In this document: piece after piece, positions 1 to 64,000 of the stretch
Numbering within the stretch: the stretch's first letter is position 1
Layout of the letters: every line of letters starts with the position of its first letter
NCBI GenBank assembly: GCA_003280575.1
Contig: QCEN01000001.1
Span: 62,001 to 126,000 of the forward strand
Reading direction: 5' to 3'
DNA length: 64,000 nt
DNA from: Prochlorococcus sp. AG-355-P07
GTDB taxonomy: Bacteria > Cyanobacteriota > Cyanobacteriia > PCC-6307 > Cyanobiaceae
Position numbers and translations under genes: made by a program
Notes under the pieces: generated by a model
Told to the model about the DNA's origin: nothing
What the model saw: only the letters and a program-made list of their open reading frames with translations
The model's database searches: none

Positions 1-597
1 TTCAATATAATTGTCTCCCAAATAACCTTGTACCGCATCCCTTCCTTCAAAGTGAAATTTTGAATAAGAATTTCTTTTATCTTTTTTATTTTTATTATAT
101 AAATTTATATCTACTGGTAAGCCTGGGAAAAGATTACTTTCAAATACTTTTTCGTATTTAAAAAATTTCTGAGGATAGTAGTCAACATTAACTACGAATA
201 ATTCAATAATAGGTTTAAAAAGTAATTTTTTACAATCTAAAATATATGCATTTACTTTTTGATCTATATTTTTTGTTATCTTAGGGAACTCAAAATAATA
301 ATCATCTTTAGAATTTATTGATACTTTTCTAATAGATTTCATACGTCCTGAAGTATTAAACAATTTAAAAGAAAAAATTATTGTAAAAAAGGCATTCCCT
401 ATAAACCAAAAAACAAACAAAAAGTCATTCATAAAGGATAAAGCTACTAAAATATAAATTGCATTTATTGCTAAATAAATGATGAATATTCTTAAAATTT
501 CTTTTCTAAGATAATTTTTTAAATTAACTTTTTTATCCTTCAATATTTCTATTTGTCTTGAAAGATCTGTTTTTAAATAAGTTTTAAATTCGGACAT
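1..597 (-). CDS. DUF3137-like membrane protein (partial, 3' end outside window)
   Basis: The frame is open from an ATG at 595-597 to the window edge (199 codons), so the C-terminus is missing. The N-terminal 35 residues are charged. They are followed by two hydrophobic stretches around residues 35-75, then a soluble part with aromatic-rich strands ending in a GRDAVQGYLGDNYIE segment. That segment and the pairing with LemA resemble DUF3137 proteins. The ATG overlaps the stop of the upstream lemA-like gene by one base (TAATG), so the two are translationally coupled. No biochemical role is established for the family; the family name is an inference from remembered patterns. Confidence 0.7.
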   Translation of the reverse strand, partial: MSEFKTYLKTDLSRQIEILKDKKVNLKNYLRKEILRIFIIYLAINAIYILVALSFMNDFLFVFWFIGNAFFTIIFSFKLFNTSGRMKSIRKVSINSKDDYYFEFPKITKNIDQKVNAYILDCKKLLFKPIIELFVVNVDYYPQKFFKYEKVFESNLFPGLPVDINLYNKNKKDKRNSYSKFHFEGRDAVQGYLGDNYIE

Positions 598-1166
598 TAA
601 TTTTTATTAAATAATTCTTCAATATTTGGTACTTTTTTTTCTTCAATTAAAGCCTCAAAAAACTTTGCTTTTTGCAAATTTAAAGTTTGTGCCACGTATA
701 CATTCGGGAACATTTCTATGGCGTTATTGTATTGCTTAACATAACTATTAAAAGTTCTTCTTGATGCAGAAATATTTAATTCAACTTCATTTAATGTTTC
801 TTGTAGGTGAAGAAAATTCTTATTAGCTTTTAAATCTGGATAATTTTCAACTGAAACCATAAGCGAACCTATTGTTTGAGAAATTTCTTTATCAAGGGCC
901 AATCTTTCTCCACTTTGAGTTTTATTAGAAACTGCTTTTGTTCTTAAAGATATGAGTTTTTCAAGAGTTTCCTTTTCATATTTCATATATTCTCGAACTG
1001 AATTTACAAGGTTGGGAATTAGGTCATATCTTTTTTTTAATTGAACATCTATATTTGCATATGCTGTAGATACATTATTTTTAACTTCTACAAGATAATT
1101 ATAAATCCCCCAATAAATAAAAAAAATAAGGATAATTAAACAAATTAAAAAGATCAGAAATTCCAC
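597..1166 (-). CDS. lemA: LemA family protein
   Basis: A 189-residue protein with one N-terminal membrane helix (about residues 3-25). It is followed by the LemA signature region (NVSTAYANIDVQLKKRYDLI, then PNLVNSV) and long amphipathic helices predicted to form a bundle. LemA proteins have an N-out single helix and no agreed function. The gene is the first of a coupled pair with the DUF3137-like gene at 1-597, a pairing also seen in other bacteria. Length is normal for the family. Confidence 0.88.
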   Translation of the reverse strand: MEFLIFLICLIILIFFIYWGIYNYLVEVKNNVSTAYANIDVQLKKRYDLIPNLVNSVREYMKYEKETLEKLISLRTKAVSNKTQSGERLALDKEISQTIGSLMVSVENYPDLKANKNFLHLQETLNEVELNISASRRTFNSYVKQYNNAIEMFPNVYVAQTLNLQKAKFFEALIEEKKVPNIEELFNKN

Positions 1167-1246
1167 AAGTCTTATTGAGATTAGATTTATTATCTTTATA
1201 TTTAAAATATAAAAAATTATTAAATATGTCCAAAGATATTAATAAA

Positions 1247-1540
1247 TTAATCTTCATCATTCCAATTTTGACCTTTTTTCAAACCATTACTTTCTAAACT
1301 ACTAATATTTGAAGCGCTACCACCTCGAGTACCACCTTCACTACTATCCCCGAAGTTATCCCTTAATCTTTTATTCACTTCTTTAAATTCAAAGTCGCCA
1401 CAAATTAGATTAAGACTAATCTGAGCTATGGCCATGAAAAATACGAGAATATTATTTGCTAGACCCTTAAATGCAAGAACAAGAAAAATAGCCCAAAGAC
1501 TATAACTTATATATTTTTTGTATTTTCTTACAAATTCCAA
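1247..1540 (-). CDS. hypothetical small membrane protein with Gly/Ser-rich tail
   Basis: The 97-codon frame starts at TTG (1538-1540). It has a basic N-terminus, a strongly hydrophobic region at about residues 12-48 (one or two helices), then a polar Gly/Ser-rich tail ending in NWNDED. I do not recognise a family. The start is uncertain because there is no ATG near it; the next in-frame ATG is at codon 36, inside the membrane region. A GACAGT-type promoter element lies 22 bases upstream of the TTG, which supports expression from about this start. Confidence 0.5.
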   Translation of the reverse strand: MEFVRKYKKYISYSLWAIFLVLAFKGLANNILVFFMAIAQISLNLICGDFEFKEVNKRLRDNFGDSSEGGTRGGSASNISSLESNGLKKGQNWNDED

Positions 1541-1561
1541 ATAAAAAAAGGAGCTAATTAT

Positions 1562-1584
1562 CCCTTATTGTAGATCGACTGCAA
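1562..1584 (-). promoter_or_regulatory. GACAGT element, copy 1
   Basis: Reading on the minus strand: TTTGCAGTCGATC then TACAATAAGG, 22 bases before the TTG of the gene at 1247-1540. It matches the island-wide consensus TTGACAGTYGATC + TANAATAAGG except at the first hexamer (TTTGCA for TTGACA). The TACAAT part would serve as a -10 box. See the finding on this element. Confidence 0.6.
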
Positions 1585-1647
1585 ACCATAGAAGTGTTAT
1601 TTTGACTTAAATGGCACTAAAAAACTGTCACATAGGGGTTGACGATT

Positions 1648-1761
1648 ATGGAAATTACAGACGAAATCATCAAAGAAATTAGAGAAAGCGGATACGACCA
1701 AGAGCTTGTATATACCTACATAAGAGAGCTATTAGACAGCGTAAAAGAATATGATGTTTAA
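1648..1761 (+). CDS. small acidic protein, 37 aa
   Basis: ATG at 1648, stop TAA at 1759-1761. The product is helical and acidic, ending in IRELLDSVKEYDV. It overlaps the next small membrane gene by several bases, suggesting coupling. A diverged relative with the same SGYDQEL...REL-D--KEY pattern is the frameshifted gene at 21493-21611, also followed by an overlapping small membrane protein, so this looks like a real two-gene unit rather than a chance frame. Confidence 0.55.
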   Translation: MEITDEIIKEIRESGYDQELVYTYIRELLDSVKEYDV

Positions 1762-1888
1762 CTTCCCAATTTTTGTAGAAGGTCTATTGATGCCTTTATT
1801 AGGTTTAGGAGTATTTGTTGTTTATGGGAAATCAAAAAGAAAGAGAAGAAAGTTTCATGAACCACCCACCCATCAACTACTAAGTTAA
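1751..1888 (+). CDS. small membrane protein with KRKRR motif, 45 aa
   Basis: Two adjacent ATGs (1751, 1754) lie inside the end of the 37-aa gene. One hydrophobic helix (VEGLLMPLLGLGVFVVYG) is followed by a KRKRRKF basic patch and a PPTHQLLS terminus. The product at 20800-20916 on the opposite strand has the same layout (hydrophobic helix, KRKRRRF, PPTNQLPS), so the two are paralogues. Function unknown. Confidence 0.6.
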   Translation: MMFNFPIFVEGLLMPLLGLGVFVVYGKSKRKRRKFHEPPTHQLLS

Positions 1889-1921
1889 TTGGAAGAGAAA
1901 GGTTTTAATGTAATTCAAGGT

Positions 1922-2020
1922 ATGGCTTTATCACTATTGAAGCCTTTAAATTTACCTGCAAACCTAGTCCTTAAATTGATTATTTTTATAATAGGCCCCA
2001 AAAATGATATTGGGTATTAA
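1922..2020 (+). CDS. possible 32-aa hydrophobic peptide
   Basis: Short frame beginning MALSLLKPLNLPANL and ending in GPKNDIGY. It is hydrophobic throughout the middle. The only support is a coherent amphipathic/hydrophobic sequence directly before a hairpin at 2027-2060; there is no good ribosome binding site. Treat as a candidate. Confidence 0.3.
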   Translation: MALSLLKPLNLPANLVLKLIIFIIGPKNDIGY

Positions 2021-2026
2021 ACAAGA

Positions 2027-2060
2027 AACCCTCCCAGAAATTCCAACTACTGGAAGGGTT
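2027..2060 (+). terminator. hairpin, possible terminator
   Basis: AACCCTCCCAG pairs with CTGGAAGGGTT across a 12-base loop, with one mismatch. It closes the small-gene cluster at 1648-2020. The tail is AT-rich but lacks a clear T-run, so termination is uncertain. Confidence 0.4.
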
Positions 2061-2161
2061 ATTAAATCGACTCGCAAACTATATTGAATCAATCTATGTC
2101 TTGCAGCAAACCTAGATTCTGCTGACGAGGTTTGGCCTCATTTGATTTATAGCAAAAAATT

Positions 2162-2377
2162 TTAAACTCCCGCTACTTTTTGTTCCTCTAGTCGTTTTTT
2201 TAGAATTGAATAATTTTGTATAGCCCATTTTCGAGAAATATCCAATTCAAGATCTAACATCTCTCTAAGTAATTTGCCAATTTTAAATACTTCTACAAAA
2301 CCTAGATAAATTATTACCAGCACCTTAATTATATTTATTGCAATAGTTATTACTTTTTCAATTCTTTGATCTTGCAT
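2162..2377 (-). CDS. hypothetical small membrane-associated protein, 71 aa
   Basis: ATG start, with a hydrophobic segment at about residues 8-32 followed by an amphipathic helix rich in K, E and R. I recognise no family. It stands alone between a hairpin and the first tRNA-Pro remnant. Confidence 0.5.
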   Translation of the reverse strand: MQDQRIEKVITIAINIIKVLVIIYLGFVEVFKIGKLLREMLDLELDISRKWAIQNYSILKKRLEEQKVAGV

Positions 2378-2590
2378 TTGAAATTATTAAAGCCCACTAA
2401 AATTAACAGAGGTAAGAAATTATGCAAATACAATAAGTCAAAGAGGGTTAGCTGTAGGGGTAGTTAGAGTCTATAAACACCTTATAAGATCTTCGAAGAT
2501 GTCCTTATCATTGAGTCTCAAGCTCCTTCCACCTTCCACAAATAATTAAGGCTATAACAAGGGTATTTAGTAAATGGTCTTTGATCGATC

Positions 2591-2673
2591 AAGTGCTTTG
2601 GGAGCACTAGGTAGCAGGTTCGAATCCTGTCTCCCCGATCAGTTATAGCAGTAAGTCTCAGCTAATAATATAA
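2591..2673 (+). repeat. tRNA-Pro(UGG) 3' half plus shared tail (scar A)
   Basis: The first bases form a tRNA anticodon arm (AGTGC, loop TTTGGGA with anticodon TGG, GCACT). A normal variable loop, a T-arm (GCAGG TTCGAAT CCTGT) and the 3' acceptor strand CTCCCCGA follow. No matching D-arm or 5' acceptor lies upstream, so this is a 3' half and not a tRNA gene. It continues into a tail (GTTATAGCAGTAAGTCTC, then AGCTAATAATATA) that recurs after scars B, D and E. tRNA 3' halves are the usual attachment-site remnants of integrases. Confidence 0.75.
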
Positions 2674-2811
2674 AACACAAAAAAAGTGAGCAAGCAAATT
2701 GCACACATAGTAACTTTAAGTATTTGAAAAACATCTTTAGCAATTAAATAAAGAAAACGATAAACTTTTTCTAGCAAGGAAAATTAAAAAGCAAAAAATA
2801 TTAATAGCTAG

Positions 2812-5800
2812 ATGAATTTTAAAAATAGAAGGAAGATATTATCGTTCATTTGTAAAAATTCACTAAGAAGCTTTTTTTTATTGATTCTATTTAATGTCAA
2901 TAAATCACTAGCAAATAATTGCCAGAACATTGGTGAAATTGGAACCTCTGGCAGTTGCGATGGAAAACTAATTGTAAGCAGACAAAATCTTCTTGACGCA
3001 GTATCGGATGGAAGCTATACCGTTATTGGTCCAGACAATGTTAGTTACACATTTGCTGAGGGTGGTACTGGTGATATTTATACAGGAAACATAAATAATT
3101 TCTCTTCATTATTTAAAGGTAAAAAAACTTTCAATCAAGATATTGGATATTGGGATACAAGCAGTGCTACAAATATGTCTGAAATGTTTTCTAATGCCAG
3201 GAGATTCAATCAAGACATTAGTAATTGGGATGTAAGTAAAGTAACTAAAATGAACAGAATGTTCATAAACGCAAGATATTTTAATCAAGACATTAACGGT
3301 TGGGATGTAAGTAATGTTGAGCAAATAAATCTCATGTTTAGGAATGCGCATAGGTTCAATCAATCTTTGAATAGTTGGGATGTAGGTAATGTGACACAAA
3401 TGGCTCATATCTTTAGGGGTGCAAAAGCATTTAATGGCAATATTTCTGCTTGGAACACCTCAAAAGTAAAAAATTTCATAGCAGTTTTTGATGGTGCAAA
3501 AAGTTTTAATCAAGACATAAGTAATTGGGATGTCAGCTCTGGAACAAGAATGAATCATTTCCTAAGGAATAATGCTGTTTTCAATAAGGATCTATCTAGC
3601 TGGGATGTGCGCAAATTTCGCTCTGAGCCTAAACATTTTGCTCCAAATTTATTAACTGCAGGAGGAGTAAAACCATGTTGGGGATTAAATGGATGCTCAT
3701 CTGCAGATTTAATTCCAGTTTTAAGTTCCTATTCACCAAATAATTTTGATGTTTCTCATGGAAGCAATCTTGATTTGGAGTTGAATTTTAATATGGCAGT
3801 TGAACTAGTTAATAGACAAAGTAACATTATCCTTTATGAAATTAATGAAGGCAACCAAAAAAAAATTGCGACATATAATCTACTCAAATCAAAGAAAGTT
3901 AGTTTCTCAGATGACAAAACAAAGATTACGATCAATATTGGACCTAAAATTACAGACGATACTAAATATGTTGTTAGGATAAGACCTGGAAGTATCAAAT
4001 CTTCTTCTTCAGGGGCATATTTCCAAGGGATCGAACCTGAATATCAAAAATCAGGAAGTATATGGTTCTCTACAGGTAGTAACGATCAAGTACTTGAAAT
4101 CGAAGGTACCACTCCATCAAGTGGATCAAATTCATTAGAGACTGAAAATCCTCACCTAATAATCAGATTCAGTGAAGATATTGTCCTTGGAACAGGTAAT
4201 ATAACCCTAAAAAAATATTCTGATGATTCTGTTGTCAGAGCTTTTAATGTTGCCAATTCAACAGATCAGGAAGATATACAAATAAATAACACTGATCTAA
4301 CCATAAAATTAGTAGATACTGATGGTGATTCATTAGTTATTGGTTCCACCAAATATTATTTGCAAGTAGATGCAACTGCAATTGATAATGCTGGACTTTC
4401 TAAATCATTCGCAGGAATTAGTAATAAAGATGAATATTCATACACAACCATTTCTGCTAGTAACTGCGGTGCAATAACTGGTCAGGCAAAATATTGGAAA
4501 GGTAGAGGAGTAGCTAGTAGCAGTGTCAAGATATATAGAGATAATTCTCTTGTAGATACAAAAACCACAGATGATCTAGGCTTTTATTATTTTTATCCCA
4601 CTCAAACAGGAACTTACCATGTTGAGTTTGTAAAGCCAACTAGTAATACTAATGCAAATAAATTAACAAGGGCAGCTTTATCAATACCACAAGTACAAGT
4701 AAATTCAGATGATATTGTTCCAGTTAACTCTGGGAGATGGGTAAGAAATATAGAAATTACTACTGCATGCGAGTTTCATACAGAAATAGATGGACTTTTA
4801 ATTGATCCTGCAGGTGTTATCTATGATGCAACTACGCGCCAACCAGTCTCTGGAGCTACTGTCAGACTTTTATATAATGGAGAATTAGTTAATAATGACT
4901 GGCTTGATGACAGTGGTGGTGAAAATTCACAAATAACTAGTTCAGATGGACAATACAGTTTCGTTTTCAAAGCAGACTCAGCTGCAGACGGTACATACAC
5001 AATAGAAGTTCTACCTCCAACTGCTTATAAATTTCAAAGTTCTCAAATTCCAGTCGAGGTTGATACATATTCATCCCAATTAGGAGGATCAGTAGAAGAG
5101 ATTCAAGATCAGGAAGAAGCTCCTGCATCAGATCAAGATACAACTTATTATTTATCATTTTCATTCGTATTTACTAATGAAGCTGCGACTACTTCAAATG
5201 GAGTAATTAATAATCATATTCCTGTTGATCCTGCTGTGGATCCCACGACCAAAGCAGATGTTAATGGTTTAGCAGAGGCATGGACAAATGCGGCTATTCG
5301 TTTTAACACATCAAGTGTTAAAGCCATTAATAAAAGATTTGATTGGTTAAGAAACAATCAAAATTCGAAAAAGAAATCTCATCAAGGTATAAATATTTCA
5401 TTTGAAAATCCATTATTAGAAATGGCTTTTAATAGTTCTACAAAAAGGTTCAAAGACCTCGATGAAAATGATTTAGAGAGTTGGGCTAGATCTAATTGGT
5501 CTAATGAGAGACTAAAAAATGAATCAGCTCAGGTATTTAATGATCTTATTGATAACTCTTTAAATCTTGCTTTTGCCGAATTAAGAGAAAAAACATTTGC
5601 CCCAAATCTGAATCCAAGAGGGGGTCAGGTATTTGGCGATTGGTCACTTTGGAGTAATGGTGAGATTCTTTTTGAAAATAAAAGTACTAGTTCAAAAGCA
5701 TCAGAACAAGATGTCAATAGCTTATTTTTAACCTTGGGGATTGATAAACCCTATAAAGAGAATGGTTTGTTTGGAGTTGCTTTCAATTTTGGGAAAGATG

Positions 5801-6456
5801 AAATCAGTGTAGGCAATGCAGGAAGTGGTATTGATTCAACAAACTTAGGCTTAAATTTTTATTCTTCAAATCTTCTAAAAAATAAATTTCCCTTAGAATC
5901 CCAAATCGGTTTTGGAAAGATGGATATGAATACGAAAAGAATTGATAATTCTACTTCTCACAAAGGGAATAGAGATGTTTACATGATTTTCGGATCTGCA
6001 AAGATTTTGGCAGAGCCTTTGAAAATTAACAATTTTGAATTAACTCCTTATGGAAGATTAGATTTGGCTCATATTAATTTAAAGGCCTATTCAGAATCTG
6101 GAAGTAGTCTCGCTCTCACATTTAAAGATCAAACCGTTAATAGAAAGATGGTCTCTTTAGGTCTAAATTTAGATAAGGATTTTATATTTGAGAATTGGAG
6201 ATTTAAACCATTTTTAGGAATATCTTATGGTTATGATTTCACCGGAGATTCGATTGTAGATATGAATTATGTTGGCGACTCTCAAAATCACAGAATTATT
6301 CTTGATGAACTAAGTTCAAATAATTGGAACGCAAATATTGGTTTTGAGTTTTTCAGGGATAATGATTGGTCAGGAAGTATTAGTTATGAGTATGAAAGAG
6401 CTAGTTCTTCTTCTCATATTAATTCCTATCAATTTAATATTTCATGGTTCTTTTAA
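2812..6456 (+). CDS. large surface protein: DUF285 (BspA-like) repeats, Ig-like and carboxypeptidase-regulatory-like domains, C-terminal autotransporter-type barrel
   Basis: A 1,214-residue protein. It has a signal peptide (about 1-35), then seven 25-residue DUF285 repeats of the FNQDISNWDVSxVxxMxxMF type (about 107-270). Two Ig-like domains typical of bacterial surface proteins follow (about 295-420 and 430-545), then two CnaB/carboxypeptidase-regulatory-like domains (about 555-620 and 675-760), a polar linker, and a beta-rich region (about 940-1214) ending in NISWFF. A terminal aromatic residue after alternating strands is the usual mark of an outer-membrane barrel, so the protein is probably displayed by a type V-like route. 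It lies alone, 140 bases after scar A, which suggests island cargo. Exact barrel family and ligand are unknown. Confidence 0.8.
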   Translation: MNFKNRRKILSFICKNSLRSFFLLILFNVNKSLANNCQNIGEIGTSGSCDGKLIVSRQNLLDAVSDGSYTVIGPDNVSYTFAEGGTGDIYTGNINNFSSLFKGKKTFNQDIGYWDTSSATNMSEMFSNARRFNQDISNWDVSKVTKMNRMFINARYFNQDINGWDVSNVEQINLMFRNAHRFNQSLNSWDVGNVTQMAHIFRGAKAFNGNISAWNTSKVKNFIAVFDGAKSFNQDISNWDVSSGTRMNHFLRNNAVFNKDLSSWDVRKFRSEPKHFAPNLLTAGGVKPCWGLNGCSSADLIPVLSSYSPNNFDVSHGSNLDLELNFNMAVELVNRQSNIILYEINEGNQKKIATYNLLKSKKVSFSDDKTKITINIGPKITDDTKYVVRIRPGSIKSSSSGAYFQGIEPEYQKSGSIWFSTGSNDQVLEIEGTTPSSGSNSLETENPHLIIRFSEDIVLGTGNITLKKYSDDSVVRAFNVANSTDQEDIQINNTDLTIKLVDTDGDSLVIGSTKYYLQVDATAIDNAGLSKSFAGISNKDEYSYTTISASNCGAITGQAKYWKGRGVASSSVKIYRDNSLVDTKTTDDLGFYYFYPTQTGTYHVEFVKPTSNTNANKLTRAALSIPQVQVNSDDIVPVNSGRWVRNIEITTACEFHTEIDGLLIDPAGVIYDATTRQPVSGATVRLLYNGELVNNDWLDDSGGENSQITSSDGQYSFVFKADSAADGTYTIEVLPPTAYKFQSSQIPVEVDTYSSQLGGSVEEIQDQEEAPASDQDTTYYLSFSFVFTNEAATTSNGVINNHIPVDPAVDPTTKADVNGLAEAWTNAAIRFNTSSVKAINKRFDWLRNNQNSKKKSHQGINISFENPLLEMAFNSSTKRFKDLDENDLESWARSNWSNERLKNESAQVFNDLIDNSLNLAFAELREKTFAPNLNPRGGQVFGDWSLWSNGEILFENKSTSSKASEQDVNSLFLTLGIDKPYKENGLFGVAFNFGKDEISVGNAGSGIDSTNLGLNFYSSNLLKNKFPLESQIGFGKMDMNTKRIDNSTSHKGNRDVYMIFGSAKILAEPLKINNFELTPYGRLDLAHINLKAYSESGSSLALTFKDQTVNRKMVSLGLNLDKDFIFENWRFKPFLGISYGYDFTGDSIVDMNYVGDSQNHRIILDELSSNNWNANIGFEFFRDNDWSGSISYEYERASSSSHINSYQFNISWFF

Positions 6457-6507
6457 GAAGGGGCATTCCTTTGAGGTAATTTGATCTAAAATGTACCAAA
6501 CAATTAT

Positions 6508-7188
6508 TTAATTTTTAGTAATCGATAATTTCCCTTGTTGATAGCCTTTGACTATTAAAGACAAAATATGAACCGTTGAAACCCAACCTAAAGATATACT
6601 TACAATCCAAGAAACCAAACCAAGGGGATTAAAAGCACTATCTGTGAATGCGCTTATTAAAGATCCCAAAATACTTACAATCAGAAATCCAATAATGCCA
6701 TAACCAACAGACAGCCAAAAAATGGAGCTAAAAAATTCCCAAGTTTGATTTTTTGAAATAAGCTTACTCTTTTTCATGGCATCTAAAGGGCCTATTGATT
6801 CTTCCTCCGAAATAACTTGAACATACATATATCTTTTCGCAAGAATGAAGCCTGGAAAAATTAAACAAACCAAACCAAGTAAAATAAAAATAATTGGAAT
6901 AATGCTTGCTATAAAAATCCTTAAAAGTTTCTGAAGAGTTATTTTAATATTAGAAAATCTTGGGCTTAAGTATTTCTCATTATTATAAATTTTCTTCAAA
7001 GCTTCAATTATCAATATAAAAATAATTCCCTCTATAAAGGCTGAAATTATTTGGGTTAGAAAAGAAGATAAAAAGAAAATTTTTAATGGTAATAATAAAA
7101 CATTAAAATATAAAAATATTGGGAAAAGTTTTTTTATGAGTTGTTGGTTAAAAGGACCAACAAATTTAATTGTTTTTGAAATTTCCAT
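6508..7188 (-). CDS. multi-pass membrane protein resembling the DUF975/YciC family
   Basis: A 226-residue protein with about five or six hydrophobic segments (roughly 18-60, 85-115, 155-185, 190-215). The central motif, a Gly/Pro helix then KRYMYVQVISEEESIGPLDA plus MKKSKLI, matches the conserved loop of YciC/DUF975-type proteins, which have the pattern R-V-E-G-x-A-x-x-R-S. It is convergent with the large surface protein and 51 bases from its stop. No substrate is known. Confidence 0.6.
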   Translation of the reverse strand: MEISKTIKFVGPFNQQLIKKLFPIFLYFNVLLLPLKIFFLSSFLTQIISAFIEGIIFILIIEALKKIYNNEKYLSPRFSNIKITLQKLLRIFIASIIPIIFILLGLVCLIFPGFILAKRYMYVQVISEEESIGPLDAMKKSKLISKNQTWEFFSSIFWLSVGYGIIGFLIVSILGSLISAFTDSAFNPLGLVSWIVSISLGWVSTVHILSLIVKGYQQGKLSITKN

Positions 7189-7378
7189 TATTTGTTAATG
7201 TAAAAATTTTTCAAATATTAGAAATTAATCTAATATTTGACGTTAAAAAGGAAATTCAACCTTGTTTTCAGTTTATGATAATTTTTTAAAAATTATAAGC
7301 AAGCTCTTTTAAGTAAAATGTTTTAAAAATAACCTTTAAAAGAATTTTGAAAAAAAATCTTACTATCTATCTTTTCGG

Positions 7379-7452
7379 TTGGTGGGACTTGGTAGCAGGT
7401 TCTTATCCTGTCACTGCATTAAGTTATAGCAGTAAAACTAAGCTAATAATAT
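7379..7452 (+). repeat. degenerate tRNA 3' half plus shared tail (scar B)
   Basis: TTGGTGGGACTTGGTAGCAG followed by GTTCTTATCCTGTCA aligns with the anticodon loop, variable loop and T-arm of scar A. It is more decayed (TTCTTAT for TTCGAAT) and has lost the acceptor pairing. The tail GTTATAGCAGTAAAACTAAG then CTAATAATATA matches that of scar A. Confidence 0.6.
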
Positions 7453-7543
7453 ATTCCAACAAATAATTGCTTCTCCCAAAACAGATTTTATAGCCTTACT
7501 CCAAGCAAAAAATAAGCTTTTCCTATTTGTATATAATTTACAT

Positions 7544-7669
7544 ATGGAAGAATTTATAGGATTTACTAAAGCGCTTTGGCATAATCAACCAAATACAGTT
7601 ATTGGTGTAGGTTTAGCAATATTAGTTTTATTTGGAATTTATATAAAATTACTCGATATATATAAGTAA
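7544..7669 (+). CDS. small single-pass membrane protein, 41 aa
   Basis: ATG at 7544. A polar N-terminus (MEEFIGFTKALWHNQPN) is followed by one membrane helix (TVIGVGLAILVLFGIYI) and a short charged end. The layout is typical of the tiny membrane proteins of Prochlorococcus. No family is recognised. Confidence 0.5.
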   Translation: MEEFIGFTKALWHNQPNTVIGVGLAILVLFGIYIKLLDIYK

Positions 7670-7735
7670 TATTTCTAATATTTATGCTTTTTTCAATATA
7701 AAAAATATATTTATATTTAAATTTTTAAAAAATAA

Positions 7736-8074
7736 TTAACCTGTGAATCCCATTTTCTGTTCTGCTGCCATTAATGAACCAACAAGCTTATGCTCAGCAA
7801 CCTTTTCATAATCAGTCATAACTGGCTTAATATCAAAATCTATATCAAACTTAACTTTCCAAGGAGCAAAGTGTTCTGTCATTTTTATGCCTGCTGAAGC
7901 TTGGACAATAATATAAACGTTATTTGAGTAAGAGGCATGATACCTACCCAAAACTTTAAATCCTTCAAACTCATCATTCAAAGTGCCATCCTCAATGACC
8001 TTTAAAAAAAGATCATACGCTGCGCCCATAAGAGCAACATTTTTAAAAGTTGCAGTTACTAAGTAAGTATTCAT
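7736..8074 (-). CDS. DUF3303-like small alpha/beta protein, 112 aa
   Basis: Starts MNTYLVTATFKN, contains EFEGFKVLGRYHASYSNN and later PVMTDYEK. The opening strand, the central GFKVLxR segment and the PVxTDxE end are shared with the product at 19552-19863 and resemble DUF3303 proteins, which adopt a ferredoxin-like (dimeric alpha-beta barrel) fold. Function is unknown. A GACAGT element lies about 85 bases upstream on the same strand. Confidence 0.65.
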   Translation of the reverse strand: MNTYLVTATFKNVALMGAAYDLFLKVIEDGTLNDEFEGFKVLGRYHASYSNNVYIIVQASAGIKMTEHFAPWKVKFDIDFDIKPVMTDYEKVAEHKLVGSLMAAEQKMGFTG

Positions 8075-8157
8075 TTAATTAATTAATCTAAAACTTTTCT
8101 AGGATATAAAATTTAAAATTGCGTTAAAGATCTTGAAATGGATATTTCAACCAAAAA

Positions 8158-8184
8158 ATTATTTTAGATCGACTGTCAATAAAT
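8158..8184 (-). promoter_or_regulatory. GACAGT element, copy 2
   Basis: Reading on the minus strand: TATTGACAGTCGATC then TAAAATAATT. It points at the DUF3303-like gene at 7736-8074, about 85 bases away, the longest spacing in the set. Only the final GG of the consensus is missing. Confidence 0.65.
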
Positions 8185-8189
8185 ATTTT

Positions 8190-8339
8190 TTAATTCTCAT
8201 CCATTATCTTCCCTCCATACTCTCTTGCTATTACATCTAAACATCTAAGAATATCTTTATTTTTTAAAAGATCTGTATGCTCCAAATAATTAAGAAGAGT
8301 TCTTATTTGTTCAATAGTATTTTCTTCTAATTCCTTCAT
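8190..8339 (-). CDS. hypothetical 49-aa protein downstream of the gloA remnant
   Basis: ATG at 8337-8339 overlaps the TAA of the glyoxalase remnant (TAATG). The product is charged and helical (begins MKELEENTIEQIRTLLNYLE, ends GGKIMDEN). The overlap suggests it was once translated with gloA; whether it is still expressed now that gloA is broken is unclear. Confidence 0.5.
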   Translation of the reverse strand: MKELEENTIEQIRTLLNYLEHTDLLKNKDILRCLDVIAREYGGKIMDEN

Positions 8340-8401
8340 TAGTTATTCTCTATTAGTTTTATCTTATATCCATCAGGATCTTCTACGAAAGCTAAGACTG
8401 C
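8339..8401 (-). pseudogene. gloA: 3' remnant of glyoxalase I (gloA)
   Basis: Only the last 20 residues survive: AVLAFVEDPDGYKIKLIENN. The AFVxDPDGYxIxLIE pattern is the C-terminal metal-binding end of lactoylglutathione lyase. An in-frame TGA lies immediately before this stretch, and the rest of the gene is absent; the DUF3764 gene with its own promoter element sits there instead. This is a deletion or replacement scar. Confidence 0.75.
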
Positions 8402-8418
8402 TCATCTTATTTAATTTG

Positions 8419-8724
8419 TTAATCACAACAACTGTCTTTAGTTAATGAAAAAGTCCAAGAGGATTCCTCCATCGTTGATAAGTCAACTCTATGAGTAGCC
8501 ATCCATTCACCGTTCGCTTCCACAAACTTCTGAACATTACCTTCTGGAGCCTGATGAATAACAATAATTTTTTGAGGATCTTCCTTGCTTACTCCTCTAA
8601 AAAGCGGCTTTATATTAAATTCAGCATGTCTTTTGTCTGCCTCTGCACTATCAAATATCGAAGCCCATTCATCGAAAGTACTTTCAATCTTAAAAGTAAA
8701 TACTGAGGTAACAGAGCAAGACAT
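8419..8724 (-). CDS. DUF3764-like small protein, 101 aa
   Basis: The pattern FTFKIESTFDEWASIFDSAE, then PLFRGVSKEDPQKIIVIHQA and a late FVEANGEW, matches DUF3764 proteins known from marine cyanobacteria; the product at 27069-27350 is a second member. A ferredoxin-like alpha/beta fold is likely. The C-terminus DSCCD carries a vicinal Cys pair absent from the other copy. A GACAGT element ends 18 bases before the ATG. The gene abuts the gloA remnant. Function unknown. Confidence 0.7.
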   Translation of the reverse strand: MSCSVTSVFTFKIESTFDEWASIFDSAEADKRHAEFNIKPLFRGVSKEDPQKIIVIHQAPEGNVQKFVEANGEWMATHRVDLSTMEESSWTFSLTKDSCCD

Positions 8725-8742
8725 AATAAATGTGATAGTTAC

Positions 8743-8765
8743 CCTTATTGTAGATCTACTGTCAA
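8743..8765 (-). promoter_or_regulatory. GACAGT element, copy 3
   Basis: Reading on the minus strand: TTGACAGTAGATC then TACAATAAGG, 18 bases before the ATG at 8724. One mismatch to the consensus. Confidence 0.75.
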
Positions 8766-8880
8766 ATTAAAACTTACTAAACCCACGCAAATAACTCATA
8801 ACAGAGCATATACAGCAATGAACAGCTAAAGCAAATACATTGTCAACACTTAAGTCTATAAAATTAACTTTACTACTGGT

Positions 8881-8924
8881 TCTTTTAGAGCACTAAGTTG
8901 CAGGTTCGAATCCTGTTGCACCGA
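8881..8924 (+). repeat. degenerate tRNA 3' half (scar C)
   Basis: TTTTAGAGCACTAAGTTGCA then GGTTCGAATCCTGTTGCACC. It keeps the variable loop and a perfect T-arm (GCAGG TTCGAAT CCTGT) aligned with scar A. The anticodon loop is altered and the common tail is absent. No 5' half is present. Confidence 0.6.
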
Positions 8925-9130
8925 ATTTTATAATCCAATTCACTGAAAGTTTTCCTAGCCTATCTTTTTTATTACTTAGATTCTGTCCTCAATGATTGCG
9001 GACAAATTGCGGACAAATATTATTCTATTAATCACGACAAACCTCACAGAACTAAGCAATAAATTTGATATAGATTAAAACGTAGTGCCACTTTGTAAGA
9101 GCTATTAGATTCAAAAAAAATTCTCTATGA

Positions 9131-9152
9131 TTGACAGTTGATTTAAACTGAG
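9131..9152 (+). promoter_or_regulatory. GACAGT element, weak copy
   Basis: TTGACAGTTGATTTAAACTG keeps the first half of the consensus perfectly but has lost the TANAAT half. It lies 22 bases before the frameshifted gene at 9175, the usual distance, so it looks like a decayed copy in front of a decayed gene. Confidence 0.45.
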
Positions 9153-9174
9153 AGAAATAAGACCCCTCTTTTTT

Positions 9175-9413
9175 ATGTCACCTGATAATGGCATGAAAAA
9201 TATCAGATACTTTGTAATTACATCTACAACTGCAATATTACTTATTTTTATTTCTTTGATACCTATTTCAAAAAAGGCATTTTATTGGAGTCAATGCTTT
9301 AAAAAACTTTTCAATGGATTGATAAATATGAAATGGACTTAAAAAATTGGAATAAAGCATCAAAAAAAAGTATTGCAGTAGCAATTTGCAATGGTGCTTT
9401 TTACAAACCTTAA
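9175..9413 (+). pseudogene. small exported/membrane protein gene broken by a frameshift
   Basis: The first 45 codons encode an N-terminal hydrophobic helix (about residues 13-32) and then KAFYWSQCFKK. The frame ends early at 9342. After an A-run near 9303 the next frame continues sensibly: QWIDKYEMDLKNW, then KKSIAVAICNGAFYKP. Inserting a single A restores one frame of 79 residues. The C-terminal AICNGA motif resembles a small-protein family I recall from Prochlorococcus. It could be a true pseudogene or a homopolymer sequencing error. Confidence 0.6.
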
Positions 9414-9433
9414 GTTAAAACAAAATAATTCGA

Positions 9434-9455
9434 TTGACAGTCGATCTACAATAGG
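9434..9455 (+). promoter_or_regulatory. GACAGT element, copy 4
   Basis: TTGACAGTCGATC then TACAATAGG, ending 23 bases before the ATG at 9479. One A fewer than the consensus in the AATAAGG part. Confidence 0.75.
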
Positions 9456-9478
9456 TAGCAATTAGCAAATTATTCACA

Positions 9479-9742
9479 ATGCCTAATACGTTAGTTGTTT
9501 CGACCTTTGGTTGTCCTTATTCTGAATTTGAAATGATGGTAAAAAAGGTTGATAAAGAACAAGGATACGTTTTTTGTTCTGAGCTAGAAATTATTAAAGT
9601 AAATGAACATAAAGCATTGATTCTTATGAACTGTTCTGATTTAGAAAAGTTTGGGGCAATGCTTGGACAACCAGAATTAAAGCAATGGGATATTGATAAC
9701 AACTGTGTAGATACTGTTTATAATCTTGAACTTATTGAGTAG
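9479..9742 (+). CDS. small alpha/beta protein under a GACAGT element, 87 aa
   Basis: Begins MPNTLVVSTFGCPYSEFEMM and has beta-alpha-beta spacing like the DUF3303 and DUF3764 neighbours, but I cannot assign it to either. Two Cys residues (C12, C34) occur in the first half. Its stop is followed directly by the ATG of a degenerate secreted-peptide gene. Function unknown. Confidence 0.65.
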   Translation: MPNTLVVSTFGCPYSEFEMMVKKVDKEQGYVFCSELEIIKVNEHKALILMNCSDLEKFGAMLGQPELKQWDIDNNCVDTVYNLELIE

Positions 9743-9850
9743 ATGAAACGCTAACTACTCCTACTACTAGCAGCACTAGCTTTACCTAATGCTGTAAATG
9801 CTGATGTTCGCTCATATAGTTTTAGAAAGTGGGGCAAAATTTTGGAATAG
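9743..9850 (+). pseudogene. small secreted-peptide gene with nonsense codon
   Basis: Reads M-K-R-stop-LLLLLAALALPNAVNADVRSYS and ends at 9850. The part after the stop is a textbook signal peptide ending ALPNAVNA. TAA at codon 4 is one change from TTA (Leu). It begins immediately after the stop of the 87-aa gene. A second truncated stub starting MKR overlaps the stop of the gene at 10162-10443. Confidence 0.6.
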
Positions 9851-10120
9851 TTAAATTCTGCATGAAGCTGCAATCAGAAGCACTTAAAGAATTTTGAGGG
9901 GGTGGAGGGAGAACTAATAACAATAATAATTTCGACTCAATAAAAAATTTAACCAACATAAATGATATGCTTTTACAAATTATATTATTGTGAACAAACA
10001 ATAGACTTGCTTAAATTAATTATTTACCAATAAAACACCCCTCCTTATTCTTACTGTTAGATTTCCTTGAGTTTGTTCAAACGCATTTTATGTTCTACCC
10101 TCGGCCTATAATTAACTTGA
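9851..10120 (+). other. intergenic stretch, nothing recognised
   Basis: No plausible gene on either strand. It contains a G-rich patch (GAGGGGGTGGAGGGAG) near 9896. The GACAGT element of the next gene follows at 10121. Confidence 0.5.
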
Positions 10121-10143
10121 TTGACACTTGATCTAGAATAAGG
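10121..10143 (+). promoter_or_regulatory. GACAGT element, copy 5
   Basis: TTGACACTTGATC then TAGAATAAGG, 18 bases before the ATG at 10162. Confidence 0.75.
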
Positions 10144-10161
10144 AGCAATAAGTTCCTTTTT

Positions 10162-10443
10162 ATGCTCTTTCTAATTTCTTATAAATTTACTGATGCAAAC
10201 TCCCAAGACAAGGGATCCAAAATGTTAAAAGAATGGTACGACAAAGGAGGGCCACAAAATAGACCAAAGGGTTATGATGTTAAATCTTGGATTTTCTTAC
10301 CTCAACATGGCAACGGTTACTCTGTTGTAGATGCTGATTCTTTAGAAACTATTTGGAAACAGTGGAGTCCTTGGAGAGAATTATTAGAATTTACTATTGA
10401 ACCTTGTGCAGATTTAGATCAAACAATTGCTCTTTATTGTTAA
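10162..10443 (+). CDS. DUF3303-like small protein, 93 aa
   Basis: Starts MLFLISYKFTDANSQDKG and has GYSVVDADSLETIWKQWSPW and a late FTIEPCADLDQTIALY. The opening MLFLxxYxF, the (V/A)(V/E)ADxxExxxxxW centre and the PxxDxxxxx end fit DUF3303. Expected fold is a dimeric alpha-beta barrel; no function is known. The TAA overlaps the ATG of a seven-codon MKR stub. A GACAGT element lies just upstream. Confidence 0.7.
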   Translation: MLFLISYKFTDANSQDKGSKMLKEWYDKGGPQNRPKGYDVKSWIFLPQHGNGYSVVDADSLETIWKQWSPWRELLEFTIEPCADLDQTIALYC

Positions 10444-10615
10444 TGAAACGCTGCACTCCTTAAAAAGTGGTCAAATGTAAAAAAATTTACTTTTAATTTT
10501 TAATGCAATACTAGATAAAAATTCTAATTTCATTAGGAGAACTTTTCTAAATTAGTTTTCCCATTATCCAAAATTACCACAGTGATCCTATTGGATTAAT
10601 TGTAATCAAGTCCAT

Positions 10616-10690
10616 TTTTAGGAGTACTAGGTCGGGTTCGATTCCCGGCATCCCAATCAGTTTTAGCACTTAGTCTCAGCTGAAAAATTT
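10616..10690 (+). repeat. degenerate tRNA 3' half plus tail (scar D)
   Basis: TTTTAGGAGTACTAGGTCGG then GTTCGATTCCCGGCATCCC: anticodon-loop end, variable loop, T-arm (CGGG TTCGATT CCCGG) and acceptor strand. The tail TCAGTTTTAGCACTTAGTCT, then CAGCT, matches the tails of A, B and E. Confidence 0.65.
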
Positions 10691-10748
10691 TTTTTTCTCA
10701 AATAAGGGTTCCCTCGTATTTCCCTCAAATGCATAATCTTCAATTTAT

Positions 10749-11639
10749 TTAAGATGCCCATTCGCAAGGTTTAGAGTATTTTTTATAAATTTCAGCATGA
10801 CCTTCTTTGACTAACATTTGTTGTAAGTTTTCTCCATTAAGACTTAATTCACCAACTGTTCTTCCATATTTATCCTCAGTTACTCTTCGAATAGATACTT
10901 TTTCACCCTTAATCATTTCATTTAAAAAATTTTTAGCGGCAATTGCTTCTTTTGGTTTTGCTCTTTTCCCTTTTAATTCAGGGGTATCAATACAAGCTAG
11001 TCTTATTTTTTCTCCGTCACTAGAAGTACAAGTATCTCCGTCATAACAATCTTTGATTGTAATTTCTCCAATTTCAGGTTTATTTGATTTTCTATTAAGA
11101 GCTTCACATGCTTCTCCATCATTATCTCTATCAAGATATGAATATCCTGCTTGGAGAAATTTTTGAGCTTTTGCCCAATCACCAATATCACCACATCTTA
11201 GCTTCTCTCTTTTTGATAAAGATATTTTTTTACATTCTGGAAATTGAGTAGCCTCAGACCCTTCATAGCTACATGATATTTCACCACTTATAAAGTTATA
11301 AAAGAAAGATGGTTGTTTTTTTAAATCTTCCGGGATTATTGATACAAGAGAAAAATTTTCATTACCAGTACATTTATTACTGCCTTCATTATCAAATTCA
11401 TAACCAATTAAATTAGATGGAGTGAATATTAAATTTTTTCCCTGAGAATTATTACTCTCACATTCGATTTTTATACTTGAGATTGAATTTGCGGCTATTA
11501 CTATCTCTGCTCTTTGAATAACTTCTTGAAATCTAGGTAGAGCGATAATTCCAAGGATAGAAAATACTCCAACAATTGTTATCAACTCAATTAAACTAAA
11601 GCCCTGATCTAATTTGATTAATTTTTTAAACGTATACAA
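10749..11639 (-). CDS. prepilin N-terminus fused to Excalibur domain and staphylococcal-nuclease domain
   Basis: A 296-residue protein. Residues 1-40 are a type IV prepilin leader and helix (cleavage at G13/F14, FSLIELITIV, conserved E18). Residues about 50-145 form a Cys-containing pseudopilin-like region. Residues 149-180 match the Excalibur calcium-binding motif (DRDNDGEACE at 170-179). Residues 192-296 are a thermonuclease domain with D200-G-D202-T, R213, D218-T-P-E221 and R260 in the expected spacing, so it should be active. The expected product is a nuclease anchored to a pilus or pseudopilus at the cell surface, cutting external DNA. The three-domain combination is unusual. It lies alone, between scars D and E. 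Confidence 0.85.
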   Translation of the reverse strand: MYTFKKLIKLDQGFSLIELITIVGVFSILGIIALPRFQEVIQRAEIVIAANSISSIKIECESNNSQGKNLIFTPSNLIGYEFDNEGSNKCTGNENFSLVSIIPEDLKKQPSFFYNFISGEISCSYEGSEATQFPECKKISLSKREKLRCGDIGDWAKAQKFLQAGYSYLDRDNDGEACEALNRKSNKPEIGEITIKDCYDGDTCTSSDGEKIRLACIDTPELKGKRAKPKEAIAAKNFLNEMIKGEKVSIRRVTEDKYGRTVGELSLNGENLQQMLVKEGHAEIYKKYSKPCEWAS

Positions 11640-11778
11640 TATAAAAATAATTTAAACAACTTAAATTTAGTCCAAAAGAATTCATAAAACTTACTTTATT
11701 TTGATTTCCCTTAATCTTCCTTCAAATAGCTTTTCATTAGGCTTGTTTTAATAATGAAATTAAGATATTTATTAAATT

Positions 11779-12390
11779 TTAGTATTCTTCATAGCTAAAC
11801 TTTTGCCCTCCTATGCTTGCCTCATACATAAGACCTCCTTTTGAATATGTAAGAACTGCAACTCCGTCACTGTAATCAGCAGATGCGTTGGCTCCCTCCG
11901 AAATTAATGCAGCACTAGCTGATGCCCCAAATTCAAAATTACCTTCAGTAAATCTCTCAAGTGATTTCTTATCTTTGAAAAAGATAATTTGGCTAAATGC
12001 TTGTCCACCTAATTGGAAGCCTATTGATACTTGAGTTAAAGTTGTTTTTCCAATAACATTCCCTTTTTCAAAAACCTCACCACTACCTCTAGCACCGCCG
12101 ATACCAATACCTCCTTTTCCTATATTTGGAAAAACAGCATAACCACTAGCTTTTTTAAAGTAGGGTTCCAAAGAAGATATTTTTTTAAACTTATTTAAAG
12201 CCTTTATAGTCTTATTACTAGCTTTTTTATCTGATAATGGTTTCCAACCAGAAATTAATAATTCATCTGAAAGTTTATTTAATTGAGATTCATTAAAAGC
12301 AGATGATTGAACTGAAGTTAGATAATGCGGAAAAATTAAAATTAATAGCGCAATCAAAAAAAACTTCCTAGTCATTATCAAATTCATAAT
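11779..12390 (-). CDS. SYLF (Ysc84-like) domain secreted protein
   Basis: I start at the ATG at 12388-12390 because it gives a clean signal peptide (MNLIMTRKFFLIALLILIF). A 17-codon upstream extension to 12441 is possible but runs into scar E. The mature part carries the SYLF signature: SGYAVFPNIGKGGIGIGGA, GxxxEKGxVIG, then SIGFQLGGQ. SYLF proteins bind phosphoinositides or other lipids in eukaryotes; the role of secreted bacterial forms is unknown. Length of about 203 residues is normal. Confidence 0.78.
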   Translation of the reverse strand: MMNLIMTRKFFLIALLILIFPHYLTSVQSSAFNESQLNKLSDELLISGWKPLSDKKASNKTIKALNKFKKISSLEPYFKKASGYAVFPNIGKGGIGIGGARGSGEVFEKGNVIGKTTLTQVSIGFQLGGQAFSQIIFFKDKKSLERFTEGNFEFGASASAALISEGANASADYSDGVAVLTYSKGGLMYEASIGGQKFSYEEY

Positions 12391-12443
12391 TACTTCAACA
12401 ATAAAAGAATAATATACCCCAATAGGATTTTCATATATCATGG

Positions 12444-12520
12444 TGCATTAGGAGCAATAGTTCTTAGGATCGAATCCTGTGGCTCCGATCAGTAATAGCA
12501 GCAAGTCTCAGCTAATATAT
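12444..12520 (+). repeat. degenerate tRNA 3' half plus tail (scar E)
   Basis: TGCATTAGGAGCA keeps an anticodon-stem/loop form. TTCTTAGGATCGAATCCTGT then GGCTCCGA gives the T-arm and an acceptor strand that can pair with GGAGC upstream. The tail TCAGTAATAGCAGCAAGTCT then CAGCTAATATATAA is shared with A, B and D. Confidence 0.65.
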
Positions 12521-12688
12521 AATTTATCTATAAGAAAAATTCCCAAAAAGTCCTTATTACTTTTAAAAAGTATCAAATAAGTTGTTTAGTTTTAAAAACA
12601 TGAAAAATGCTTTATTTTTTCTTCTTTTTTAAATCATTATGCTTTATTGTCCAAAATATCAAGTTTTTAAGTAATTATTTTTAAGAAA

Positions 12689-13444
12689 ATGAGCTTTTTA
12701 AAAACATTTGTAATTAAAGGATTTTTAAATTTATTAAAAAATAATCTACCTAATTTAAGACTATTTAATAGGAAAAGACGTAATGGTTTAAAAATTTGTT
12801 TAGGGCCTGATAATTTTTCCTATATGTGTTTTTTTACCTCTTTCAAGTCAGGACTAATTAATAAATTCATTCAAGATTTAAAAGAAATTGATTACTTCAT
12901 AGATATCGGTGCCAATATTGGATGGTATTCACTTTGCGCTGCAAAATCATCAAAATGCCACGTTTTTAGTATTGAACCTAATCCAAATACATTTATTACC
13001 TTATTGACAAATATAAAAATTAATAATTTATCTCATAGAGTTACTGTTATTAATGCAGCGATATGTTCAAATAATCATAATGTAACTATTACAAATCTAA
13101 ATTCAGCAGATCAAAATTTTGTGGAATTTAATAATTCAAATGGCATTAAAGTAATCCCATTAAAATTAGATGAGGTAGTGAGTAAAATTCCTAAAAATAA
13201 AAATATAGCTTTAAAAATCGACGTAGAGGGATTAGAGGAAAATGTGATATTTTCAGGAGAAAAATCTATATCTGAGATAAAAGAGATCAAATTAATTTAC
13301 TGTGAAATAACTACTTCTAAGATACCTATCATAAATAAATTTCTGAATGAAAATGGTTTTATGTGTATAGAATCTATTCCTAATAAGGGAGCAAATTGTG
13401 TTAATAATAAATATGTGAGAAAGTCAATTTCTAAAGCCTATTAA
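12689..13444 (+). CDS. FkbM-family methyltransferase
   Basis: A 251-residue protein with the SAM-binding motif FIDIGANIGWYSLCAAK at about residues 70-86, an SIEPNPNTF acidic loop, and the FkbM-type ALKIDVEGLEENV segment at about 175-187. FkbM enzymes O-methylate sugars or polyketides. In island context a role in modifying surface polysaccharide is likely but not shown. It sits between scars E and F. Confidence 0.85.
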   Translation: MSFLKTFVIKGFLNLLKNNLPNLRLFNRKRRNGLKICLGPDNFSYMCFFTSFKSGLINKFIQDLKEIDYFIDIGANIGWYSLCAAKSSKCHVFSIEPNPNTFITLLTNIKINNLSHRVTVINAAICSNNHNVTITNLNSADQNFVEFNNSNGIKVIPLKLDEVVSKIPKNKNIALKIDVEGLEENVIFSGEKSISEIKEIKLIYCEITTSKIPIINKFLNENGFMCIESIPNKGANCVNNKYVRKSISKAY

Positions 13445-13463
13445 ATAATTTATAAGTATAAAT

Positions 13464-13512
13464 ATGCTTTAGGAGCACGAGCTTTAAGGTTCGAATCAAG
13501 CCGCTCCGACCA
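13464..13512 (+). repeat. degenerate tRNA 3' half ending in CCA (scar F)
   Basis: TGCTTTAGGAGCA resembles an anticodon arm. GCTTTAAGGTTCGAATCAAG then CCGCTCCGACCA gives T-arm and acceptor strand with an encoded CCA, the only copy with one. It lacks the common tail; instead a small hairpin (GCGAGT/ACTCGC, 13532-13550) follows. Confidence 0.6.
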
Positions 13513-13604
13513 TTTAAAAAAATTTATACTGGCGAGTGTCCCAGACTCGCATTCTTGCTTTAAATATGATCACCCTAATTGTGGTCAGATATGGGTCTAA
13601 TTTA

Positions 13605-13627
13605 TTGACAGTTGAACTAGAATAAGA
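13605..13627 (+). promoter_or_regulatory. GACAGT element, copy 6
   Basis: TTGACAGTTGAAC then TAGAATAAGA, 19 bases before the ATG at 13647. Confidence 0.75.
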
Positions 13628-13646
13628 TCAATTTGCTCATTATTTT

Positions 13647-13955
13647 ATGACTGCTCAAAATTTTATGAATGTTGTCCGATTTAAGTTGAAGTCAGATTGT
13701 GTAAATAAGTATTTTGAAGTAATAGATAAAACAAGTTTTGAGGGCATGACTCAAAGATATATCGCTAAAACTGGAGAAAATGATTACTGTTTTGTAGGGA
13801 TCTGGCAAAGTGCAGAAGCAATTTCAGCTCAAAGACCTGCAATGATTGCTCATCTTGATGAGGTTAGAGGATTTATGGAAGAGTTGTCTCCTGAACTTGG
13901 AGTTACTGATCCTGTTTCAGGAAATATTGTTTCTAAAGTTGGATATCATGATTAA
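13647..13955 (+). CDS. ABM-like small protein, 102 aa
   Basis: Begins MTAQNFMNVVRFKLKSDCVN, then ENDYCFVGIWQSAEAISAQR and a C-terminal GNIVSKVGYHD. The beta-strand/helix pattern (VVRFKLK, helix, FVGIWxSxEA) is that of antibiotic-biosynthesis-monooxygenase-like dimeric barrels. Activity cannot be predicted. It is the third structural type in the island controlled by a GACAGT element. Confidence 0.65.
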   Translation: MTAQNFMNVVRFKLKSDCVNKYFEVIDKTSFEGMTQRYIAKTGENDYCFVGIWQSAEAISAQRPAMIAHLDEVRGFMEELSPELGVTDPVSGNIVSKVGYHD

Positions 13956-14092
13956 GAGTCGATCTAAATTTAGAGGGTAAAAAATCTCATGGTATTTACC
14001 CCACTGGGCAATGGTAATTAAATATTAGAAAGCAGAAATAACAACATAATTAAAAAAAACTTTTTAGGATGTTGAAAAATAAATTTTTATAA

Positions 14093-14347
14093 ATGAATAA
14101 ATCTAAAGATAATTTTTCAAGCGAAAGCTTTTACCCAGATAGTAACTTTTATGCAGAACAAGGAAAAGATCCTAAAGAGACCCAAGTTTCAGAAGATCAA
14201 ATATCCAATATGGGAGAAAATTTTGAATGGCCAAATACCTACTGGTTTATTGCGGAAAGAACAAATGGAAGACTTGCAATGATAGGCTTCATGGCTGTCA
14301 TTATTAACTACACATTATTTGGATGGATAGCATATCCAATCCTATAA
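14093..14347 (+). CDS. hli: high-light-inducible protein (Hli/Scp)
   Basis: An 84-residue protein with a polar N-terminus (about 1-45) and the single chlorophyll-binding helix ERTNGRLAMIGFMAVIINYT at about 59-78, which carries the ExxNGRxAMIGF motif. Hli proteins bind pigments and protect photosystems during light and other stress in the thylakoid. It ends one base before the ATG of the next gene, so the two form an operon. Confidence 0.92.
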   Translation: MNKSKDNFSSESFYPDSNFYAEQGKDPKETQVSEDQISNMGENFEWPNTYWFIAERTNGRLAMIGFMAVIINYTLFGWIAYPIL

Positions 14348-14575
14348 ATGAGTAATTCAAATTTTGACAAAAATGGATTAGATAAGTCTGGGACGCATCG
14401 CCTTCAATATGCTGCATTCGTTGTAACTGCATTTGTTATTTATTTTGGATGGGCTTTTTTCAATGATGATAATTTTCAACATTTCGCTATAAAAATATTC
14501 AAGTTCTGGAATTGCAATGGATATAACCCTTTAAGTTATTGCGTAATGCGTTGGAAAGTGGACTTTTACCCTTAA
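14348..14575 (+). CDS. hypothetical membrane protein following hli, 75 aa
   Basis: The ATG directly follows the hli stop. One membrane helix (YAAFVVTAFVIYFGWAFF, about 21-38). Beyond about residue 50 the sequence (NCNGYNPLSYCVMRW) looks unlike the first part, so the natural C-terminus may have been lost to a frameshift. Function unknown, probably thylakoid stress-related by context. Confidence 0.5.
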   Translation: MSNSNFDKNGLDKSGTHRLQYAAFVVTAFVIYFGWAFFNDDNFQHFAIKIFKFWNCNGYNPLSYCVMRWKVDFYP

Positions 14576-14603
14576 AAAAATTTCTAAAAATACTTGTCTT
14601 CTT

Positions 14604-14819
14604 TTAACTATCTTTTAGTAGCTGTATATATTCTTTTATTGCATTTTCTATAATCTTAACTCTTGAACCTTTCATCACTAGCTCACTACTTCTCTCACAA
14701 ACACACCTATAGGGAATCATCATTGCATCAATGCTTAATGAAGGCTTATAGACATCTTCAAATGGTTCAAAGACTTTTACCCTAATTCTTTCCTTATTTA
14801 TAAAATTAAATACCTCCAT
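14604..14819 (-). CDS. hypothetical protein, 71 aa
   Basis: I use the ATG at 14817-14819 (MEVFNFINKERIRVKVFEPF). A GTG three codons upstream is possible. The product is soluble, with two Cys residues in RCVCE. No family recognised. It is convergent with the hli pair. Confidence 0.5.
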   Translation of the reverse strand: MEVFNFINKERIRVKVFEPFEDVYKPSLSIDAMMIPYRCVCERSSELVMKGSRVKIIENAIKEYIQLLKDS

Positions 14820-15017
14820 ACTTAACACTAGATATAAAGTAATTTAGAAAAATCCCACCAAAAACTAATAATCTTTTAATAGAAAGTTTTTCTGGCGATT
14901 CTTTTTTTTGGATATATTTTTTAAAATATCTCCTAAGAAGGAAAGTTGGTGAGATTATAGTTTTAATAACTTTGGAAGGTATCTAGCGGGATTTAGCTAA
15001 AAAGAGGGAGTTTTTTA

Positions 15018-15740
15018 TCAGAAATATGTTTTCGAAGAATTTTCGAGTAATCGATTTAATTCTATAAGTTCTTCTTTGGTAAATTCGCGATATTTTCCGG
15101 TTGGAACGTCTAACTTAATATTCATAATTCTTACACGCTTTAATGACATTACCGTATAGCCTAGGGATTCACACATTCTCCTAATCTGACGGTTAAGTCC
15201 TTGAGTGAGTATGATTTTGAATGTTTTTTGACCCAATTGTTTTACGAAACATTTTTTAGTTATGGTATCTAAAATTTCAACTCCATTACGCATGCTTTGA
15301 ACAAAGTCTTTATTAATCGGACGATTAACGCTTACGATATATTCTTTTTCATGATTATTTCTTGCTCTGAGTATTTTATTTACGATGTCTCCATCGTTAG
15401 TTAAAAAAATTAATCCTTCACTTGGCTTATCTAATCTTCCAACGGGAAAAATTCTTTTAGGGTACTTAATAAAATCTATGACATTGTCGGGTTCTAATCT
15501 TCTATCAGTTGTGCAAACAATTCCAATTGGTTTATTAAAGGCTAAGTAAATATTTTTTTGTTTTGTTGATTTAATGATTTTTTGACCTTCAACTTCTACT
15601 TGATCACCTTCCTCTACCTTGGAGCCAATTTCTGTAATTTCACCATTAATTGTTACTTTTCCTCCTTCAATTAATCTATCTGCTGCTCTTCTAGAACAAA
15701 ACCCGACTTCGCTTAAGTATTTATTTATTCTAGTAGCCAT
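15018..15740 (-). CDS. rluF: 23S rRNA pseudouridine synthase, RluF-like
   Basis: A 240-residue protein. It has an N-terminal S4 RNA-binding domain (about 1-50, MATRINKYLSEVGFCSRRAA), then the RsuA/RluB/RluF catalytic domain with catalytic Asp104 in GRLDKPSEGLIFLTNDG. The sequence through HEKEYIVSVNRPI, TKKCFV and QGLNRQIRRMCESLGY is closest in my memory to E. coli RluF (U2604 modification) rather than to a cyanobacterial RluB, which suggests lateral origin. A GACAGT element ends 34 bases before the ATG. Confidence 0.85.
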   Translation of the reverse strand: MATRINKYLSEVGFCSRRAADRLIEGGKVTINGEITEIGSKVEEGDQVEVEGQKIIKSTKQKNIYLAFNKPIGIVCTTDRRLEPDNVIDFIKYPKRIFPVGRLDKPSEGLIFLTNDGDIVNKILRARNNHEKEYIVSVNRPINKDFVQSMRNGVEILDTITKKCFVKQLGQKTFKIILTQGLNRQIRRMCESLGYTVMSLKRVRIMNIKLDVPTGKYREFTKEELIELNRLLENSSKTYF

Positions 15741-15774
15741 TTTAAATATTTTTTTGCACTGATAATTTATGCCT

Positions 15775-15797
15775 CCTTATTTTAGATCGATTGTCAA
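15775..15797 (-). promoter_or_regulatory. GACAGT element, copy 7
   Basis: Reading on the minus strand: TTGACAATCGATC then TAAAATAAGG. It lies 34 bases before the rluF-like gene. Confidence 0.75.
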
Positions 15798-15818
15798 TTT
15801 AGAACTGAAATTTAGGGC

Positions 15819-16073
15819 CTAGATATCTTTTTCCCAAACTTCTTCAGTTTTCCTCCAACCCTGAGAAAGTAATCTTTCATAAATTTCTCTAGCTAAATCT
15901 ATATCTACAGAAACAGTTGTTGTGATTAAAGGAGGTTCTTTCCCAAATTCGCCAACTATTTTTCCCGTATCTACAAACATATACTCGAAGACTCCCGCAA
16001 TACTCTTATCATTTTTCATAAATCTTTTCACTTCTGTTCTTTTAGAATTAATCAACCAATGAGATTTAGCCAT
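15819..16073 (-). CDS. DUF1651-like protein, 84 aa
   Basis: Begins MAKSHWLINSKRTEVKRFMK, then DTGKIVGEFGKEPPLITT and a late LLSQGWRKTEEVWEKDI. The (H)WL start, EPP centre and L-x-x-GWR end are the marks of DUF1651, a family largely confined to marine cyanobacteria. Function unknown. Confidence 0.75.
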   Translation of the reverse strand: MAKSHWLINSKRTEVKRFMKNDKSIAGVFEYMFVDTGKIVGEFGKEPPLITTTVSVDIDLAREIYERLLSQGWRKTEEVWEKDI

Positions 16074-16330
16074 AATTTTAAATTTGCCCTTACCTTTTGA
16101 TTTTCTGGTTCCTCAAGAAGAATATTGGCTTTTTCTTGAAAGAGGTTACCAAAAATGTTTACAGCAAAAAAACCAATTTTTGTAGCTTATAGTTTTCACC
16201 CTATAACGGACTAGATTCATTTTATTGCATAAATCACGCTCTTTCATTTATTTAGAAAGTATTTGGTCAAAGTATTTAGCATATAAAACGTTATTGATGC
16301 TTTGTCTTATAGGAAAATAAGTCAAGAATA

Positions 16331-16519
16331 TTAGATTTTTTTTATTATCATTTCTAGAAATAACAAATCGAGGATTTTGTCTCTTAAACCATAATTAACA
16401 TTCTCCAAATTTTGGATATTTGGATCTTTATCGATAATCCAATCAGCTAAGCTGTTGAAAATTTCTTTAGTCAAATCAAAAAAATAACTAAATATTGTCT
16501 CAATATTAAAATTAAAGCT
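16331..16519 (-). pseudogene. remnant of a small hypothetical gene
   Basis: A 62-residue frame without a start codon, bounded upstream by a TAG. It reads coherently (YFFDLTKEIFNSLADWIIDK, then YGLRDKILDLLFLEMI) and helically, unlike random AT-rich sequence. The region around it (16083-16330) holds nothing else I recognise. Probably a decayed gene. Confidence 0.35.
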
Positions 16520-16556
16520 CTACCCCTGTGATTTAATAGGCATTGAATTTACTCCT

Positions 16557-16640
16557 TTAGTAATGCCAAAGTAACCAAAATAATCCACAGCCATAAATAA
16601 TTCCTATTGTGAAATTTACTGAAAGTATTATGGTTTTCAT
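16557..16640 (-). CDS. possible 27-aa membrane peptide coupled to the SRAP gene
   Basis: The ATG directly follows the TAA of the SRAP gene on the same strand. MKTIILSVNFTIGIIYGCGL then FWLLWHY is a single hydrophobic helix. The junction suggests it is translated; there is no homology evidence. Confidence 0.35.
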   Translation of the reverse strand: MKTIILSVNFTIGIIYGCGLFWLLWHY

Positions 16641-17279
16641 TTAAAACAAACTCATTTGATCAGTTTCTTTTTTCTTTACATCTTCTACTAGCCATCCATG
16701 GGGTGACCAACCCATCAAAATTGGGAATAACCCCTTTAATTTATCAGAATCTTTAACTTGTTCGGTCCATAGTTCCTCATAGCCATTGGGGACTACAACA
16801 GGCATACGGTGATGAAGAGTTTTTACTAAAGCATTTGGTTTAGTTGTTAAAACGCAGCAACTTTCAAGTTCAGTACTATCAGGCGAGGTCCACTTACTCC
16901 AGATTCCTCCCAACCAAAAAGTCTCATAATTCTCCTTTCGAATACGATATTTTTTTTCAAAAAAACCACTTGCTGGTATTAAACACCTTTTATGTTTCCA
17001 ACTCCCACTAAATAATTTTTTTTCTTCTAAAGTTTCTGATCTTGCATTAAATGGTCTTGGTCTCTTTTTATCAAATGGATCTTTAGCCCAAGGAGAAATA
17101 AAGCCCCATGTCATAAAAGTAGTTTTAATTCTTCCTTCGTTTTTAATTACAAGAACAGGATCAGTTGGTCTTATTAAACTTTGAGTCTCGTATTTAGAAT
17201 CAAGTCCCATAGGATAATCCTGTTTCAAAACATCTGGTAACTTCTCAAACTTAGTTTTAAGCTCAAATCTTCCACACAT
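16641..17279 (-). CDS. SRAP-domain (YedK/HMCES-like) DNA-protein crosslinking protein
   Basis: A 212-residue protein beginning MCGRFE, with Cys2 as the residue that forms the thiazolidine link to abasic sites after Met removal. Other expected residues are visible: N78 in PFNARSE, E108 in SGFFE and H157 in HHRMPVVV. The family shields abasic sites in single-stranded DNA and prevents strand breaks. Length is normal. A GACAGT element lies about 44 bases upstream, which puts a DNA-damage protein in the same putative regulon as the small alpha/beta proteins. Confidence 0.9.
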   Translation of the reverse strand: MCGRFELKTKFEKLPDVLKQDYPMGLDSKYETQSLIRPTDPVLVIKNEGRIKTTFMTWGFISPWAKDPFDKKRPRPFNARSETLEEKKLFSGSWKHKRCLIPASGFFEKKYRIRKENYETFWLGGIWSKWTSPDSTELESCCVLTTKPNALVKTLHHRMPVVVPNGYEELWTEQVKDSDKLKGLFPILMGWSPHGWLVEDVKKKETDQMSLF

Positions 17280-17322
17280 TTATCTTATAAATCCTTCAAA
17301 AGATCAAAAAACTAACTAATTT

Positions 17323-17346
17323 TATTATTTTAGATTGGCTGTCAAT
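17323..17346 (-). promoter_or_regulatory. GACAGT element, copy 8
   Basis: Reading on the minus strand: TTGACAGCCAATC then TAAAATAATA, about 44 bases before the SRAP gene. Confidence 0.65.
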
Positions 17347-17460
17347 AATAATCAAATTCCTATTTTTTGATCATAGGAATTTATTCATTTAATGTTTAAG
17401 AGAACATGTAGATATTGAAAAGCTTCCTCAAATTTAATTTCAATGTTCGAAAATTAATTT

Positions 17461-17607
17461 ATGACTGATCCTATCCTTTATTTATCTATGTTTTTAGGAC
17501 TCGGTGGAGTATATGTTTTAATTTCTTCTTTCAATGATGATGATGACGATGACGATGGAGACAGATTTTTTATAAGCTCAGAAATATTTACTTTGCAAGG
17601 TAATTAA
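17461..17607 (+). CDS. small membrane protein with Asp-rich tail, 48 aa
   Basis: One helix (MTDPILYLSMFLGLGGVYVL) is followed by a run of seven Asp residues and a short end. Small proteins of this form are common in Prochlorococcus. Function unknown. Confidence 0.5.
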   Translation: MTDPILYLSMFLGLGGVYVLISSFNDDDDDDDGDRFFISSEIFTLQGN

Positions 17608-18208
17608 TTAGTAAAGCCTTAATAACTTGCAGAAATATTAGTTGGAGGTTGAATTTTTATTGTTTACTAATTCATAAATAAATCAAAGTAGATTGACTAT
17701 TAAAACAATACAAAATTGAGGTGGTGGTATCCAATCAACGATTGACATGGCAATAAAAAGTATTAAATAGAGCTACTGCTTAAAAGCAAAACATCAAAAC
17801 TCATTCACCTTATAAAACTTTTCTTTAAGAAACCTCATCTTTTATGGAACTATAAATAATTAATAATGCTAAAAGAATATGAAGTGCCCAGGTATTCTAA
17901 AAATATTTTTTAACTTTATGCAAAAGCAATCAATTAATTTTTATTTTAATTCGATGGTCAATATAAATTTTGTTAAGCCTTTCGTAAATATTAATTCTTT
18001 AATTTAGTAGATAATCTTATAAGGGTATTACTCATACATAAGTTATTCAAATCGACTTAGGTAATATATTTTACCAAATGAGCTTGAGTGTTTTTAAATG
18101 AATATTTTTGCCATTGAAACCCATCTAAAAAGTACTTTTTCTTGAAATAAAGATTGACAAGACATTCATTAAAAAAACTTCTATAAAATATTAACTTCAT
18201 TTATACAT
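17608..18208 (+). other. 600-base intergenic stretch
   Basis: No gene recognised on either strand. It contains one degenerate GACAGT element (17941-17963) with no open frame behind it, so this may be a region from which a gene has been lost. Confidence 0.45.
17941..17963 (-). promoter_or_regulatory. GACAGT element, orphan degenerate copy
   Basis: Reading on the minus strand: TTGACCATCGAATTAAAATA. It keeps TTGAC, TCGA and the AAAATA end of the consensus. No gene follows within 100 bases. Confidence 0.35.
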
Positions 18209-18517
18209 ATGTTCCTCACAAACAAAACTCGTTTAAAAATTAAGGATATTGTTAAGAGAATTTCAGTAGATGAGGAAGTTTCACTGGAAGAGAGAATTTA
18301 TGTAGAAAAGTTTGCAAAACATAATTCCACTATATGGACATGGCTTAAGAAAGCTAACAGCTTAAGAAGATACGGCAAACAAAATTCAGATGGAATAAAT
18401 GGACTGATCCAATCACTTGGTCTTAATGGTTTGGAAACTGAAAATCATTTTGATCCAAAGAACGATGATCTTGCCGATTGGTTTGGCGGATCTCCAGATT
18501 GGGTGAGAAGGAGCTAA
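18209..18517 (+). CDS. hypothetical protein, 102 aa
   Basis: Helical and basic at the N-terminus (MFLTNKTRLKIKDIVKRIS); the end is DLADWFGGSPDWVRRS, a Trp/Gly-rich tail I associate with small marine-cyanobacterial proteins. No named family. ATG start with an AT-rich leader. Confidence 0.6.
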   Translation: MFLTNKTRLKIKDIVKRISVDEEVSLEERIYVEKFAKHNSTIWTWLKKANSLRRYGKQNSDGINGLIQSLGLNGLETENHFDPKNDDLADWFGGSPDWVRRS

Positions 18518-18904
18518 TTATGCCTCTTAATAAATATGTATTATTTATAGGAGGGTTTTTTGACTTAGTTGGCAGTACTAATATTTGAGGCTGGACGACT
18601 TTTTTAAAAATAAAGGTTTCATCGTAGCTATAGTTAAAGCTTTAATTTGGGATTATTATTAAGAAATTTAGTAATTTATTTTGATCTGATTGAAGAAAGG
18701 AGATAATATCGCAATTGCAATAAATACCTTATTTTAAATTTTAAATCTTGATGATTACTTCGATGATTGTATCCATTTTAAAAGTCAATCGTTGATCCTA
18801 TATCCGTATATTTTTGTACATCAAACCGTACATTATTCTTGGTCGGATAATGACTGCGGCTAGTTAGAACTTAATAGAAGAAATAAAAAGTTTAAAAGTC
18901 TTAA

Positions 18905-19081
18905 ACATCGATCAAATATTTAAATGATCATGTACTCAGTTACAAAGATTCCTCAAACTATAATCATCAAATTGGGTTTTATGCTCGCGATGCATATGAC
19001 TGCCCAATGATTGTTAGAGAATTTAACTTTTACTTACATAATCATCCAGATTCTAGGATCAGAATCCAACAAAAAATTTGA
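18905..19081 (+). pseudogene. 3' remnant of a hypothetical gene
   Basis: Open from just after a TAA without a start codon. It reads SYKDSSNYNHQIGFYARDAY then MIVREFNFYLHNHPDSRIRI, a well-formed protein-like stretch. The 390 bases before it (18518-18904) hold nothing intact. Most likely the end of a decayed gene. Confidence 0.4.
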
Positions 19082-19092
19082 GATTATTCATT

Positions 19093-19257
19093 ATGAACTT
19101 AAAAAAATCACCATTCTCAATTCAAGATGAAACATCAAGAGATCTTGATAATACAACAGATTACCCAACTCTTAAAGATTTAATGAGAGACCAAAATATC
19201 TCAACAGATGAGGTAAGTACAGTCCACTATAGAAGAGATTTAGACTCTCTCGGATAA
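19093..19257 (+). CDS. hypothetical 54-aa soluble protein
   Basis: ATG at 19093. Charged and hydrophilic (MNLKKSPFSIQDETSRDLDN, ending HYRRDLDSLG). Composition argues for real coding; no family is recognised. Confidence 0.45.
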   Translation: MNLKKSPFSIQDETSRDLDNTTDYPTLKDLMRDQNISTDEVSTVHYRRDLDSLG

Positions 19258-19321
19258 CGTTACTAAGATAGTAAGTTACTAATTCTTAAAATTATGCATT
19301 GTTATAATTTTCGTTTGTGTT

Positions 19322-19491
19322 TCATTCATAAGATAATATTTTCTTCATCAAGCTTTTTTTAAGCTCTATAGGCACATAAGCGATATCATTCTTTATTGCG
19401 TTTATAGCATCTATATAATTTCCAGGTTCAGCAAAAGCTTTTTTATTAAATTGTATTGAATTTCAATTTCTTGAGGAGAAAATTTTCCCAT
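19322..19491 (-). pseudogene. small hypothetical gene broken at an A-run
   Basis: Starts MGKFSPQEIEIQYNLIKK. After the A-run (19440-19445) the frame must slip by one base to continue KAFAEPGNYIDAINAIKNDI, then AYVPIELKKSL and KKILSYE. Adding one A gives an uninterrupted 56-residue helical protein. As at 9303 and 21560, the defect is a missing A in an A-run. Confidence 0.55.
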
Positions 19492-19551
19492 AAAAAATAG
19501 GTTCTTACATTATATTTTATATCAACTTTAAATTTATTAAAAGATTAACTA

Positions 19552-19863
19552 TTAATTTGAGGATGCTGCAATTTCTTTATGGACGGAGAGAAATTCTTTA
19601 TCTGTTAAAACTGGTGTAACTTCAATTTCGACTCCAAAATTGTCGACCCAGATACTACTCCATTTCCAAATGTTCTGATGGTTTGAAGATTCAACTATTG
19701 CCCAACCATTAGCTCCCTCAGGATTTACTACTCGATTAAGAACTTTAAACCCATCAAATTCATCACCTTCGCATCCTCCTTCTACAAAACCCGCAAAAGC
19801 TTCGGCCCCTTGCATATGGCTTTCTTGATCTGGGAATTGCCAATGTATTATGTAAGTTTGCAT
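19552..19863 (-). CDS. DUF3303-like small protein, 103 aa
   Basis: MQTYIIHWQFPDQESHMQGA then EFDGFKVLNRVVNPEGANGW and EVTPVLTDKEFLSVH. It is a close paralogue of the product at 7736-8074 (same E-x-D/EGFKVL-x-R and PV-x-TD blocks). Probable dimeric alpha-beta barrel. No GACAGT element is found upstream of this copy. Confidence 0.68.
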   Translation of the reverse strand: MQTYIIHWQFPDQESHMQGAEAFAGFVEGGCEGDEFDGFKVLNRVVNPEGANGWAIVESSNHQNIWKWSSIWVDNFGVEIEVTPVLTDKEFLSVHKEIAASSN

Positions 19864-20014
19864 TAATAAAATTATTTTTTTAATTATTAATTATCAAATT
19901 TAAAAATTAAATAAAAAGTCTTTAAACACTAATTAAAGACTTATAAACTAATTGTAAATTAACAAAAAAAAAGACTCTTACGAGCCTAGGTGATGGGGAC
20001 TCCTATAATGACAA

Positions 20015-20150
20015 AATAAAGGGAAACAAACAACCCCATCAATAGGTAATTTTTATTAATTGCAAACACCATATGTAGTGTTAGGACTTTAAAAGTTGAG
20101 TAATGGGGGTTACCCGCCTTTTTTGTTGGGGCCATCTAAAGCCCCTTTTT
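20015..20150 (+). ncRNA. candidate small RNA ending in a strong terminator
   Basis: A TATAAT box (20014-20019) is followed, 110 bases on, by a GGGGC/GCCCC hairpin with a T-run (20128-20150). No open frame on the plus strand accounts for this terminator, and it lies antisense to the end of the small gene at 20081-20275. A short RNA of about 120 bases is a reasonable inference but is not demonstrated. Confidence 0.35.
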
Positions 20151-20275
20151 ATCATTTTAAGATTCACCTTAATCAATAATGATAGATCTAAATCATAAGT
20201 ATTTGAAGCTCTTGGATATAGTACAAGCACTCTTTCATCATTATTATGATTTGGATTTCTTTTAGCATATTTCAT
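20081..20275 (-). CDS. hypothetical basic protein, 64 aa
   Basis: MKYAKRNPNHNNDERVLVLY then YDLDLSLLIKVNLKMIKRGF. It has an ordered hydrophobic/basic pattern and reminds me of a small conserved Synechococcus/Prochlorococcus protein, but I cannot name it. The hairpin at 20128-20150 lies inside its 3' end, which weakens the case slightly. Confidence 0.5.
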   Translation of the reverse strand: MKYAKRNPNHNNDERVLVLYPRASNTYDLDLSLLIKVNLKMIKRGFRWPQQKRRVTPITQLLKS

Positions 20276-20481
20276 AAAGGATAAATTAAGCCAATAATGA
20301 AAAGCTAAAGGGGCGCCTCTTTCAAGGAATCAAGAAAAGAATTTAAAACCATTACTTTATCGAAAGGTAAAAACTTATGTATTCAAAAGTTTTTTTATAA
20401 GAGTGTGGATAGGTACTTTACCTAAAATTTGACACTTTTAAAAAATAATTGCTAGATAAGCTTTAAAGCGGAGGCTTAATT

Positions 20482-20649
20482 ATGAAAAAAAAAATTTATT
20501 CAAATATTAAAGATTCAGATGCTTTGGAAAGTTTTTTTGAATGCATAACTTCTTGTAGTATCAATAGTGAAGGAGTGGATTGCACCACAGCTTGCTATGT
20601 AAAACATCTAGAACCAAACAATATTCACTACCCTTTGCTATTTTCATAA
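20482..20649 (+). CDS. small Cys-rich protein, 55 aa
   Basis: ATG at 20482 preceded by a good GGAG site. MKKKIYSNIKDSDALESFFE then CITSCSINSEGVDCTTACYV: four Cys in a C-x3-C...C-x3-C pattern, suggesting a metal- or disulfide-stabilised helical hairpin. Proteins with this pattern recur in Prochlorococcus. Function unknown. Confidence 0.6.
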   Translation: MKKKIYSNIKDSDALESFFECITSCSINSEGVDCTTACYVKHLEPNNIHYPLLFS

Positions 20650-20682
20650 ACGAAGCTAATCGATTGTTGTTAGATTATTATT

Positions 20683-20796
20683 ATGATATTTCCTCCTCCT
20701 CAAGTTGTTTTTGGTCTATTGTTTTTATCTATAGCAGTAGTTTTAGTCTGGGATATTAGATACAACCCTTTTGGAAAAGACGAAGACGGAATTTAA
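20683..20796 (+). CDS. small single-pass membrane protein, 37 aa
   Basis: MIFPPPQVVFGLLFLSIAVV then LVWDIRYNPFGKDEDGI: one helix and a polar, acidic end. It ends four bases before the convergent KRKRR protein. Confidence 0.5.
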   Translation: MIFPPPQVVFGLLFLSIAVVLVWDIRYNPFGKDEDGI

Positions 20797-20799
20797 TCT

Positions 20800-20916
20800 T
20801 CAACTAGGAAGCTGATTTGTAGGAGGTGCTTGAAATCGCCTTCTCTTTCTCTTGATTCTTTTATAAACGAATAAAAATCCCAAAACTAATAATGGAATGG
20901 CTACTGAATTAATCAT
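20800..20916 (-). CDS. small membrane protein with KRKRR motif, 38 aa
   Basis: MINSVAIPLLVLGFLFVYKR then KRKRRRFQAPPTNQLPS. It is a paralogue of the product at 1751-1888 (shared PLL-x-LG, KRKRR-x-F, PPT-x-QL). Function unknown. Confidence 0.55.
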   Translation of the reverse strand: MINSVAIPLLVLGFLFVYKRIKRKRRRFQAPPTNQLPS

Positions 20917-21098
20917 ATCAAGTACTTTTATATATATAAAAACAAATATGTTCCAAATATCAATGATCTATAATTATTTTTTTTTAAATACTATAGCTTT
21001 AAGCTAATTTTTAATATTTAGCTTCGACATTAGTGGACAAAAACCCCTAAGGGGCAATGCTTATGTATCCAATAGTTAATAATATGCAATAAGAGAAA

Positions 21099-21203
21099 TC
21101 ACTTTTTCTTATTTCTCATTTGATACTGCAGAATAGCTTTTAGGTGTTTTACTTCTTTTTCTAATGTCTCAATTCTTTTTTCTAGTTCTTTATTAGTTGT
21201 CAT
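21099..21203 (-). CDS. small coiled-coil protein, 34 aa
   Basis: MTTNKELEKRIETLEKEVKH then LKAILQYQMRNKKK, a clean heptad pattern. Possibly a dimerising peptide; no family is known. Confidence 0.45.
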   Translation of the reverse strand: MTTNKELEKRIETLEKEVKHLKAILQYQMRNKKK

Positions 21204-21349
21204 ATTTTTGGGAGATAAATTCCTTGATATTTATAATATTTAAAAAAAATAACTTGTTAACTATGTCAAATGTAAATAAGTATTAGAGCCTATTGATGGG
21301 CATAATTTATCTAGATAAATTATGCAGAGTATAAATTTAGGGGTAATTT

Positions 21350-21493
21350 ATGAGTGGAGATTATGAGACACTAGAAATCAATCAACATAATATTACATAT
21401 TTTCAGAAAAGATCCAAAAATAATACAGAATGGTTAGATGAATTAATCAATCAAATTGAAGAGATGAAAAACAATATATCCAAATCTACTTAA
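21350..21493 (+). CDS. hypothetical 47-aa protein
   Basis: MSGDYETLEINQHNITYFQK then EWLDELINQIEEMKNNISKS. Its TAA overlaps the ATG of the frameshifted gene that follows (TAATG), which supports an operon of small genes. Confidence 0.5.
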   Translation: MSGDYETLEINQHNITYFQKRSKNNTEWLDELINQIEEMKNNISKST

Positions 21494-21611
21494 TGAAAGA
21501 AAAAGAGTTAAAGGGATTAGAGAAATTTGCAAAAGAAAATGGATACAATGATGAGCTAAAAGATATATATATTTAAGGGAAGTTATTGACAGAAATAAAG
21601 AATACGAATGA
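21493..21611 (+). pseudogene. small acidic protein gene broken at an A-run
   Basis: Reads MKEKELKGLEKFAKENGYND then, after a needed one-base shift at AAAA (21558-21561), KRYIYLREVIDRNKEYE. The repaired 39-residue protein parallels the 37-aa product at 1648-1761 (GY-x-x-EL, RE-x-x-D, KEY). It is also followed by an overlapping small membrane gene, as at 1751. Confidence 0.5.
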
Positions 21612-21736
21612 GATCTAATTTTCGACCAAATATTCGACAAGCTACAAACATTTTTTTAGTTATTGGTACTTTTGCATTAGCTTTAAAGATTGCTCCAATA
21701 GCAGAGTTATATCAGGAAAAAAAATTTATGTATTAA
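21608..21736 (+). CDS. small membrane protein, 42 aa
   Basis: ATG overlaps the end of the preceding broken gene. MRSNFRPNIRQATNIFLVIG then TFALALKIAPIAELYQEK: one amphiphilic/hydrophobic helix. Between here and 21841 a further short frame ends in VKQANPSSICDSILKS but has no start. Confidence 0.5.
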   Translation: MRSNFRPNIRQATNIFLVIGTFALALKIAPIAELYQEKKFMY

Positions 21737-21841
21737 ATATTTAAAACATCAAATAAATAGAGACAAACTTATCAAAAGACTAAAAATAGTTAAACAAGCA
21801 AATCCATCTAGTATTTGTGATTCTATCCTTAAAAGTTAAAA

Positions 21842-22294
21842 ATGAAGATTAAGTCATTTACCCCCTTAATTGCGGGCTTTGGTACTTCATTTTTAATAAC
21901 CATTACATTGCTTAAAAGTTTCCAAATTTATATGGCTATATCAACTTGTCTTTTAGCAATGCTTAAGCATATGGATATTAAAGCTTTTGGAACAAGTTAT
22001 AAGAAATATGATTTAATATCTTCTTAATTTGATAACTGGGTATACATTTATCCTTTTTGCGAATTATTGATTGGGATAAGTTTTCTCAATTCTTCTCCAC
22101 CGGCTTTAATTATTGTTATTGCTCTAGTTTTAGGAATTTCTGGAATGATTTCAGTATTTAAGGCTATATATTTGGATAAATTAAAATTAAATTGTGAATG
22201 TATTGGTGGATATACAAAAACTCCTTTGGGAATTATTAGTTTTGTCGAAAATCTTTTAATGGCAATTATGAGTTTCTTAATTTTGATTAAATAG
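21842..22294 (+). pseudogene. MauE/DoxX-type redox membrane protein interrupted by an in-frame stop
   Basis: Two halves in the same frame are separated by TAA at 22025-22027. The first has helices and MLKHMDIKAFGTSYKKYDLI. The second has WVYIYPFCELLIGISFL, two more helices and a Cys pair in LNCECIGGYTKTP. YDLI followed by YPFxELxxGIxFL is the conserved core of MauE/DoxX-like proteins, so a single ancestral gene of 150 codons is likely. The stop is one change from AAA or CAA. It heads a probable metal or thiol-redox operon. Confidence 0.65.
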
Positions 22295-22355
22295 AATTTT
22301 TATAAATTTTCAATTATGGTAGATTCAAAGTTCCAAAAATAATGTCTTAATTGTT

Positions 22356-22874
22356 ATGGCATTTAATAAAAAATCTAGTAAAAAAAGATTTTTAAATATT
22401 CTAATTTTTTCAGGAATTTTTTTTACAAATATGGTTTATCCAAATAAGAGTATTGCTTTAACTCAAGAAAATATAGATATCCCGAAAGTTGTTTCTTTTA
22501 GATCAGCATCATGTGATTGTTGCAAAAAATGGATCAATTATCTAAGAGATAATGGATTAGAAGTAGTTGATAATAAAGTTGAAGATGTTTCAGCAATAAA
22601 AAATCAATATCAAATTCCCAATAATCTGAGGTCATGTCACTCTGCTCAAATAGCTAACTATTTGATTGAAGGACACGTTCCTATAGAATCAATTAAAAAA
22701 CTTTTTAGAGACCAACCAAGTATCAAAGGTATAGCAGTTCAGGACATGCCGCTTGGCTCTCCTGGCATGGAAATGCATTCTCACGAATCGCACTCTCATG
22801 ATTATGAAAACTATAAAGTAGTTTCATTTAGTAAAACTGGCAAAACAAAATTATTTGATAAAATCTCTCCATAA
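22356..22874 (+). CDS. DUF411 metal-binding exported protein
   Basis: A 172-residue protein. A signal peptide (about 10-35) is followed by VVSFRSASCDCCKKWINYLR, the thioredoxin-like DUF411 core with CxCC, a later RSCHSAQIANYLIEGHVP block, and a His-rich end (MEMHSHESHSHD). DUF411 proteins are linked with copper and other metals and are probably periplasmic. The next two genes fit a metal-handling unit. Confidence 0.85.
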   Translation: MAFNKKSSKKRFLNILIFSGIFFTNMVYPNKSIALTQENIDIPKVVSFRSASCDCCKKWINYLRDNGLEVVDNKVEDVSAIKNQYQIPNNLRSCHSAQIANYLIEGHVPIESIKKLFRDQPSIKGIAVQDMPLGSPGMEMHSHESHSHDYENYKVVSFSKTGKTKLFDKISP

Positions 22875-22896
22875 TACAAAAACTAAATTTGAAAAA

Positions 22897-23118
22897 ATGC
22901 ATATTATTCTTAAAAATTTTAAATTTTTTGTTTTTTTATTTTTCTTATCTCTAAATTGCAATAGTTATTTATATGCACATATTAGAGGTACGTATGTTTC
23001 TGAAGAAGAAGCTAAAAATAGATCTTTTGAACTTGGTTGCGAAGGAATTCATAAGAACCAAGATAAATGGATGCCATGCAAAAACGAAAAAGAATTACAT
23101 ATATATTTGAGGAAATAG
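22897..23118 (+). CDS. DUF3721 small exported protein
   Basis: I start at the ATG at 22897 (MHIILKNFKFFVFLFFLSLN), which gives a signal peptide and avoids overlap with DUF411. The mature part shows the family core: EEEAKNRSFELGCEGIHKNQ then KWMPC, with two Cys and a His. This small family occurs mainly in marine cyanobacteria near metal genes. Function unknown. Confidence 0.78.
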   Translation: MHIILKNFKFFVFLFFLSLNCNSYLYAHIRGTYVSEEEAKNRSFELGCEGIHKNQDKWMPCKNEKELHIYLRK

Positions 23119-23379
23119 ATGGAAAAGTTAAAATCCAATAAAAGAAAAATTCACAGAAAAATTACCACAATTTCAGCAATCCCTTTACTTATTACTATTG
23201 TATCTGGAACTTTCTATAGTATTCTTCAACCATTAGGAGTAGATGCCTTTTGGCTAATCAAATGGCATACAGGTAATTTTGGCATTTTTAATTTTCAACC
23301 TTTTTACTCGATATTTCTTGGCATAGCATCAATAATCTCTGTAATATCTGGCATTAGACTATTACAAAAAAAAACTTAG
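23119..23379 (+). CDS. small two-helix membrane protein (PepSY-TM-like)
   Basis: The ATG directly follows the DUF3721 stop. Two helices (about 18-35 and 58-80) and conserved-looking His residues (H12, H50) in RKIHRKITTI and WHTGNFG. The RKxHRxxxxxxxxPLxxxxxSG start resembles PepSY-associated membrane proteins. It probably works with the upstream exported metal proteins. Confidence 0.65.
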   Translation: MEKLKSNKRKIHRKITTISAIPLLITIVSGTFYSILQPLGVDAFWLIKWHTGNFGIFNFQPFYSIFLGIASIISVISGIRLLQKKT

Positions 23380-23408
23380 TTATATTTTAGACTTAACTAA
23401 AAATTTAA

Positions 23409-23609
23409 CTAATTAATACTATTTGCTCCGCCACTTACTAAGAAAATTATCGCTCCTAGTGCCATTGTTGCTACACCCATATAAGGGTATTTCTTAATTC
23501 TTGATTTGGTAATTGGAAGCCATGAAAGATATCTATCAGATTTATTTAATTCAACCTTCCTAATTCTAGGTGGCAAACCTAATTCCTCTCTTCTTTTGGC
23601 TTCGCCCAT
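23409..23609 (-). CDS. DUF2839 family protein
   Basis: MGEAKRREELGLPPRIRKVE then a C-terminal helix (YMGVATMALGAIIFLVSGG). The MGEAKRRxxxGLPPR start is diagnostic of DUF2839, a cyanobacterial family of unknown role. A second member is at 25790-26005. Confidence 0.85.
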   Translation of the reverse strand: MGEAKRREELGLPPRIRKVELNKSDRYLSWLPITKSRIKKYPYMGVATMALGAIIFLVSGGANSIN

Positions 23610-23715
23610 AATTCTTAAGTTTATCTATATACAAATATTAAAAATTATGTCCTGTACCTGCGAGTTAATTTAATTTAAAAAATAGTTCTTTATGGCTAAA
23701 CAAATTATTAAAAAT

Positions 23716-23862
23716 TTATTTAGCCTTCTTTAAATATAAATTTTTTGTATTTGCCTGATCTGATGTAAATAGCAAAATTAATATAGTTCCAACTAGAAAT
23801 GAAAAAATCATTGTTAAACCAACAACCTCAACCATCTCACTAGGCAGATAATTTAGAAACAT
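23716..23862 (-). CDS. small single-pass membrane protein, 48 aa
   Basis: MFLNYLPSEMVEVVGLTMIF then FLVGTILILLFTSDQANTKN. One long helix. No family recognised. Confidence 0.5.
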   Translation of the reverse strand: MFLNYLPSEMVEVVGLTMIFSFLVGTILILLFTSDQANTKNLYLKKAK

Positions 23863-24016
23863 AATGAATAGATCTCTTAATTTAAATTTAGCAATTGTAT
23901 TTTTTATGTAAAGTAAGTATTCCTCCCTAAATTTCTAAAAGAAATTCGTGATACTTTATTATCCTCAATTAATTCTTTTTTTTGGATAAATCTTGTCTTA
24001 GTCCATAACTTTTTTC

Positions 24017-24307
24017 TTATTTAGCTATTCCTATTTTCTTAAGAAATTTGAGGTAAGGCAAGGCACAATTACCAAAGGTAAAAGAGATTGTCGTATTTTT
24101 TGTAGTTGGGAATAATGTTCTAGAACGTATAGAAACTAATTTAGAGAATTTTTTAATAGTCTCTGCTTCTAGATTATCGATATACAATTTTTTTTGAACA
24201 CCTCGATCTTTCTTTTGTGGTAAATAATTTTCTATAAACCATAAGACTTGATCTAACTTTGATTTATGGTGTGAGTTATTAAATTTTTTATATTTCTTTT
24301 TAAACAT
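24017..24307 (-). CDS. hypothetical basic protein, 96 aa
   Basis: Very lysine-rich start (MFKKKYKKFNNSHHKSKLDQ), helical middle and a FTFGNCALPYLKFLKKIG end. Composition and length suggest a real gene, perhaps nucleic-acid-associated. No family recognised. Confidence 0.5.
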   Translation of the reverse strand: MFKKKYKKFNNSHHKSKLDQVLWFIENYLPQKKDRGVQKKLYIDNLEAETIKKFSKLVSIRSRTLFPTTKNTTISFTFGNCALPYLKFLKKIGIAK

Positions 24308-24454
24308 TTTTATTTACATCATAAATAATTAGTTAAATGTGCCATTTATATACCTTGAAGCAATAGTAAAAACATCAAAATTATGTTCTTTTTTAATAAT
24401 CGATAATCGGAAAAATAAATTAATATTTAAGGTTTTTTTTATAAAAATAAAAAA

Positions 24455-24478
24455 AAAGAGGGATTACCCCCTCTTATT
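24455..24478 (-). terminator. Rho-independent terminator for the 53-aa gene
   Basis: On the minus strand, AAGAGGGGG and CCCTCTT form a GC-rich stem followed by a long T-run. It lies about 30 bases after the stop of the gene at 24508-24669. Confidence 0.75.
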
Positions 24479-24507
24479 GATCAGTTTCAAAAAAGAATTT
24501 AATTTTT

Positions 24508-24669
24508 TTAGTCTTTCAATTTCATTCCTTTTTGTGTTTTCCTGATTCTCTCTTCAAAGACGGATCTTCTATATGGAGTAACTTCTCCACTTTTAGTTGC
24601 CAAGAGTTGCGCTTCGTATAGCCTATTGGCTCTTTTGATTTTTTCTCTTATTTGTAAGAGGTTATTCAT
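24508..24669 (-). CDS. hypothetical 53-aa basic protein
   Basis: MNNLLQIREKIKRANRLYEA then TPYRRSVFEERIRKTQKGMK. Helical and strongly basic, with a good terminator behind it, so it is probably a real short gene. A 220-base stretch upstream (24670-24890) shows no further gene. Confidence 0.6.
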   Translation of the reverse strand: MNNLLQIREKIKRANRLYEAQLLATKSGEVTPYRRSVFEERIRKTQKGMKLKD

Positions 24670-24890
24670 TGTCTTTTGCAGTTAATGAGAATCCCGTTCC
24701 CTACTCCCATGTCATGCGTCCAGAGATATAAACTTGGATGAACGTCATTGAACGATAACACCTTCAAAAAAATTCCGCGAGAGAAATTTTTACTAATTTT
24801 TCTCAAAAAATTAAATATTGAATAAATGGGATAAATAATCTTTTGCTACTTGTAAATAAGGATAAGAAAATTGTTTGCGACCCATCATTA

Positions 24891-25136
24891 TTATCCTGAA
24901 TCACTATTTTTTTTATTCGGAAAATTATCTGATAATATTCTTTTCAAATTTGAATTATCTGAAGAAATTATATTATTCATATTTTTTGAATTAATTTTCC
25001 AATTTTCATCTACAAAAAGTTCTTTGTCATCACCTTTTTTATTCTCGAATGATGTCTTATTTAGAATCTTAAGTAACAGTTCTGAATCATAATATTTAAA
25101 TTTTTCAGGGCTCTCTTTTAAATTTTCAATCATCAT
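24891..25136 (-). CDS. hypothetical soluble protein, 81 aa
   Basis: MMIENLKESPEKFKYYDSEL then KKGDDKELFVDENWKINSKN. Hydrophilic, with Asn/Ser/Lys-rich ends; codon use fits the genome. I prefer this strand over the overlapping Phe-rich plus-strand frame. No family recognised. Nothing is seen in 25137-25334. Confidence 0.45.
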   Translation of the reverse strand: MMIENLKESPEKFKYYDSELLLKILNKTSFENKKGDDKELFVDENWKINSKNMNNIISSDNSNLKRILSDNFPNKKNSDSG

Positions 25137-25334
25137 TTAGAAATCAAATGTTTCTAAATTTTGCTTGAGAAATTTGAAGAATACAAGGTATTAATTACCT
25201 AATAATTTCTTTCAAAATAAAAAATTCGTATAAATTTTAAATATTTTTCTTTAAAAAATTTTATTTAAAAAGATTAATTAATCATTTACAGAAATTATTT
25301 ACTTGTTAGGTTGCAATTAAGAGATTTAGGGAAA

Positions 25335-25466
25335 ATGACAAGAGTAATTAACAAAAAAATTAGACTTTTAAGATGGTTAAACTCAGGAATGATATTACCA
25401 TTTATCTTTATGGCTGCATCCTCATCTATCATGCTCTATTGTGTTTTACTTATTCTAATAAAATAA
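25335..25466 (+). CDS. small membrane protein, 43 aa
   Basis: MTRVINKKIRLLRWLNSGMI then LPFIFMAASSSIMLYCVLLI. Basic start, long hydrophobic end. An AGGGAAA stretch precedes the ATG. Confidence 0.45.
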   Translation: MTRVINKKIRLLRWLNSGMILPFIFMAASSSIMLYCVLLILIK

Positions 25467-25475
25467 CTTTCTAAT

Positions 25476-25610
25476 TTAAGCAGCTAAGTTTTCCTCTGAT
25501 TTAGACATAATAATTGCAGCTTTTTTTAATAAACTAACTACTTCTTTTCTTCCAACTGCATTATCAGCTTGACGCATTAATTCAGCATATTTTTTATTTA
25601 TGTTTTTCAT
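25476..25610 (-). CDS. hypothetical 44-aa helical protein
   Basis: MKNINKKYAELMRQADNAVG then RKEVVSLLKKAAIIMSKSEE. Regular amphipathic helices, convergent with the 43-aa gene. No family recognised. Confidence 0.5.
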   Translation of the reverse strand: MKNINKKYAELMRQADNAVGRKEVVSLLKKAAIIMSKSEENLAA

Positions 25611-25789
25611 AAATAGTTTTAATTTAATCCAAAATTACAGCACAATAAGATGGTGTCAATCGTAAATAAGTCTCATATATTATTTCTTTGATTTTTTTGC
25701 AGGATTAAAATTTCTCATTTATTATCCTTAAATTTTTTTAATTGATGATGCAAAAGATTCATAAATATCAAAATTAACAACCATCATAA

Positions 25790-26005
25790 TTAGGTAAAAT
25801 CAAAGGATTTGTAAACATAAAATAAACCTCCGATTAGGATCAATATTGCAACTCCATAAAAAAGAAAAGGGATAATTGGATATTTATATAATGTTGACCT
25901 TACTTTTTGTTGTATGGCTTTTTTATCAAGTTGAGGTAACTTTATATCTTCAGTTTTTTCTCTAGGCGGAATACCTAAATTTTTTCTTCTCTTCGCCTCT
26001 CCCAT
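25790..26005 (-). CDS. DUF2839 family protein, second copy
   Basis: I start at the ATG at 26003-26005, giving MGEAKRRKNLGIPPREKTED; a nine-codon upstream extension is unlikely. One C-terminal helix (IPFLFYGVAILILIGGLFYV). It is separated by two bases from the stop of the upstream gene, so the two are coupled. Unknown function. Confidence 0.83.
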   Translation of the reverse strand: MGEAKRRKNLGIPPREKTEDIKLPQLDKKAIQQKVRSTLYKYPIIPFLFYGVAILILIGGLFYVYKSFDFT

Positions 26006-26007
26006 AA

Positions 26008-26238
26008 TTAATACTGAGGTATTCCCATACATTTTAAATAATTGTTATCAGCTAAATCTAAAATTTGATTCCATTCTTCATGAGATGTTTCCAAATTATT
26101 TTTAAAATCTTTTTCGAATTTAAGAATACATCTTTTTTCTATATTTTCTGGAGAATTATAGTTTTTTAAAAAAGTTACACTCAAATACAATAATAGTGAA
26201 AAAACTATAATTACTTTAGCAATTTTAAAGTTATTCAT
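26008..26238 (-). CDS. hypothetical membrane-anchored protein, 76 aa
   Basis: An N-terminal helix (KVIIVFSLLLYLSVTFL) is followed by a charged domain with two Cys (RCILKFEKDF and LKCMGIPQY). Directly upstream of and coupled to a DUF2839 gene. No family recognised. Confidence 0.55.
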   Translation of the reverse strand: MNNFKIAKVIIVFSLLLYLSVTFLKNYNSPENIEKRCILKFEKDFKNNLETSHEEWNQILDLADNNYLKCMGIPQY

Positions 26239-26320
26239 ATTTTAGATGATATTTCCTAATAAATAAATAATTTACTTTTTGGTTTTATAATAAATTTAAT
26301 TTATTATAAACAATTATCAA

Positions 26321-26518
26321 ATGATAAATTCGGTAAATTTATACCATTTGCCTATTAAGGATTTGGTCGTTTCGGGGTTAATAATCTTTATAATGTCTAC
26401 GATTATTGCCAATATTTATGACCCATTATTAGGAATAATTTATGCATTTGGGAATATACTTACTCTTACATTTTTGAGCTGGTTATACAAAGAGACTTGG
26501 AGTGATCCAAAGAAATAA
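26321..26518 (+). CDS. small two-helix membrane protein, 65 aa
   Basis: MINSVNLYHLPIKDLVVSGL then FIMSTIIANIYDPLLGIIYA and WLYKETWSDPKK. Two likely helices. No family recognised. Confidence 0.55.
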   Translation: MINSVNLYHLPIKDLVVSGLIIFIMSTIIANIYDPLLGIIYAFGNILTLTFLSWLYKETWSDPKK

Positions 26519-26548
26519 ATCAAATGCAGAAAAAGATAAATAAAAAAT

Positions 26549-26656
26549 CTACTTCTGAATTTTTAACTTTGAGGAATATTTTAAATTAACAATGTAAGTT
26601 GCAATAAGTGATAGTATCAAAAAAAATAATAAGCTTTCCAAGGTAGATTGGGGCAT
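26549..26656 (-). CDS. possible small membrane peptide, 35 aa
   Basis: MPQSTLESLLFFLILSLIAT then YIVNLKYSSKLKIQK: one helix with a basic end. Candidate only. Confidence 0.4.
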   Translation of the reverse strand: MPQSTLESLLFFLILSLIATYIVNLKYSSKLKIQK

Positions 26657-26753
26657 AACCATGACTAGTACTAAAAATGATATATCTCTAGAGAAACGAA
26701 TTCTGAAAAAAAATCAACCCTTTCATTATTTTTGTACTCAAATAATTAAATAA

Positions 26754-27053
26754 TTAACCAATAACAAGTCCTTTTTCAACAAGTAAATCGAAAACCTCCA
26801 CACTTTTCGTTTTCCCAATTTTGGGTGGCTTATGTAAATCTAATATTTCAGCAAGGCACATAATCCAATAAGTATCTTTTTTTAAATTTAGAGCCTCGCA
26901 AATATGGGTAGGGGCTGATTTAAAAAAGCCAAATTCTGTTGATATATTAATGTTCATGATTTGAGTTTCAAGTTCCAGACTTAAAAGTTCTATTTCTTGA
27001 TTAGAAAGAGATGTCCCAAAAGAATATGATTCAATTAAAAGTTGATAATTCAT
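26754..27053 (-). CDS. hypothetical protein, paralogue of 30217-30507, 99 aa
   Basis: MNYQLLIESYSFGTSLSNQE then APTHICEALNLKKDTYWIMC and LAEILDLHKPPKIGKTKSVE. It shares the AP-x-x-IC-x-x-L-x-L-x-x-x-x-x-W-x-x-C block and the DLHKPPK/DSSRPLK turn with the 96-aa product at 30217. A conserved but unnamed helical family; the IC and WxxC cysteines could bind a metal. Fifteen bases separate it from the upstream DUF3764 gene, so they probably form an operon. Confidence 0.6.
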   Translation of the reverse strand: MNYQLLIESYSFGTSLSNQEIELLSLELETQIMNINISTEFGFFKSAPTHICEALNLKKDTYWIMCLAEILDLHKPPKIGKTKSVEVFDLLVEKGLVIG

Positions 27054-27068
27054 AAAAAATTTATTTTT

Positions 27069-27350
27069 TCAAGAAATCCATCGAGTTATTTTTGTACCCT
27101 CATAAATATGCCCTGAAGCTTCAACAATAGGTTTTGTTTCAGGATTCATAAAAATATCGTATAGAACATTTTCTGGTCCTTGGAAAATTACAGTTGCCCT
27201 TTGAGGATCATCTAGTGATTTACCAATATAAAATGTTTTAACTCCCATTTCTTTAAACATTGACTGCTGTTCCTTAGCATTCATATGAGATTCATATTTT
27301 TCAAACGTATTACTTAGTTGAAAATCTAGAATAGTTGTTTCAATAGTCAT
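27069..27350 (-). CDS. DUF3764-like small protein, 93 aa
   Basis: TTILDFQLSNTFEKYESHMN, then FYIGKSLDDPQRATVIFQGP and VEASGHIYEGTKITRWIS. This is the canonical DUF3764 layout and a paralogue of the product at 8419-8724. Probably a ferredoxin-like fold. Not preceded by a GACAGT element. Confidence 0.78.
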   Translation of the reverse strand: MTIETTILDFQLSNTFEKYESHMNAKEQQSMFKEMGVKTFYIGKSLDDPQRATVIFQGPENVLYDIFMNPETKPIVEASGHIYEGTKITRWIS

Positions 27351-27518
27351 AGCATTAATAAGATATTTCTAAGATTTTAAATCTTTTTGCAAAAAAAATA
27401 ATTGAATAAAGATTAGTTTTTATAAAGCAATGCATCCCTTATAAGAAAATATATAAGATATATATAGGTGTTGAATTTAAAGAAATTACAACGCAATCAA
27501 GAATAGATTACAAATTTA

Positions 27519-29222
27519 ATGTCAACTAAGTCTGAATTATTAAAAGAAAAGCTTACTGAAAATTTTTATGAATTTTCTCAACTATCTGACTATTCTTTTA
27601 TGAATTGTCTTAAAGCAGATCCTCAATCAACGAAAGATGGAAATGATCATAAACCGCGTGCAGTATATTCAGGTCATTACGTACCAGTTGTTCCAACTGC
27701 CATTCCAGAACCAGAATATATTTCCCATAGCAACAAACTTTTTAAAGAACTAAGGCTGAGCTCAAATCTCACTAAAGACAAGAATTTTTGTCGTTTTTTC
27801 TCAGGTGATATTTCTGTTGCTAATTATCCAATGAGTCCTGTTGGTTGGGCAACGGGTTATGCATTATCAATTTACGGAACTGAATATACCCAACAATGTC
27901 CCTTTGGCACTGGCAATGGTTATGGCGATGGCAGAGCAATTTCTGTTTTTGAAGGTTTATTCAATGGGAAAAGAATGGAAATGCAACTTAAAGGAGGAGG
28001 TCCAACTCCCTACTGTCGTGGAGCAGATGGTAGAGCTGTATTAAGATCTAGCGTACGAGAATTTCTCGCACAGGAATTAATGGATTCCTTGGGAATCCCT
28101 ACCTCAAGATCTTTAACACTTTATGTCTCACGTTCAGAAATAGTTAGAAGGCCATGGTATTCCAAAGGGTCCAGATATTTTGAACCCGACATAATGATTG
28201 ATAATCAAGCAGCAATTACTACGAGAGTCGCTCCATCTTTTTTACGTGTAGGCCAGATTGAACTTTTTGCAAGACGAGCTCGTAATAATGCTCATTATGA
28301 GGCCCTCAATGAACTAAAGATGATAGTTCAACATCTTATTGATAGAAATTATAAAGATGAAATTGGATATGAGATTTCGATAGAAAGTAAGGTAATAAAA
28401 CTGGCTTATTTATACAGATCAAGACTTATATCACTTGTAGCTAACTGGATGCGTGTTGGTTATTGCCAGGGAAACTTCAATAGTGATAATTGTGCTGCTG
28501 GAGGTTATACCTTGGATTATGGCCCCTTTGGATTCTGTGAATTATTTGATCCAAGATTTCAACCATGGACAGGTGGAGGTGAACATTTCTCATTTTTCAA
28601 CCAACCTTCTGCTGCGGCAATCAACTTTAAAACATTCTGTTCCTCTCTTAGTCCGTTACTTTCAGAAAGCAAAAAAGATCAAGAAAAATTAGATCAAATC
28701 GAAAAGGAATTTTCTGAATTAATGAATAAGGAATTGATGAAAATGTGGGCAAACAAGCTTGGTTTAGAACATTACAACGAAACTCTAATAAATGAATTTT
28801 TTAATCTCATTTTCATTTCAAAAGCAGACTACACAATTTTGTTCCGTAAACTCTGTGAAATTCCTAAAAACTTAGATTATTTAAAAGACAGTTTCTATTT
28901 TCCAATTAATGATGAACTCAATAATAGGTGGGAAGTATGGCTTAAAAACTGGCAATCAGTGTTGAAGAAAGAGGGAAATATTAAAGCGAAATCGGCATCA
29001 ATGAAATCCCTTAATCCAGTCTATACTTGGCGCGAATGGATGGTCGTTCCCGCATATGAAGAAGCTGAAAAAGGAAATTACAAAAAAATAAAAGAGTTAC
29101 AGGATGTCTTTAGCAATCCATATGTAGAACAATCCTTAGAAATAGATCAAAAATATAATCGACTAAAGCCAAGCTATTATTTTAATTATGGAGGCGTATC
29201 TCACTACAGCTGTTCTTCATAA
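27519..29222 (+). CDS. selO: SelO/YdiU protein AMPylase
   Basis: A 567-residue pseudokinase-fold enzyme that transfers AMP to Ser, Thr or Tyr of redox-related proteins. Visible motifs: QLKGGGPTPYCRGADGRAVL and RSSVREFL (about 150-182) in the nucleotide-binding lobe, a GNFNSDNCAAGG catalytic loop (about 322-333) and LDYGPFGF. The loop is a variant of the usual VMNTDNM. It ends SCSS, with Cys at the place where vertebrate SelO has selenocysteine. The gene is monocistronic, with 170 bases of AT-rich leader. Family assignment is secure; targets are unknown. Confidence 0.92.
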   Translation: MSTKSELLKEKLTENFYEFSQLSDYSFMNCLKADPQSTKDGNDHKPRAVYSGHYVPVVPTAIPEPEYISHSNKLFKELRLSSNLTKDKNFCRFFSGDISVANYPMSPVGWATGYALSIYGTEYTQQCPFGTGNGYGDGRAISVFEGLFNGKRMEMQLKGGGPTPYCRGADGRAVLRSSVREFLAQELMDSLGIPTSRSLTLYVSRSEIVRRPWYSKGSRYFEPDIMIDNQAAITTRVAPSFLRVGQIELFARRARNNAHYEALNELKMIVQHLIDRNYKDEIGYEISIESKVIKLAYLYRSRLISLVANWMRVGYCQGNFNSDNCAAGGYTLDYGPFGFCELFDPRFQPWTGGGEHFSFFNQPSAAAINFKTFCSSLSPLLSESKKDQEKLDQIEKEFSELMNKELMKMWANKLGLEHYNETLINEFFNLIFISKADYTILFRKLCEIPKNLDYLKDSFYFPINDELNNRWEVWLKNWQSVLKKEGNIKAKSASMKSLNPVYTWREWMVVPAYEEAEKGNYKKIKELQDVFSNPYVEQSLEIDQKYNRLKPSYYFNYGGVSHYSCSS

Positions 29223-29268
29223 AAGTTTAATCCTCATGCAGATTTAACAACTTTGAGAAAAATCTTAG

Positions 29269-29430
29269 TTATTTTTTATATAACTTTTCTAACTGCTTAA
29301 TTTCCTCTCTTAAATCCTTACCTTTCTTATTCAATTGATTATTTTTATTTATTATTGGGATAATCCACCAAGCTTGAAGACCTAAAAAGATAAATACTAG
29401 AAACAATAATTCAAAAGTACCAGGCTGCAT
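29269..29430 (-). CDS. membrane-anchored coiled-coil protein, 53 aa
   Basis: MQPGTFELLFLVFIFLGLQA then WWIIPIINKNNQLNKKGKDL and a coiled-coil end (REEIKQLEKLYKK). Convergent with selO. No named family. Confidence 0.55.
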   Translation of the reverse strand: MQPGTFELLFLVFIFLGLQAWWIIPIINKNNQLNKKGKDLREEIKQLEKLYKK

Positions 29431-29502
29431 TTGATAAAAAAAACCTCATTGTTAATAACATTATTCTAAAAGTTATTAACACTCATTAGATATTTAATAT
29501 TT

Positions 29503-29685
29503 CTAAGCTGCCCCTAGTTCAATATTAAGTTCAATACCCCTTGAAATAATTGCTTCTTTAAATTCAATAAGTTTAGAAATTATTCTTTGCTTTTCTGGAT
29601 TAGTTTTATTGATATCCTCTACAACTTCCTGCATTGCAAGAGTTACTTTTTGTAGTTTGATTTCCAAATCTTCCCTGTAATTCAT
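29503..29685 (-). CDS. hypothetical helical protein, 60 aa
   Basis: MNYREDLEIKLQKVTLAMQE then KQRIISKLIEFKEAIISRGI. All-helical and charged, with coding-like composition. No family recognised. Confidence 0.5.
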   Translation of the reverse strand: MNYREDLEIKLQKVTLAMQEVVEDINKTNPEKQRIISKLIEFKEAIISRGIELNIELGAA

Positions 29686-29759
29686 AAGCTAGAAGAAATT
29701 ACCTTTTTTATTAAAAAACAAAATAATTATTAGTAAATAAGTAATTAACCTTAAAAGGA

Positions 29760-29786
29760 TTGACAGCTAAACAAGTAGGATATAAT
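29760..29786 (+). promoter_or_regulatory. sigma-70-like promoter
   Basis: TTGACA (29760-29765) and TATAAT (29781-29786), both perfect hexamers, with a short 15-base spacer. It fits transcription of the gene at 29838, and it argues against starting that gene at the TTG at 29760. Confidence 0.6.
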
Positions 29787-29837
29787 TTATGGTACAAATA
29801 TACTATACATCATCTAGCCTTTTTAGCGAAGAGCATG

Positions 29838-30104
29838 GAGCCTAAGTACTCATTTGGATGTAGCACTAGCAAACCAAGCGGATGTCTACTAAATCCCGAA
29901 GGCAGCAGAATGATCTTTTTCGAAGAATGCAAAAATTCTGCTAAACCTAATTTTAAAATTGATACTCATCTTTTCTATACAAATCATCTTGGAGAACCTG
30001 GAGGGTACAAATCATCTGAAAAACTAAACATAGATTTAGCCTGGGAAAAGTGGCACGAACTCCACCAAAAAGGGTGGACTGAAGTTGCTCACAAATATGG
30101 ATAA
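29838..30104 (+). CDS. hypothetical protein with C-terminal AWEKW...GW motif, 88 aa
   Basis: I start at ATG 29838 because the longer TTG frame would cover a promoter. MEPKYSFGCSTSKPSGCLLN has two Cys; FYTNHLGEPGGYKSSEKLNI and LAWEKWHELHQKGWTEV form the end. The W-x-x-L-x-x-x-GW end recalls DUF1651-type proteins but the rest differs. Function unknown. Confidence 0.6.
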   Translation, partial: EPKYSFGCSTSKPSGCLLNPEGSRMIFFEECKNSAKPNFKIDTHLFYTNHLGEPGGYKSSEKLNIDLAWEKWHELHQKGWTEVAHKYG

Positions 30105-30216
30105 GGACTCCTGCCAAGAAAAAGCCTTTGTATAAGTTGCAAACTAGCTCTTTTTTTTTTATCTTGCTATACAAATACTATGAGATGATTTAACTTCTTC
30201 TGCTTCAAAAAAAATC

Positions 30217-30507
30217 GTGGAATTAACTGAGCTAATTAAGGATTACTTTGCTACAGAATTATTATCAAGTGTCGAACTTGACTTTCTTGAAGGAGAATTA
30301 TGGGAGACTATTCAACACATCGCAGAAATAAATACAATTATCAAAGCTCCTAAAAATATATGTAAGAAATTAGGACTAGATGAAAAATCTTGTTGGCAAT
30401 TATGCTGTGCAGCCGTTCTTGACTCCTCAAGACCATTAAAAAATGGACAAAATAGAGTTGATGATTTGAAAAAATTAATTAATCAATATGAAATTAGCTA
30501 CATATAA
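30217..30507 (+). CDS. hypothetical protein, paralogue of 26754-27053, 96 aa
   Basis: GTG start (MELTELIKDYFATELLSSVE). Contains APKNICKKLGLDEKSCWQLC and VLDSSRPLKNGQNRVDDLKK. The shared block with the product at 26754 shows an unnamed family with conserved IC and WxxC cysteines. It is followed closely by the secreted 98-aa gene. Confidence 0.6.
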   Translation: MELTELIKDYFATELLSSVELDFLEGELWETIQHIAEINTIIKAPKNICKKLGLDEKSCWQLCCAAVLDSSRPLKNGQNRVDDLKKLINQYEISYI

Positions 30508-30518
30508 AAAAAGACTCA

Positions 30519-30815
30519 ATGATACGTTTACTTATTGCATCAATTCTTTTTTTTATACCACTAAAAAGTTTTGCTGATGAAAAGCAAAGAGAAATTGAGA
30601 ATGAAGCTATAAACCTTGTTATTAAAAAATATGGAAAAGGCTTAGAAAATAGATTAAAGGGAACGGGAGTAACTCCCAGTTATCGAAGTTGGTATGAAAA
30701 TGATTGTTTTGTAAGTATTGCTGCAGGTACATACCAAGAAGATACTTGGTTGGCAATGAAGTGGTTTAGCGTTAATGTCTGTTCTGAATCAGCTGAAATA
30801 ATGGAAAGTGAATGA
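30519..30815 (+). CDS. small secreted protein, 98 aa
   Basis: Clear signal peptide MIRLLIASILFFIPLKSFAD (cleavage after FA), then a soluble domain with two Cys (NDCFVSIAAGTYQEDTW and VNVCSE), probably disulfide-linked. The stop overlaps the next ATG (ATGA), so it is coupled to the amidotransferase. Function unknown. Confidence 0.6.
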   Translation: MIRLLIASILFFIPLKSFADEKQREIENEAINLVIKKYGKGLENRLKGTGVTPSYRSWYENDCFVSIAAGTYQEDTWLAMKWFSVNVCSESAEIMESE

Positions 30816-31549
30816 AGAAAATAAAACGCCTATTAGTTTTGCAGCATTTAGAAATAGAGGGGCCAGGTCTTTTTGAAGAATTTGCTAAAGAAAGAGATTT
30901 AGAAATTGAAATAATTCGTTTAGATTATAAAAATGCTCTTCCGCACACAAAAAAAGGTGACTTAATTTTAATTATGGGCGGGCCAATGGGGGTTAAAGAT
31001 ATTGGAAGCGACAGATATCCATGGCTTAAGTTAGAAAGAGATTTTATAAAAAAAGAAATAGAAAATGAGAGACCTATAATCGGTGTTTGCTTAGGTGCTC
31101 AGCTGCTTGCGAGTGCTTCTGGAGGAGATGTAGAAATTATTAAATGTGGATCACCTCCAAAAGCATTACCAGAAATTGGATGGTCTCAGATTTTTATAGA
31201 CAAATCAAATAAAGACTTTAAATCACTGCTAAAAAGCCCTTTTCATGTACTTCATTGGCATGGAGATAGGATTTTATTACCTAAAAAAGCAGTACTCATT
31301 GCTAGTAGTGCACGTTGTAAGGAACAGTTTTTTAAGATTGGTAATTTTGCTTACGGTTTGCAATTTCATATAGAAGCAACGGAGGGAATGATAAATAAGT
31401 GGATCAAAGAAGATAAAGAATTTGTCCTTAAAGGGTTGGGCTCTAATGGTCAGGAAATTTTGTATGAAGAGAATAAAAAATACATTAATAAAACGTTTTT
31501 AAAAAGAGAGCTTTTAATAAGCAAACTATTTGAAATTTTAGATAATTAA
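30812..31549 (+). CDS. class I glutamine amidotransferase (GMP-synthase-like domain)
   Basis: A 245-residue stand-alone GATase1 protein. The nucleophile is C93 in GVCLGAQLLA and the catalytic pair is H186/E188 in LQFHIEAT; the oxyanion segment MGGPMGV is at 55-61. It has the WHGD and GLQFH signatures of GuaA-like amidotransferases of broad or unknown acceptor. It may release ammonia for an unidentified partner or hydrolyse gamma-glutamyl compounds. Coupled to the upstream secreted protein gene. Confidence 0.87.
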   Translation: MKKIKRLLVLQHLEIEGPGLFEEFAKERDLEIEIIRLDYKNALPHTKKGDLILIMGGPMGVKDIGSDRYPWLKLERDFIKKEIENERPIIGVCLGAQLLASASGGDVEIIKCGSPPKALPEIGWSQIFIDKSNKDFKSLLKSPFHVLHWHGDRILLPKKAVLIASSARCKEQFFKIGNFAYGLQFHIEATEGMINKWIKEDKEFVLKGLGSNGQEILYEENKKYINKTFLKRELLISKLFEILDN

Positions 31550-31570
31550 AAAGGGAATAATCATCCAGCA

Positions 31571-31600
31571 AAAAAGGGCTTGATAAAGCCCCTGAAAAAA
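31571..31600 (+). terminator. bidirectional terminator
   Basis: AGGGCTT...AAGCCC stem with A-runs before and after, so it can act in both directions. It lies between the amidotransferase stop and the convergent hli gene. Confidence 0.65.
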
Positions 31601-31617
31601 TTTAAAAAGGATTTTTA

Positions 31618-31746
31618 CTAGAAAATTCCTGGGAGAATTTGACCAGTAAAATAATAAGCTCCCAAAAGAGCAAACATTCCAAGCATTGCTGCTTTGCCAT
31701 TAAGCTTTTCAGCTTTTTCGGTCATGATTTTTTTTGCGAATTCCAT
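31618..31746 (-). CDS. hli: high-light-inducible protein (short Hli), 42 aa
   Basis: MEFAKKIMTEKAEKLNGKAA then MLGMFALLGAYYFTGQILPG. Single helix with the ExxNGxxAM motif (Lys in place of Arg, EKLNGKAAM). Short Hli proteins bind chlorophyll and carotenoid and associate with photosystems under stress. Confidence 0.9.
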   Translation of the reverse strand: MEFAKKIMTEKAEKLNGKAAMLGMFALLGAYYFTGQILPGIF

Positions 31747-31999
31747 AATAAAGTGAAATAAATTATATCTAAAAACTAATTATTCAAATTTCAGAATGAT
31801 GTAGTTTTTTCTACCAAATTGATATCTTTCTAAGGATTTAAAAATAAATACTTAAACAACAAATTGAACTCTCAATAGTTTTCGAGCCAACCTGTAAAGC
31901 GTAGCAAGCCTAAAATACAACTATTTAAATATATGTGTTACGTAACTGTGACATTTATGTAGTAAATATCTTGAAAATAACTTAATTTCGGCTTAATAC

Positions 32000-32036
32000 T
32001 TTACATTTGTTAATATTAGTGTTACATTAATTAACA
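32000..32036 (+). promoter_or_regulatory. HLR1-like (RpaB-binding) sites upstream of the hli cluster
   Basis: TTTACATTTGTTAA (32000-32013) and GTTACATTAATTAACA (32021-32036) resemble the HLR1 direct repeat (G/T)TTACA(T/A)(T/A)NN(G/T)TTACA that the response regulator RpaB binds at cyanobacterial light-stress genes. They lie 15 to 50 bases before the hli ATG at 32051. The second half-sites are imperfect, so this is inferred. Confidence 0.5.
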
Positions 32037-32050
32037 ATTACAAAACTTTA

Positions 32051-32257
32051 ATGGCTAATTCAAACGTTACTACTGAATCAGGTGGCAGACAGAATATGTT
32101 TCCTACTGAGACACGTCCTTACATAGATGAGTCTGTTTCGTACGACAGCTACCCACAAAATGCAGAAAAAGTTAACGGTCGTTGGGCAATGATTGGCCTT
32201 GTTGCCTTAGTAGGTGCTTACGTTTCAACCGGACAAATTATTCCTGGCATTTTTTAA
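32051..32257 (+). CDS. hli: high-light-inducible protein, 68 aa
   Basis: A polar N-terminus (1-38) is followed by EKVNGRWAMIGLVALVGAYV and STGQIIPGIF. Its TAA overlaps the ATG of the next hli gene (TAATG). A photoprotective thylakoid protein, first of a four-gene operon ending at the terminator at 32884. Confidence 0.93.
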   Translation: MANSNVTTESGGRQNMFPTETRPYIDESVSYDSYPQNAEKVNGRWAMIGLVALVGAYVSTGQIIPGIF

Positions 32258-32517
32258 TGAGTCCACTTTCAGGTTTCTTAGCCGTAATTGTATTCTTTAC
32301 AGCCATCCTCGTTGCTTATTTAACCAAGCAATTTCAAAACGAAAATTTAAACTATTCATCTTCTTATCAAATGAAAAACACAAACACAAAAGTCAAAACA
32401 ATCGAAAAAGAAAAAGTTATTGCTGAAACTCTTAACGGCAGATTCGCAATGCTTGGATTAATTGCTGCTGTTGGAGCATACCTAACAACAGGTCAAATAA
32501 TTCCTGGTTTCGTTTAA
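32257..32517 (+). CDS. hli: high-light-inducible protein with extra N-terminal helix, 86 aa
   Basis: I start at ATG 32257, which overlaps the previous stop. It has an extra N-terminal membrane helix (MSPLSGFLAVIVFFTAILVA), a linker, then the Hli helix (ETLNGRFAMLGLIAAVGAYL). Two membrane spans make it unlike the single-span neighbours. Confidence 0.88.
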   Translation: MSPLSGFLAVIVFFTAILVAYLTKQFQNENLNYSSSYQMKNTNTKVKTIEKEKVIAETLNGRFAMLGLIAAVGAYLTTGQIIPGFV

Positions 32518-32552
32518 AAACCTACTATTTAACATTTCTACAAATCAGAAAA

Positions 32553-32681
32553 ATGGAAAATTCAAAAACAACTTATTGGCAGAACGCCGAGAGAACTAAT
32601 GGAAGAATGGCAATGATGGGCTTATTTGCATTAGTTGTAAATTATGGCTTATTCGGATGGATAATCCCAGGAATTTTTTAA
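32553..32681 (+). CDS. hli: high-light-inducible protein (short), 42 aa
   Basis: MENSKTTYWQNAERTNGRMA then MMGLFALVVNYGLFGWIIPG. Very similar in the helix to the protein at 14093-14347 (ERTNGRxAMxGxxAxxxNYxLFGW). One base separates it from the next ATG. Confidence 0.93.
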   Translation: MENSKTTYWQNAERTNGRMAMMGLFALVVNYGLFGWIIPGIF

Positions 32682-32682
32682 A

Positions 32683-32862
32683 ATGAATTTAGGCTTACTT
32701 TTTCTTAAAGTAAATACTTTGGGAGTCATAACTCTTTCTGAACTTGATTGGATAACTAACCATCAATCTGAATTTTCAAGGTTAGATATGTCTTTAGTTA
32801 TTAAGATCGGCCGTCTTATGGATTCTGGAGTGGTAGAAATTGATAATAGATTGCCTGTTTAA
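32683..32862 (+). CDS. hypothetical 59-aa protein ending the hli operon
   Basis: MNLGLLFLKVNTLGVITLSE then LDMSLVIKIGRLMDSGVVEI. Small alpha/beta-like soluble protein, positioned directly after the hli genes and before a strong terminator. It is a plausible accessory to the stress operon; no family is named. Confidence 0.65.
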   Translation: MNLGLLFLKVNTLGVITLSELDWITNHQSEFSRLDMSLVIKIGRLMDSGVVEIDNRLPV

Positions 32863-32883
32863 TTTTCAAAAAATGATCGTCAT

Positions 32884-32922
32884 GAGTGTTTGTCAATAGG
32901 GATACTGACAAACACTTTTTTA
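32884..32922 (+). terminator. strong Rho-independent terminator of the hli operon
   Basis: AGTGTTTGTCA pairs perfectly with TGACAAACACT over 11 bases, followed by a T-run. Confidence 0.9.
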
Positions 32923-33070
32923 TGAGAAAAAATATTTGTAAAAAAAAGAGATTGTTTCTTAGCTAAAAACAATCTCTCAATTACCTAATTCTTACATGAA
33001 AATTTCAAGTAAGCTTTCAGATTTTAACTGATTTGTTTTTATAGTAAATCCGTAAAAATGCTTTTGAAAT

Positions 33071-33286
33071 TTATCTTTTTAAACCACCTCTTTTTATCCA
33101 AAGGAACCATGTAACCCAAATAGGAGGGAGGAATCTTATTAAAAAAGAAATTTTATACATATAAAATGGGGCATTTTCACTTTGAAATAAATTCATCAAA
33201 AAGGAAGATATAGTTACCCAAAGTAAAATTATTAATATATTTGCTCCCAACAAAGCGAACTTATTTTGTTTGAATATTTTTGGCAT
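33071..33286 (-). CDS. hypothetical two-helix membrane protein, 71 aa
   Basis: FALLGANILIILLWVTISSF and FLIRFLPPIWVTWFLWIKRG form two helices; both ends are basic. Same orientation as the next two small membrane genes, possibly one cluster. No family recognised. Confidence 0.55.
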   Translation of the reverse strand: MPKIFKQNKFALLGANILIILLWVTISSFLMNLFQSENAPFYMYKISFLIRFLPPIWVTWFLWIKRGGLKR

Positions 33287-33344
33287 AAAATAAATTTTTT
33301 ATATTCTTAATTTTAAATAACCTTGGGAAATAAATTATACATTT

Positions 33345-33596
33345 TCAAAAAAACTTTAAATTTAAAATCCATATCCAAATAAAAAAAATACTAAATTTTA
33401 ATCCCTCTCCAAATAATATTCCGAAAGTAATAGGAGGCGAAAATATTAAAAAAAGAATAGAGAATAAACTAAATAAAGCAAATGATCCTCTTAAAAAATA
33501 ATTCTTTCTTTTTGTTCTTCTTAGATTTTTTAAGGTATTCCACTCCCATTGAATAAGCCTGTAGAACTTTTCTGATAATAAAAATAAATACTTCAT
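33345..33596 (-). CDS. hypothetical membrane protein, 83 aa
   Basis: A basic N-terminal half (LKNLRRTKRKNYF) is followed by two helices (LRGSFALFSLFSILFLIFSP and ILFGEGLKFSIFFIWIWILN). No family recognised. Confidence 0.5.
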   Translation of the reverse strand: MKYLFLLSEKFYRLIQWEWNTLKNLRRTKRKNYFLRGSFALFSLFSILFLIFSPPITFGILFGEGLKFSIFFIWIWILNLKFF

Positions 33597-33649
33597 TAAT
33601 ATTATTAATTTCTATCGGCTTTTCTTATTTATAAAATTAATTTCACCTG

Positions 33650-33940
33650 TTAGCAATAAACCTTATCCCCTTCTTCAGAAAGATAGTAAATTTTATTTTC
33701 TGAACTTACGAAGAAAGTTAATCCCTTATATTGTGATCTTTTAAATTTATCTAATCTAAGTTTGTGTAAATCCCAATTATCAGTACTTATGTCAGGATTA
33801 AATTCTTGTTCTTTTAAGAAAGGTACATAAGTTGGACTAATTGTTGTTTTTTGGGCTAACCCTCTATTTCGTTTTGAATAAAAAAGTAATAAAAATAAAA
33901 GTACAAAAAAAAGAATTAATAATATATTTGTCATTGTCAA
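33650..33940 (-). CDS. hypothetical membrane-anchored protein, 96 aa
   Basis: An N-terminal helix (NILLILFFVLLFLLLFYSKR) is followed by a soluble domain ending FFVSSENKIYYLSEEGDKVY. Bitopic, with the soluble part probably cytoplasmic. No family recognised. Confidence 0.55.
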   Translation of the reverse strand: MTMTNILLILFFVLLFLLLFYSKRNRGLAQKTTISPTYVPFLKEQEFNPDISTDNWDLHKLRLDKFKRSQYKGLTFFVSSENKIYYLSEEGDKVYC

Positions 33941-34095
33941 TTTTTCTAATTAAAAAAATTTCAATTTGTAGAATAAGGAACTTTTCACAATAAATTTCTT
34001 AGTAAGTAAAAAATCCTATTTTTATATTCTTGTATTTTTGAATACTTATCAAGGGGTTACCTAAATCAGATTATAAAATGACTCGCATTTTCATC

Positions 34096-34239
34096 ATGAC
34101 TCAAAATTCCATGAATACTCCTTATGCAAAAAGAGTAGCTGAAAAATTTAGAGAGGCTCAAAACTATTTAAAAACAAATGGTTTTAGTAGATCAACTAAA
34201 CATTTACTGGAAGATATTGAAAATTCTGTTGAAAAATAA
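34096..34239 (+). CDS. hypothetical 47-aa protein
   Basis: MTQNSMNTPYAKRVAEKFRE then AQNYLKTNGFSRSTKHLLED. Helical and basic. An in-frame ATG six codons upstream (34078) is an alternative. The stop overlaps the next ATG, giving a coupled pair. Confidence 0.55.
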   Translation: MTQNSMNTPYAKRVAEKFREAQNYLKTNGFSRSTKHLLEDIENSVEK

Positions 34240-34397
34240 TGCCAATACCTCCTCACTTACCACAACTACAATATGGCTACGATGATGGCTTTACAACCAT
34301 TGTTTTTGGGTTAATAGGAAGTTGCTTAGGATGTATCTTAATTTTATTAATTTCATTTTTTGAATTTAAATTCAAAAAGCAAAATAGTAAGCCTTAA
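34239..34397 (+). CDS. small membrane protein, 52 aa
   Basis: MPIPPHLPQLQYGYDDGFTT then a Cys-containing helix (IVFGLIGSCLGCILILLISF) and a basic end. Translationally coupled to the 47-aa gene. It marks the end of the accessory region. Confidence 0.55.
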   Translation: MPIPPHLPQLQYGYDDGFTTIVFGLIGSCLGCILILLISFFEFKFKKQNSKP

Positions 34398-34405
34398 GAG
34401 ACTTA

Positions 34406-35497
34406 CTAAACGTTAAATAAGAACTCCATTACATCACCTTCGTTAACAACATATTCCTTACCTTCACTTCTTAAAAGACCTTTAGTTTTTGCATTGGCAA
34501 TTGAACCTGAATCAATTAAATTTTGATATGAAATAGTCTGAGCTCTTATAAATCCTTTTTCAAAATCAGTATGAATTACTCCTGCTGCCTGTGGCGCAGT
34601 CATCCCATCTTTTATTGTCCAAGCTTTTGTCTCCTTTTCTCCGGTAGTGAAATAAGTTTTTAATCCCAATAATTTATATGTTGATCTTATTAATGAACTT
34701 AATCCCCCTTCTTCTACTCCTAAGCCAATAAGGTAGTCTTTTTTATCTTCTGGTTCTAACTCTATTAATTCAGATTCGACTTGCGCTGATATTTTTATAC
34801 ATTCTGTATTTTCATTGCTTGCAAAACTCTGAACTGTTGATGAAAAATCATTACCTTCAGCTAAGTCATTTTCATTCAAATTAGTTGCGTAAATAATTGG
34901 TTTAGCAGTAAGGAAGCCTAATTGCTTAATTATTAAATTTTCTTCTTCACTCAAAGATATTGATCTAACTGAAAGGCCTTTCTCTAGCTCTTCTTCAATT
35001 TTTTCTAGTAAGGTATCTTCTTTAGCTGCCTCTTTACTAGTTCTAACCTGTTTTTTAATTCTTTCTCTTCTTTTTTGGAGTTGAGATAAATCAGCTAAAT
35101 TCAATTCCAGATTAATTATCTCAATGTCATCCAGGGGATCTACCTTTCCAGAAACATGAATTACATCACTATCTTCAAAGCACCTTACAACATGAACTAT
35201 TGCATCAACCTCCCTAATATTTGATAAAAATTTATTTCCCAAACCTTCGCCTTTACTAGCTCCTTTTACTAGTCCTGCGATATCTACAAATTCAATTTTT
35301 GTTGGGATAATATTTTGGCTAGAACTTAAATTACCTAACTCTTGCAACCTTTGATCTGGGACTGAAACAATGCCTTTATTAGGTTCTATAGTACAAAAGG
35401 GAAAATTAGCCGCTTGGGCCTTAGCATTTTCTACAAGTGCATTAAATAGAGTTGATTTTCCAACATTTGGTAATCCAATAATACCTGCTTTTAACAT
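34406..35497 (-). CDS. ychF: ribosome-binding ATPase YchF
   Basis: A 363-residue Obg-family protein of normal length. P-loop GLPNVGKST (8-16), Walker B-like FVDIAGLVKGASKGEGLGN, and the NxxE-type motif ATNLNE that shifts specificity from GTP to ATP. The C-terminal TGS domain is at about 280-362 (TYFTTGEKETKAWTIKDGMT). It binds ribosomes and acts in stress and translation control. Confidence 0.97.
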   Translation of the reverse strand: MLKAGIIGLPNVGKSTLFNALVENAKAQAANFPFCTIEPNKGIVSVPDQRLQELGNLSSSQNIIPTKIEFVDIAGLVKGASKGEGLGNKFLSNIREVDAIVHVVRCFEDSDVIHVSGKVDPLDDIEIINLELNLADLSQLQKRRERIKKQVRTSKEAAKEDTLLEKIEEELEKGLSVRSISLSEEENLIIKQLGFLTAKPIIYATNLNENDLAEGNDFSSTVQSFASNENTECIKISAQVESELIELEPEDKKDYLIGLGVEEGGLSSLIRSTYKLLGLKTYFTTGEKETKAWTIKDGMTAPQAAGVIHTDFEKGFIRAQTISYQNLIDSGSIANAKTKGLLRSEGKEYVVNEGDVMEFLFNV

Positions 35498-35641
35498 TTG
35501 AAAAAACTTATGGGAAAATTATCAAGAAAACATCTTCTAGTAATATAGTATTTACTTAACCAATCTTGGATAAGTTAATTATAATCGTCTTGATTATTTA
35601 TTTAGTTCCTAAATATTCTCTAATTCTGCTTTTAAAAAGAA

Positions 35642-36703
35642 ATGTTTGATTTAATAAAAAAAAATATAAATCTAAGAAGTGGAATTATATTGCTTTCTCT
35701 AGCTATATTTTTCGTTTTTATAACCAATTCCTTCAAGAAAAATAAATCAAAAGATATTTCTGATTTTGTAGTTCAAGTCGAAAAAGGAATTCTCTCAGAT
35801 TCAATTAATACTAGTGGTGAAGTAAAAGCAATAAGGACAAGCAATATTGGGCCTCGGAAGCAAGGCGTAATAAAAGAAATCAAAGTAGATGAGGGCGATC
35901 TTGTAAAAAAAGATCAGGTTTTAGCTTCTCTTGATGATGAAGATTTTATCTATAAAATTGAAGAACTTGAATTAAATGTAGAAAAACAAAAATCTGAATT
36001 TTTAAGAAGGGAATATTTATATCAAGAAGGCGCAGTAAGTAAAGAAGACTATGAAAGTTATAAAAATAACTACAACATTAGTAGCGCAAAACTTAATGAT
36101 GCAAAAGCTGAAAAAAGTTTCTATCTAATTAAAGCTCCTTATGGAGGAAAGATAACTGCAAAATATGCTGAGATAGGATCTTATGTCACACCAAGTACAA
36201 ACTTAAGTTCAGACCCTAAAACCAAAAACTTTATTTTTGAACTATCAGAGGGCCTAGAAATTGTTGCTAAAGTTCCTGAGAGTGACATTGGCAGAATAAA
36301 AATAGGTCAAGAAGCCTCAGTAAGAATTGAGGCTTATCCCTCAAAAAAATATAGTGCCATAGTTAAAAAAATAGCTACAAGAGCTGTAAAAGATAATAAT
36401 GTAACCTCATTCGAAGTAACTTTAAATTTTAAAGATATTTCTGAAGAAATTAAAATTGGAATGACTGCAGATCTTGAATTTAGAGTCGAAGGTAATGAAG
36501 AAAAAATCTTAGTACCAACAGTCTCTATTGTCACTGAAAAAGGTGAAAAAGGAATTTTGAAAGTTGATAAAAACAATTCTCCCAAATTTGAAAAAATCGA
36601 AATTGGTATTAGTAGTGGAAATAAAACTTCAGTAATTGATGGATTAGAACCTGGAGAGCAAATCTTTATTGATATTCCACCTTGGGCTAAGAAGAGAAAA
36701 TGA
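35642..36703 (+). CDS. efflux RND/ABC-type periplasmic adaptor (HlyD/MFP family)
   Basis: A 353-residue protein. Membrane anchor at about 15-33, then a biotinyl-lipoyl-like half (VIKEIKVDEGDLVKKDQVLA), a coiled-coil hairpin (about 105-155), the second lipoyl half (YLIKAPYGGKITAKYAEIGS) and a beta-barrel domain. It would link an inner-membrane transporter (MacB or RND type) to an outer-membrane channel, but no pump gene is adjacent. Its stop overlaps the polA start (ATGA). Confidence 0.9.
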   Translation: MFDLIKKNINLRSGIILLSLAIFFVFITNSFKKNKSKDISDFVVQVEKGILSDSINTSGEVKAIRTSNIGPRKQGVIKEIKVDEGDLVKKDQVLASLDDEDFIYKIEELELNVEKQKSEFLRREYLYQEGAVSKEDYESYKNNYNISSAKLNDAKAEKSFYLIKAPYGGKITAKYAEIGSYVTPSTNLSSDPKTKNFIFELSEGLEIVAKVPESDIGRIKIGQEASVRIEAYPSKKYSAIVKKIATRAVKDNNVTSFEVTLNFKDISEEIKIGMTADLEFRVEGNEEKILVPTVSIVTEKGEKGILKVDKNNSPKFEKIEIGISSGNKTSVIDGLEPGEQIFIDIPPWAKKRK

Positions 36704-39630
36704 GTTTAAAATCTGAAAACTCTAAAAAACCAATTTTACTTTTAGTCGATGGCCACTCACTTGCTTTTAGAAGCTTCTATGCATTTAGCAAAGGGATTGA
36801 TGGGGGTTTAACTACCAGAGAGGGATTTCCAACAAGTGTCACTTATGGATTTCTAAAAAGCCTTCTGGATAATTGTAAAAATATTAGTCCTGAGGGTGTT
36901 TGTATTACGTTTGATACCGAAAAACCTACTTTCAGACATGAATTAGATCCAAATTATAAGGCCAATAGAGATGTAGCACCAGATGTTTTTTTTCAGGATA
37001 TTGAACAACTAGAAATCATTTTAGAAGAAAGCCTTAATTTACCAATTTTCAAATCTCCAGGATACGAAGCAGATGATCTCCTAGGCACAATTGCAAATGA
37101 TGCTTCTTCTAAAGGATGGTGCGTGAATATTCTTTCTGGAGATAGGGACTTATTTCAATTAGTAGATGATCAAAAAGATATTTATGTACTTTATATGGGT
37201 GGTGGTCCATATGCGAAAAGTGGAAATCCAACTCTTATGAATGAAAATGGAGTAAAAGAAAAATTAGGTGTTGCGCCAGAAAGAGTAGTTGATCTTAAAG
37301 CCCTAACTGGTGATAGTTCTGATAATATTCCAGGTATAAAAGGAGTAGGTCCAAAAACTGCAATTAATTTACTAAAAGAGAACGACACGCTTGATGGAAT
37401 CTATCAGGCTTTGGAAAAGATTCAGCAGAACAACGACAAGAAATATAAAGGATTCATCAAAGGTTCAGTTATAGAAAAGCTAAGAAACGATAAACATAAT
37501 GCTTTTCTTTCCAGGGATTTAGCAAAAATAAATACTGAGGTCCCTTTAATTTTAAGTAACGGTTATGAATTAAAAAATATAAATCAAGAACTGCTTTCAG
37601 AGTCACTGAAAAAATTAGAACTATCAACACTACTTAGACAAATTGATATTTTCAATTCAACTTTCAGCAAAGGTGGTTTTGACAAAAATAATGTAGCTAA
37701 AGAGGAGGAGAAGGCACCAAAAGTCTCAAGTAATAATGAATTAGAAAATAGTGAAAATAAAATCCCTAAAATCAACGTAACTGTTGTAAATGATTTCGAA
37801 TTACTTGATAAATTAATTCAAAGATTAGACAAAACTAATCAAATAGTTTCTTTAGATACAGAGACCAATAGTTTGAATCCAATCGATGCGGAACTTGTTG
37901 GGATAGGGTTATGTCTTGGAGAAGAAAATGATGATTTATTTTATATACCTCTTGGTCATCAAACAAAAAAGGAGACCTCCAATCAATTATCAATAGAAGA
38001 TGTTTTCTCAAAGCTAAGAAATTGGATAGAAGATCCAAAAAAAGAAAAGGCACTCCAAAATTCAAAATTTGATAGGCAAATATTTTTTAATCATGGACTT
38101 GATCTTAAAGGCGTAACCTTTGACACCTTGTTAGCAGACTACCTTCTTAATAATCAGGAGAAACATGGGTTAAGTGAAATTAGTTTTAGATTATTTGGAT
38201 TTAAGCCTCCTTCATTTAAGGAGACAGTTGGAAAAAATAAAGACTTTTCATTTGTTGATATTGATGAAGCAAGTATTTACTGCGGTTATGATGTTTTTCT
38301 AACTTTTAAGATTGTCAAAATTTTTAAAGAAAGTTTTTCAAAGGAAAAAGATGAATTAATAAAATTGTTCGAAGAAATCGAGCTGCCTTTAGAGCCGGTA
38401 TTGTCCCAAATGGAAATGAATGGCATAACCATCGACATCCCTTATTTGGATAAACTCTCAAAAGAATTAAAAAGTACCTTAGAAGATATTGAAAGTAAAG
38501 TTTATGAGTTAGCAGAGGAGAGTTTCAATCTATCTTCACCAAAACAACTTGGTGAGATCTTGTTTGAAAAATTAAATTTGGATAAGAAAAAATCACGTAA
38601 AACAAAAACAGGATGGAGTACAGATGCAGTAGTTCTGGAAAGATTAGTCGACGAACATGAAATAATCCAACATTTAATAAAACATAGAACTCTTAGCAAA
38701 TTACTTAGCACCTATATTGATGCTCTTCCAAATCTTATTAACGAAAAGACAGGAAGAGTTCATACAAACTTTAATCAAGCCGCTACAGCGACTGGGAGAC
38801 TAAGTAGTAGCAATCCTAATCTTCAAAATATCCCGGTTAGGACTGAATTTAGTAGGAGAATCAGAAAAGCATTCTTGCCTGAAAAAAATTGGAAACTTTT
38901 ATCAGCTGATTATTCTCAGATTGAATTAAGAATACTGGCTCACTTAGCGGATGAAGAAATACTAATAAATGCATTTCATAAAAATGATGACATTCATTCT
39001 TTGACTGCAAGATTAATTTTTGAGAAAGAAGAAATTTCTTCTGATGAGAGGAGAGTTGGAAAAACAATAAATTTCGGAGTTATCTATGGTATGGGGATAA
39101 AAAAGTTTGCCCGTTCAACAGGAGTAAGTACTCCAGAAGCAAAAGAATTCCTAATAAAATACAAAGAAAGATATTCCAAAATTTTCAAATTTCTTGAACT
39201 TCAAGAAAGGCTTGCCTTATCAAAAGGTTATGTAAAAACAATTTTTGGTCGAAAAAGGGAATTTAAGTTTGATAAAAATGGACTTGGAAGACTAATAGGA
39301 AAAGATCCTTACGAAATTGACCTGCAATCCGCAAGAAGAGCTGGCATGGAAGCTCAATCACTAAGAGCCGCAGCCAATGCCCCAATTCAGGGTTCAAGTG
39401 CAGATATTATTAAAATTGCAATGGTTCAACTAAATAAAAAATTCATAGAAATGAATGTTCCAGCAAAAATGCTTTTACAAGTACATGATGAATTATTGTT
39501 TGAAGTTGAACCAGATTCTTTGGCAATTACGACGAAATTAGTAAAGAAGACTATGGAAGATTGTGTAAAATTAAATGTGCCTCTTTTAGTTGATATTGGA
39601 ATTGGAGACAATTGGATGGAGACAAAATAA
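36700..39630 (+). CDS. polA: DNA polymerase I
   Basis: A 976-residue protein with three domains. The 5'-3' exonuclease/flap domain is at 1 to about 300 (GDSSDNIPGIKGVGPKTA). The 3'-5' exonuclease domain is at about 370-560, with the DxE motif intact in SLDTETNSL near 386. The family A polymerase domain has motif A (ADYSQIELRILAHLA, about 735), motif B (RRVGKTINFGVIYG, about 784) and motif C (QVHDELLFE, about 927). It serves Okazaki-fragment maturation and repair. It overlaps the adaptor gene by four bases. Confidence 0.98.
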   Translation: MSLKSENSKKPILLLVDGHSLAFRSFYAFSKGIDGGLTTREGFPTSVTYGFLKSLLDNCKNISPEGVCITFDTEKPTFRHELDPNYKANRDVAPDVFFQDIEQLEIILEESLNLPIFKSPGYEADDLLGTIANDASSKGWCVNILSGDRDLFQLVDDQKDIYVLYMGGGPYAKSGNPTLMNENGVKEKLGVAPERVVDLKALTGDSSDNIPGIKGVGPKTAINLLKENDTLDGIYQALEKIQQNNDKKYKGFIKGSVIEKLRNDKHNAFLSRDLAKINTEVPLILSNGYELKNINQELLSESLKKLELSTLLRQIDIFNSTFSKGGFDKNNVAKEEEKAPKVSSNNELENSENKIPKINVTVVNDFELLDKLIQRLDKTNQIVSLDTETNSLNPIDAELVGIGLCLGEENDDLFYIPLGHQTKKETSNQLSIEDVFSKLRNWIEDPKKEKALQNSKFDRQIFFNHGLDLKGVTFDTLLADYLLNNQEKHGLSEISFRLFGFKPPSFKETVGKNKDFSFVDIDEASIYCGYDVFLTFKIVKIFKESFSKEKDELIKLFEEIELPLEPVLSQMEMNGITIDIPYLDKLSKELKSTLEDIESKVYELAEESFNLSSPKQLGEILFEKLNLDKKKSRKTKTGWSTDAVVLERLVDEHEIIQHLIKHRTLSKLLSTYIDALPNLINEKTGRVHTNFNQAATATGRLSSSNPNLQNIPVRTEFSRRIRKAFLPEKNWKLLSADYSQIELRILAHLADEEILINAFHKNDDIHSLTARLIFEKEEISSDERRVGKTINFGVIYGMGIKKFARSTGVSTPEAKEFLIKYKERYSKIFKFLELQERLALSKGYVKTIFGRKREFKFDKNGLGRLIGKDPYEIDLQSARRAGMEAQSLRAAANAPIQGSSADIIKIAMVQLNKKFIEMNVPAKMLLQVHDELLFEVEPDSLAITTKLVKKTMEDCVKLNVPLLVDIGIGDNWMETK

Positions 39631-39654
39631 ACCTTATGAAATACTTATTTTAAG

Positions 39655-41124
39655 ATGATCAAACTTTTTAATACTTTAAGCAAAAAAGTTGAGGTTTTTA
39701 AGCCTATTGACGATGTAGTAAAAATTTATTGTTGTGGGGTAACTGTTTATGATTTATGTCATCTTGGTCATGCCAGAAGTTATATCGCTTGGGATGTATT
39801 GAGAAGATTTTTAATTTACAGTGATTTCAAAGTGAAGTATGTTCAAAATTTTACGGACATTGATGACAAGATCTTAAAAAGAGCGAAAGAAGAAAGCAGT
39901 TCAATGAAGGAAGTATCTGAAAAAAATATCATTGAATTTCATAAAGATATGGATTCTTTAGGGATAATGCGTCCGGATAGCATGCCAAGAGCAACGAATC
40001 ATATATGCAATATCTGCTCCTTCATAACAATCCTTGAGGACAAAGGTTATGCATACTCTAGGGATGGAGATGTTTATTATTCTGTTTTCAAAAATAAAAA
40101 TTATGGAAAGCTAAGTAATCAAAATTTAAAAGAACAAAATATCAATCAGCAAGGAAGAATGGTTAATGAAGAAAATAGTAAAAAACTTAATCCGCAAGAT
40201 TTTGCGCTATGGAAAAAAGCCAAAGATGATGAACCATTTTTTGATTCGCCATGGGGTAAAGGTAGGCCAGGATGGCATATTGAATGTTCGGCGATGGTTA
40301 AAGATGAATTAGGCGATACTATCGATATCCATTTAGGTGGTTCTGATTTGATTTTTCCACATCATGAGAATGAAATCGCCCAATCAGAAGCAGCCAATGG
40401 CAAAAAGCTAGCGAACTATTGGTTACACAATGGGATGGTCAATGTAAATGGACAAAAGATGAGTAAATCCCTCAAAAATTTTAAAACTATCAGAGAGCTA
40501 ATTAAGTCAGGTATAAGCCCTATGACTTTGCGATATTTTGTTATGACTGTGAATTATAGAAAACCACTTGATTTTACTGAAGAAGCTTTAAGAAGTGCTT
40601 CAGAAGCTTGGAAAAACATTAATGTAGCCCTTTCTTTTTTGGACCTTACAAAAGATGCTTTTAAATCTATTGATAAGAATGAATCTATCGAAGACGAATA
40701 TAAAGAGAAAATAAGCTTTGAATTATCTCAAAAAAAGCTTAAATTTTCTGAGGCTCTTGGAAATGACCTTAATACAGCAGGTGCTATTGCAATTATTTAC
40801 GATTTAGCAAAACCATTAAAAAACTTTTTAAACCAATTTCAAAGGGTCGAAGGTTTTAAAATAGACCTTAATGAAAAATTCTTTCTACTTGAGAATTTTA
40901 AAACTCTTGAAAAGTTGACTGAGGTACTTGGTCTTAAAAAAGAGGTTTTAGTAAAAGAAAGTAAAATAAAAGAAGAAGAAATATCAATGCTTATTAATGA
41001 AAGATTAAAAGCAAAAAAAGAAAAGAATTATACGAAGGCTGATGAAATTAGGAATTTGTTAAAAGAAAAAGGTATTGAACTTATTGATCAATCAAAGGAA
41101 ATAACAAAATGGATAAGGGTCTAA
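39655..41124 (+). CDS. cysS: cysteinyl-tRNA synthetase
   Basis: A 489-residue class I synthetase. HIGH-like motif HLGH at 36-39, KMSKS at about 268-272, and Zn ligands including the Cys at 26-27 and a Cys/His pair in WHIECSAM and FPHHENE. Standard length. It charges tRNA-Cys in the cytoplasm. Twenty-four bases after polA, so probably cotranscribed. Confidence 0.98.
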   Translation: MIKLFNTLSKKVEVFKPIDDVVKIYCCGVTVYDLCHLGHARSYIAWDVLRRFLIYSDFKVKYVQNFTDIDDKILKRAKEESSSMKEVSEKNIIEFHKDMDSLGIMRPDSMPRATNHICNICSFITILEDKGYAYSRDGDVYYSVFKNKNYGKLSNQNLKEQNINQQGRMVNEENSKKLNPQDFALWKKAKDDEPFFDSPWGKGRPGWHIECSAMVKDELGDTIDIHLGGSDLIFPHHENEIAQSEAANGKKLANYWLHNGMVNVNGQKMSKSLKNFKTIRELIKSGISPMTLRYFVMTVNYRKPLDFTEEALRSASEAWKNINVALSFLDLTKDAFKSIDKNESIEDEYKEKISFELSQKKLKFSEALGNDLNTAGAIAIIYDLAKPLKNFLNQFQRVEGFKIDLNEKFFLLENFKTLEKLTEVLGLKKEVLVKESKIKEEEISMLINERLKAKKEKNYTKADEIRNLLKEKGIELIDQSKEITKWIRV

Positions 41125-41206
41125 ATTTTAAGAAAAAAACCAATTTGAAATTTTTGTTTTTTAAATACACCTTTAAATGGGAAGATATTAAAAATATCAG
41201 AGAAAA

Positions 41207-42436
41207 TTGAAATACATTACTGTGCTCGGTTCTACTGGTTCAATTGGGACTCAAACTCTCGAAATAGCAAGTGAGCAGCCTGATAAGTTTAAAGCCGTAG
41301 CTCTTTCGGCAGGAAGAAATATTAATCTATTAACAGAACAAGTTAAAACACATAAACCAGAAGTAGTTGCGATTGAGGATGAAAATCTCATAGAAGATTT
41401 AAAAGATAATATTAATAACTTAGATTTGGATAGTGCTCCCTTGGTTTTGAGTGGCAAGGAGGGGATTAACGCTGTTGCAGCATGGGATAAGGCAGATACT
41501 GTGGTTACAGGGATAGTAGGATGTGCAGGCTTAATTCCAACAATGTCAGCAATTAATGCGGGAAAAAATATTGCACTTGCTAACAAAGAAACTTTAATTG
41601 CGGCAGGGCCAATTGTTATTCCTGCATTAAAGAAAAATAATAGTAGGCTTTTACCTGCTGATTCAGAACACTCTGCTATCTTTCAATGTTTACAAGGATT
41701 ACCCAATTATGAAAATGCAGATTTTTCAACAGGAGATATGCCTAAAGGTTTAAAAGCCATACATTTAACAGCTTCTGGTGGTGCTTTCAGAGATTGGGCC
41801 GTTGAGGATTTAAAACATGTCACAGTGGAAGATGCAACTTCACATCCTAATTGGGATATGGGAAAAAAAATAACTGTAGATTCTGCAACTCTTATGAATA
41901 AAGGATTAGAAGTTATAGAAGCTCATTATTTATTTGGGACTTCTTATGAAAATATCGAAATAGTTATCCACCCTCAAAGTATTATTCATTCAATGATTGA
42001 GATGGAAGATTCTTCAGTATTAGCTCAATTAGGTTGGCCAGATATGAAACTACCCATTTTATATGCGATGAGTTGGCCTGAAAGATTTAAAACAAATTGG
42101 AAAAGATTAAACCTAAGTGAAATTGGAAAATTAACTTTTAAAGAGCCAGACGAGTTTAAATATCCATGCATGGGACTTGCCTATGCCGCAGGAAAATCTT
42201 CTGGGACTATGCCTGCAGTCTTAAATGCTGCTAATGAAATGGCTGTTGAACAATTCCTAAAAGAAAAAATTTCTTTTCAAGAAATTCCAACATTTATAAG
42301 TAAAGCTTGTGAATCACATATGGATAATTTGAATTTGAGTCCCGAATTGGAGGATATTCTTGAAGTAGACAATTGGGCCAGAATTTTTGTTAAGCAAGAA
42401 ATTAAAAAAGGGAAAAAATACGTAAGTATTGGATAA
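41207..42436 (+). CDS. dxr: 1-deoxy-D-xylulose 5-phosphate reductoisomerase
   Basis: A 409-residue protein starting at TTG ([15 protein letters not shown]), with the NADPH-binding GSTGSIG at 8-14. Metal and substrate residues lie in [11 protein letters not shown] and LTASGGAF, and [20 protein letters not shown] and [10 protein letters not shown] are the family hallmarks. It is the second step of the MEP isoprenoid pathway, feeding carotenoids, phytol and quinones. Confidence 0.98.
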
Positions 42437-42438
42437 AA

Positions 42439-42780
42439 GTGAATATTAAAAAGCATCTTCTACTATGCGCAACACCCACAAAACAGAAATGCTTTAAAGG
42501 CAATGAAGGTCAAAAAACATGGGAATGTCTAAAAAAGACTTTAAAAAAATTCGAGAATGATCCCAGTACAGAAAACGTTCATATATTAAGGTCAAAAGCT
42601 GACTGTTTAAGGATATGTAAGAACGGCCCAATTCTTCTTGTTTGGCCTGATGGTATTTGGTACGAGAAAGTTTCTCCAGAAAAAATTTCAGAAATTTTTA
42701 CCTCACATATTATTAACGGTAAGCCAATAGAAAAATGGATTTTCAAAAAAACGCCATTTTTAAATAGTCCTAGATACTAA
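42439..42780 (+). CDS. thioredoxin-like [2Fe-2S] ferredoxin-domain protein
   Basis: A 113-residue protein with GTG start, two bases after the dxr stop. Cysteines C10, C18, C56 and C60 (LLLCATPTKQKC and ADCLRICKNGP) form the C-x7-C...C-x3-C pattern of thioredoxin-fold 2Fe-2S proteins related to NuoE. It probably supplies electrons or a cluster; adjacency to dxr may be functional, because MEP enzymes downstream need Fe-S electron donors, but that is inference. The end overlaps the convergent hydrolase gene. Confidence 0.85.
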   Translation: MNIKKHLLLCATPTKQKCFKGNEGQKTWECLKKTLKKFENDPSTENVHILRSKADCLRICKNGPILLVWPDGIWYEKVSPEKISEIFTSHIINGKPIEKWIFKKTPFLNSPRY

Positions 42781-43855
42781 TAAACCAGTTCTTTACCACT
42801 TCGTCTGACCAGCAGCCATTAATCGAGTGAAAACCATTATGACCTCCTTTTTCAGTTATAAAAATAGTAAATTTATCAATAGATTTTTTTCTTAAATCCA
42901 AAGTATCCTTATATGGAACCCAAGGATCATCCTTGGCATGAATAAAAAGCATTTGAGGTAATTTTTTTATTGAGTTTTGGATTCTAAGTATTGGAGAAGC
43001 TTTAACATAATAATCTTCTAAAGAATTAAATCCCCAACTAGGAGCTGTAAATTTCTGATCAAATTCCCTTATACTTTTTAAACTTCTAATTTTTTTTCTT
43101 AATTTCTCGTTATTAAGAATTTTGCCTTCATTATTAAATCCCTCCCATAACTGATTTTTTAAGCGGTGAAGTAACCATTTTTGGTAGATATAATTTCTAG
43201 ATTTTTCAATACGGACACTGCACGATGATAAATCTAAAGGGCTACTCACGCAGGCTAGGCCATCTAAAAGTTTTTCTGCTTTGTTTTCATCGTAATCTAA
43301 GCAGGCATTTAAAAGAATTGTTCCGCCTAAAGATAATCCAACTCCGTAAATTGGAAGATTATTCATCTTAATGAGATCTTTAAACTCTAAATTAATGAAT
43401 TTTTTAAAATAATTAATTGCTGAAATAACATCACTGGAGCATCTAGCACAATAATTTCCCTTAGCTAAATATCTCGCAGATCCAGATCCTCTTAGATTTA
43501 ATTTAAGAACTCCAAAACCATTATTTGCTAATTTCCTAGAGATTCTTCTTAAACCAAACCGTTTAGTTGAGCCCCCTAAACCATGTGTAACGATTACAAA
43601 ACCCCGAAGAGAGTTTAGGTTTTCAGGTAATTCTAGAAATCCTAGAAGATAATCACATTCAAATTTTTTTGAAAGAATTTTATTAATCGGAAAGAATATT
43701 TTTTTATTTTTTTTTGATTTACCAAAATCAATAACAAAAGTATCTCTCAAAGTTTGTAAGTCGCCACCTAACCAAGGTAAGACTTCTCGAAATGGCTTAT
43801 TTTTTAAGTAATCTGAAAAACTAGAAGATATACTACTATTTCTCCCCAACTCCAA
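42770..43855 (-). CDS. YheT-like alpha/beta hydrolase
   Basis: A 361-residue protein with TTG start inside the end of pntB. THGLGGST oxyanion region, the nucleophile elbow GVGLSLGGT, Asp in FIHAKDDPWVP and His in EKGGHNGF complete the triad. The N-terminal LPWLGGDLQTL is typical of the YheT/ABHD1-3 branch. Substrate unknown, probably a lipid or ester. Confidence 0.88.
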   Translation of the reverse strand: MELGRNSSISSSFSDYLKNKPFREVLPWLGGDLQTLRDTFVIDFGKSKKNKKIFFPINKILSKKFECDYLLGFLELPENLNSLRGFVIVTHGLGGSTKRFGLRRISRKLANNGFGVLKLNLRGSGSARYLAKGNYCARCSSDVISAINYFKKFINLEFKDLIKMNNLPIYGVGLSLGGTILLNACLDYDENKAEKLLDGLACVSSPLDLSSCSVRIEKSRNYIYQKWLLHRLKNQLWEGFNNEGKILNNEKLRKKIRSLKSIREFDQKFTAPSWGFNSLEDYYVKASPILRIQNSIKKLPQMLFIHAKDDPWVPYKDTLDLRKKSIDKFTIFITEKGGHNGFHSINGCWSDEVVKNWFISI

Positions 43856-45275
43856 GATCCTTTAATTCTCCAATCAAATCATTCAGTACCTTTTTTGCAT
43901 CACCAAAGACCATTGAGGTATTTGGTAGATCAAATAAATCATTTTTTATTCCGGAGTAACCTGCACTCATACCTCGTTTAATTACAAATACCGTTCTTGC
44001 TTCCTGCACATCAAGAACTGGCATTCCATATAAAGGTGAAGAGCTATCATTTTTAGCTTGAGGATTAACCACATCATTTGCTCCTAAAACTAAAACTACA
44101 TCCGTTGCTGGAAAATCAGGATTTACAACGTCCATCTCTTTAAGTTGTTCGTAAGGAACATCTGCTTCTGCTAAAAGTACATTCATATGTCCAGGCATCC
44201 TCCCTGCTACAGGATGTATTGCGTAAACAACCTCAATACCATTTTGCTCTAGTTTTTTTGTTACTTCCCTTAAAGTATGTTGAGCTTGTGCTACTGCTAA
44301 ACCATAACCAGGAACAATAATTACCTTGTTGGCTGCCTCTAAAGTCAATGCACATTCTTCAACACTGCAAGAAGTTATATTTGTATATTCTCCTGAACCA
44401 GGAGAGGCTGTACTTTGTGCAGATAAAGATCCTCCAAAAAGAACTGAGACTAATGATCTATTCATACCCTTGCACATTACTTGAGTAAGAATTAGACCTG
44501 CCGCTCCAACCATTGCGCCTGCTACTATCAAAAGTTGACTATCTACAACGAAACCTGCTGCTGCTGCTGCAATCCCTGAATAGCTATTTAATAAAGATAT
44601 AACGACTGGCATATCAGCTCCACCAATTGGCAAAGTAACTCCAATTCCTAATAAAGAAGAAACTATAACTAAAAGCCAAATAGAACTTGAATTGCCGTTT
44701 ATCAAATCAAAAAAGGCTATCAAGGAAGCAACTGCAAAAACAATATTTACAAAATGTCTAACTTTACTCTGAGTCCATCCTGGAGTTGACAACCAACCCT
44801 GTAACTTTGCCATTGCCACAATTGAACCTGTGAAAGTTATAGCACCAACAAATATAGAAACAGATATTGAAACTTCGTTAATAAGTGACTTAAAAAAATC
44901 AAAATTTTCTTGGCCACCAGATATAGGAAAAATAGCTACTCCCAAAGCGACTAAAAGGGATGACATTCCTCCACAACCGTTAAACAATGCAACTGTTTCA
45001 GGCATGGAGGTCATCGGTACTTTTTTTGCAAGTATTGCTCCGAACAAACTACCTATGATTGATCCAATTATTATCCAAATCCAAGACTGAATTACAATTC
45101 CAGATGTACCCAAATAATAAGACAGTAATCCTATTACTGATAGCGACATTGCGAATGCAGCTAATCTATTTGCATCTCTTGCTGACTTTACTTTTGACAA
45201 TCCTTTTATGCCCAAAGCCAGTAAAAGTACGGCTAGAAGGTCAATAACGAACTTAATTATTACAGGTAGATTCAT
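43836..45275 (-). CDS. pntB: NAD(P) transhydrogenase subunit beta
   Basis: A 479-residue protein with about nine membrane helices, then the NADP(H)-binding domain III (IIVPGYGLAVAQAQHTLREV, HPVAGRMPGHMNVLLAEADV, RGMSAGYSGIKNDLF). With PntAA and PntAB it forms the proton-translocating transhydrogenase that makes NADPH from NADH. Last gene of the pnt operon. Confidence 0.97.
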   Translation of the reverse strand: MNLPVIIKFVIDLLAVLLLALGIKGLSKVKSARDANRLAAFAMSLSVIGLLSYYLGTSGIVIQSWIWIIIGSIIGSLFGAILAKKVPMTSMPETVALFNGCGGMSSLLVALGVAIFPISGGQENFDFFKSLINEVSISVSIFVGAITFTGSIVAMAKLQGWLSTPGWTQSKVRHFVNIVFAVASLIAFFDLINGNSSSIWLLVIVSSLLGIGVTLPIGGADMPVVISLLNSYSGIAAAAAGFVVDSQLLIVAGAMVGAAGLILTQVMCKGMNRSLVSVLFGGSLSAQSTASPGSGEYTNITSCSVEECALTLEAANKVIIVPGYGLAVAQAQHTLREVTKKLEQNGIEVVYAIHPVAGRMPGHMNVLLAEADVPYEQLKEMDVVNPDFPATDVVLVLGANDVVNPQAKNDSSSPLYGMPVLDVQEARTVFVIKRGMSAGYSGIKNDLFDLPNTSMVFGDAKKVLNDLIGELKDLGVGEK

Positions 45276-45283
45276 GTTAAAAA

Positions 45284-45577
45284 TTACTTCTTATTTGATG
45301 GTTTACGGCTAAACATTGCGAGCATTCGATCAGTCACAAAGAAACCGCCTACAACGTTGAAAAGAGCGAATCCAAGAGAAACTGAACCAATGATTAAAAG
45401 TGGTACATTACCTTCTGCTTTTACAATTAAAGTCAATGCTGCCAGCATTGTTATTCCAGAAATTGCATTTGCTCCACTCATTAGAGGGGTGTGAAGCGTA
45501 GGAGGAACTTTTCCAATTAATTCAAGGCCTAATAAACTACCAAGTAAAAGAACCCAAAGAAGACTTATAAAAGACAT
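45284..45577 (-). CDS. pntA2: NAD(P) transhydrogenase subunit alpha part 2
   Basis: A 97-residue, three-helix protein (FISLLWVLLLGSLLGLELIG, HTPLMSGANAISGITMLAAL, IIGSVSLGFALFNVVGGFFV). The HTPLMSGxNAISG block is diagnostic. Split alpha subunits are normal in cyanobacteria. Confidence 0.95.
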   Translation of the reverse strand: MSFISLLWVLLLGSLLGLELIGKVPPTLHTPLMSGANAISGITMLAALTLIVKAEGNVPLLIIGSVSLGFALFNVVGGFFVTDRMLAMFSRKPSNKK

Positions 45578-45589
45578 AATTTTGAAACC

Positions 45590-46720
45590 TCAATTTTCAA
45601 AAACTTTATTTTGAAGAACAACTCCTTCATCGCTTAATAAACATCCAGAAATGAGTTCATCCTCTTTATCTAGTTTAATTAGACCATCTTTTATGAAAGG
45701 TGTAATTAAAGATGTCAAGTTCTTAGCATATAGTGAACTTGCATCATAAGGAACTGATGAGGGTAATTCGCCCGCTCCTATAAGTTTTACCCCATCTTTG
45801 ATAGTAGTTTCATTTGATTTTGTTCCTTCGCAATTACCTCCCTGAGAAACTGCCAAATCAATAACTACCGAACCAGGCCTCATTTTTTCAATCATTGAAG
45901 TGTCTATTAAAACAGGAGCCCTTTTACCGAGAACTTGTGCCGTACAAATAGCAACATCAGCTTCAGATAAATATTTAGTTAAAGTAGCCTTCTGTTTTGA
46001 GAGGAATTCTGGTGTTGCAGCTTTTGCATAACCTCCAGCTTCTCCTGGTTTTTCGTCCACTTCAGGAAGTTCTATAAATCTTGCTCCAAGGGACTCTACT
46101 TGTTCTTTAACAGCAGGTCTTATATCAGATACAAATACTATGGCGCCAAGTCTTTTTGCTGTCGCTACTGCCTGCAATCCTGCAACCCCTCCACCAAGAA
46201 CCACTACTTTGGCAGGTTGGACTGTGCCTGCTGCAGTCATAAGCATTGGGAAGTATCTATCTAACTCGCTTGCAGCTAGAAGCACTGCTTTGTATCCCGC
46301 AATATTAGCCTGTGAAGAAAGAACATCAGAAGATTGAGCTCTACTAATCCTAGGAAGCAATTCTAGTGATAAAGCTGAAATCTTATTACTATTAATAATC
46401 CTAAGAAGCTCCTTATTGCCATATGGGTTAAGAAGGCCAAGAAGAACAGCCCCTTTCTTTAATTTTGTTAATTTATCCTCTGATGGAGTTTGAACACAAA
46501 ATATTAAGTCCGCTTCACTCCAAATTTTTTGGTCTAGGTCACTTATCATTGTTCCGCCCGATTCTTCATATGATAAGTCACTAAATCCTGATAATTTTCC
46601 TGCTGAACATTCAATATAAACATCGCATCCAAGACTTTTTAATTTCTTAACAGCTTCTGGTGTAGCTGAAACTCTCCTTTCACCAGAGGTTGTTTCTGAA
46701 GGAATAAGTATCTTTGTCAA
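45590..46720 (-). CDS. pntA1: NAD(P) transhydrogenase subunit alpha part 1
   Basis: A 376-residue soluble domain I with TTG start (TKILIPSETTSGERRVSATP). The NAD-binding GGGVAGLQAVATAKRLGAIV fold and the mobile-loop region AKPEFL/SQGGNCEGT are present. First gene of the pntA1-pntA2-pntB operon; divergent from the gene at 46849. Confidence 0.96.
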   Translation of the reverse strand: MTKILIPSETTSGERRVSATPEAVKKLKSLGCDVYIECSAGKLSGFSDLSYEESGGTMISDLDQKIWSEADLIFCVQTPSEDKLTKLKKGAVLLGLLNPYGNKELLRIINSNKISALSLELLPRISRAQSSDVLSSQANIAGYKAVLLAASELDRYFPMLMTAAGTVQPAKVVVLGGGVAGLQAVATAKRLGAIVFVSDIRPAVKEQVESLGARFIELPEVDEKPGEAGGYAKAATPEFLSKQKATLTKYLSEADVAICTAQVLGKRAPVLIDTSMIEKMRPGSVVIDLAVSQGGNCEGTKSNETTIKDGVKLIGAGELPSSVPYDASSLYAKNLTSLITPFIKDGLIKLDKEDELISGCLLSDEGVVLQNKVFEN

Positions 46721-46848
46721 TTTATTTGTTTTTTAACATACTAAATATAAATTGAAGAAAGTCAAAAGTCTTGGATTTTTGTTAAAAATATATTTTCTTT
46801 TCTATAAAAAATAGCTATCAAGGATATGTATAGGCACTAATCAATCCA

Positions 46849-47427
46849 ATGAGTATAAAAGCAATCGAATGTCCTGATGGAGTATGTCACAGTCATCATG
46901 GTGGTCATGCTGTACCAAGGCAAGCTATGCAGAAGAATCTAGAAAAGCATGGTAAAGACTGGTGCGAGAAATTAGCAGAAAGAATTTATGAAATGTCAGT
47001 TGATACTTATTCACAGACAGTCATGCCCAGTCTTCACTCTGCAGGTTGGCAGAGAAGACATTTAGATTGGGAATTTAAGCTGGCAGAAAATGGTTCTGAA
47101 CCTGATGAAGCTCTTGTTGAAGGAATTATTAATGCGACAGAAAGTTTTTTAAGAAGTAGTGAGGTGCATCGATTATTTATTCAGGAATTAGTTCAGGGCA
47201 CATTTGAGGAGGCAAATGACAAAAAAATAATTTCTAAAGCTATTAAATCTATTATTGAAGAGGAAATTGTTAGTTCACTCAGAGAGAAGAAAGAGATACT
47301 TCTAAAGAAAATATCTGCAAAATTAGTATCAGAAGATAAAGTTAGCGAGGAATTAGCAATAAATTCAGCAAAAGAGGGTTTTGAGGAAGTTGAAAGGCTA
47401 CTTGCAAATCATAGCGAGGCAGTTTAA
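46849..47427 (+). CDS. conserved cyanobacterial hypothetical protein, 192 aa
   Basis: MSIKAIECPDGVCHSHHGGH is a Cys/His-rich start that could bind metal. The rest is a helical body (LPSLHSAGW-like PSLHSAGWQRRHLDWEFK) and a coiled-coil C-terminal half. I recognise it as a conserved cyanobacterial protein but know no function. Confidence 0.72.
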   Translation: MSIKAIECPDGVCHSHHGGHAVPRQAMQKNLEKHGKDWCEKLAERIYEMSVDTYSQTVMPSLHSAGWQRRHLDWEFKLAENGSEPDEALVEGIINATESFLRSSEVHRLFIQELVQGTFEEANDKKIISKAIKSIIEEEIVSSLREKKEILLKKISAKLVSEDKVSEELAINSAKEGFEEVERLLANHSEAV

Positions 47428-47580
47428 TCCTATTTCTTTATATTTTTTTTTGATTCCTTCAAAAAGCGGCTCAAATATAAATTAAAGATTAAATTATTGT
47501 TTGGAAGTACAAAGTTGTAACTTATTAGACAATACATATCTCCTTTTTTGTGTTTACCTATAAAGAACTTATAAGTTTAT

Positions 47581-47805
47581 ATGGACAATTTCATTAGAAA
47601 AAGGATCGATATTGCTTCCTGTTGGGCTACCAACAGAATTTCTGCAATGGATACTTTAGAAAGATATGAAGACAGTTATGCAATCGCAGAAGAATTTAGA
47701 GAGTGGATATTACATATTGGAGAAAAGAACGAAAATTTAAAAGATTCAGTTTTAAATTACCCAAAGGAATTAGAAAAATTATTTGACCAAAAAGTCAATG
47801 ATTAA
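47581..47805 (+). CDS. hypothetical protein, 74 aa
   Basis: MDNFIRKRIDIASCWATNRI then ERYEDSYAIAEEFREWILHI. Helical and soluble. ATG at 47581 with an AT-rich leader. No family recognised. Confidence 0.6.
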   Translation: MDNFIRKRIDIASCWATNRISAMDTLERYEDSYAIAEEFREWILHIGEKNENLKDSVLNYPKELEKLFDQKVND

Positions 47806-47882
47806 ATTTAAATCGATCGAGTGAAATCCGCCCTACATTATTTGGGTTAGTTTATTATTATAAGTGTGAAATTTGCAAATAA

Positions 47883-49259
47883 ATGGAAAATAAAGAAAAA
47901 AATTCAAATGTAGAAAATGTTGTAATTATTGGTTCAGGTCCTGCTGGTTATACAGCAGCAATCTATGCCGCAAGAGCAAATCTTCAACCATTGCTCGTTA
48001 CAGGTTTTAATTCTGGTGGAATTCCTGGTGGGCAATTAATGACTACAACATTTGTTGAAAATTATCCAGGTTTTCCAGATGGAGTACTAGGTCCTGAATT
48101 AATGGATCTAATGAAAGCTCAAGCAGAAAGATGGGGCACTAATTTATACGAAAGTGATGTTGTCTCAATAAATACTAATTCACATCCCTTTGAATTAAAA
48201 ACTTTAGAAGGAACTATAAAATCTAACTCAATAATTATTGCAACTGGAGCAAGTGCAAATAGATTAGGCGTGATAAATGAAGATAAATTCTGGAGCAAAG
48301 GAATAAGTGCTTGTGCAATATGTGATGGAGCGACCCCACAATTTAGAGATGAAGAATTAGCTGTTATTGGAGGAGGTGACTCTGCATGTGAAGAAGCAGC
48401 ATATCTCACAAAATATGGAAGCAAAGTGCATTTGATTGTTAGATCAGAAAAATTAAGGGCTAGCGCAGCAATGGTTGACAGAGTGAAAGCTAATCCAAAG
48501 ATAGAAATTCATTGGAACACAAAAGTTGATAAAGCCGATGGTTCTGAATGGCTTGAGAGAATAGAAACTATTAGCTCCAAAGAAGGTAAAGGAGAAATCA
48601 ATATAAAAGGTCTTTTTTACGCGATAGGGCATACGCCAAATACAAAGTTCTTAGGCAATAAAATTGATTTAGATAATAAAGGATATATTGCTTGCAAATC
48701 AGGAAGACCAGAAACATCTATTGAAGGCATTTTTGCAGCAGGTGATGTCGTTGATTCTGAGTGGAGACAAGGAGTTACTGCTGCAGGAACAGGATGCATG
48801 GCAGCATTAGCTACCGAAAGATGGCTAGCTGAGAAAAACTTAGCAAAAACTATAGTCAGAGAAACACCAGAACCAGAAAAAAAACTTAATTCATCAGATT
48901 TTAATGAAGAAGAAGTCAATGAAGATACTTTTGATTCAAATTCTGAATGGCAAAAAGGTAGTTATGCATTAAGGAAACTTTATCACGAGAGTAAAAAACC
49001 AATCTTAGTAATTTTTAGTTCCCCAAGCTGCGGCCCATGTCATGTTTTGAAACCTCAGTTAAAAAGGGTAATTAAAGAACTTGGTGGTGCAGTTCTTGGC
49101 GTTGAAATAGATATTGATAAAGATCAAGATATTGCAAAACAAGCAGGTATTAACGGCACACCAACAGTTCAACTTTTTAAAGAAAAATTATTAAAAAAAC
49201 AATGGCAAGGTGTTAAACAAAGAAGTGAGTTTAAGGAAGCGATAAAAAACATTATCTAA
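47883..49259 (+). CDS. trxB: NADPH-dependent thioredoxin reductase-thioredoxin fusion (NTRC)
   Basis: A 458-residue protein. FAD-binding [16 protein letters not shown] at 17-32, redox CAIC near 143 ([10 protein letters not shown]), and the NADPH-binding [14 protein letters not shown]. The C-terminal thioredoxin domain (about 355-458) has CGPC at 383-386. NTRC reduces 2-Cys peroxiredoxins with NADPH and tunes photosynthetic enzymes. Monocistronic, convergent with infA. Confidence 0.96.
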
Positions 49260-49268
49260 AGTAACTTT

Positions 49269-49535
49269 TTATTTATTATTTCTCTTAGGATTATTTTTAT
49301 TAGTAGTAGGTCTAGCATTACCTGCATTCCTCTCTCGATAAGTTATCCTCCCTCTTGAGAGATCATAAGGACTTATCTCAACTAAGACTTTATCTCCAGC
49401 TAATAATTTAATTCTAAATTTAGTCAATTTACCTGCAGCTCTACATAAACATTGATGTCCTTCAGGTTGTTCTAAGGTAACCAAATAAAATCCATTACCC
49501 TGCTCTTTTTCTATTACACCTGAAGTTTCAATCAT
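49269..49535 (-). CDS. infA: translation initiation factor IF-1 family protein
   Basis: An 88-residue S1-fold protein. VIEKEQGNGFYLVTLEQPEG, KLLAGDKVLVEISPYDLSRG and RITYRER are clear IF-1 features. The Asn/Arg-rich tail (PTTNKNNPKRNNK) extends the usual 72 residues. The start MIETSGV and central CLCRAAGKL differ from the main IF-1, so this may be a second, IF-1-like copy rather than the one in the ribosomal-protein operon. Confidence 0.8.
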   Translation of the reverse strand: MIETSGVIEKEQGNGFYLVTLEQPEGHQCLCRAAGKLTKFRIKLLAGDKVLVEISPYDLSRGRITYRERNAGNARPTTNKNNPKRNNK

Positions 49536-49627
49536 TAATTAATCTTTTACTAAGTTCATATTATCAGAAAAAGATTGGCCAAAATTGATTTAAGAAAAAT
49601 TACATACGTAAAAATATGAAATACGAT

Positions 49628-49840
49628 TCAAATTGAAAATTTAATTTCATTAATAATTTGAAGTTGACCATAGTAAAAATTTGCTTTCGCGATTTTTTCA
49701 GAATCTTCTAATTGATCAAAAAATACGAAACCAAGGCTTTCCCATAATGAGGATCCACAAACATTATTCAATTCATCTTTTGCTTCTTTTGCAAAATTAT
49801 CTAGTTTTCTTTCAAGATTTTTAGATTTAGAAATAGACAT
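49628..49840 (-). CDS. hypothetical protein, 70 aa
   Basis: MSISKSKNLERKLDNFAKEA then LWESLGFVFFDQLEDSEKIA. Helical and soluble. No family recognised. Confidence 0.55.
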   Translation of the reverse strand: MSISKSKNLERKLDNFAKEAKDELNNVCGSSLWESLGFVFFDQLEDSEKIAKANFYYGQLQIINEIKFSI

Positions 49841-49894
49841 AATAGATAGTATTAATATAGTACAAATATACTACGTAAGTCTAAAATTGCAATA

Positions 49895-50857
49895 TTAAAA
49901 AGGTAGCCTCTTTTTTTCTTCAATATTTAAATCTGCTTCCATCTCCCTTAATCTTTTGAGTATTTGTTGGTAGTAATCTTTTATATAACTCTCTAGTGAC
50001 GTCATATCTTCCTTTTTAAGTTCCAATATTTCGTAAGTTTTGCTCATATCAGCATCTAATGGTTCTCCGCTACTAGTTACTTCAGCAAAAGCTAATCTTT
50101 CAGCAACATTTAAAGAATCTTTGAAAAAGGAAACTACTTTTTGGGTGACACTAATAAGGAAGGGGGAAACTCTAAAAATTTTGGCTTTTTTTTCACTAAA
50201 TTTTTCACATAAAGTTATAACTTCGTTTGAATCCCATGCTTTGGGACCTACTAATGGCAATGAGGTTCTATGCGTTTTTGGATTATTTACTGCTGCTACA
50301 ACAACTTTTGCCATATCTTGAGTATTCATATAAGCAATTTTAGTTGGATTACCACTCATCCATACTGCTTGACTGTCCAAGATTGGGATAGCGAATTGAC
50401 CAATAACTCCTTGCATGAAAGCTGCACATTTAAAGATCGTATAGTCTAAATCAGATTTCTCAAGAAGTTTTTCAGTGCAAAATTTAATGTCCATTAAGGG
50501 GACATTTCTAAACTTTTCTGTCAATAGGATAGAGAGGAATATCACCCTTTTTACATTTAAAGACTCACAAGCATTAAAAAGATTAAGTTTTCCATCCCAA
50601 TCTATTTCATAAATACTTTTAGGATCATCTGGCCTGCTTGTCGCTGCATCTATAACTACCTCAATATCTTGCAATGCATATTCAATATCAAAAGAATTTA
50701 ATAAATTGCCTTTTGTTAGTTCACAACCCCACTCTTGTAGAAAGGAAGCTTTTCTTGGGTTTCTTACAAAGCACCTTACTTCATGTCCCTCCTCTATAGC
50801 TTGTTTTGCTATTTGTCTACCAAGTGTCCCTGTTGCTCCTACTAAAAGAATCTTCAT
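49895..50857 (-). CDS. ycf39: Ycf39 (HCF244-like) photosystem II assembly factor
   Basis: A 320-residue atypical short-chain dehydrogenase with NAD(P)-binding GATGTLG at 7-13. NVKRVIFLSILLTEKFRNVP and YTIFKCAAFMQGVIGQFAIP fit Ycf39. It escorts chlorophyll with Hli proteins to newly made D1 in the thylakoid. Its presence near petM, psbD/psbC and ycf4 fits a photosynthesis-assembly neighbourhood. Confidence 0.93.
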   Translation of the reverse strand: MKILLVGATGTLGRQIAKQAIEEGHEVRCFVRNPRKASFLQEWGCELTKGNLLNSFDIEYALQDIEVVIDAATSRPDDPKSIYEIDWDGKLNLFNACESLNVKRVIFLSILLTEKFRNVPLMDIKFCTEKLLEKSDLDYTIFKCAAFMQGVIGQFAIPILDSQAVWMSGNPTKIAYMNTQDMAKVVVAAVNNPKTHRTSLPLVGPKAWDSNEVITLCEKFSEKKAKIFRVSPFLISVTQKVVSFFKDSLNVAERLAFAEVTSSGEPLDADMSKTYEILELKKEDMTSLESYIKDYYQQILKRLREMEADLNIEEKKRLPF

Positions 50858-50914
50858 ATTTAAGATTTACTTAACTTTTAGAACATAACTCAAATTGTGA
50901 TGTATTCGTGAGAA

Positions 50915-51013
50915 TCAATCTCCCTGAAATTTCAATAGCAAAGCACCACCAATCAATCCTATTGGTATCAGTATCCAAAAAACTGCTGCAATACTAAAAA
51001 TTTCTTTTGCCAT
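50915..51013 (-). CDS. petM: cytochrome b6f complex subunit PetM
   Basis: A 32-residue, single-helix protein ([20 protein letters not shown], ending LKFQGD). The sequence is essentially the known PetM. A structural subunit of the cytochrome b6f complex in the thylakoid; just downstream, on the same strand, lies ycf39. Confidence 0.96.
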
Positions 51014-51105
51014 AGTAAAATAAACTTATTACTATAATCTACATTCAAAATACATTTATTTGTTAAAAAAGTAGATAATGCAAATATCTTGAAAATTTTA
51101 AATAT

Positions 51106-52047
51106 ATGAATAATAATTTTAAAGAAAATATAAACTTTCCTAATTACTGGAATTGGAAAGGTTTTAAAATTTGTTGGAATGTTACTGGTGAAGATAATGA
51201 AATTCCAATTATCTTTCTCCATGGATTTGGAGCCAGTCGAAAACATTGGAGAAACAATCTAGAATATTTTGCGAAGAGGAATTGTGCCTCTTATTGTTTG
51301 GATTTAATAGGATTTGGGGATTCAGATCAACCTGGAATTAGCCAAATTGGAAAACTAAATAATGAAATTTGGTCTAATCAAGTGAAAGACTTCATTGCAG
51401 AGGTGATAAGACCAAAGAATTCTGGGAAAGTAATTCTCATTGGCAATTCCCTCGGATCACTAGTTGCTTTAACATGTGCTGTTTCATTAGAGGATCAGAT
51501 TGCAACAGTTATTGCATCTCCTCTGCCAGATCAAATTCAAGAAAATAAAAATTCGATAACAAAAAAATCATCATTTAAAAAATTACAAGAAAGATTCATA
51601 AGAATATTTTTTATATTTTTCCCTTTGGAGATTTTTTTATTTTTAATAACCAAATTAGGGATTATAAAACTGGGATTAAATTCTGCCTATTTCAAAAAAG
51701 ATAATGTTGATCGCGAACTAATAGATTTGGTAACAAAACCAGTCTTAAGGAGAACTTCAGCTAGATCATTAAGGGCGATGTGTATTGGGATGTCATTAAG
51801 AGATGAAAGATTTCAAGCTTCTTACCTTTTGAGAAAACTTAGTGACACAAAAAAAGTTCCTTTTTTACTAATTTGGGGAGAAAAAGATAATTTCATACCT
51901 TTGTTTGTTGGTAAAAAGATTGCAAATTTTCATAGATGGGTAAAATTAAAAATAGTATCCAATTCAGGGCATTGTATCCATGATGAAGATCCTTCAATAT
52001 TCAATAGAATCTCTTATGAGTGGATTAGTGATTTAAAAACCTTTTAA
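51106..52047 (+). CDS. alpha/beta hydrolase
   Basis: A 313-residue protein. Oxyanion motif [12 protein letters not shown], nucleophile elbow [12 protein letters not shown], acid in WGEKDNFIP and catalytic His in [11 protein letters not shown]. This is a typical cyanobacterial hydrolase of the plant pheophytinase/haloalkane-like type; a role in chlorophyll or lipid ester cleavage is possible but unproven. Five bases before ilvH. Confidence 0.88.
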
Positions 52048-52052
52048 AAAGT

Positions 52053-52577
52053 ATGAAACATACATTATCAGTTCTTGTAGAGGACGAATCTGGAGCTTTG
52101 AGTAGAATCTCAGGCCTCTTTGCTAGAAGAGGATTTAACATAGATAGCCTTGCAGTAGGACCCGCAGAATCTAAAGGGATTTCAAGGTTAACGATGGTAG
52201 TAGAAGGCGATGAGGAAACTCTTCAACAAATGACAAAGCAACTTAATAAGTTATTTAATGTTCTGGGAGTTGTAGATTTCACTAATCTTGCTGCTGTTGA
52301 GAGGGAATTGATGTTACTAAAAGTTTCATCAAAAGAAGATACCAGGAGTAATATCCTTGATATAGTGCAGATCTTCCGTGCAAAAGTTGTTGACGTATCA
52401 GACATAGCCTTGACTCTCGAGGTAGTTGGAGATCCTGGGAAGTTAGTTGCTTTGGAGAAATTACTCGAGCCATACGGCATCCTTGAAATAGCAAGGACTG
52501 GTAAAGTAGCTCTAAAACGCTCTTCAGGAGTTAATACAGAAATGTTGAAAATAAACAAATATTCTTTGGAAATTTAA
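52053..52577 (+). CDS. ilvH: acetolactate synthase small (regulatory) subunit
   Basis: A 174-residue protein. N-terminal ACT domain ([35 protein letters not shown]) and C-terminal regulatory half ([36 protein letters not shown]). It stimulates the catalytic subunit and confers valine feedback in branched-chain amino-acid synthesis. Overlaps the convergent cyclophilin stop. Confidence 0.97.
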
Positions 52578-53185
52578 TTAGATATTTGGACTGCCTCGAT
52601 ATAGTCTTCTCTATTGATCTTTTTGAGTACATCTACTCCTTTAATAACCTTTCCAAAAATCGAATATCTTCCATCTAGTTCAGGAATCTTATTAGTTACA
52701 AAAAAAAATTCAGTAGATGAAGACTTATACTTACCGCTCTTAACCATAGCGATAGAGCCACTTTCAAAAGTATTAACTAAATTTTCAGTTTCATTAGGAT
52801 TTTTTATTTGATAGTTATATCTTGGTTTAATTTCTTCTTTGAATTTTAGTTCTAAAGGTATTGATGAATTTGTCTTATTCAGGTTTTTTTTTCGTTCAAT
52901 ATAAAGTTTATTTTCTGGATTAACGCCACCGTGTATAAAACTTATTTGAGTATGGTTTATTACTTTATAAAATTTTTGATTTACGTAAATATTATTATCT
53001 ATATTTTCCAAAAAGTTCGATACTGTTACTGGGTTATCTTTACCAAATAATTCAACCTCAAAATTACCTTTTGTAGTTTTAAAATAAACTATTTTATTAC
53101 TCTGAATACAACTAAAATTAAGTTTTTGACAATAATAATTTGTACCAAACTTATTTTTATAACCACAAGCTTGAAACAAAAACAA
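52574..53185 (-). CDS. cyclophilin-type peptidyl-prolyl isomerase, divergent lipoprotein
   Basis: Cyclophilin fold from residue about 28 ([20 protein letters not shown]) to [14 protein letters not shown]. The catalytic FHR becomes FYK and the usual QGGD becomes HGGV, so isomerase activity is doubtful. The first in-frame TTG gives MFLFQACGY, a lipobox (LFQAC) without a full signal. Reading further upstream extends the frame to [20 protein letters not shown], a complete lipoprotein signal peptide, but with ATA (53228-53230) overlapping the ycf4 stop and no ATG. The true start is therefore unresolved. Confidence 0.8.
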
Positions 53186-53226
53186 AACCTGTAAAAAAGA
53201 TAGTGTTCTAATAAGATATTTTTTTT

Positions 53227-53784
53227 TTATTTTAAACCCTCCAAATTAACATTCAAAAATTTAGCCAGTCGAGCTCCTTCTTCTTCAACTTGAAGCAGTG
53301 GTTTAAGTTCACCTGCACCGCTTAAAGGAAGAGGTTTTTTTCTACCTTTGAGTACAAGAGCTATTCTTCTTCTAGGATTAAATCCTTCACTAATATCCAA
53401 CTTTACCGATTTGATTTCATCGAAATTCAATTTAACCTCAATATCTTTAAATAATCCTTTTCTTTTTATTTCGACAGATTTTGATGATTTATCAAAATAG
53501 TTACTTCCTGAACCAAAGTTTATGTAAACCAAATACCACAAGTAAAAATTTAATAAATTAGCTATTATTCCGTATGCTCCCATTATTATTCCCTGAGGGA
53601 TAAACAATAAAGTTGAAGGATTTCCTAAAGGTAATAAATCCCTTCCTGTGTAGCTAGATATAGAAGCTAAAAGAAAACCAATACCCCCTATCGTTAGCAT
53701 TCCTCCAATAATGTAATTTGAAATTTTTCTTGATCCACCAATTTTTTGTTCGATTTTATCGAAAGGCGTGAGGTCTGAATTCAT
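53227..53784 (-). CDS. ycf4: photosystem I assembly protein Ycf4
   Basis: A 185-residue protein with two N-terminal membrane helices (about 22-42 and 62-85). Conserved features are TLLFIPQGIIMGAYGIIANL and FNPRRRIALVLKGRKKPLPL. It aids assembly of photosystem I in the thylakoid. Divergent from psbD. Confidence 0.96.
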   Translation of the reverse strand: MNSDLTPFDKIEQKIGGSRKISNYIIGGMLTIGGIGFLLASISSYTGRDLLPLGNPSTLLFIPQGIIMGAYGIIANLLNFYLWYLVYINFGSGSNYFDKSSKSVEIKRKGLFKDIEVKLNFDEIKSVKLDISEGFNPRRRIALVLKGRKKPLPLSGAGELKPLLQVEEEGARLAKFLNVNLEGLK

Positions 53785-53967
53785 TTTTATCTTTTTTTAG
53801 AGCCTAATTCAGATAATTTAACAAACTTAGGGAGTATTCTTACCTAATTTTTAATAAAAAAGTCAGGAAAGCTTTACAAGGCATTTCAGATATACAAATA
53901 TTTCCCCACATTACTCTCAATCTTTGTTACAGTCACTGCGTATCCCGAAGCTAAAAAACGATTTCTC

Positions 53968-55044
53968 ATGACGATCGCAGTTGGTAGCGCCCCACAAAGA
54001 GGATGGTTTGATGTCCTCGATGATTGGTTGAAGCGTGACCGCTTTGTATTTATTGGTTGGTCCGGACTACTTTTACTTCCTTGTGCATATCTTGCTATAG
54101 GTGGTTGGTTTGTCGGAACAACATTTGTTACCTCTTGGTACACACACGGAGTTGCAAGCTCATACCTTGAAGGTTGTAACTTTTTAACAGCAGCTGTAAG
54201 TACCCCTGGCGATGCTATGGGACACAGTCTTCTATTTTTATGGGGTCCTGAAGCCCAAGGTAGTTTCGTAAGATGGCTACAACTTGGTGGTCTTTGGAAC
54301 TTCGTTGCATTACATGGAGTATTTGGCCTAATTGGTTTTATGCTTCGTCAGTTTGAAATTGCTGGCCTTGTTGGAATTAGACCTTACAATGCACTAGCTT
54401 TCTCAGCAGTAATTGCAGTATTTACAAGTATTTTTCTTATTTATCCTTTAGGACAGCATAGCTGGTTCTTTGCACCTTCATTTGGTGTTGCGGCAATCTT
54501 CCGTTACATCCTGTTCATTCAAGGTTTTCACAATATCACTTTAAATCCATTCCACATGATGGGAGTTGCTGGAATTCTTGGTGGTGCTCTACTCTGCGCT
54601 ATTCATGGAGCTACAGTACAGAATACTTTGTATGAAGATACAAGTATTTATACAGACGGTAAGGTTCAGAGTTCAACATTTAGAGCTTTTGATCCAACTC
54701 AAGAAGAAGAAACTTATTCAATGATTACAGCGAATAGATTCTGGAGTCAAATCTTCGGTATTGCTTTCTCAAACAAGCGTTTCTTACATTTCTTAATGCT
54801 ATTTGTACCTGTTATTGGTATGTGGACATCTTCAATTGGTATTGTCGGCTTAGCACTAAACTTAAGAGCTTATGATTTCGTAAGCCAAGAAATTCGTGCA
54901 GCAGAAGATCCAGAATTTGAAACTTTCTATACAAAAAATATACTTTTGAACGAAGGTATGAGAGCATGGATGTCTTCTGTGGATCAACCACACGAAAATT
55001 TTGTATTCCCTGAGGAGGTTCTTCCACGTGGAAACGCCCTTTAA
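53968..55044 (+). CDS. psbD: photosystem II D2 protein
   Basis: A 358-residue, five-helix reaction-centre protein. [20 protein letters not shown] start, and conserved blocks around the P680, non-haem iron and quinone ligands ([40 protein letters not shown]). Highly conserved. The leader (53800-53967) has TTTACA and GTTACA half-sites that might be HLR1 elements. The gene overlaps psbC by 17 bases. Confidence 0.99.
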
Positions 55045-56410
55045 TAATTTATTAAGAGCTCCAAACCAAAGTATTGAGGAAACTGGTTATGCCTGGTACG
55101 TAGGCAACGCTAGATTAATCAACTTATCTGGACGTTTATTAGGTGCTCACATTGCTCACTCTGGACTAATAGTCTTTTGGGCGGGAGCAATGATGCTCTT
55201 CGAGGTTAATCATTTTACTTTTGATAAACCAATGTGGGAGCAAGGTCTAATCTGTATGCCACACGTAGCTATGTTTGGTTATGGAATTGGCCCTGGTGGT
55301 GAAGTTACTGATATCATGCCTTTCTTCCAGGCAGGCGTGGTTCACTTGATAGCTTCTGCTGTACTTGGCTTTGGTGGTATTTACCATTCATTAGCAGGTC
55401 CAGAAAAACTTGAAGAAGATTTTCCATTTTTCTCAACTGATTGGAGAGATAAGAATCAAATGACAAACATTCTTGGATATCATTTGATTGTTCTAGGTGT
55501 AGGTGCGTTAGCATGGTCAATTAACTGGTGTTTTATTGGCGGTGCATATGACACATGGGCTCCTGGTGGTGGTGAAGTCAGACTTGTTAATCCAACTTTA
55601 GATCCAAGAGTTATACTTGGTTATTTATTTAGATCTCCCTGGGGAGGAGCTGGATCAATAATCGGAGTCAACTCCATTGAAGATATTGTTGGTGGACATG
55701 TTTACGTGGGTATTACTGCAATAATTGGAGGAATATTCCATATCTTTACCAAACCTTTTGGATGGGCAAGAAGAGCATTCATATGGAACGGCGAAGGGCT
55801 ACTAAGTTATGCACTTGGTGGAATTTGTGTAGCTAGTTTTATTGCTTCAACATTCATCTGGTTTAACAATACTGCTTATCCTTCAGAATTTTATGGCCCA
55901 ACAAATGCAGAAGCTTCACAGGCTCAAAGCTTTACTTTCCTTGTGAGAGATCAAAGAATTGGAGCTAATGTAGGTTCAACAATGGGACCAACAGGTCTAG
56001 GTAAGTATCTCATGAGATCTCCTACTGGTGAAATTATATTTGGTGGTGAAACTATGAGATTTTGGGATTTCAGAGGACCATGGTTAGAGCCTCTAAGAGG
56101 ACCTAACGGATTGAGCCTTGAAAAAATCCAAAATGATATTCAGCCTTGGCAGGTTAGAAGAGCTGCTGAATATATGACTCATGCTCCTAATGCTTCTATT
56201 AACTCTGTTGGTGGAATCATTACAGAGCCTAATGCTGTTAACTTTGTTAATTTAAGACAATGGTTAGCTGCAGCTCAATTCTTCCTAGGATGGTTTACAT
56301 TTATCGGTCACCTTTGGCATGCTGGACGTGCCAGAGCAGCCGCTGCAGGTTTCGAAAAAGGAATCGACAGAAAGAGTGAACCAGCGCTAGAAATGCCTGA
56401 TCTAGATTAA
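55028..56410 (+). CDS. psbC: photosystem II CP43 protein
   Basis: I start at GTG 55028, inside the end of psbD, the known 17-base overlap, preceded by a GAGGAGG site. The 460-residue inner antenna has six helices, paired His ligands of chlorophyll, and the large lumenal loop with the [12 protein letters not shown] manganese-cluster segment (Glu and Arg ligands). Ends ALEMPDLD. Confidence 0.99.
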
Positions 56411-56426
56411 TCTCTACCTCACTTAA

Positions 56427-56462
56427 AAAAAAAAGCCCTATCAAAAGATAGGGTTTTTTTTT
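56427..56462 (+). terminator. psbDC terminator
   Basis: CCCTATC and GATAGGG around an AAAA loop, with A-runs before and T-runs after, so it works in both directions. It ends the psbDC unit and the convergent maf gene. Confidence 0.92.
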
Positions 56463-56464
56463 GC

Positions 56465-57085
56465 TCAATTTTCTAATCTATATAAATTTTTTCTGAGCCA
56501 TGGCAAACTTAAACCCATTACATTACTGAAACAACCCTCTATTTTTTCTATATATTTTCCGCCTATACCTTCCAAGGCGAATCCTCCGGCGCAATATAAA
56601 GGTTCATTTGTATCTACATAACTCTTGATTTCCCAATCTTCCAACTTAGAAAAATAAACTCTTGAACTTACTATTTTTTTTATTACTTCAGTGATTTTAA
56701 AAATTTTGGAAGTTGATTCAAAATTCCCAATTATTAGAGTATGACCAGTATGTAAAAATCCAAACTCTCCAGACATTTTTTTCCATCTAATAAATGCCTC
56801 CTCTTTGTTAGATGGTTTTCCATAAGCTTCTCCTTTAAATTCAAAAATTGAATCGCACCCAAGTATTTCCAAAGGACCATTATTAAATGCTTCAGGCAAT
56901 GATATGTTTTGAATATTTTCAGATAAACTATTAGCCTTTTGAAAAGATAATTCCAAGGCTAAATTACATATATTCTTCTCTTGAATAGTAGTTTCATCAA
57001 AGTCACTTGATATTTGGATAAATTCAATTTGACAATTTTCTAGTAATTTCTTTCTAGATTGAGAAGCAGAGGCTAGAATTAACAC
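56465..57085 (-). CDS. maf: Maf-like nucleoside triphosphate pyrophosphatase
   Basis: A 206-residue protein with GTG start ([20 protein letters not shown]). Conserved SASxSRxxLL, FDE(T), [29 protein letters not shown] and [20 protein letters not shown] blocks. It hydrolyses non-canonical nucleotides. The DE motif lies in SSDFDETTI. Confidence 0.94.
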
Positions 57086-57152
57086 AAATTTTTTTCAAAT
57101 TATAATTCAATTTTCTAAATAAAATTAATTTCATACTATATTTAATTTACTA

Positions 57153-58682
57153 ATGGAATTGGAAGAAAAGTTTCATACAATAAAGAAACCAATAATGGTC
57201 TTAGGTACTTCAAGTGGAGCTGGAAAATCATTAACAGTTACTGCTATTTGCAGGATTCTTAAAAATTTAGGAGAAAATCCAATACCTTTTAAAGGACAAA
57301 ATATGAGTAACAATGCTTGGGTTGATTGTGAAGGTGGTGAGATGGCCTATTCACAAGCACTTCAGGCTTTTGCATGTGGTATTACTCCTTCCTCAGAGAT
57401 GAATCCCATTTTATTAAAACCACAAGGAAATTCTATAAGCGAGGTGATTCATCTTGGCAAAAGTATTGGAACAACAACTGCCAAAAATTACTACAAAGAT
57501 TGGTTTATACCAGGTTGGGAAGTAATTAAAAAAAGTTTAGAGTCTATTTACGAACGGAATCCTAATTGCCGTTTAATCATCGAAGGAGCTGGAAGTCCTG
57601 TAGAGATGAATTTGATTCATAGAGATCTTACTAATTTAAGAGTTGCTAAGTATTTAAATGCTAATTGCATTTTGGTTACTGATATTGAAAGAGGAGGGGT
57701 ATTTGCACAAATAATCGGAACTATTGAATTAATGAAACCAGAAGAAAAAAAATTAATCAAAGGAATTATTATCAATAGATTTAGAGGAGATCTATCATTA
57801 TTCGAAGAAGGGAAAAAATGGATAGAAAGTAGAACCCAAATTCCTGTTATTGGGATTGTTCCGTGGCTTAATGATACATTCCCTCCAGAAGATTCTTTAG
57901 ATCTATTAGAAAGAAAATCTCGTTTCAAGAATCCTGATATCAAAGTAGGCATTATTAAATTGCCATCTATAAGTAACTTTTCAGATTTTGATCCATTAGA
58001 AAATGAAGAATCAATCTTAATTGAGTGGATAAAGGAGCCAAACAGCTTGAAACATTTTGATTTACTTATTATTCCTGGAAGTAAACAAACAATAAAAGAT
58101 CAAATATTCCTTGAGGATTCAGGACTTTTAAAAAATATAAAAGAATATTCAAAAACTAATGGGAATATTTTCGGAATCTGCGGAGGGCTACAAATGTTGG
58201 GTACATATCTTGAAGACCCATTTTTTAAGGAAGGTTCAAGAAAAAATGAAAATCAAATAATTAAAGGGATTGGATTAATGCCATTAAGCACTATTTTTCA
58301 CAAAAATAAAATAACAAGACAAATAACCTCAAAGTCAATTTGGCCATCTTTTGAAGAAATTAATGGATTTGAGATCCATAATGGGATAACTAAACAAGAT
58401 AGTAATCAAGCTAATTTAAAAATTAAGCCTATTTTCGAAGATTTAGATCTTGGATGGTATGCAGAAAATAATTATGGAGGGACTATAGCTGGCACATATA
58501 TTCATGGAATTTTTGAAAATGATAAATGGAGGTGTCAATATTTGAATATAATTAGGAAAGGGAAAAATTTAGCAATACCAGATAAAAAAACAAAATCTTA
58601 TAAAATAAAAAGAGAATCAATTATTGATAATCTTGCAAATGCATTTGATGAGAATTTAAATCTTACTTCATTTTTAAATTGA
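57153..58682 (+). CDS. cobQ: cobyric acid synthase
   Basis: A 509-residue ATP-dependent amidase. P-loop MVLGTSSGAGKSLTVTA near 15-31, KGQNMSNNAWV, and the glutaminase half with Cys343 in FGICGGLQMLG and His451 in TYIHGIFEN. It amidates four side chains of adenosylcobyrinic diamide in cobalamin synthesis, consistent with a B12-making picocyanobacterium. The stop overlaps the ferredoxin start. Confidence 0.97.
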   Translation: MELEEKFHTIKKPIMVLGTSSGAGKSLTVTAICRILKNLGENPIPFKGQNMSNNAWVDCEGGEMAYSQALQAFACGITPSSEMNPILLKPQGNSISEVIHLGKSIGTTTAKNYYKDWFIPGWEVIKKSLESIYERNPNCRLIIEGAGSPVEMNLIHRDLTNLRVAKYLNANCILVTDIERGGVFAQIIGTIELMKPEEKKLIKGIIINRFRGDLSLFEEGKKWIESRTQIPVIGIVPWLNDTFPPEDSLDLLERKSRFKNPDIKVGIIKLPSISNFSDFDPLENEESILIEWIKEPNSLKHFDLLIIPGSKQTIKDQIFLEDSGLLKNIKEYSKTNGNIFGICGGLQMLGTYLEDPFFKEGSRKNENQIIKGIGLMPLSTIFHKNKITRQITSKSIWPSFEEINGFEIHNGITKQDSNQANLKIKPIFEDLDLGWYAENNYGGTIAGTYIHGIFENDKWRCQYLNIIRKGKNLAIPDKKTKSYKIKRESIIDNLANAFDENLNLTSFLN

Positions 58683-58930
58683 AAAAATCACTCATTAAAA
58701 TTTCATGGCCAAATAACATAGATACATTTGCCTCCGAGGGAGATAACTGGTTCTCAACAGCAGAAAAAGCAGGCCTAGAAATTCCTACTGGATGTTTAAC
58801 GGGAAGTTGCGGAGCTTGTGAAATTGATGTTAATGGAGAAACAGTAAGAGCTTGCATTAGTTGCATTAAAGGAGTAAAAGGAAATAATTTAAACGTTTCA
58901 CTTACTACAGACCCTTTCTGGGAAGTCTAA
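58679..58930 (+). CDS. [2Fe-2S] ferredoxin
   Basis: An 83-residue protein with TTG start overlapping the cobQ stop. Cluster Cys C39, C44, C47 and C59 (PTGCLTGSCGACEIDVNGET, VRACISC). It differs from the main photosynthetic PetF (shorter, TGCLTGSCGAC). Overlap with cobQ suggests cotranscription, but a role in cobalamin synthesis is not shown. Confidence 0.93.
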   Translation: MKKSLIKISWPNNIDTFASEGDNWFSTAEKAGLEIPTGCLTGSCGACEIDVNGETVRACISCIKGVKGNNLNVSLTTDPFWEV

Positions 58931-59389
58931 AATTTTATTGATTTGATAAGAAGTCTGTTCAATTTTATTTATTTCTCTTCAAGTAATTTTGATCAAATAA
59001 AAAATAGAATAATGATTATCAAAAAATAATGTCTAGATATTTCTCAAACCAATACATTAATTTTAAATAAAAGTTAAGAACCTTTAAATTTAAAGAATTT
59101 GGTCGATCAGAAAATTCATAACCTTTGAAATTCCTTCATATCGAAAAAAGCCCTGCCAATGAATTAGACAAAAAAATACTTTTTGCATTATCTCCGCTTT
59201 TTTAAATGAGTTAAATATAAGTTTGAATAATTCGCGATAACTAAAAGTAACAACAAAAAGGTATTTAAATAGTTCAATTTTTTAAAGTTTGTAACTCATT
59301 TATAACTTTAAACCTTATAGGGTTGATGTCATCAAATTAAAAAATTCTAAACACACCTCTACTTACTATTTTTCGTACAACTAATTAAA
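58931..59389 (+). other. intergenic region before the tRNA-Ser repeats
   Basis: No gene seen on either strand; AT-rich. The first of three 12-bp tRNA-Ser 3'-end repeats follows at 59390. The 200 bases between the first and second repeats also carry no intact gene (one open stretch reads DYVGQATSLKTDFDYIIAHI with no start). Confidence 0.45.
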
Positions 59390-59401
59390 ACGGAGAGGGT
59401 G
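59390..59401 (-). repeat. tRNA-Ser 3'-end direct repeat, copy 1 (att-like)
   Basis: ACGGAGAGGGTG, identical to the 3' terminal 12 bases (T-arm side and discriminator) of tRNA-Ser(CGA) at 61615-61626, preceded by AATTAAA. Such repeats are the usual attachment-site duplications of tRNA-targeting integrases. Confidence 0.65.
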
Positions 59402-59604
59402 AAATTAACTTTCGTGTTATAACGGCAGATAAAGGAACATCTTGGATGGTTAAAGGGATGTAGAGGCAAATATCCACCAACACATCCACCAACACATTCA
59501 GGCATAAACTGGTGAATATTGGACTATGTAGGACAAGCAACTTCTTTAAAAACCGATTTTGACTACATTATTGCCCACATAGCACTTTACAGGAAGATAA
59601 TTAA

Positions 59605-59616
59605 ACGGAGAGGGTG
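59605..59616 (-). repeat. tRNA-Ser 3'-end direct repeat, copy 2 (att-like)
   Basis: ACGGAGAGGGTG again, with an AATTAA-type flank like copy 1. The segment from here to the tRNA (2,010 bp) contains the TPR gene and would be the integrated unit; the 215 bp between copies 1 and 2 would be an older remnant. Confidence 0.7.
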
Positions 59617-59688
59617 TTCATAGGGACTTCTCCAATTGTCCAGTAATGTCCTGATTTGTCCTAAGAAAAGTCAAAAATATACCGAAAA

Positions 59689-59708
59689 CCCTAACACTAC
59701 CCTAACAC
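59689..59708 (+). repeat. CCCTAACAC repeat pair, left of the TPR gene
   Basis: CCCTAACACTACCCTAACAC: two copies 11 bases apart. Matching copies occur right of the TPR gene (61449-61491). Confidence 0.55.
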
Positions 59709-59841
59709 CATAATTTTAAAAGACTGAACTTTTGGGAAATTTTTCAAAAAAAAATTAGTCCCTTATTACAACACTTTTTTAAAAACATATAAAATATATT
59801 ATTAATCTATTTAGACTATCAATAATAAAAATTTGCAATAT

Positions 59842-61380
59842 ATGAGAATTCGTTCAACTGCAATTATCATATCTTTACTAGCATTAACTACTCCTACACT
59901 AAGTGCATTTAGCAGTCAAATAGATCAAGTTAAAATAGCAAATCAAAGAGAAAGCAATAAAAATATTGGAAATTATTTTGAGGAATCAAAGGCACTTATT
60001 GATGAGGGATTAGACGTTAAAGAAAACAATCCTAAAGCGATTAAGATTTTAAAAATGATGAATTATGTTATTGAAATTTCCCCCGAGAACGCAAATGCTT
60101 ATGCTTATAGAGCACGAGCAAATAATGCATTATTAAAAAACATAGAAGCAATTTCAGATGCAGAGAAATCAATAAAAATAGACTCTAATAATATTGATGC
60201 TCTTTTTGCACTTGGGGTTGCAAAAGTACTTTTAGGAGATTACAAAGGAGCACTAAATCCTTTAAGAAAAGCAAAAAAAATTGATCCTCAAAATATTAAT
60301 ATTTATCTATGGATAGGTTCCGCCAAAATTGGTCTGGAAGAATATAAAAATGCCTCTAAATACTTCACCAAAGCAATAAATATAGATCCAATGGATGGTT
60401 ACTCTTATGCTAGGCGTGCATCGACTAAGCAATATTTAGAAGACCATAACGGTGCAATTGAAGATTTTAATAAAGCGATTGAGTTAAAGGAAGTTAATCA
60501 GGCAATATATTCTCAAATTGGTTGGTCAAAAATGGCATTAAAGGATTATAAGGGTGCTATTGAGAATTATTCCAAGGGAATTGATATCGATAAAGATAAT
60601 CCAAATAATTACTATTTGTATGAAAAAAGAGGCGAGTCGAAAGTTTATTTGAGCGATTTTAAGGGAGGAATAAAAGACTTTACTAAATCAATTGATATTA
60701 ATTCAAAAAATGCTTTTGCATATGCAAAAAGAGGAGATGCAAAGTATTCACAAGAAAACTACAAGGATGCACTTTTCGATTTGAACAAAGCGATAAATCT
60801 GGATTCTCAACAGTCATGGTTTTATAGAGTGCGTGGTTTTATAAATTATTATCTCGATGAACCTAAAAATGCAGTTTCTGATTTCAATAATGCTATTTTA
60901 TTGAATCCTGAAGACCCATATATCTATCTAGGAAGTTCTGTCGCAAAAAGGCAAATAAATGATTACGAAGGTGCAAAAAATGATATTACGAAGTTAATAA
61001 ATTTTTACCCTAAAGATGCTTATCCATATTCTTTACGTGGATCATTAAAAATTGATCTTGAGGACTACAACGGTGCAATTACTGACCTGACTAGAGCAAT
61101 AAAAATAGACCCTCAAATAGAAGGTCTTTATAACAACCGATGTTGGGCAAAGTATAAATTGGGTAAATTCAAAAAAGCATTAATTGATTGCGATCAAGCA
61201 CTGTTATTAAATCCCAAAGATTCATATGCATATGATTCACGTGGAGATGTTAAATTTGCACTTGGAGATAAGGAGGGAGCATGTAGTGACTACAAAAATG
61301 CCATCTCTAATGGATATAAGGAAAGGGAAGGATATCTCGCAAGCGAAGAAGGTTCTTGGTGTAGAAATATGCCAAATTAA
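59842..61380 (+). CDS. secreted tetratricopeptide-repeat protein
   Basis: I start at ATG 59842 (three codons inside the longer TTG frame), giving a signal peptide MRIRSTAIIISLLALTTPTL. About twelve TPR units of 34 residues follow (pattern A-Y-x-x-R-G-x-x-K-x-x-L-x-D-Y-x-G-A-I-x-D-x-x-K-A-I-x-I-D-P) to a Cys-containing end. TPR arrays bind proteins or peptides; the exported location suggests a periplasmic or surface scaffold. It is the only gene between the tRNA-Ser repeats, hence probably island cargo. Confidence 0.88.
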   Translation: MRIRSTAIIISLLALTTPTLSAFSSQIDQVKIANQRESNKNIGNYFEESKALIDEGLDVKENNPKAIKILKMMNYVIEISPENANAYAYRARANNALLKNIEAISDAEKSIKIDSNNIDALFALGVAKVLLGDYKGALNPLRKAKKIDPQNINIYLWIGSAKIGLEEYKNASKYFTKAINIDPMDGYSYARRASTKQYLEDHNGAIEDFNKAIELKEVNQAIYSQIGWSKMALKDYKGAIENYSKGIDIDKDNPNNYYLYEKRGESKVYLSDFKGGIKDFTKSIDINSKNAFAYAKRGDAKYSQENYKDALFDLNKAINLDSQQSWFYRVRGFINYYLDEPKNAVSDFNNAILLNPEDPYIYLGSSVAKRQINDYEGAKNDITKLINFYPKDAYPYSLRGSLKIDLEDYNGAITDLTRAIKIDPQIEGLYNNRCWAKYKLGKFKKALIDCDQALLLNPKDSYAYDSRGDVKFALGDKEGACSDYKNAISNGYKEREGYLASEEGSWCRNMPN

Positions 61381-61448
61381 ACAAAATACTTTACTCAATA
61401 TTTCCAAAACTCAAATCAAAGATTTTAAGACCTAAAAGTTCATAAAAA

Positions 61449-61491
61449 CCCTAACACATTTATAAAATTACCCTAACAAAAACCCTAACAC
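61449..61491 (+). repeat. CCCTAACA(C) repeats, right of the TPR gene
   Basis: Three copies at 61449, 61471 and 61483, separated by AT-rich spacers. With the pair at 59689 they bracket the TPR gene; no palindrome or known protein site is evident. Confidence 0.55.
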
Positions 61492-61615
61492 CACCAGATT
61501 ATTTGTGATATCGTTTAGATGTGTTTGACTTCAGTTATTCACGATTTTTCTCAGTCATACCAGTCATCTTGGACGATTTGACTATCCCTGACTACACTCT
61601 GTCTATATGAAAATA

Positions 61616-61700
61616 CGGAGAGGGTGGGATTCGAACCCACGAATAGTTACCTATTAAACGATTTCGAGTCGTTCGCTTTCGACCACTCAGCCACCTCTCC
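61616..61700 (-). tRNA. trnS: tRNA-Ser(CGA)
   Basis: On the minus strand: GGAGAGG acceptor, D-arm, anticodon arm CGACT-CGA-AATCG with anticodon CGA, a long variable arm (class II, as expected for Ser), T-arm GTGGG TTCGAAT CCCAC, CCTCTCC and discriminator G. No encoded CCA. The 3' end is duplicated at 59390 and 59605. Confidence 0.96.
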
Positions 61701-61754
61701 CATATTTAAAATATAAATTAAAAAATTTATACTAAAAATATATTTAGATTTTTG

Positions 61755-62783
61755 TTAATTCCAACCAGTTTCTTTCATTATTTTTATTGCCTTATTATTG
61801 AATTTGCCAATTTCTTTTATAGTCACATTATCTGGAGTGAAATCTCCAAATTTACTAACAATTCTATTTTGACTTGATTCCTTTAAGGGGTGCTCATAAG
61901 TTTTATTAGCTAAACCTTGACTCCCTTCACTAGAAGCTAAATATTCAAGTAGTTTAATAGCCTCGGTCTTATTTTCTGCATATTTATATACTCCCCCAGC
62001 AGTTATATTTACATGAGCAGGATTGGGTATTATTAATTTTATTTTTTCTGCTAAAGAAGCATCTCTTGGACCTTTAACTCCATCAAGCATCCTTGCGACA
62101 TAATAATGATTAACGATACCAATACCGCAAGTTCCCTGCCCTACAGCTCTTATTAATGAAGAATCTCCAGAAAAATAGGGAGTGGAGACATTTGATATCA
62201 AATCCTTAAGCCAAATTTTTGTTTGGCCAACGCCTTTCTTTGCTATTTGATTAGAAACCAAAGATTGATTATAAGGACTTTTTCTATTTCTTAGACATAC
62301 TTTTCCTTTAAAAGAAGGATTGGTTAGATCCTCAAAATTTTTGATTTTTGTAATATCCACAATATCCGGATTTGCGATGATTACCCTTAATCGCCTAGTA
62401 AGGCCAAACCATTTATTTCTAGGATCTCTCAAATTATTTGGAACACTATTTTCTAGAATATTTGAATTAATTTTTTGAAATAAATTTGCCTTTGATGCAT
62501 TTTGAATTCTTGCTGCATCAACAAGAATTACTAAATCAGCCTGAGAATTTTTACCCTCTCTTTTTAAGCGCTCAATTATAGCTTTTCCATCTGTTTCTAT
62601 ATATCTAACTTTGATGCCAGTTTGTTCTTGAAATTTTTGATAAACCTCTTTATCTGTATTGTAATGTCTCCCAGAAAATAACCTAACCTCCTTCTCTGCA
62701 GAATTTACAGGCTGATTATTTAGAAGTAGCGATAATGTCGCTGCAGTAAAAAATAGCTTTTTTAAATAATTGTTTAATTTCAT
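61755..62783 (-). CDS. futA: Fe(III) ABC transporter substrate-binding protein (FutA/IdiA type)
   Basis: A 342-residue protein with a signal peptide (1 to about 29), then EVRLFSGRHYNTDKEVYQKF and later CGIGIVNHYYVARMLDGVKG. The His/Tyr residues in GRHYNTD and the vicinal Tyr in NHYYVAR are the expected Fe3+ ligands. It binds iron in the periplasm for an FutBC-type importer, which is not adjacent. Iron regulation by Fur is likely, but no convincing Fur box is seen in the leader. Confidence 0.94.
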   Translation of the reverse strand: MKLNNYLKKLFFTAATLSLLLNNQPVNSAEKEVRLFSGRHYNTDKEVYQKFQEQTGIKVRYIETDGKAIIERLKREGKNSQADLVILVDAARIQNASKANLFQKINSNILENSVPNNLRDPRNKWFGLTRRLRVIIANPDIVDITKIKNFEDLTNPSFKGKVCLRNRKSPYNQSLVSNQIAKKGVGQTKIWLKDLISNVSTPYFSGDSSLIRAVGQGTCGIGIVNHYYVARMLDGVKGPRDASLAEKIKLIIPNPAHVNITAGGVYKYAENKTEAIKLLEYLASSEGSQGLANKTYEHPLKESSQNRIVSKFGDFTPDNVTIKEIGKFNNKAIKIMKETGWN

Positions 62784-62916
62784 TTTTTAAAATTGTTATT
62801 ATCGTTACATTACAACAAAAAATATGGTAGAAATAACCCAAAAATAAAAAATCACTGTGTCATGTATATTTCTTTACCTTAGGAAATAACATTCTGTTAT
62901 TTTCGGGATATAAATC

Positions 62917-63783
62917 TTACTTTACTAAGGGAAAGCCCATGAGTTCCCTCTCTAGTATCCATGAAAACGCGACTTCTCTAGCTAACTTTCTGATTTTTTC
63001 TATGTACTGGGCACGATCAGTTACTGATATTACGCCTCTAGCATCAAGCAAATTAAAGGTATGACTACATTTTAAAACATAATCAAGCGCGGGGTAAATT
63101 AGCCTCTTTTCAATTAATGAATTTGCTTCATTTTGATATATCTCAAATAATTTCCTGAGATTTTCAGGATTAGATTCAGAGAAATTATATGAACATTGAC
63201 CTTTTTCAAATTGAAGCCAAATATCGCTATATTTCAGATCTTTGTTCCAATTTAAGTCCCATATACTTTCTTTATCCTGCAAAAACATTGCAATTCTCTC
63301 TAAACCATATGTAATTTCAATTGGTATTGGTTGACAATCAACTCCCCCGCATTGTTGAAAATAAGTAAATTGAGTAACTTCCATTCCATCTAGCCATACT
63401 TCCCAACCTACGCCCCAAGCTCCAAGAGTTGGCGACTCCCAATTATCTTCAACAAATCTTATGTCATGATTTTTAGGCTCTATTCCAAGAGATTCCAGAG
63501 ATTTCAAATATTTTTCTTGAATCCCATCTGGGGAAGGCTTAATTATTACTTGATATTGAAAATAATGTTGTGCACGATTAGGATTATCACCAAATCTTCC
63601 GTCTGTGGGTCTTCTACATGGCTCAGCATATGCAACAGACCAAGGTTCGGGTCCTATTGCCCTCAAAAAAGTATGAGGACTCATTGTACCAGCTCCCTTT
63701 TCAGTATCGTAAGGCTGCATAATTAAACAACCCTCTTTGGACCAAAAATTATTTAAATTTTGAATTATATCCTGAAAAAACAT
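62917..63783 (-). CDS. glyQ: glycyl-tRNA synthetase alpha subunit
   Basis: A 289-residue protein. I use ATG 63783 ([20 protein letters not shown]) rather than the TTG one codon earlier. Class II motifs are visible: [40 protein letters not shown], and [20 protein letters not shown]. Works with the beta subunit GlyS, which is elsewhere. Confidence 0.97.
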
Positions 63784-63939
63784 CAAATTTTAAGAAGTTT
63801 AGAATTTAGATCAATGCCATTAAACATAATAACAAAGCTTAAAACAAAAAATATTTTAACTCTAATTTCTGAGTAGCATTATCTGGTATTTGGATAGCAT
63901 AAAACTTAATCCAATATAAAAATAAATTAGAAATTTATC

Positions 63940-64000
63940 ATGAAAAAATCTAATGGAAAAGGTCCAAAAGTATTAGATTCTTCTACATCATCATCATATT
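63940..64000 (+). CDS. start of an unidentified gene (partial)
   Basis: ATG at 63940 opens MKKSNGKGPKVLDSSTSSSY and runs off the window. Too short to assign. Confidence 0.45.
   Translation, partial: MKKSNGKGPKVLDSSTSSSY

Follow-up and report, generated by a model that had tools for sequence, protein, structure and literature searches.

Serial tRNA-Pro(UGG) 3' halves in a Prochlorococcus genome very probably mark the oldest part of a tycheposon-type element array

Introduction

The window, a stretch of 64,000 nucleotides from a 1.52-Mb draft Prochlorococcus genome (G000:C1:62001-126000, G000 being the genome and C1 the contig), contains six fragments that resemble the 3' half of a tRNA and are separated by small groups of genes. 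The locus raises the question of which tRNA gave rise to these fragments, and of how they and the genes between them came to stand in a row. A preliminary description of the window proposed repeated integrations, each bringing a module, stacked beside one tRNA target. Elements of this kind, tycheposons, were reportedly described in Prochlorococcus by Hackl and colleagues in Cell in 2023. Here, the fragments were followed through the whole genome, other Prochlorococcus genomes and viral contigs. We conclude that the region very probably represents the oldest stretch of a row of tycheposon-kind elements stacked at the tRNA-Pro(UGG) gene.

Results

The six fragments are 3' halves of tRNA-Pro(UGG)

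The fragments, referred to as scars A to F, and the units between them are listed in Table 1. In blastn searches with the core plus its flank, E-values ranged from 6e-34 (scar A) to 4e-5 (scar F), well beyond the best match among 20 dinucleotide-shuffled windows (E = 0.24), and the six 3' halves in one orientation that had been described are therefore real. With the core profile alone, scars B (12.2 bits) and D (16.3 bits) were weak, the best shuffle reaching 8.3. Among the 30 tRNA genes of the genome, tRNA-Pro(TGG) was the top-scoring source for each of the six scars. The origin from tRNA-Pro(UGG) thus stands, but the preliminary statement that one scar was clearly of this type was too narrow, and tRNA-Leu, considered as the origin of some fragments, was rejected. 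ARAGORN found no tRNA at scars A-F and no 5' half at any of them, in agreement with what had been noted by eye. An Rfam search at the same six places returned no small-RNA family, which was rejected as their identity, and a sub-threshold tRNA match at scar A only. A terminator-like hairpin (GCGAGT..ACTCGC) follows scar F, and the same is present at the intact tRNA.

Table 1. Scars, units, genes and repeats in the window (positions are those of the window).
Feature	Position	Strand	Remark
Scar A, tRNA-Pro(UGG) 3' half	2593..2638	+	44/46 identical to intact gene
Right flank of scar A, class II	2639..2709	+	TCAGTTATAGCAGTAAGTCTCAGCTAATAATAT, then decayed triple repeat
Unit A-B	2639..7378	+	Two genes
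1214-aa surface protein, DUF285 repeats and autotransporter beta-domain	2812-6456	+	Unit A-B
226-aa membrane-type protein	6508-7188	-	Unit A-B
Scar B, strongly decayed tRNA-Pro 3' half	7379..7423	+	Class II flank to 7453
Unit B-C	7424..8878	+	Small proteins DUF3303 (7736-8074 -) and DUF3764 (8419-8724 -)
Scar C, tRNA-Pro 3' half	8879..8924	+	39/46 identical
Unit C-D	8925..10616	+	87-aa protein (9479-9742 +), DUF3303 protein (10162-10443 +)
Arm-like direct repeat, unit C-D	8995..9017	+	ATTGCGGACAA-ATTGCGGACAA, period 11, 70 bp past core
Scar D, decayed tRNA-Pro 3' half	10617..10652	+	Class II flank
Unit D-E	10653..12442	+	Two genes
Arm-like direct repeat, unit D-E	10708..10729	+	GTTCCCTCGTA-TTTCCCTCAAA, period 11, one mismatch
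Fusion of pilin-like N-terminus (read from sequence) with SNase and Excalibur domains	10749-11639	-	Unit D-E
Ysc84-like protein	11779-12441	-	Unit D-E
Scar E, tRNA-Pro 3' half	12443..12488	+	37/46 identical; class II flank
Unit E-F	12489..13464	+	One gene, FkbM methyltransferase (12689-13444 +)
Scar F, last tRNA-Pro 3' half of array	13465..13509	+	
Conserved host DNA, far side of island	14061..17400	.	Seen beyond scars in many relatives

The window holds the far end of a longer array

A search beyond the window, as had been suggested, placed the intact tRNA-Pro(UGG) gene at G000:C1:31228-31302, 30.7 kb left of the window. A search with a profile derived from the scars of this genome itself found 17 further 3' halves downstream of the gene, between C1:32049 and C1:75509 and without exception on its strand. 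The array spans about 44 kb, and the window contains only the last six of its 17 scars. Scars 1-10 match the gene at 45-46 of 46 positions and scar 11 at 43, and those in the window have decayed further; the window therefore holds the oldest end of the array. The proposed stacking beside one tRNA is thus upheld, with the correction that the six scars are only the tail, the oldest of the 17, and that the tRNA itself lies outside the window. As described for tycheposons, insertion in this genome is at a tRNA gene, with the tRNA as the border of the island. The reported lack of a recombinase gene in the window extends to the array of G000, where none was found; the sole PF00589 match of the genome is an XerC-like gene on contig C9.

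The cargo includes genes of ecological relevance, as in tycheposons: a surface protein, an FkbM methyltransferase and a phosphate-type cluster. Gene functions of units outside the window were mostly read from the sequence alone, and this holds for the last. It forms a 16-kb unit between two scars left of the window (G000:C1:42511-58738; L010:2511-18738), with PstS, two phosphatase-like proteins, a PhoB/PhoR-like pair, ArsR, GAPDH, and MFS and chromate-type transporters. This unit carries no matching right arm (see below), and some units may have been merged or trimmed. Related units hold the first to third positions in other genomes. Nearly identical DUF3303-type proteins are encoded by different units of the array (window 7736-8074 and G000:C1:58122-58439, both minus strand), and the unit directly left of scar A contains the cyanobacterial small RNA Yfr13 (window 2041-2139, minus strand, 91.9 bits).

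Scars decay with distance from the tRNA throughout the genus

Several 3' halves are present in most of the 61 Prochlorococcus genomes sampled. The scar score dropped with distance from the tRNA in 8 of 8 closed or nearly closed genomes (rho -0.68 to -1.0), and none of 20000 permutations equalled the gradient when these first eight were pooled. In a second set of 52 arrays, none used before, all 222 of 222 scars lay downstream on the tRNA strand, and rho was negative in 22 of the 25 arrays with at least four scars (pooled, 0 of 5000 permutations); the genomes all belong to one genus and are not independent, and many assemblies end inside arrays. Since nearly all scars in about 100 arrays lie downstream and decay with distance, the youngest unit is presumably the one nearest to the tRNA. 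The exceptions, all in the first set, were same-strand scars upstream of the tRNA in three genomes (G024, G035 and G039) and three minus-strand scars in G030. They are not predicted by the simplest one-sided model.

Other sequences were observed on the upstream side. Halves of the opposite kind, tRNA-Pro 5' halves without a 3' half, occur in 13 genomes (including G003, G041, G049, G052, G124 and G146), always upstream of the intact tRNA-Pro and 0.6-4.9 kb away from it, and several are followed by period-11 repeats. Such repeats precede the intact tRNA in 34 of 97 arrays and in none of the shuffled ones. These sequences look like a mirror family, one that restores the 5' half of the tRNA and accumulates on its upstream side. 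Matches of 20-29 bits may be due to chance. In four genomes (G023, G035, G036 and G039; loci L104, L101, L102 and L112), a recombinase of the family described below, with 462 aa in its complete copies, is encoded 191 bp to the left of the intact tRNA-Pro core, and the intact tRNA may therefore itself ride on an element.

Most testable units carry the same 8-bp word at both ends

A direct repeat of an 8-bp word is common after the core; its spacing is 11 bp in 247 and 12 bp in 78 of 333 cases, and it starts about 25-34, 50-59 or 70-79 bp past the core. The word varies from unit to unit, and within a given unit it comes back some 100-150 bp ahead of the right core. The same word was found at both ends of 212 of 287 testable units (100 of 137 in the first set, 112 of 150 in the second), a count from which decayed arms are missing because words had to be exact 8-mers. 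When partners were swapped, matches fell to a mean of 6.8 and a maximum of 17 of 137 in the first set (internal control, 3 of 130) and to a mean of 9.5 and a maximum of 18 of 150 in the second (internal control, 1 of 138). We read the paired words as putative recombinase arm sites, mostly on cassettes that lack an integrase. The lambda-type layout, in which arm-type repeats flank a core site to the left and right, was seen in relatives, in upstream units of the array and in attP-like sites of IMG/VR contigs. Among 42 word clusters, most had no recombinase in the sample.

In the window, this pattern has largely eroded. Left repeats can still be recognised in units C-D and D-E alone; at scars A, B, E and F no convincing arm repeat was found, and no window unit has convincingly matched ends. 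The triple repeat after scar A (CACACAAA / CAAGCAAAT / CACACATA), whose intact counterpart is CACGCAAA three times over in G029, was judged by eye to be decayed, exact-repeat scoring giving no repeat there. In the 12 units left of scar A, the left repeat is exact in 10 and has one mismatch in 2, and the word is present at the right end in 9 (7 exact, 2 with one mismatch).

The arm-like repeats might instead be regulatory sites of the cargo, bound by a repressor or an excisionase or linked to a terminator, and many of them do sit just past a terminator-like flank. A regulatory role does not account for their fixed position from the core with a period of 11-12, for the return of the same word at the opposite end of the unit, or for the phage contigs in which the repeats adjoin the core next to a recombinase, and we consider it unlikely.

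Similar repeats are not confined to Prochlorococcus. In freshwater Cyanobium/Synechococcus (L220, L241, L275 and others), period-11 repeats are present at +29 after tRNA-Pro(UGG), with different words (CGTGCCCA, CGCGCCCA, GGCACCCA) and the same geometry. Exact patterns of class II or class V arms had no match in IMG/VR. An apparent avoidance of one array by units with the same word was also followed up and dropped. In the first set, 2 cases were seen against 8.9 expected (p 0.0035), the effect weakened with a slightly different choice of sites (4 versus 9.3, p 0.037), it was not replicated in 50 new arrays (12 versus 17.0, p 0.13), and the combined p was 0.09 once related cargo was excluded.

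Recombinases are rare and resemble lambda integrase

The complete units number 433; 60% of them are shorter than 2.5 kb, and 21 (about 5%) contain a recombinase gene, 95% having none. Exactly one open reading frame of at least 100 aa was present in 114 of the 182 small units with arm repeats. Without exception, the recombinase genes occupy the minus strand and lie 70-190 bp from the right core. The aligned proteins retain the tyrosine-recombinase residues Arg, Lys, His and Tyr at their conserved positions. An AlphaFold2 model of the recombinase (mean pLDDT 83, pTM 0.54) has a predicted alpha-beta-beta-beta-alpha N-terminus, and its best fold matches were the Tn1549 integrase and lambda integrase (for lambda Int, TM 0.41 by query length). 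According to the model, these enzymes are probably lambda-Int-like, with a putative N-terminal arm-binding domain.

Units have been duplicated and transferred, and viral contigs carry attP-like sites

A 16.4-kb unit of G034 is present twice, at tRNA-Pro and at a second place, the copies being 99.97% identical from core to core; its genes read as those of nitrate assimilation and include a nitrate transporter, a nitrate reductase and molybdopterin genes. Various units recur in several species at differing array positions. Scar-to-scar units shared across species are 98.8-99.7% identical, compared with 79-84% for a host marker: a 3222-bp unit shared by G021 and G027 is 99.7% identical (host marker 83.0%), and a 911-bp unit of G000 is 98.8% identical to one in G015 (host marker 79.5%). 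Two units common to G027 and G034 stand in altered order.

In six IMG/VR contigs, the core was found without a tRNA 5' half and with an adjoining recombinase whose aligned part shares 27-41% identity with the G034 enzyme. Repeats are present on the far side of the core in those contigs that extend far enough. This combination of core, recombinase and repeats, with the tRNA 5' half missing, is as expected of a free attP. Locus L082 also encodes an Erf-like and a minor tail protein, which suggests that temperate phages use this site as well.

Segments could also be shuffled or duplicated by homologous recombination at the identical 46-bp cores, with no integrase needed for each unit. The cores near the tRNA are identical and the reordered units of G027 and G034 are of the kind such exchange can yield, and it may contribute. 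However, it gives no reason to expect unit-specific words at a fixed distance at both ends, recombinase genes at one end only, or attP-like sites free in viral contigs, and as the source of the array it is quite improbable. The fragments might instead be small RNAs or decayed tRNA genes that a gene duplication left behind, a reading that can be set aside with near certainty: they resemble tRNA, and scar A has its covariance score, but the 5' half is missing from each, the 3'-half repeats are bounded at the anticodon arm across the genus, and complete tRNAs or a conserved small-RNA structure, either of which would have told against the preliminary description, were absent at such points in the arrays examined.

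Discussion

The repeated integration at one tRNA, with a module at each step, that had been proposed from the window gains from the decay gradient, the matched ends, the transfer between species, the duplicated element and the recombinases found elsewhere; its suggested likeness to known island growth in Prochlorococcus also holds, the locus fitting the tycheposon mode. In this model of serial integration, a lambda-Int-like tyrosine recombinase would join attP to the 3' half of the tRNA, from the anticodon arm to the 3' end (about 46 bp). The element's own 3' half would rebuild the tRNA, and the old one would be displaced downstream as a scar. Repeated insertion would add units beside the tRNA and shift older ones away, an order that agrees with the observed gradient. 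One scar-to-scar unit would correspond to one element, made of a core, arm repeats, cargo that is often a single gene, a second occurrence of the arm word and a closing core. Units without a recombinase would presumably depend for their movement on an enzyme that acts in trans and recognises their arm word. The six window units would then be fossils, their cores and arms decayed and several cargo genes (surface protein, FkbM methyltransferase) still open. Because no recombinase lies in the array of G000, we infer the insertion of the window units from relatives.

It is possible, at a chance that we put a little below even, that the arrays serve as integron-like libraries of cassettes. The units would share a core and bear a private 8-bp address, in fixed geometry at both ends, which a recombinase that matches it would read in trans. 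The analysis places the island in a known growth mode with a time order, from young units near the tRNA to fossils farthest from it. Should the arm words be addresses of recombinases, it would become predictable which recombinase moves which cargo; recombinase-less cassettes could be linked to their helpers, and nutrient and surface genes traced between Prochlorococcus populations.

The repeats may have been seen before. In 2006, Coleman and colleagues are said to have reported in Science that in island ISL3 of strain MIT9312 a 48-bp 3' end of tRNA-Pro is repeated about 13 times beside tRNA-Pro. This is probably the same locus in another strain and, if so, the repeats themselves were already known; a literature search on the tRNA-Pro repeats of MIT9312 found nothing.

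Tycheposons are described as elements of 4-200 kb by which islands grow at tRNA genes in Prochlorococcus (PMC10872708, PMC10187409). In the excerpts of these accounts, they share with the present units the tRNA target, a tyrosine recombinase (here in 21 of the 433 units, with none found in the array of G000), nutrient and other cargo, and the remodelling of islands, and the nitrate element of G034 resembles published nitrate tycheposons. Tycheposon recombinases reportedly form a deep-branching clade, and a set of replication or packaging hallmark genes has been published for these elements. Compared with the size range excerpted from PMC10872708, the units here are small, most being below 2.5 kb, and they largely lack a recombinase; private matched arm words have no mention in the excerpts of either account. 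Additive islands are a second relative. Excerpted descriptions of fGI-2 of Ca. Methylopumilus, with repeats of the last 20 nt of tRNA-Lys (PMC10872708), and of the additive flexible genomic islands of Alteromonas (PMC5217437) likewise show cassettes gained at one site and repeated tRNA 3' ends. They differ in a shorter repeat and in their hosts, and these excerpts describe neither arm repeats nor a decay gradient. Features that may be new are the private arm words matched at both ends, the prevalence of single-gene units without a recombinase, and the apparent mirror family upstream. The arrays work like those of integrons, with rows of mostly single-gene cassettes, new ones entering at one end and recombination between cassettes; they differ from integrons in that the target is a tRNA gene with a lambda-type att layout.
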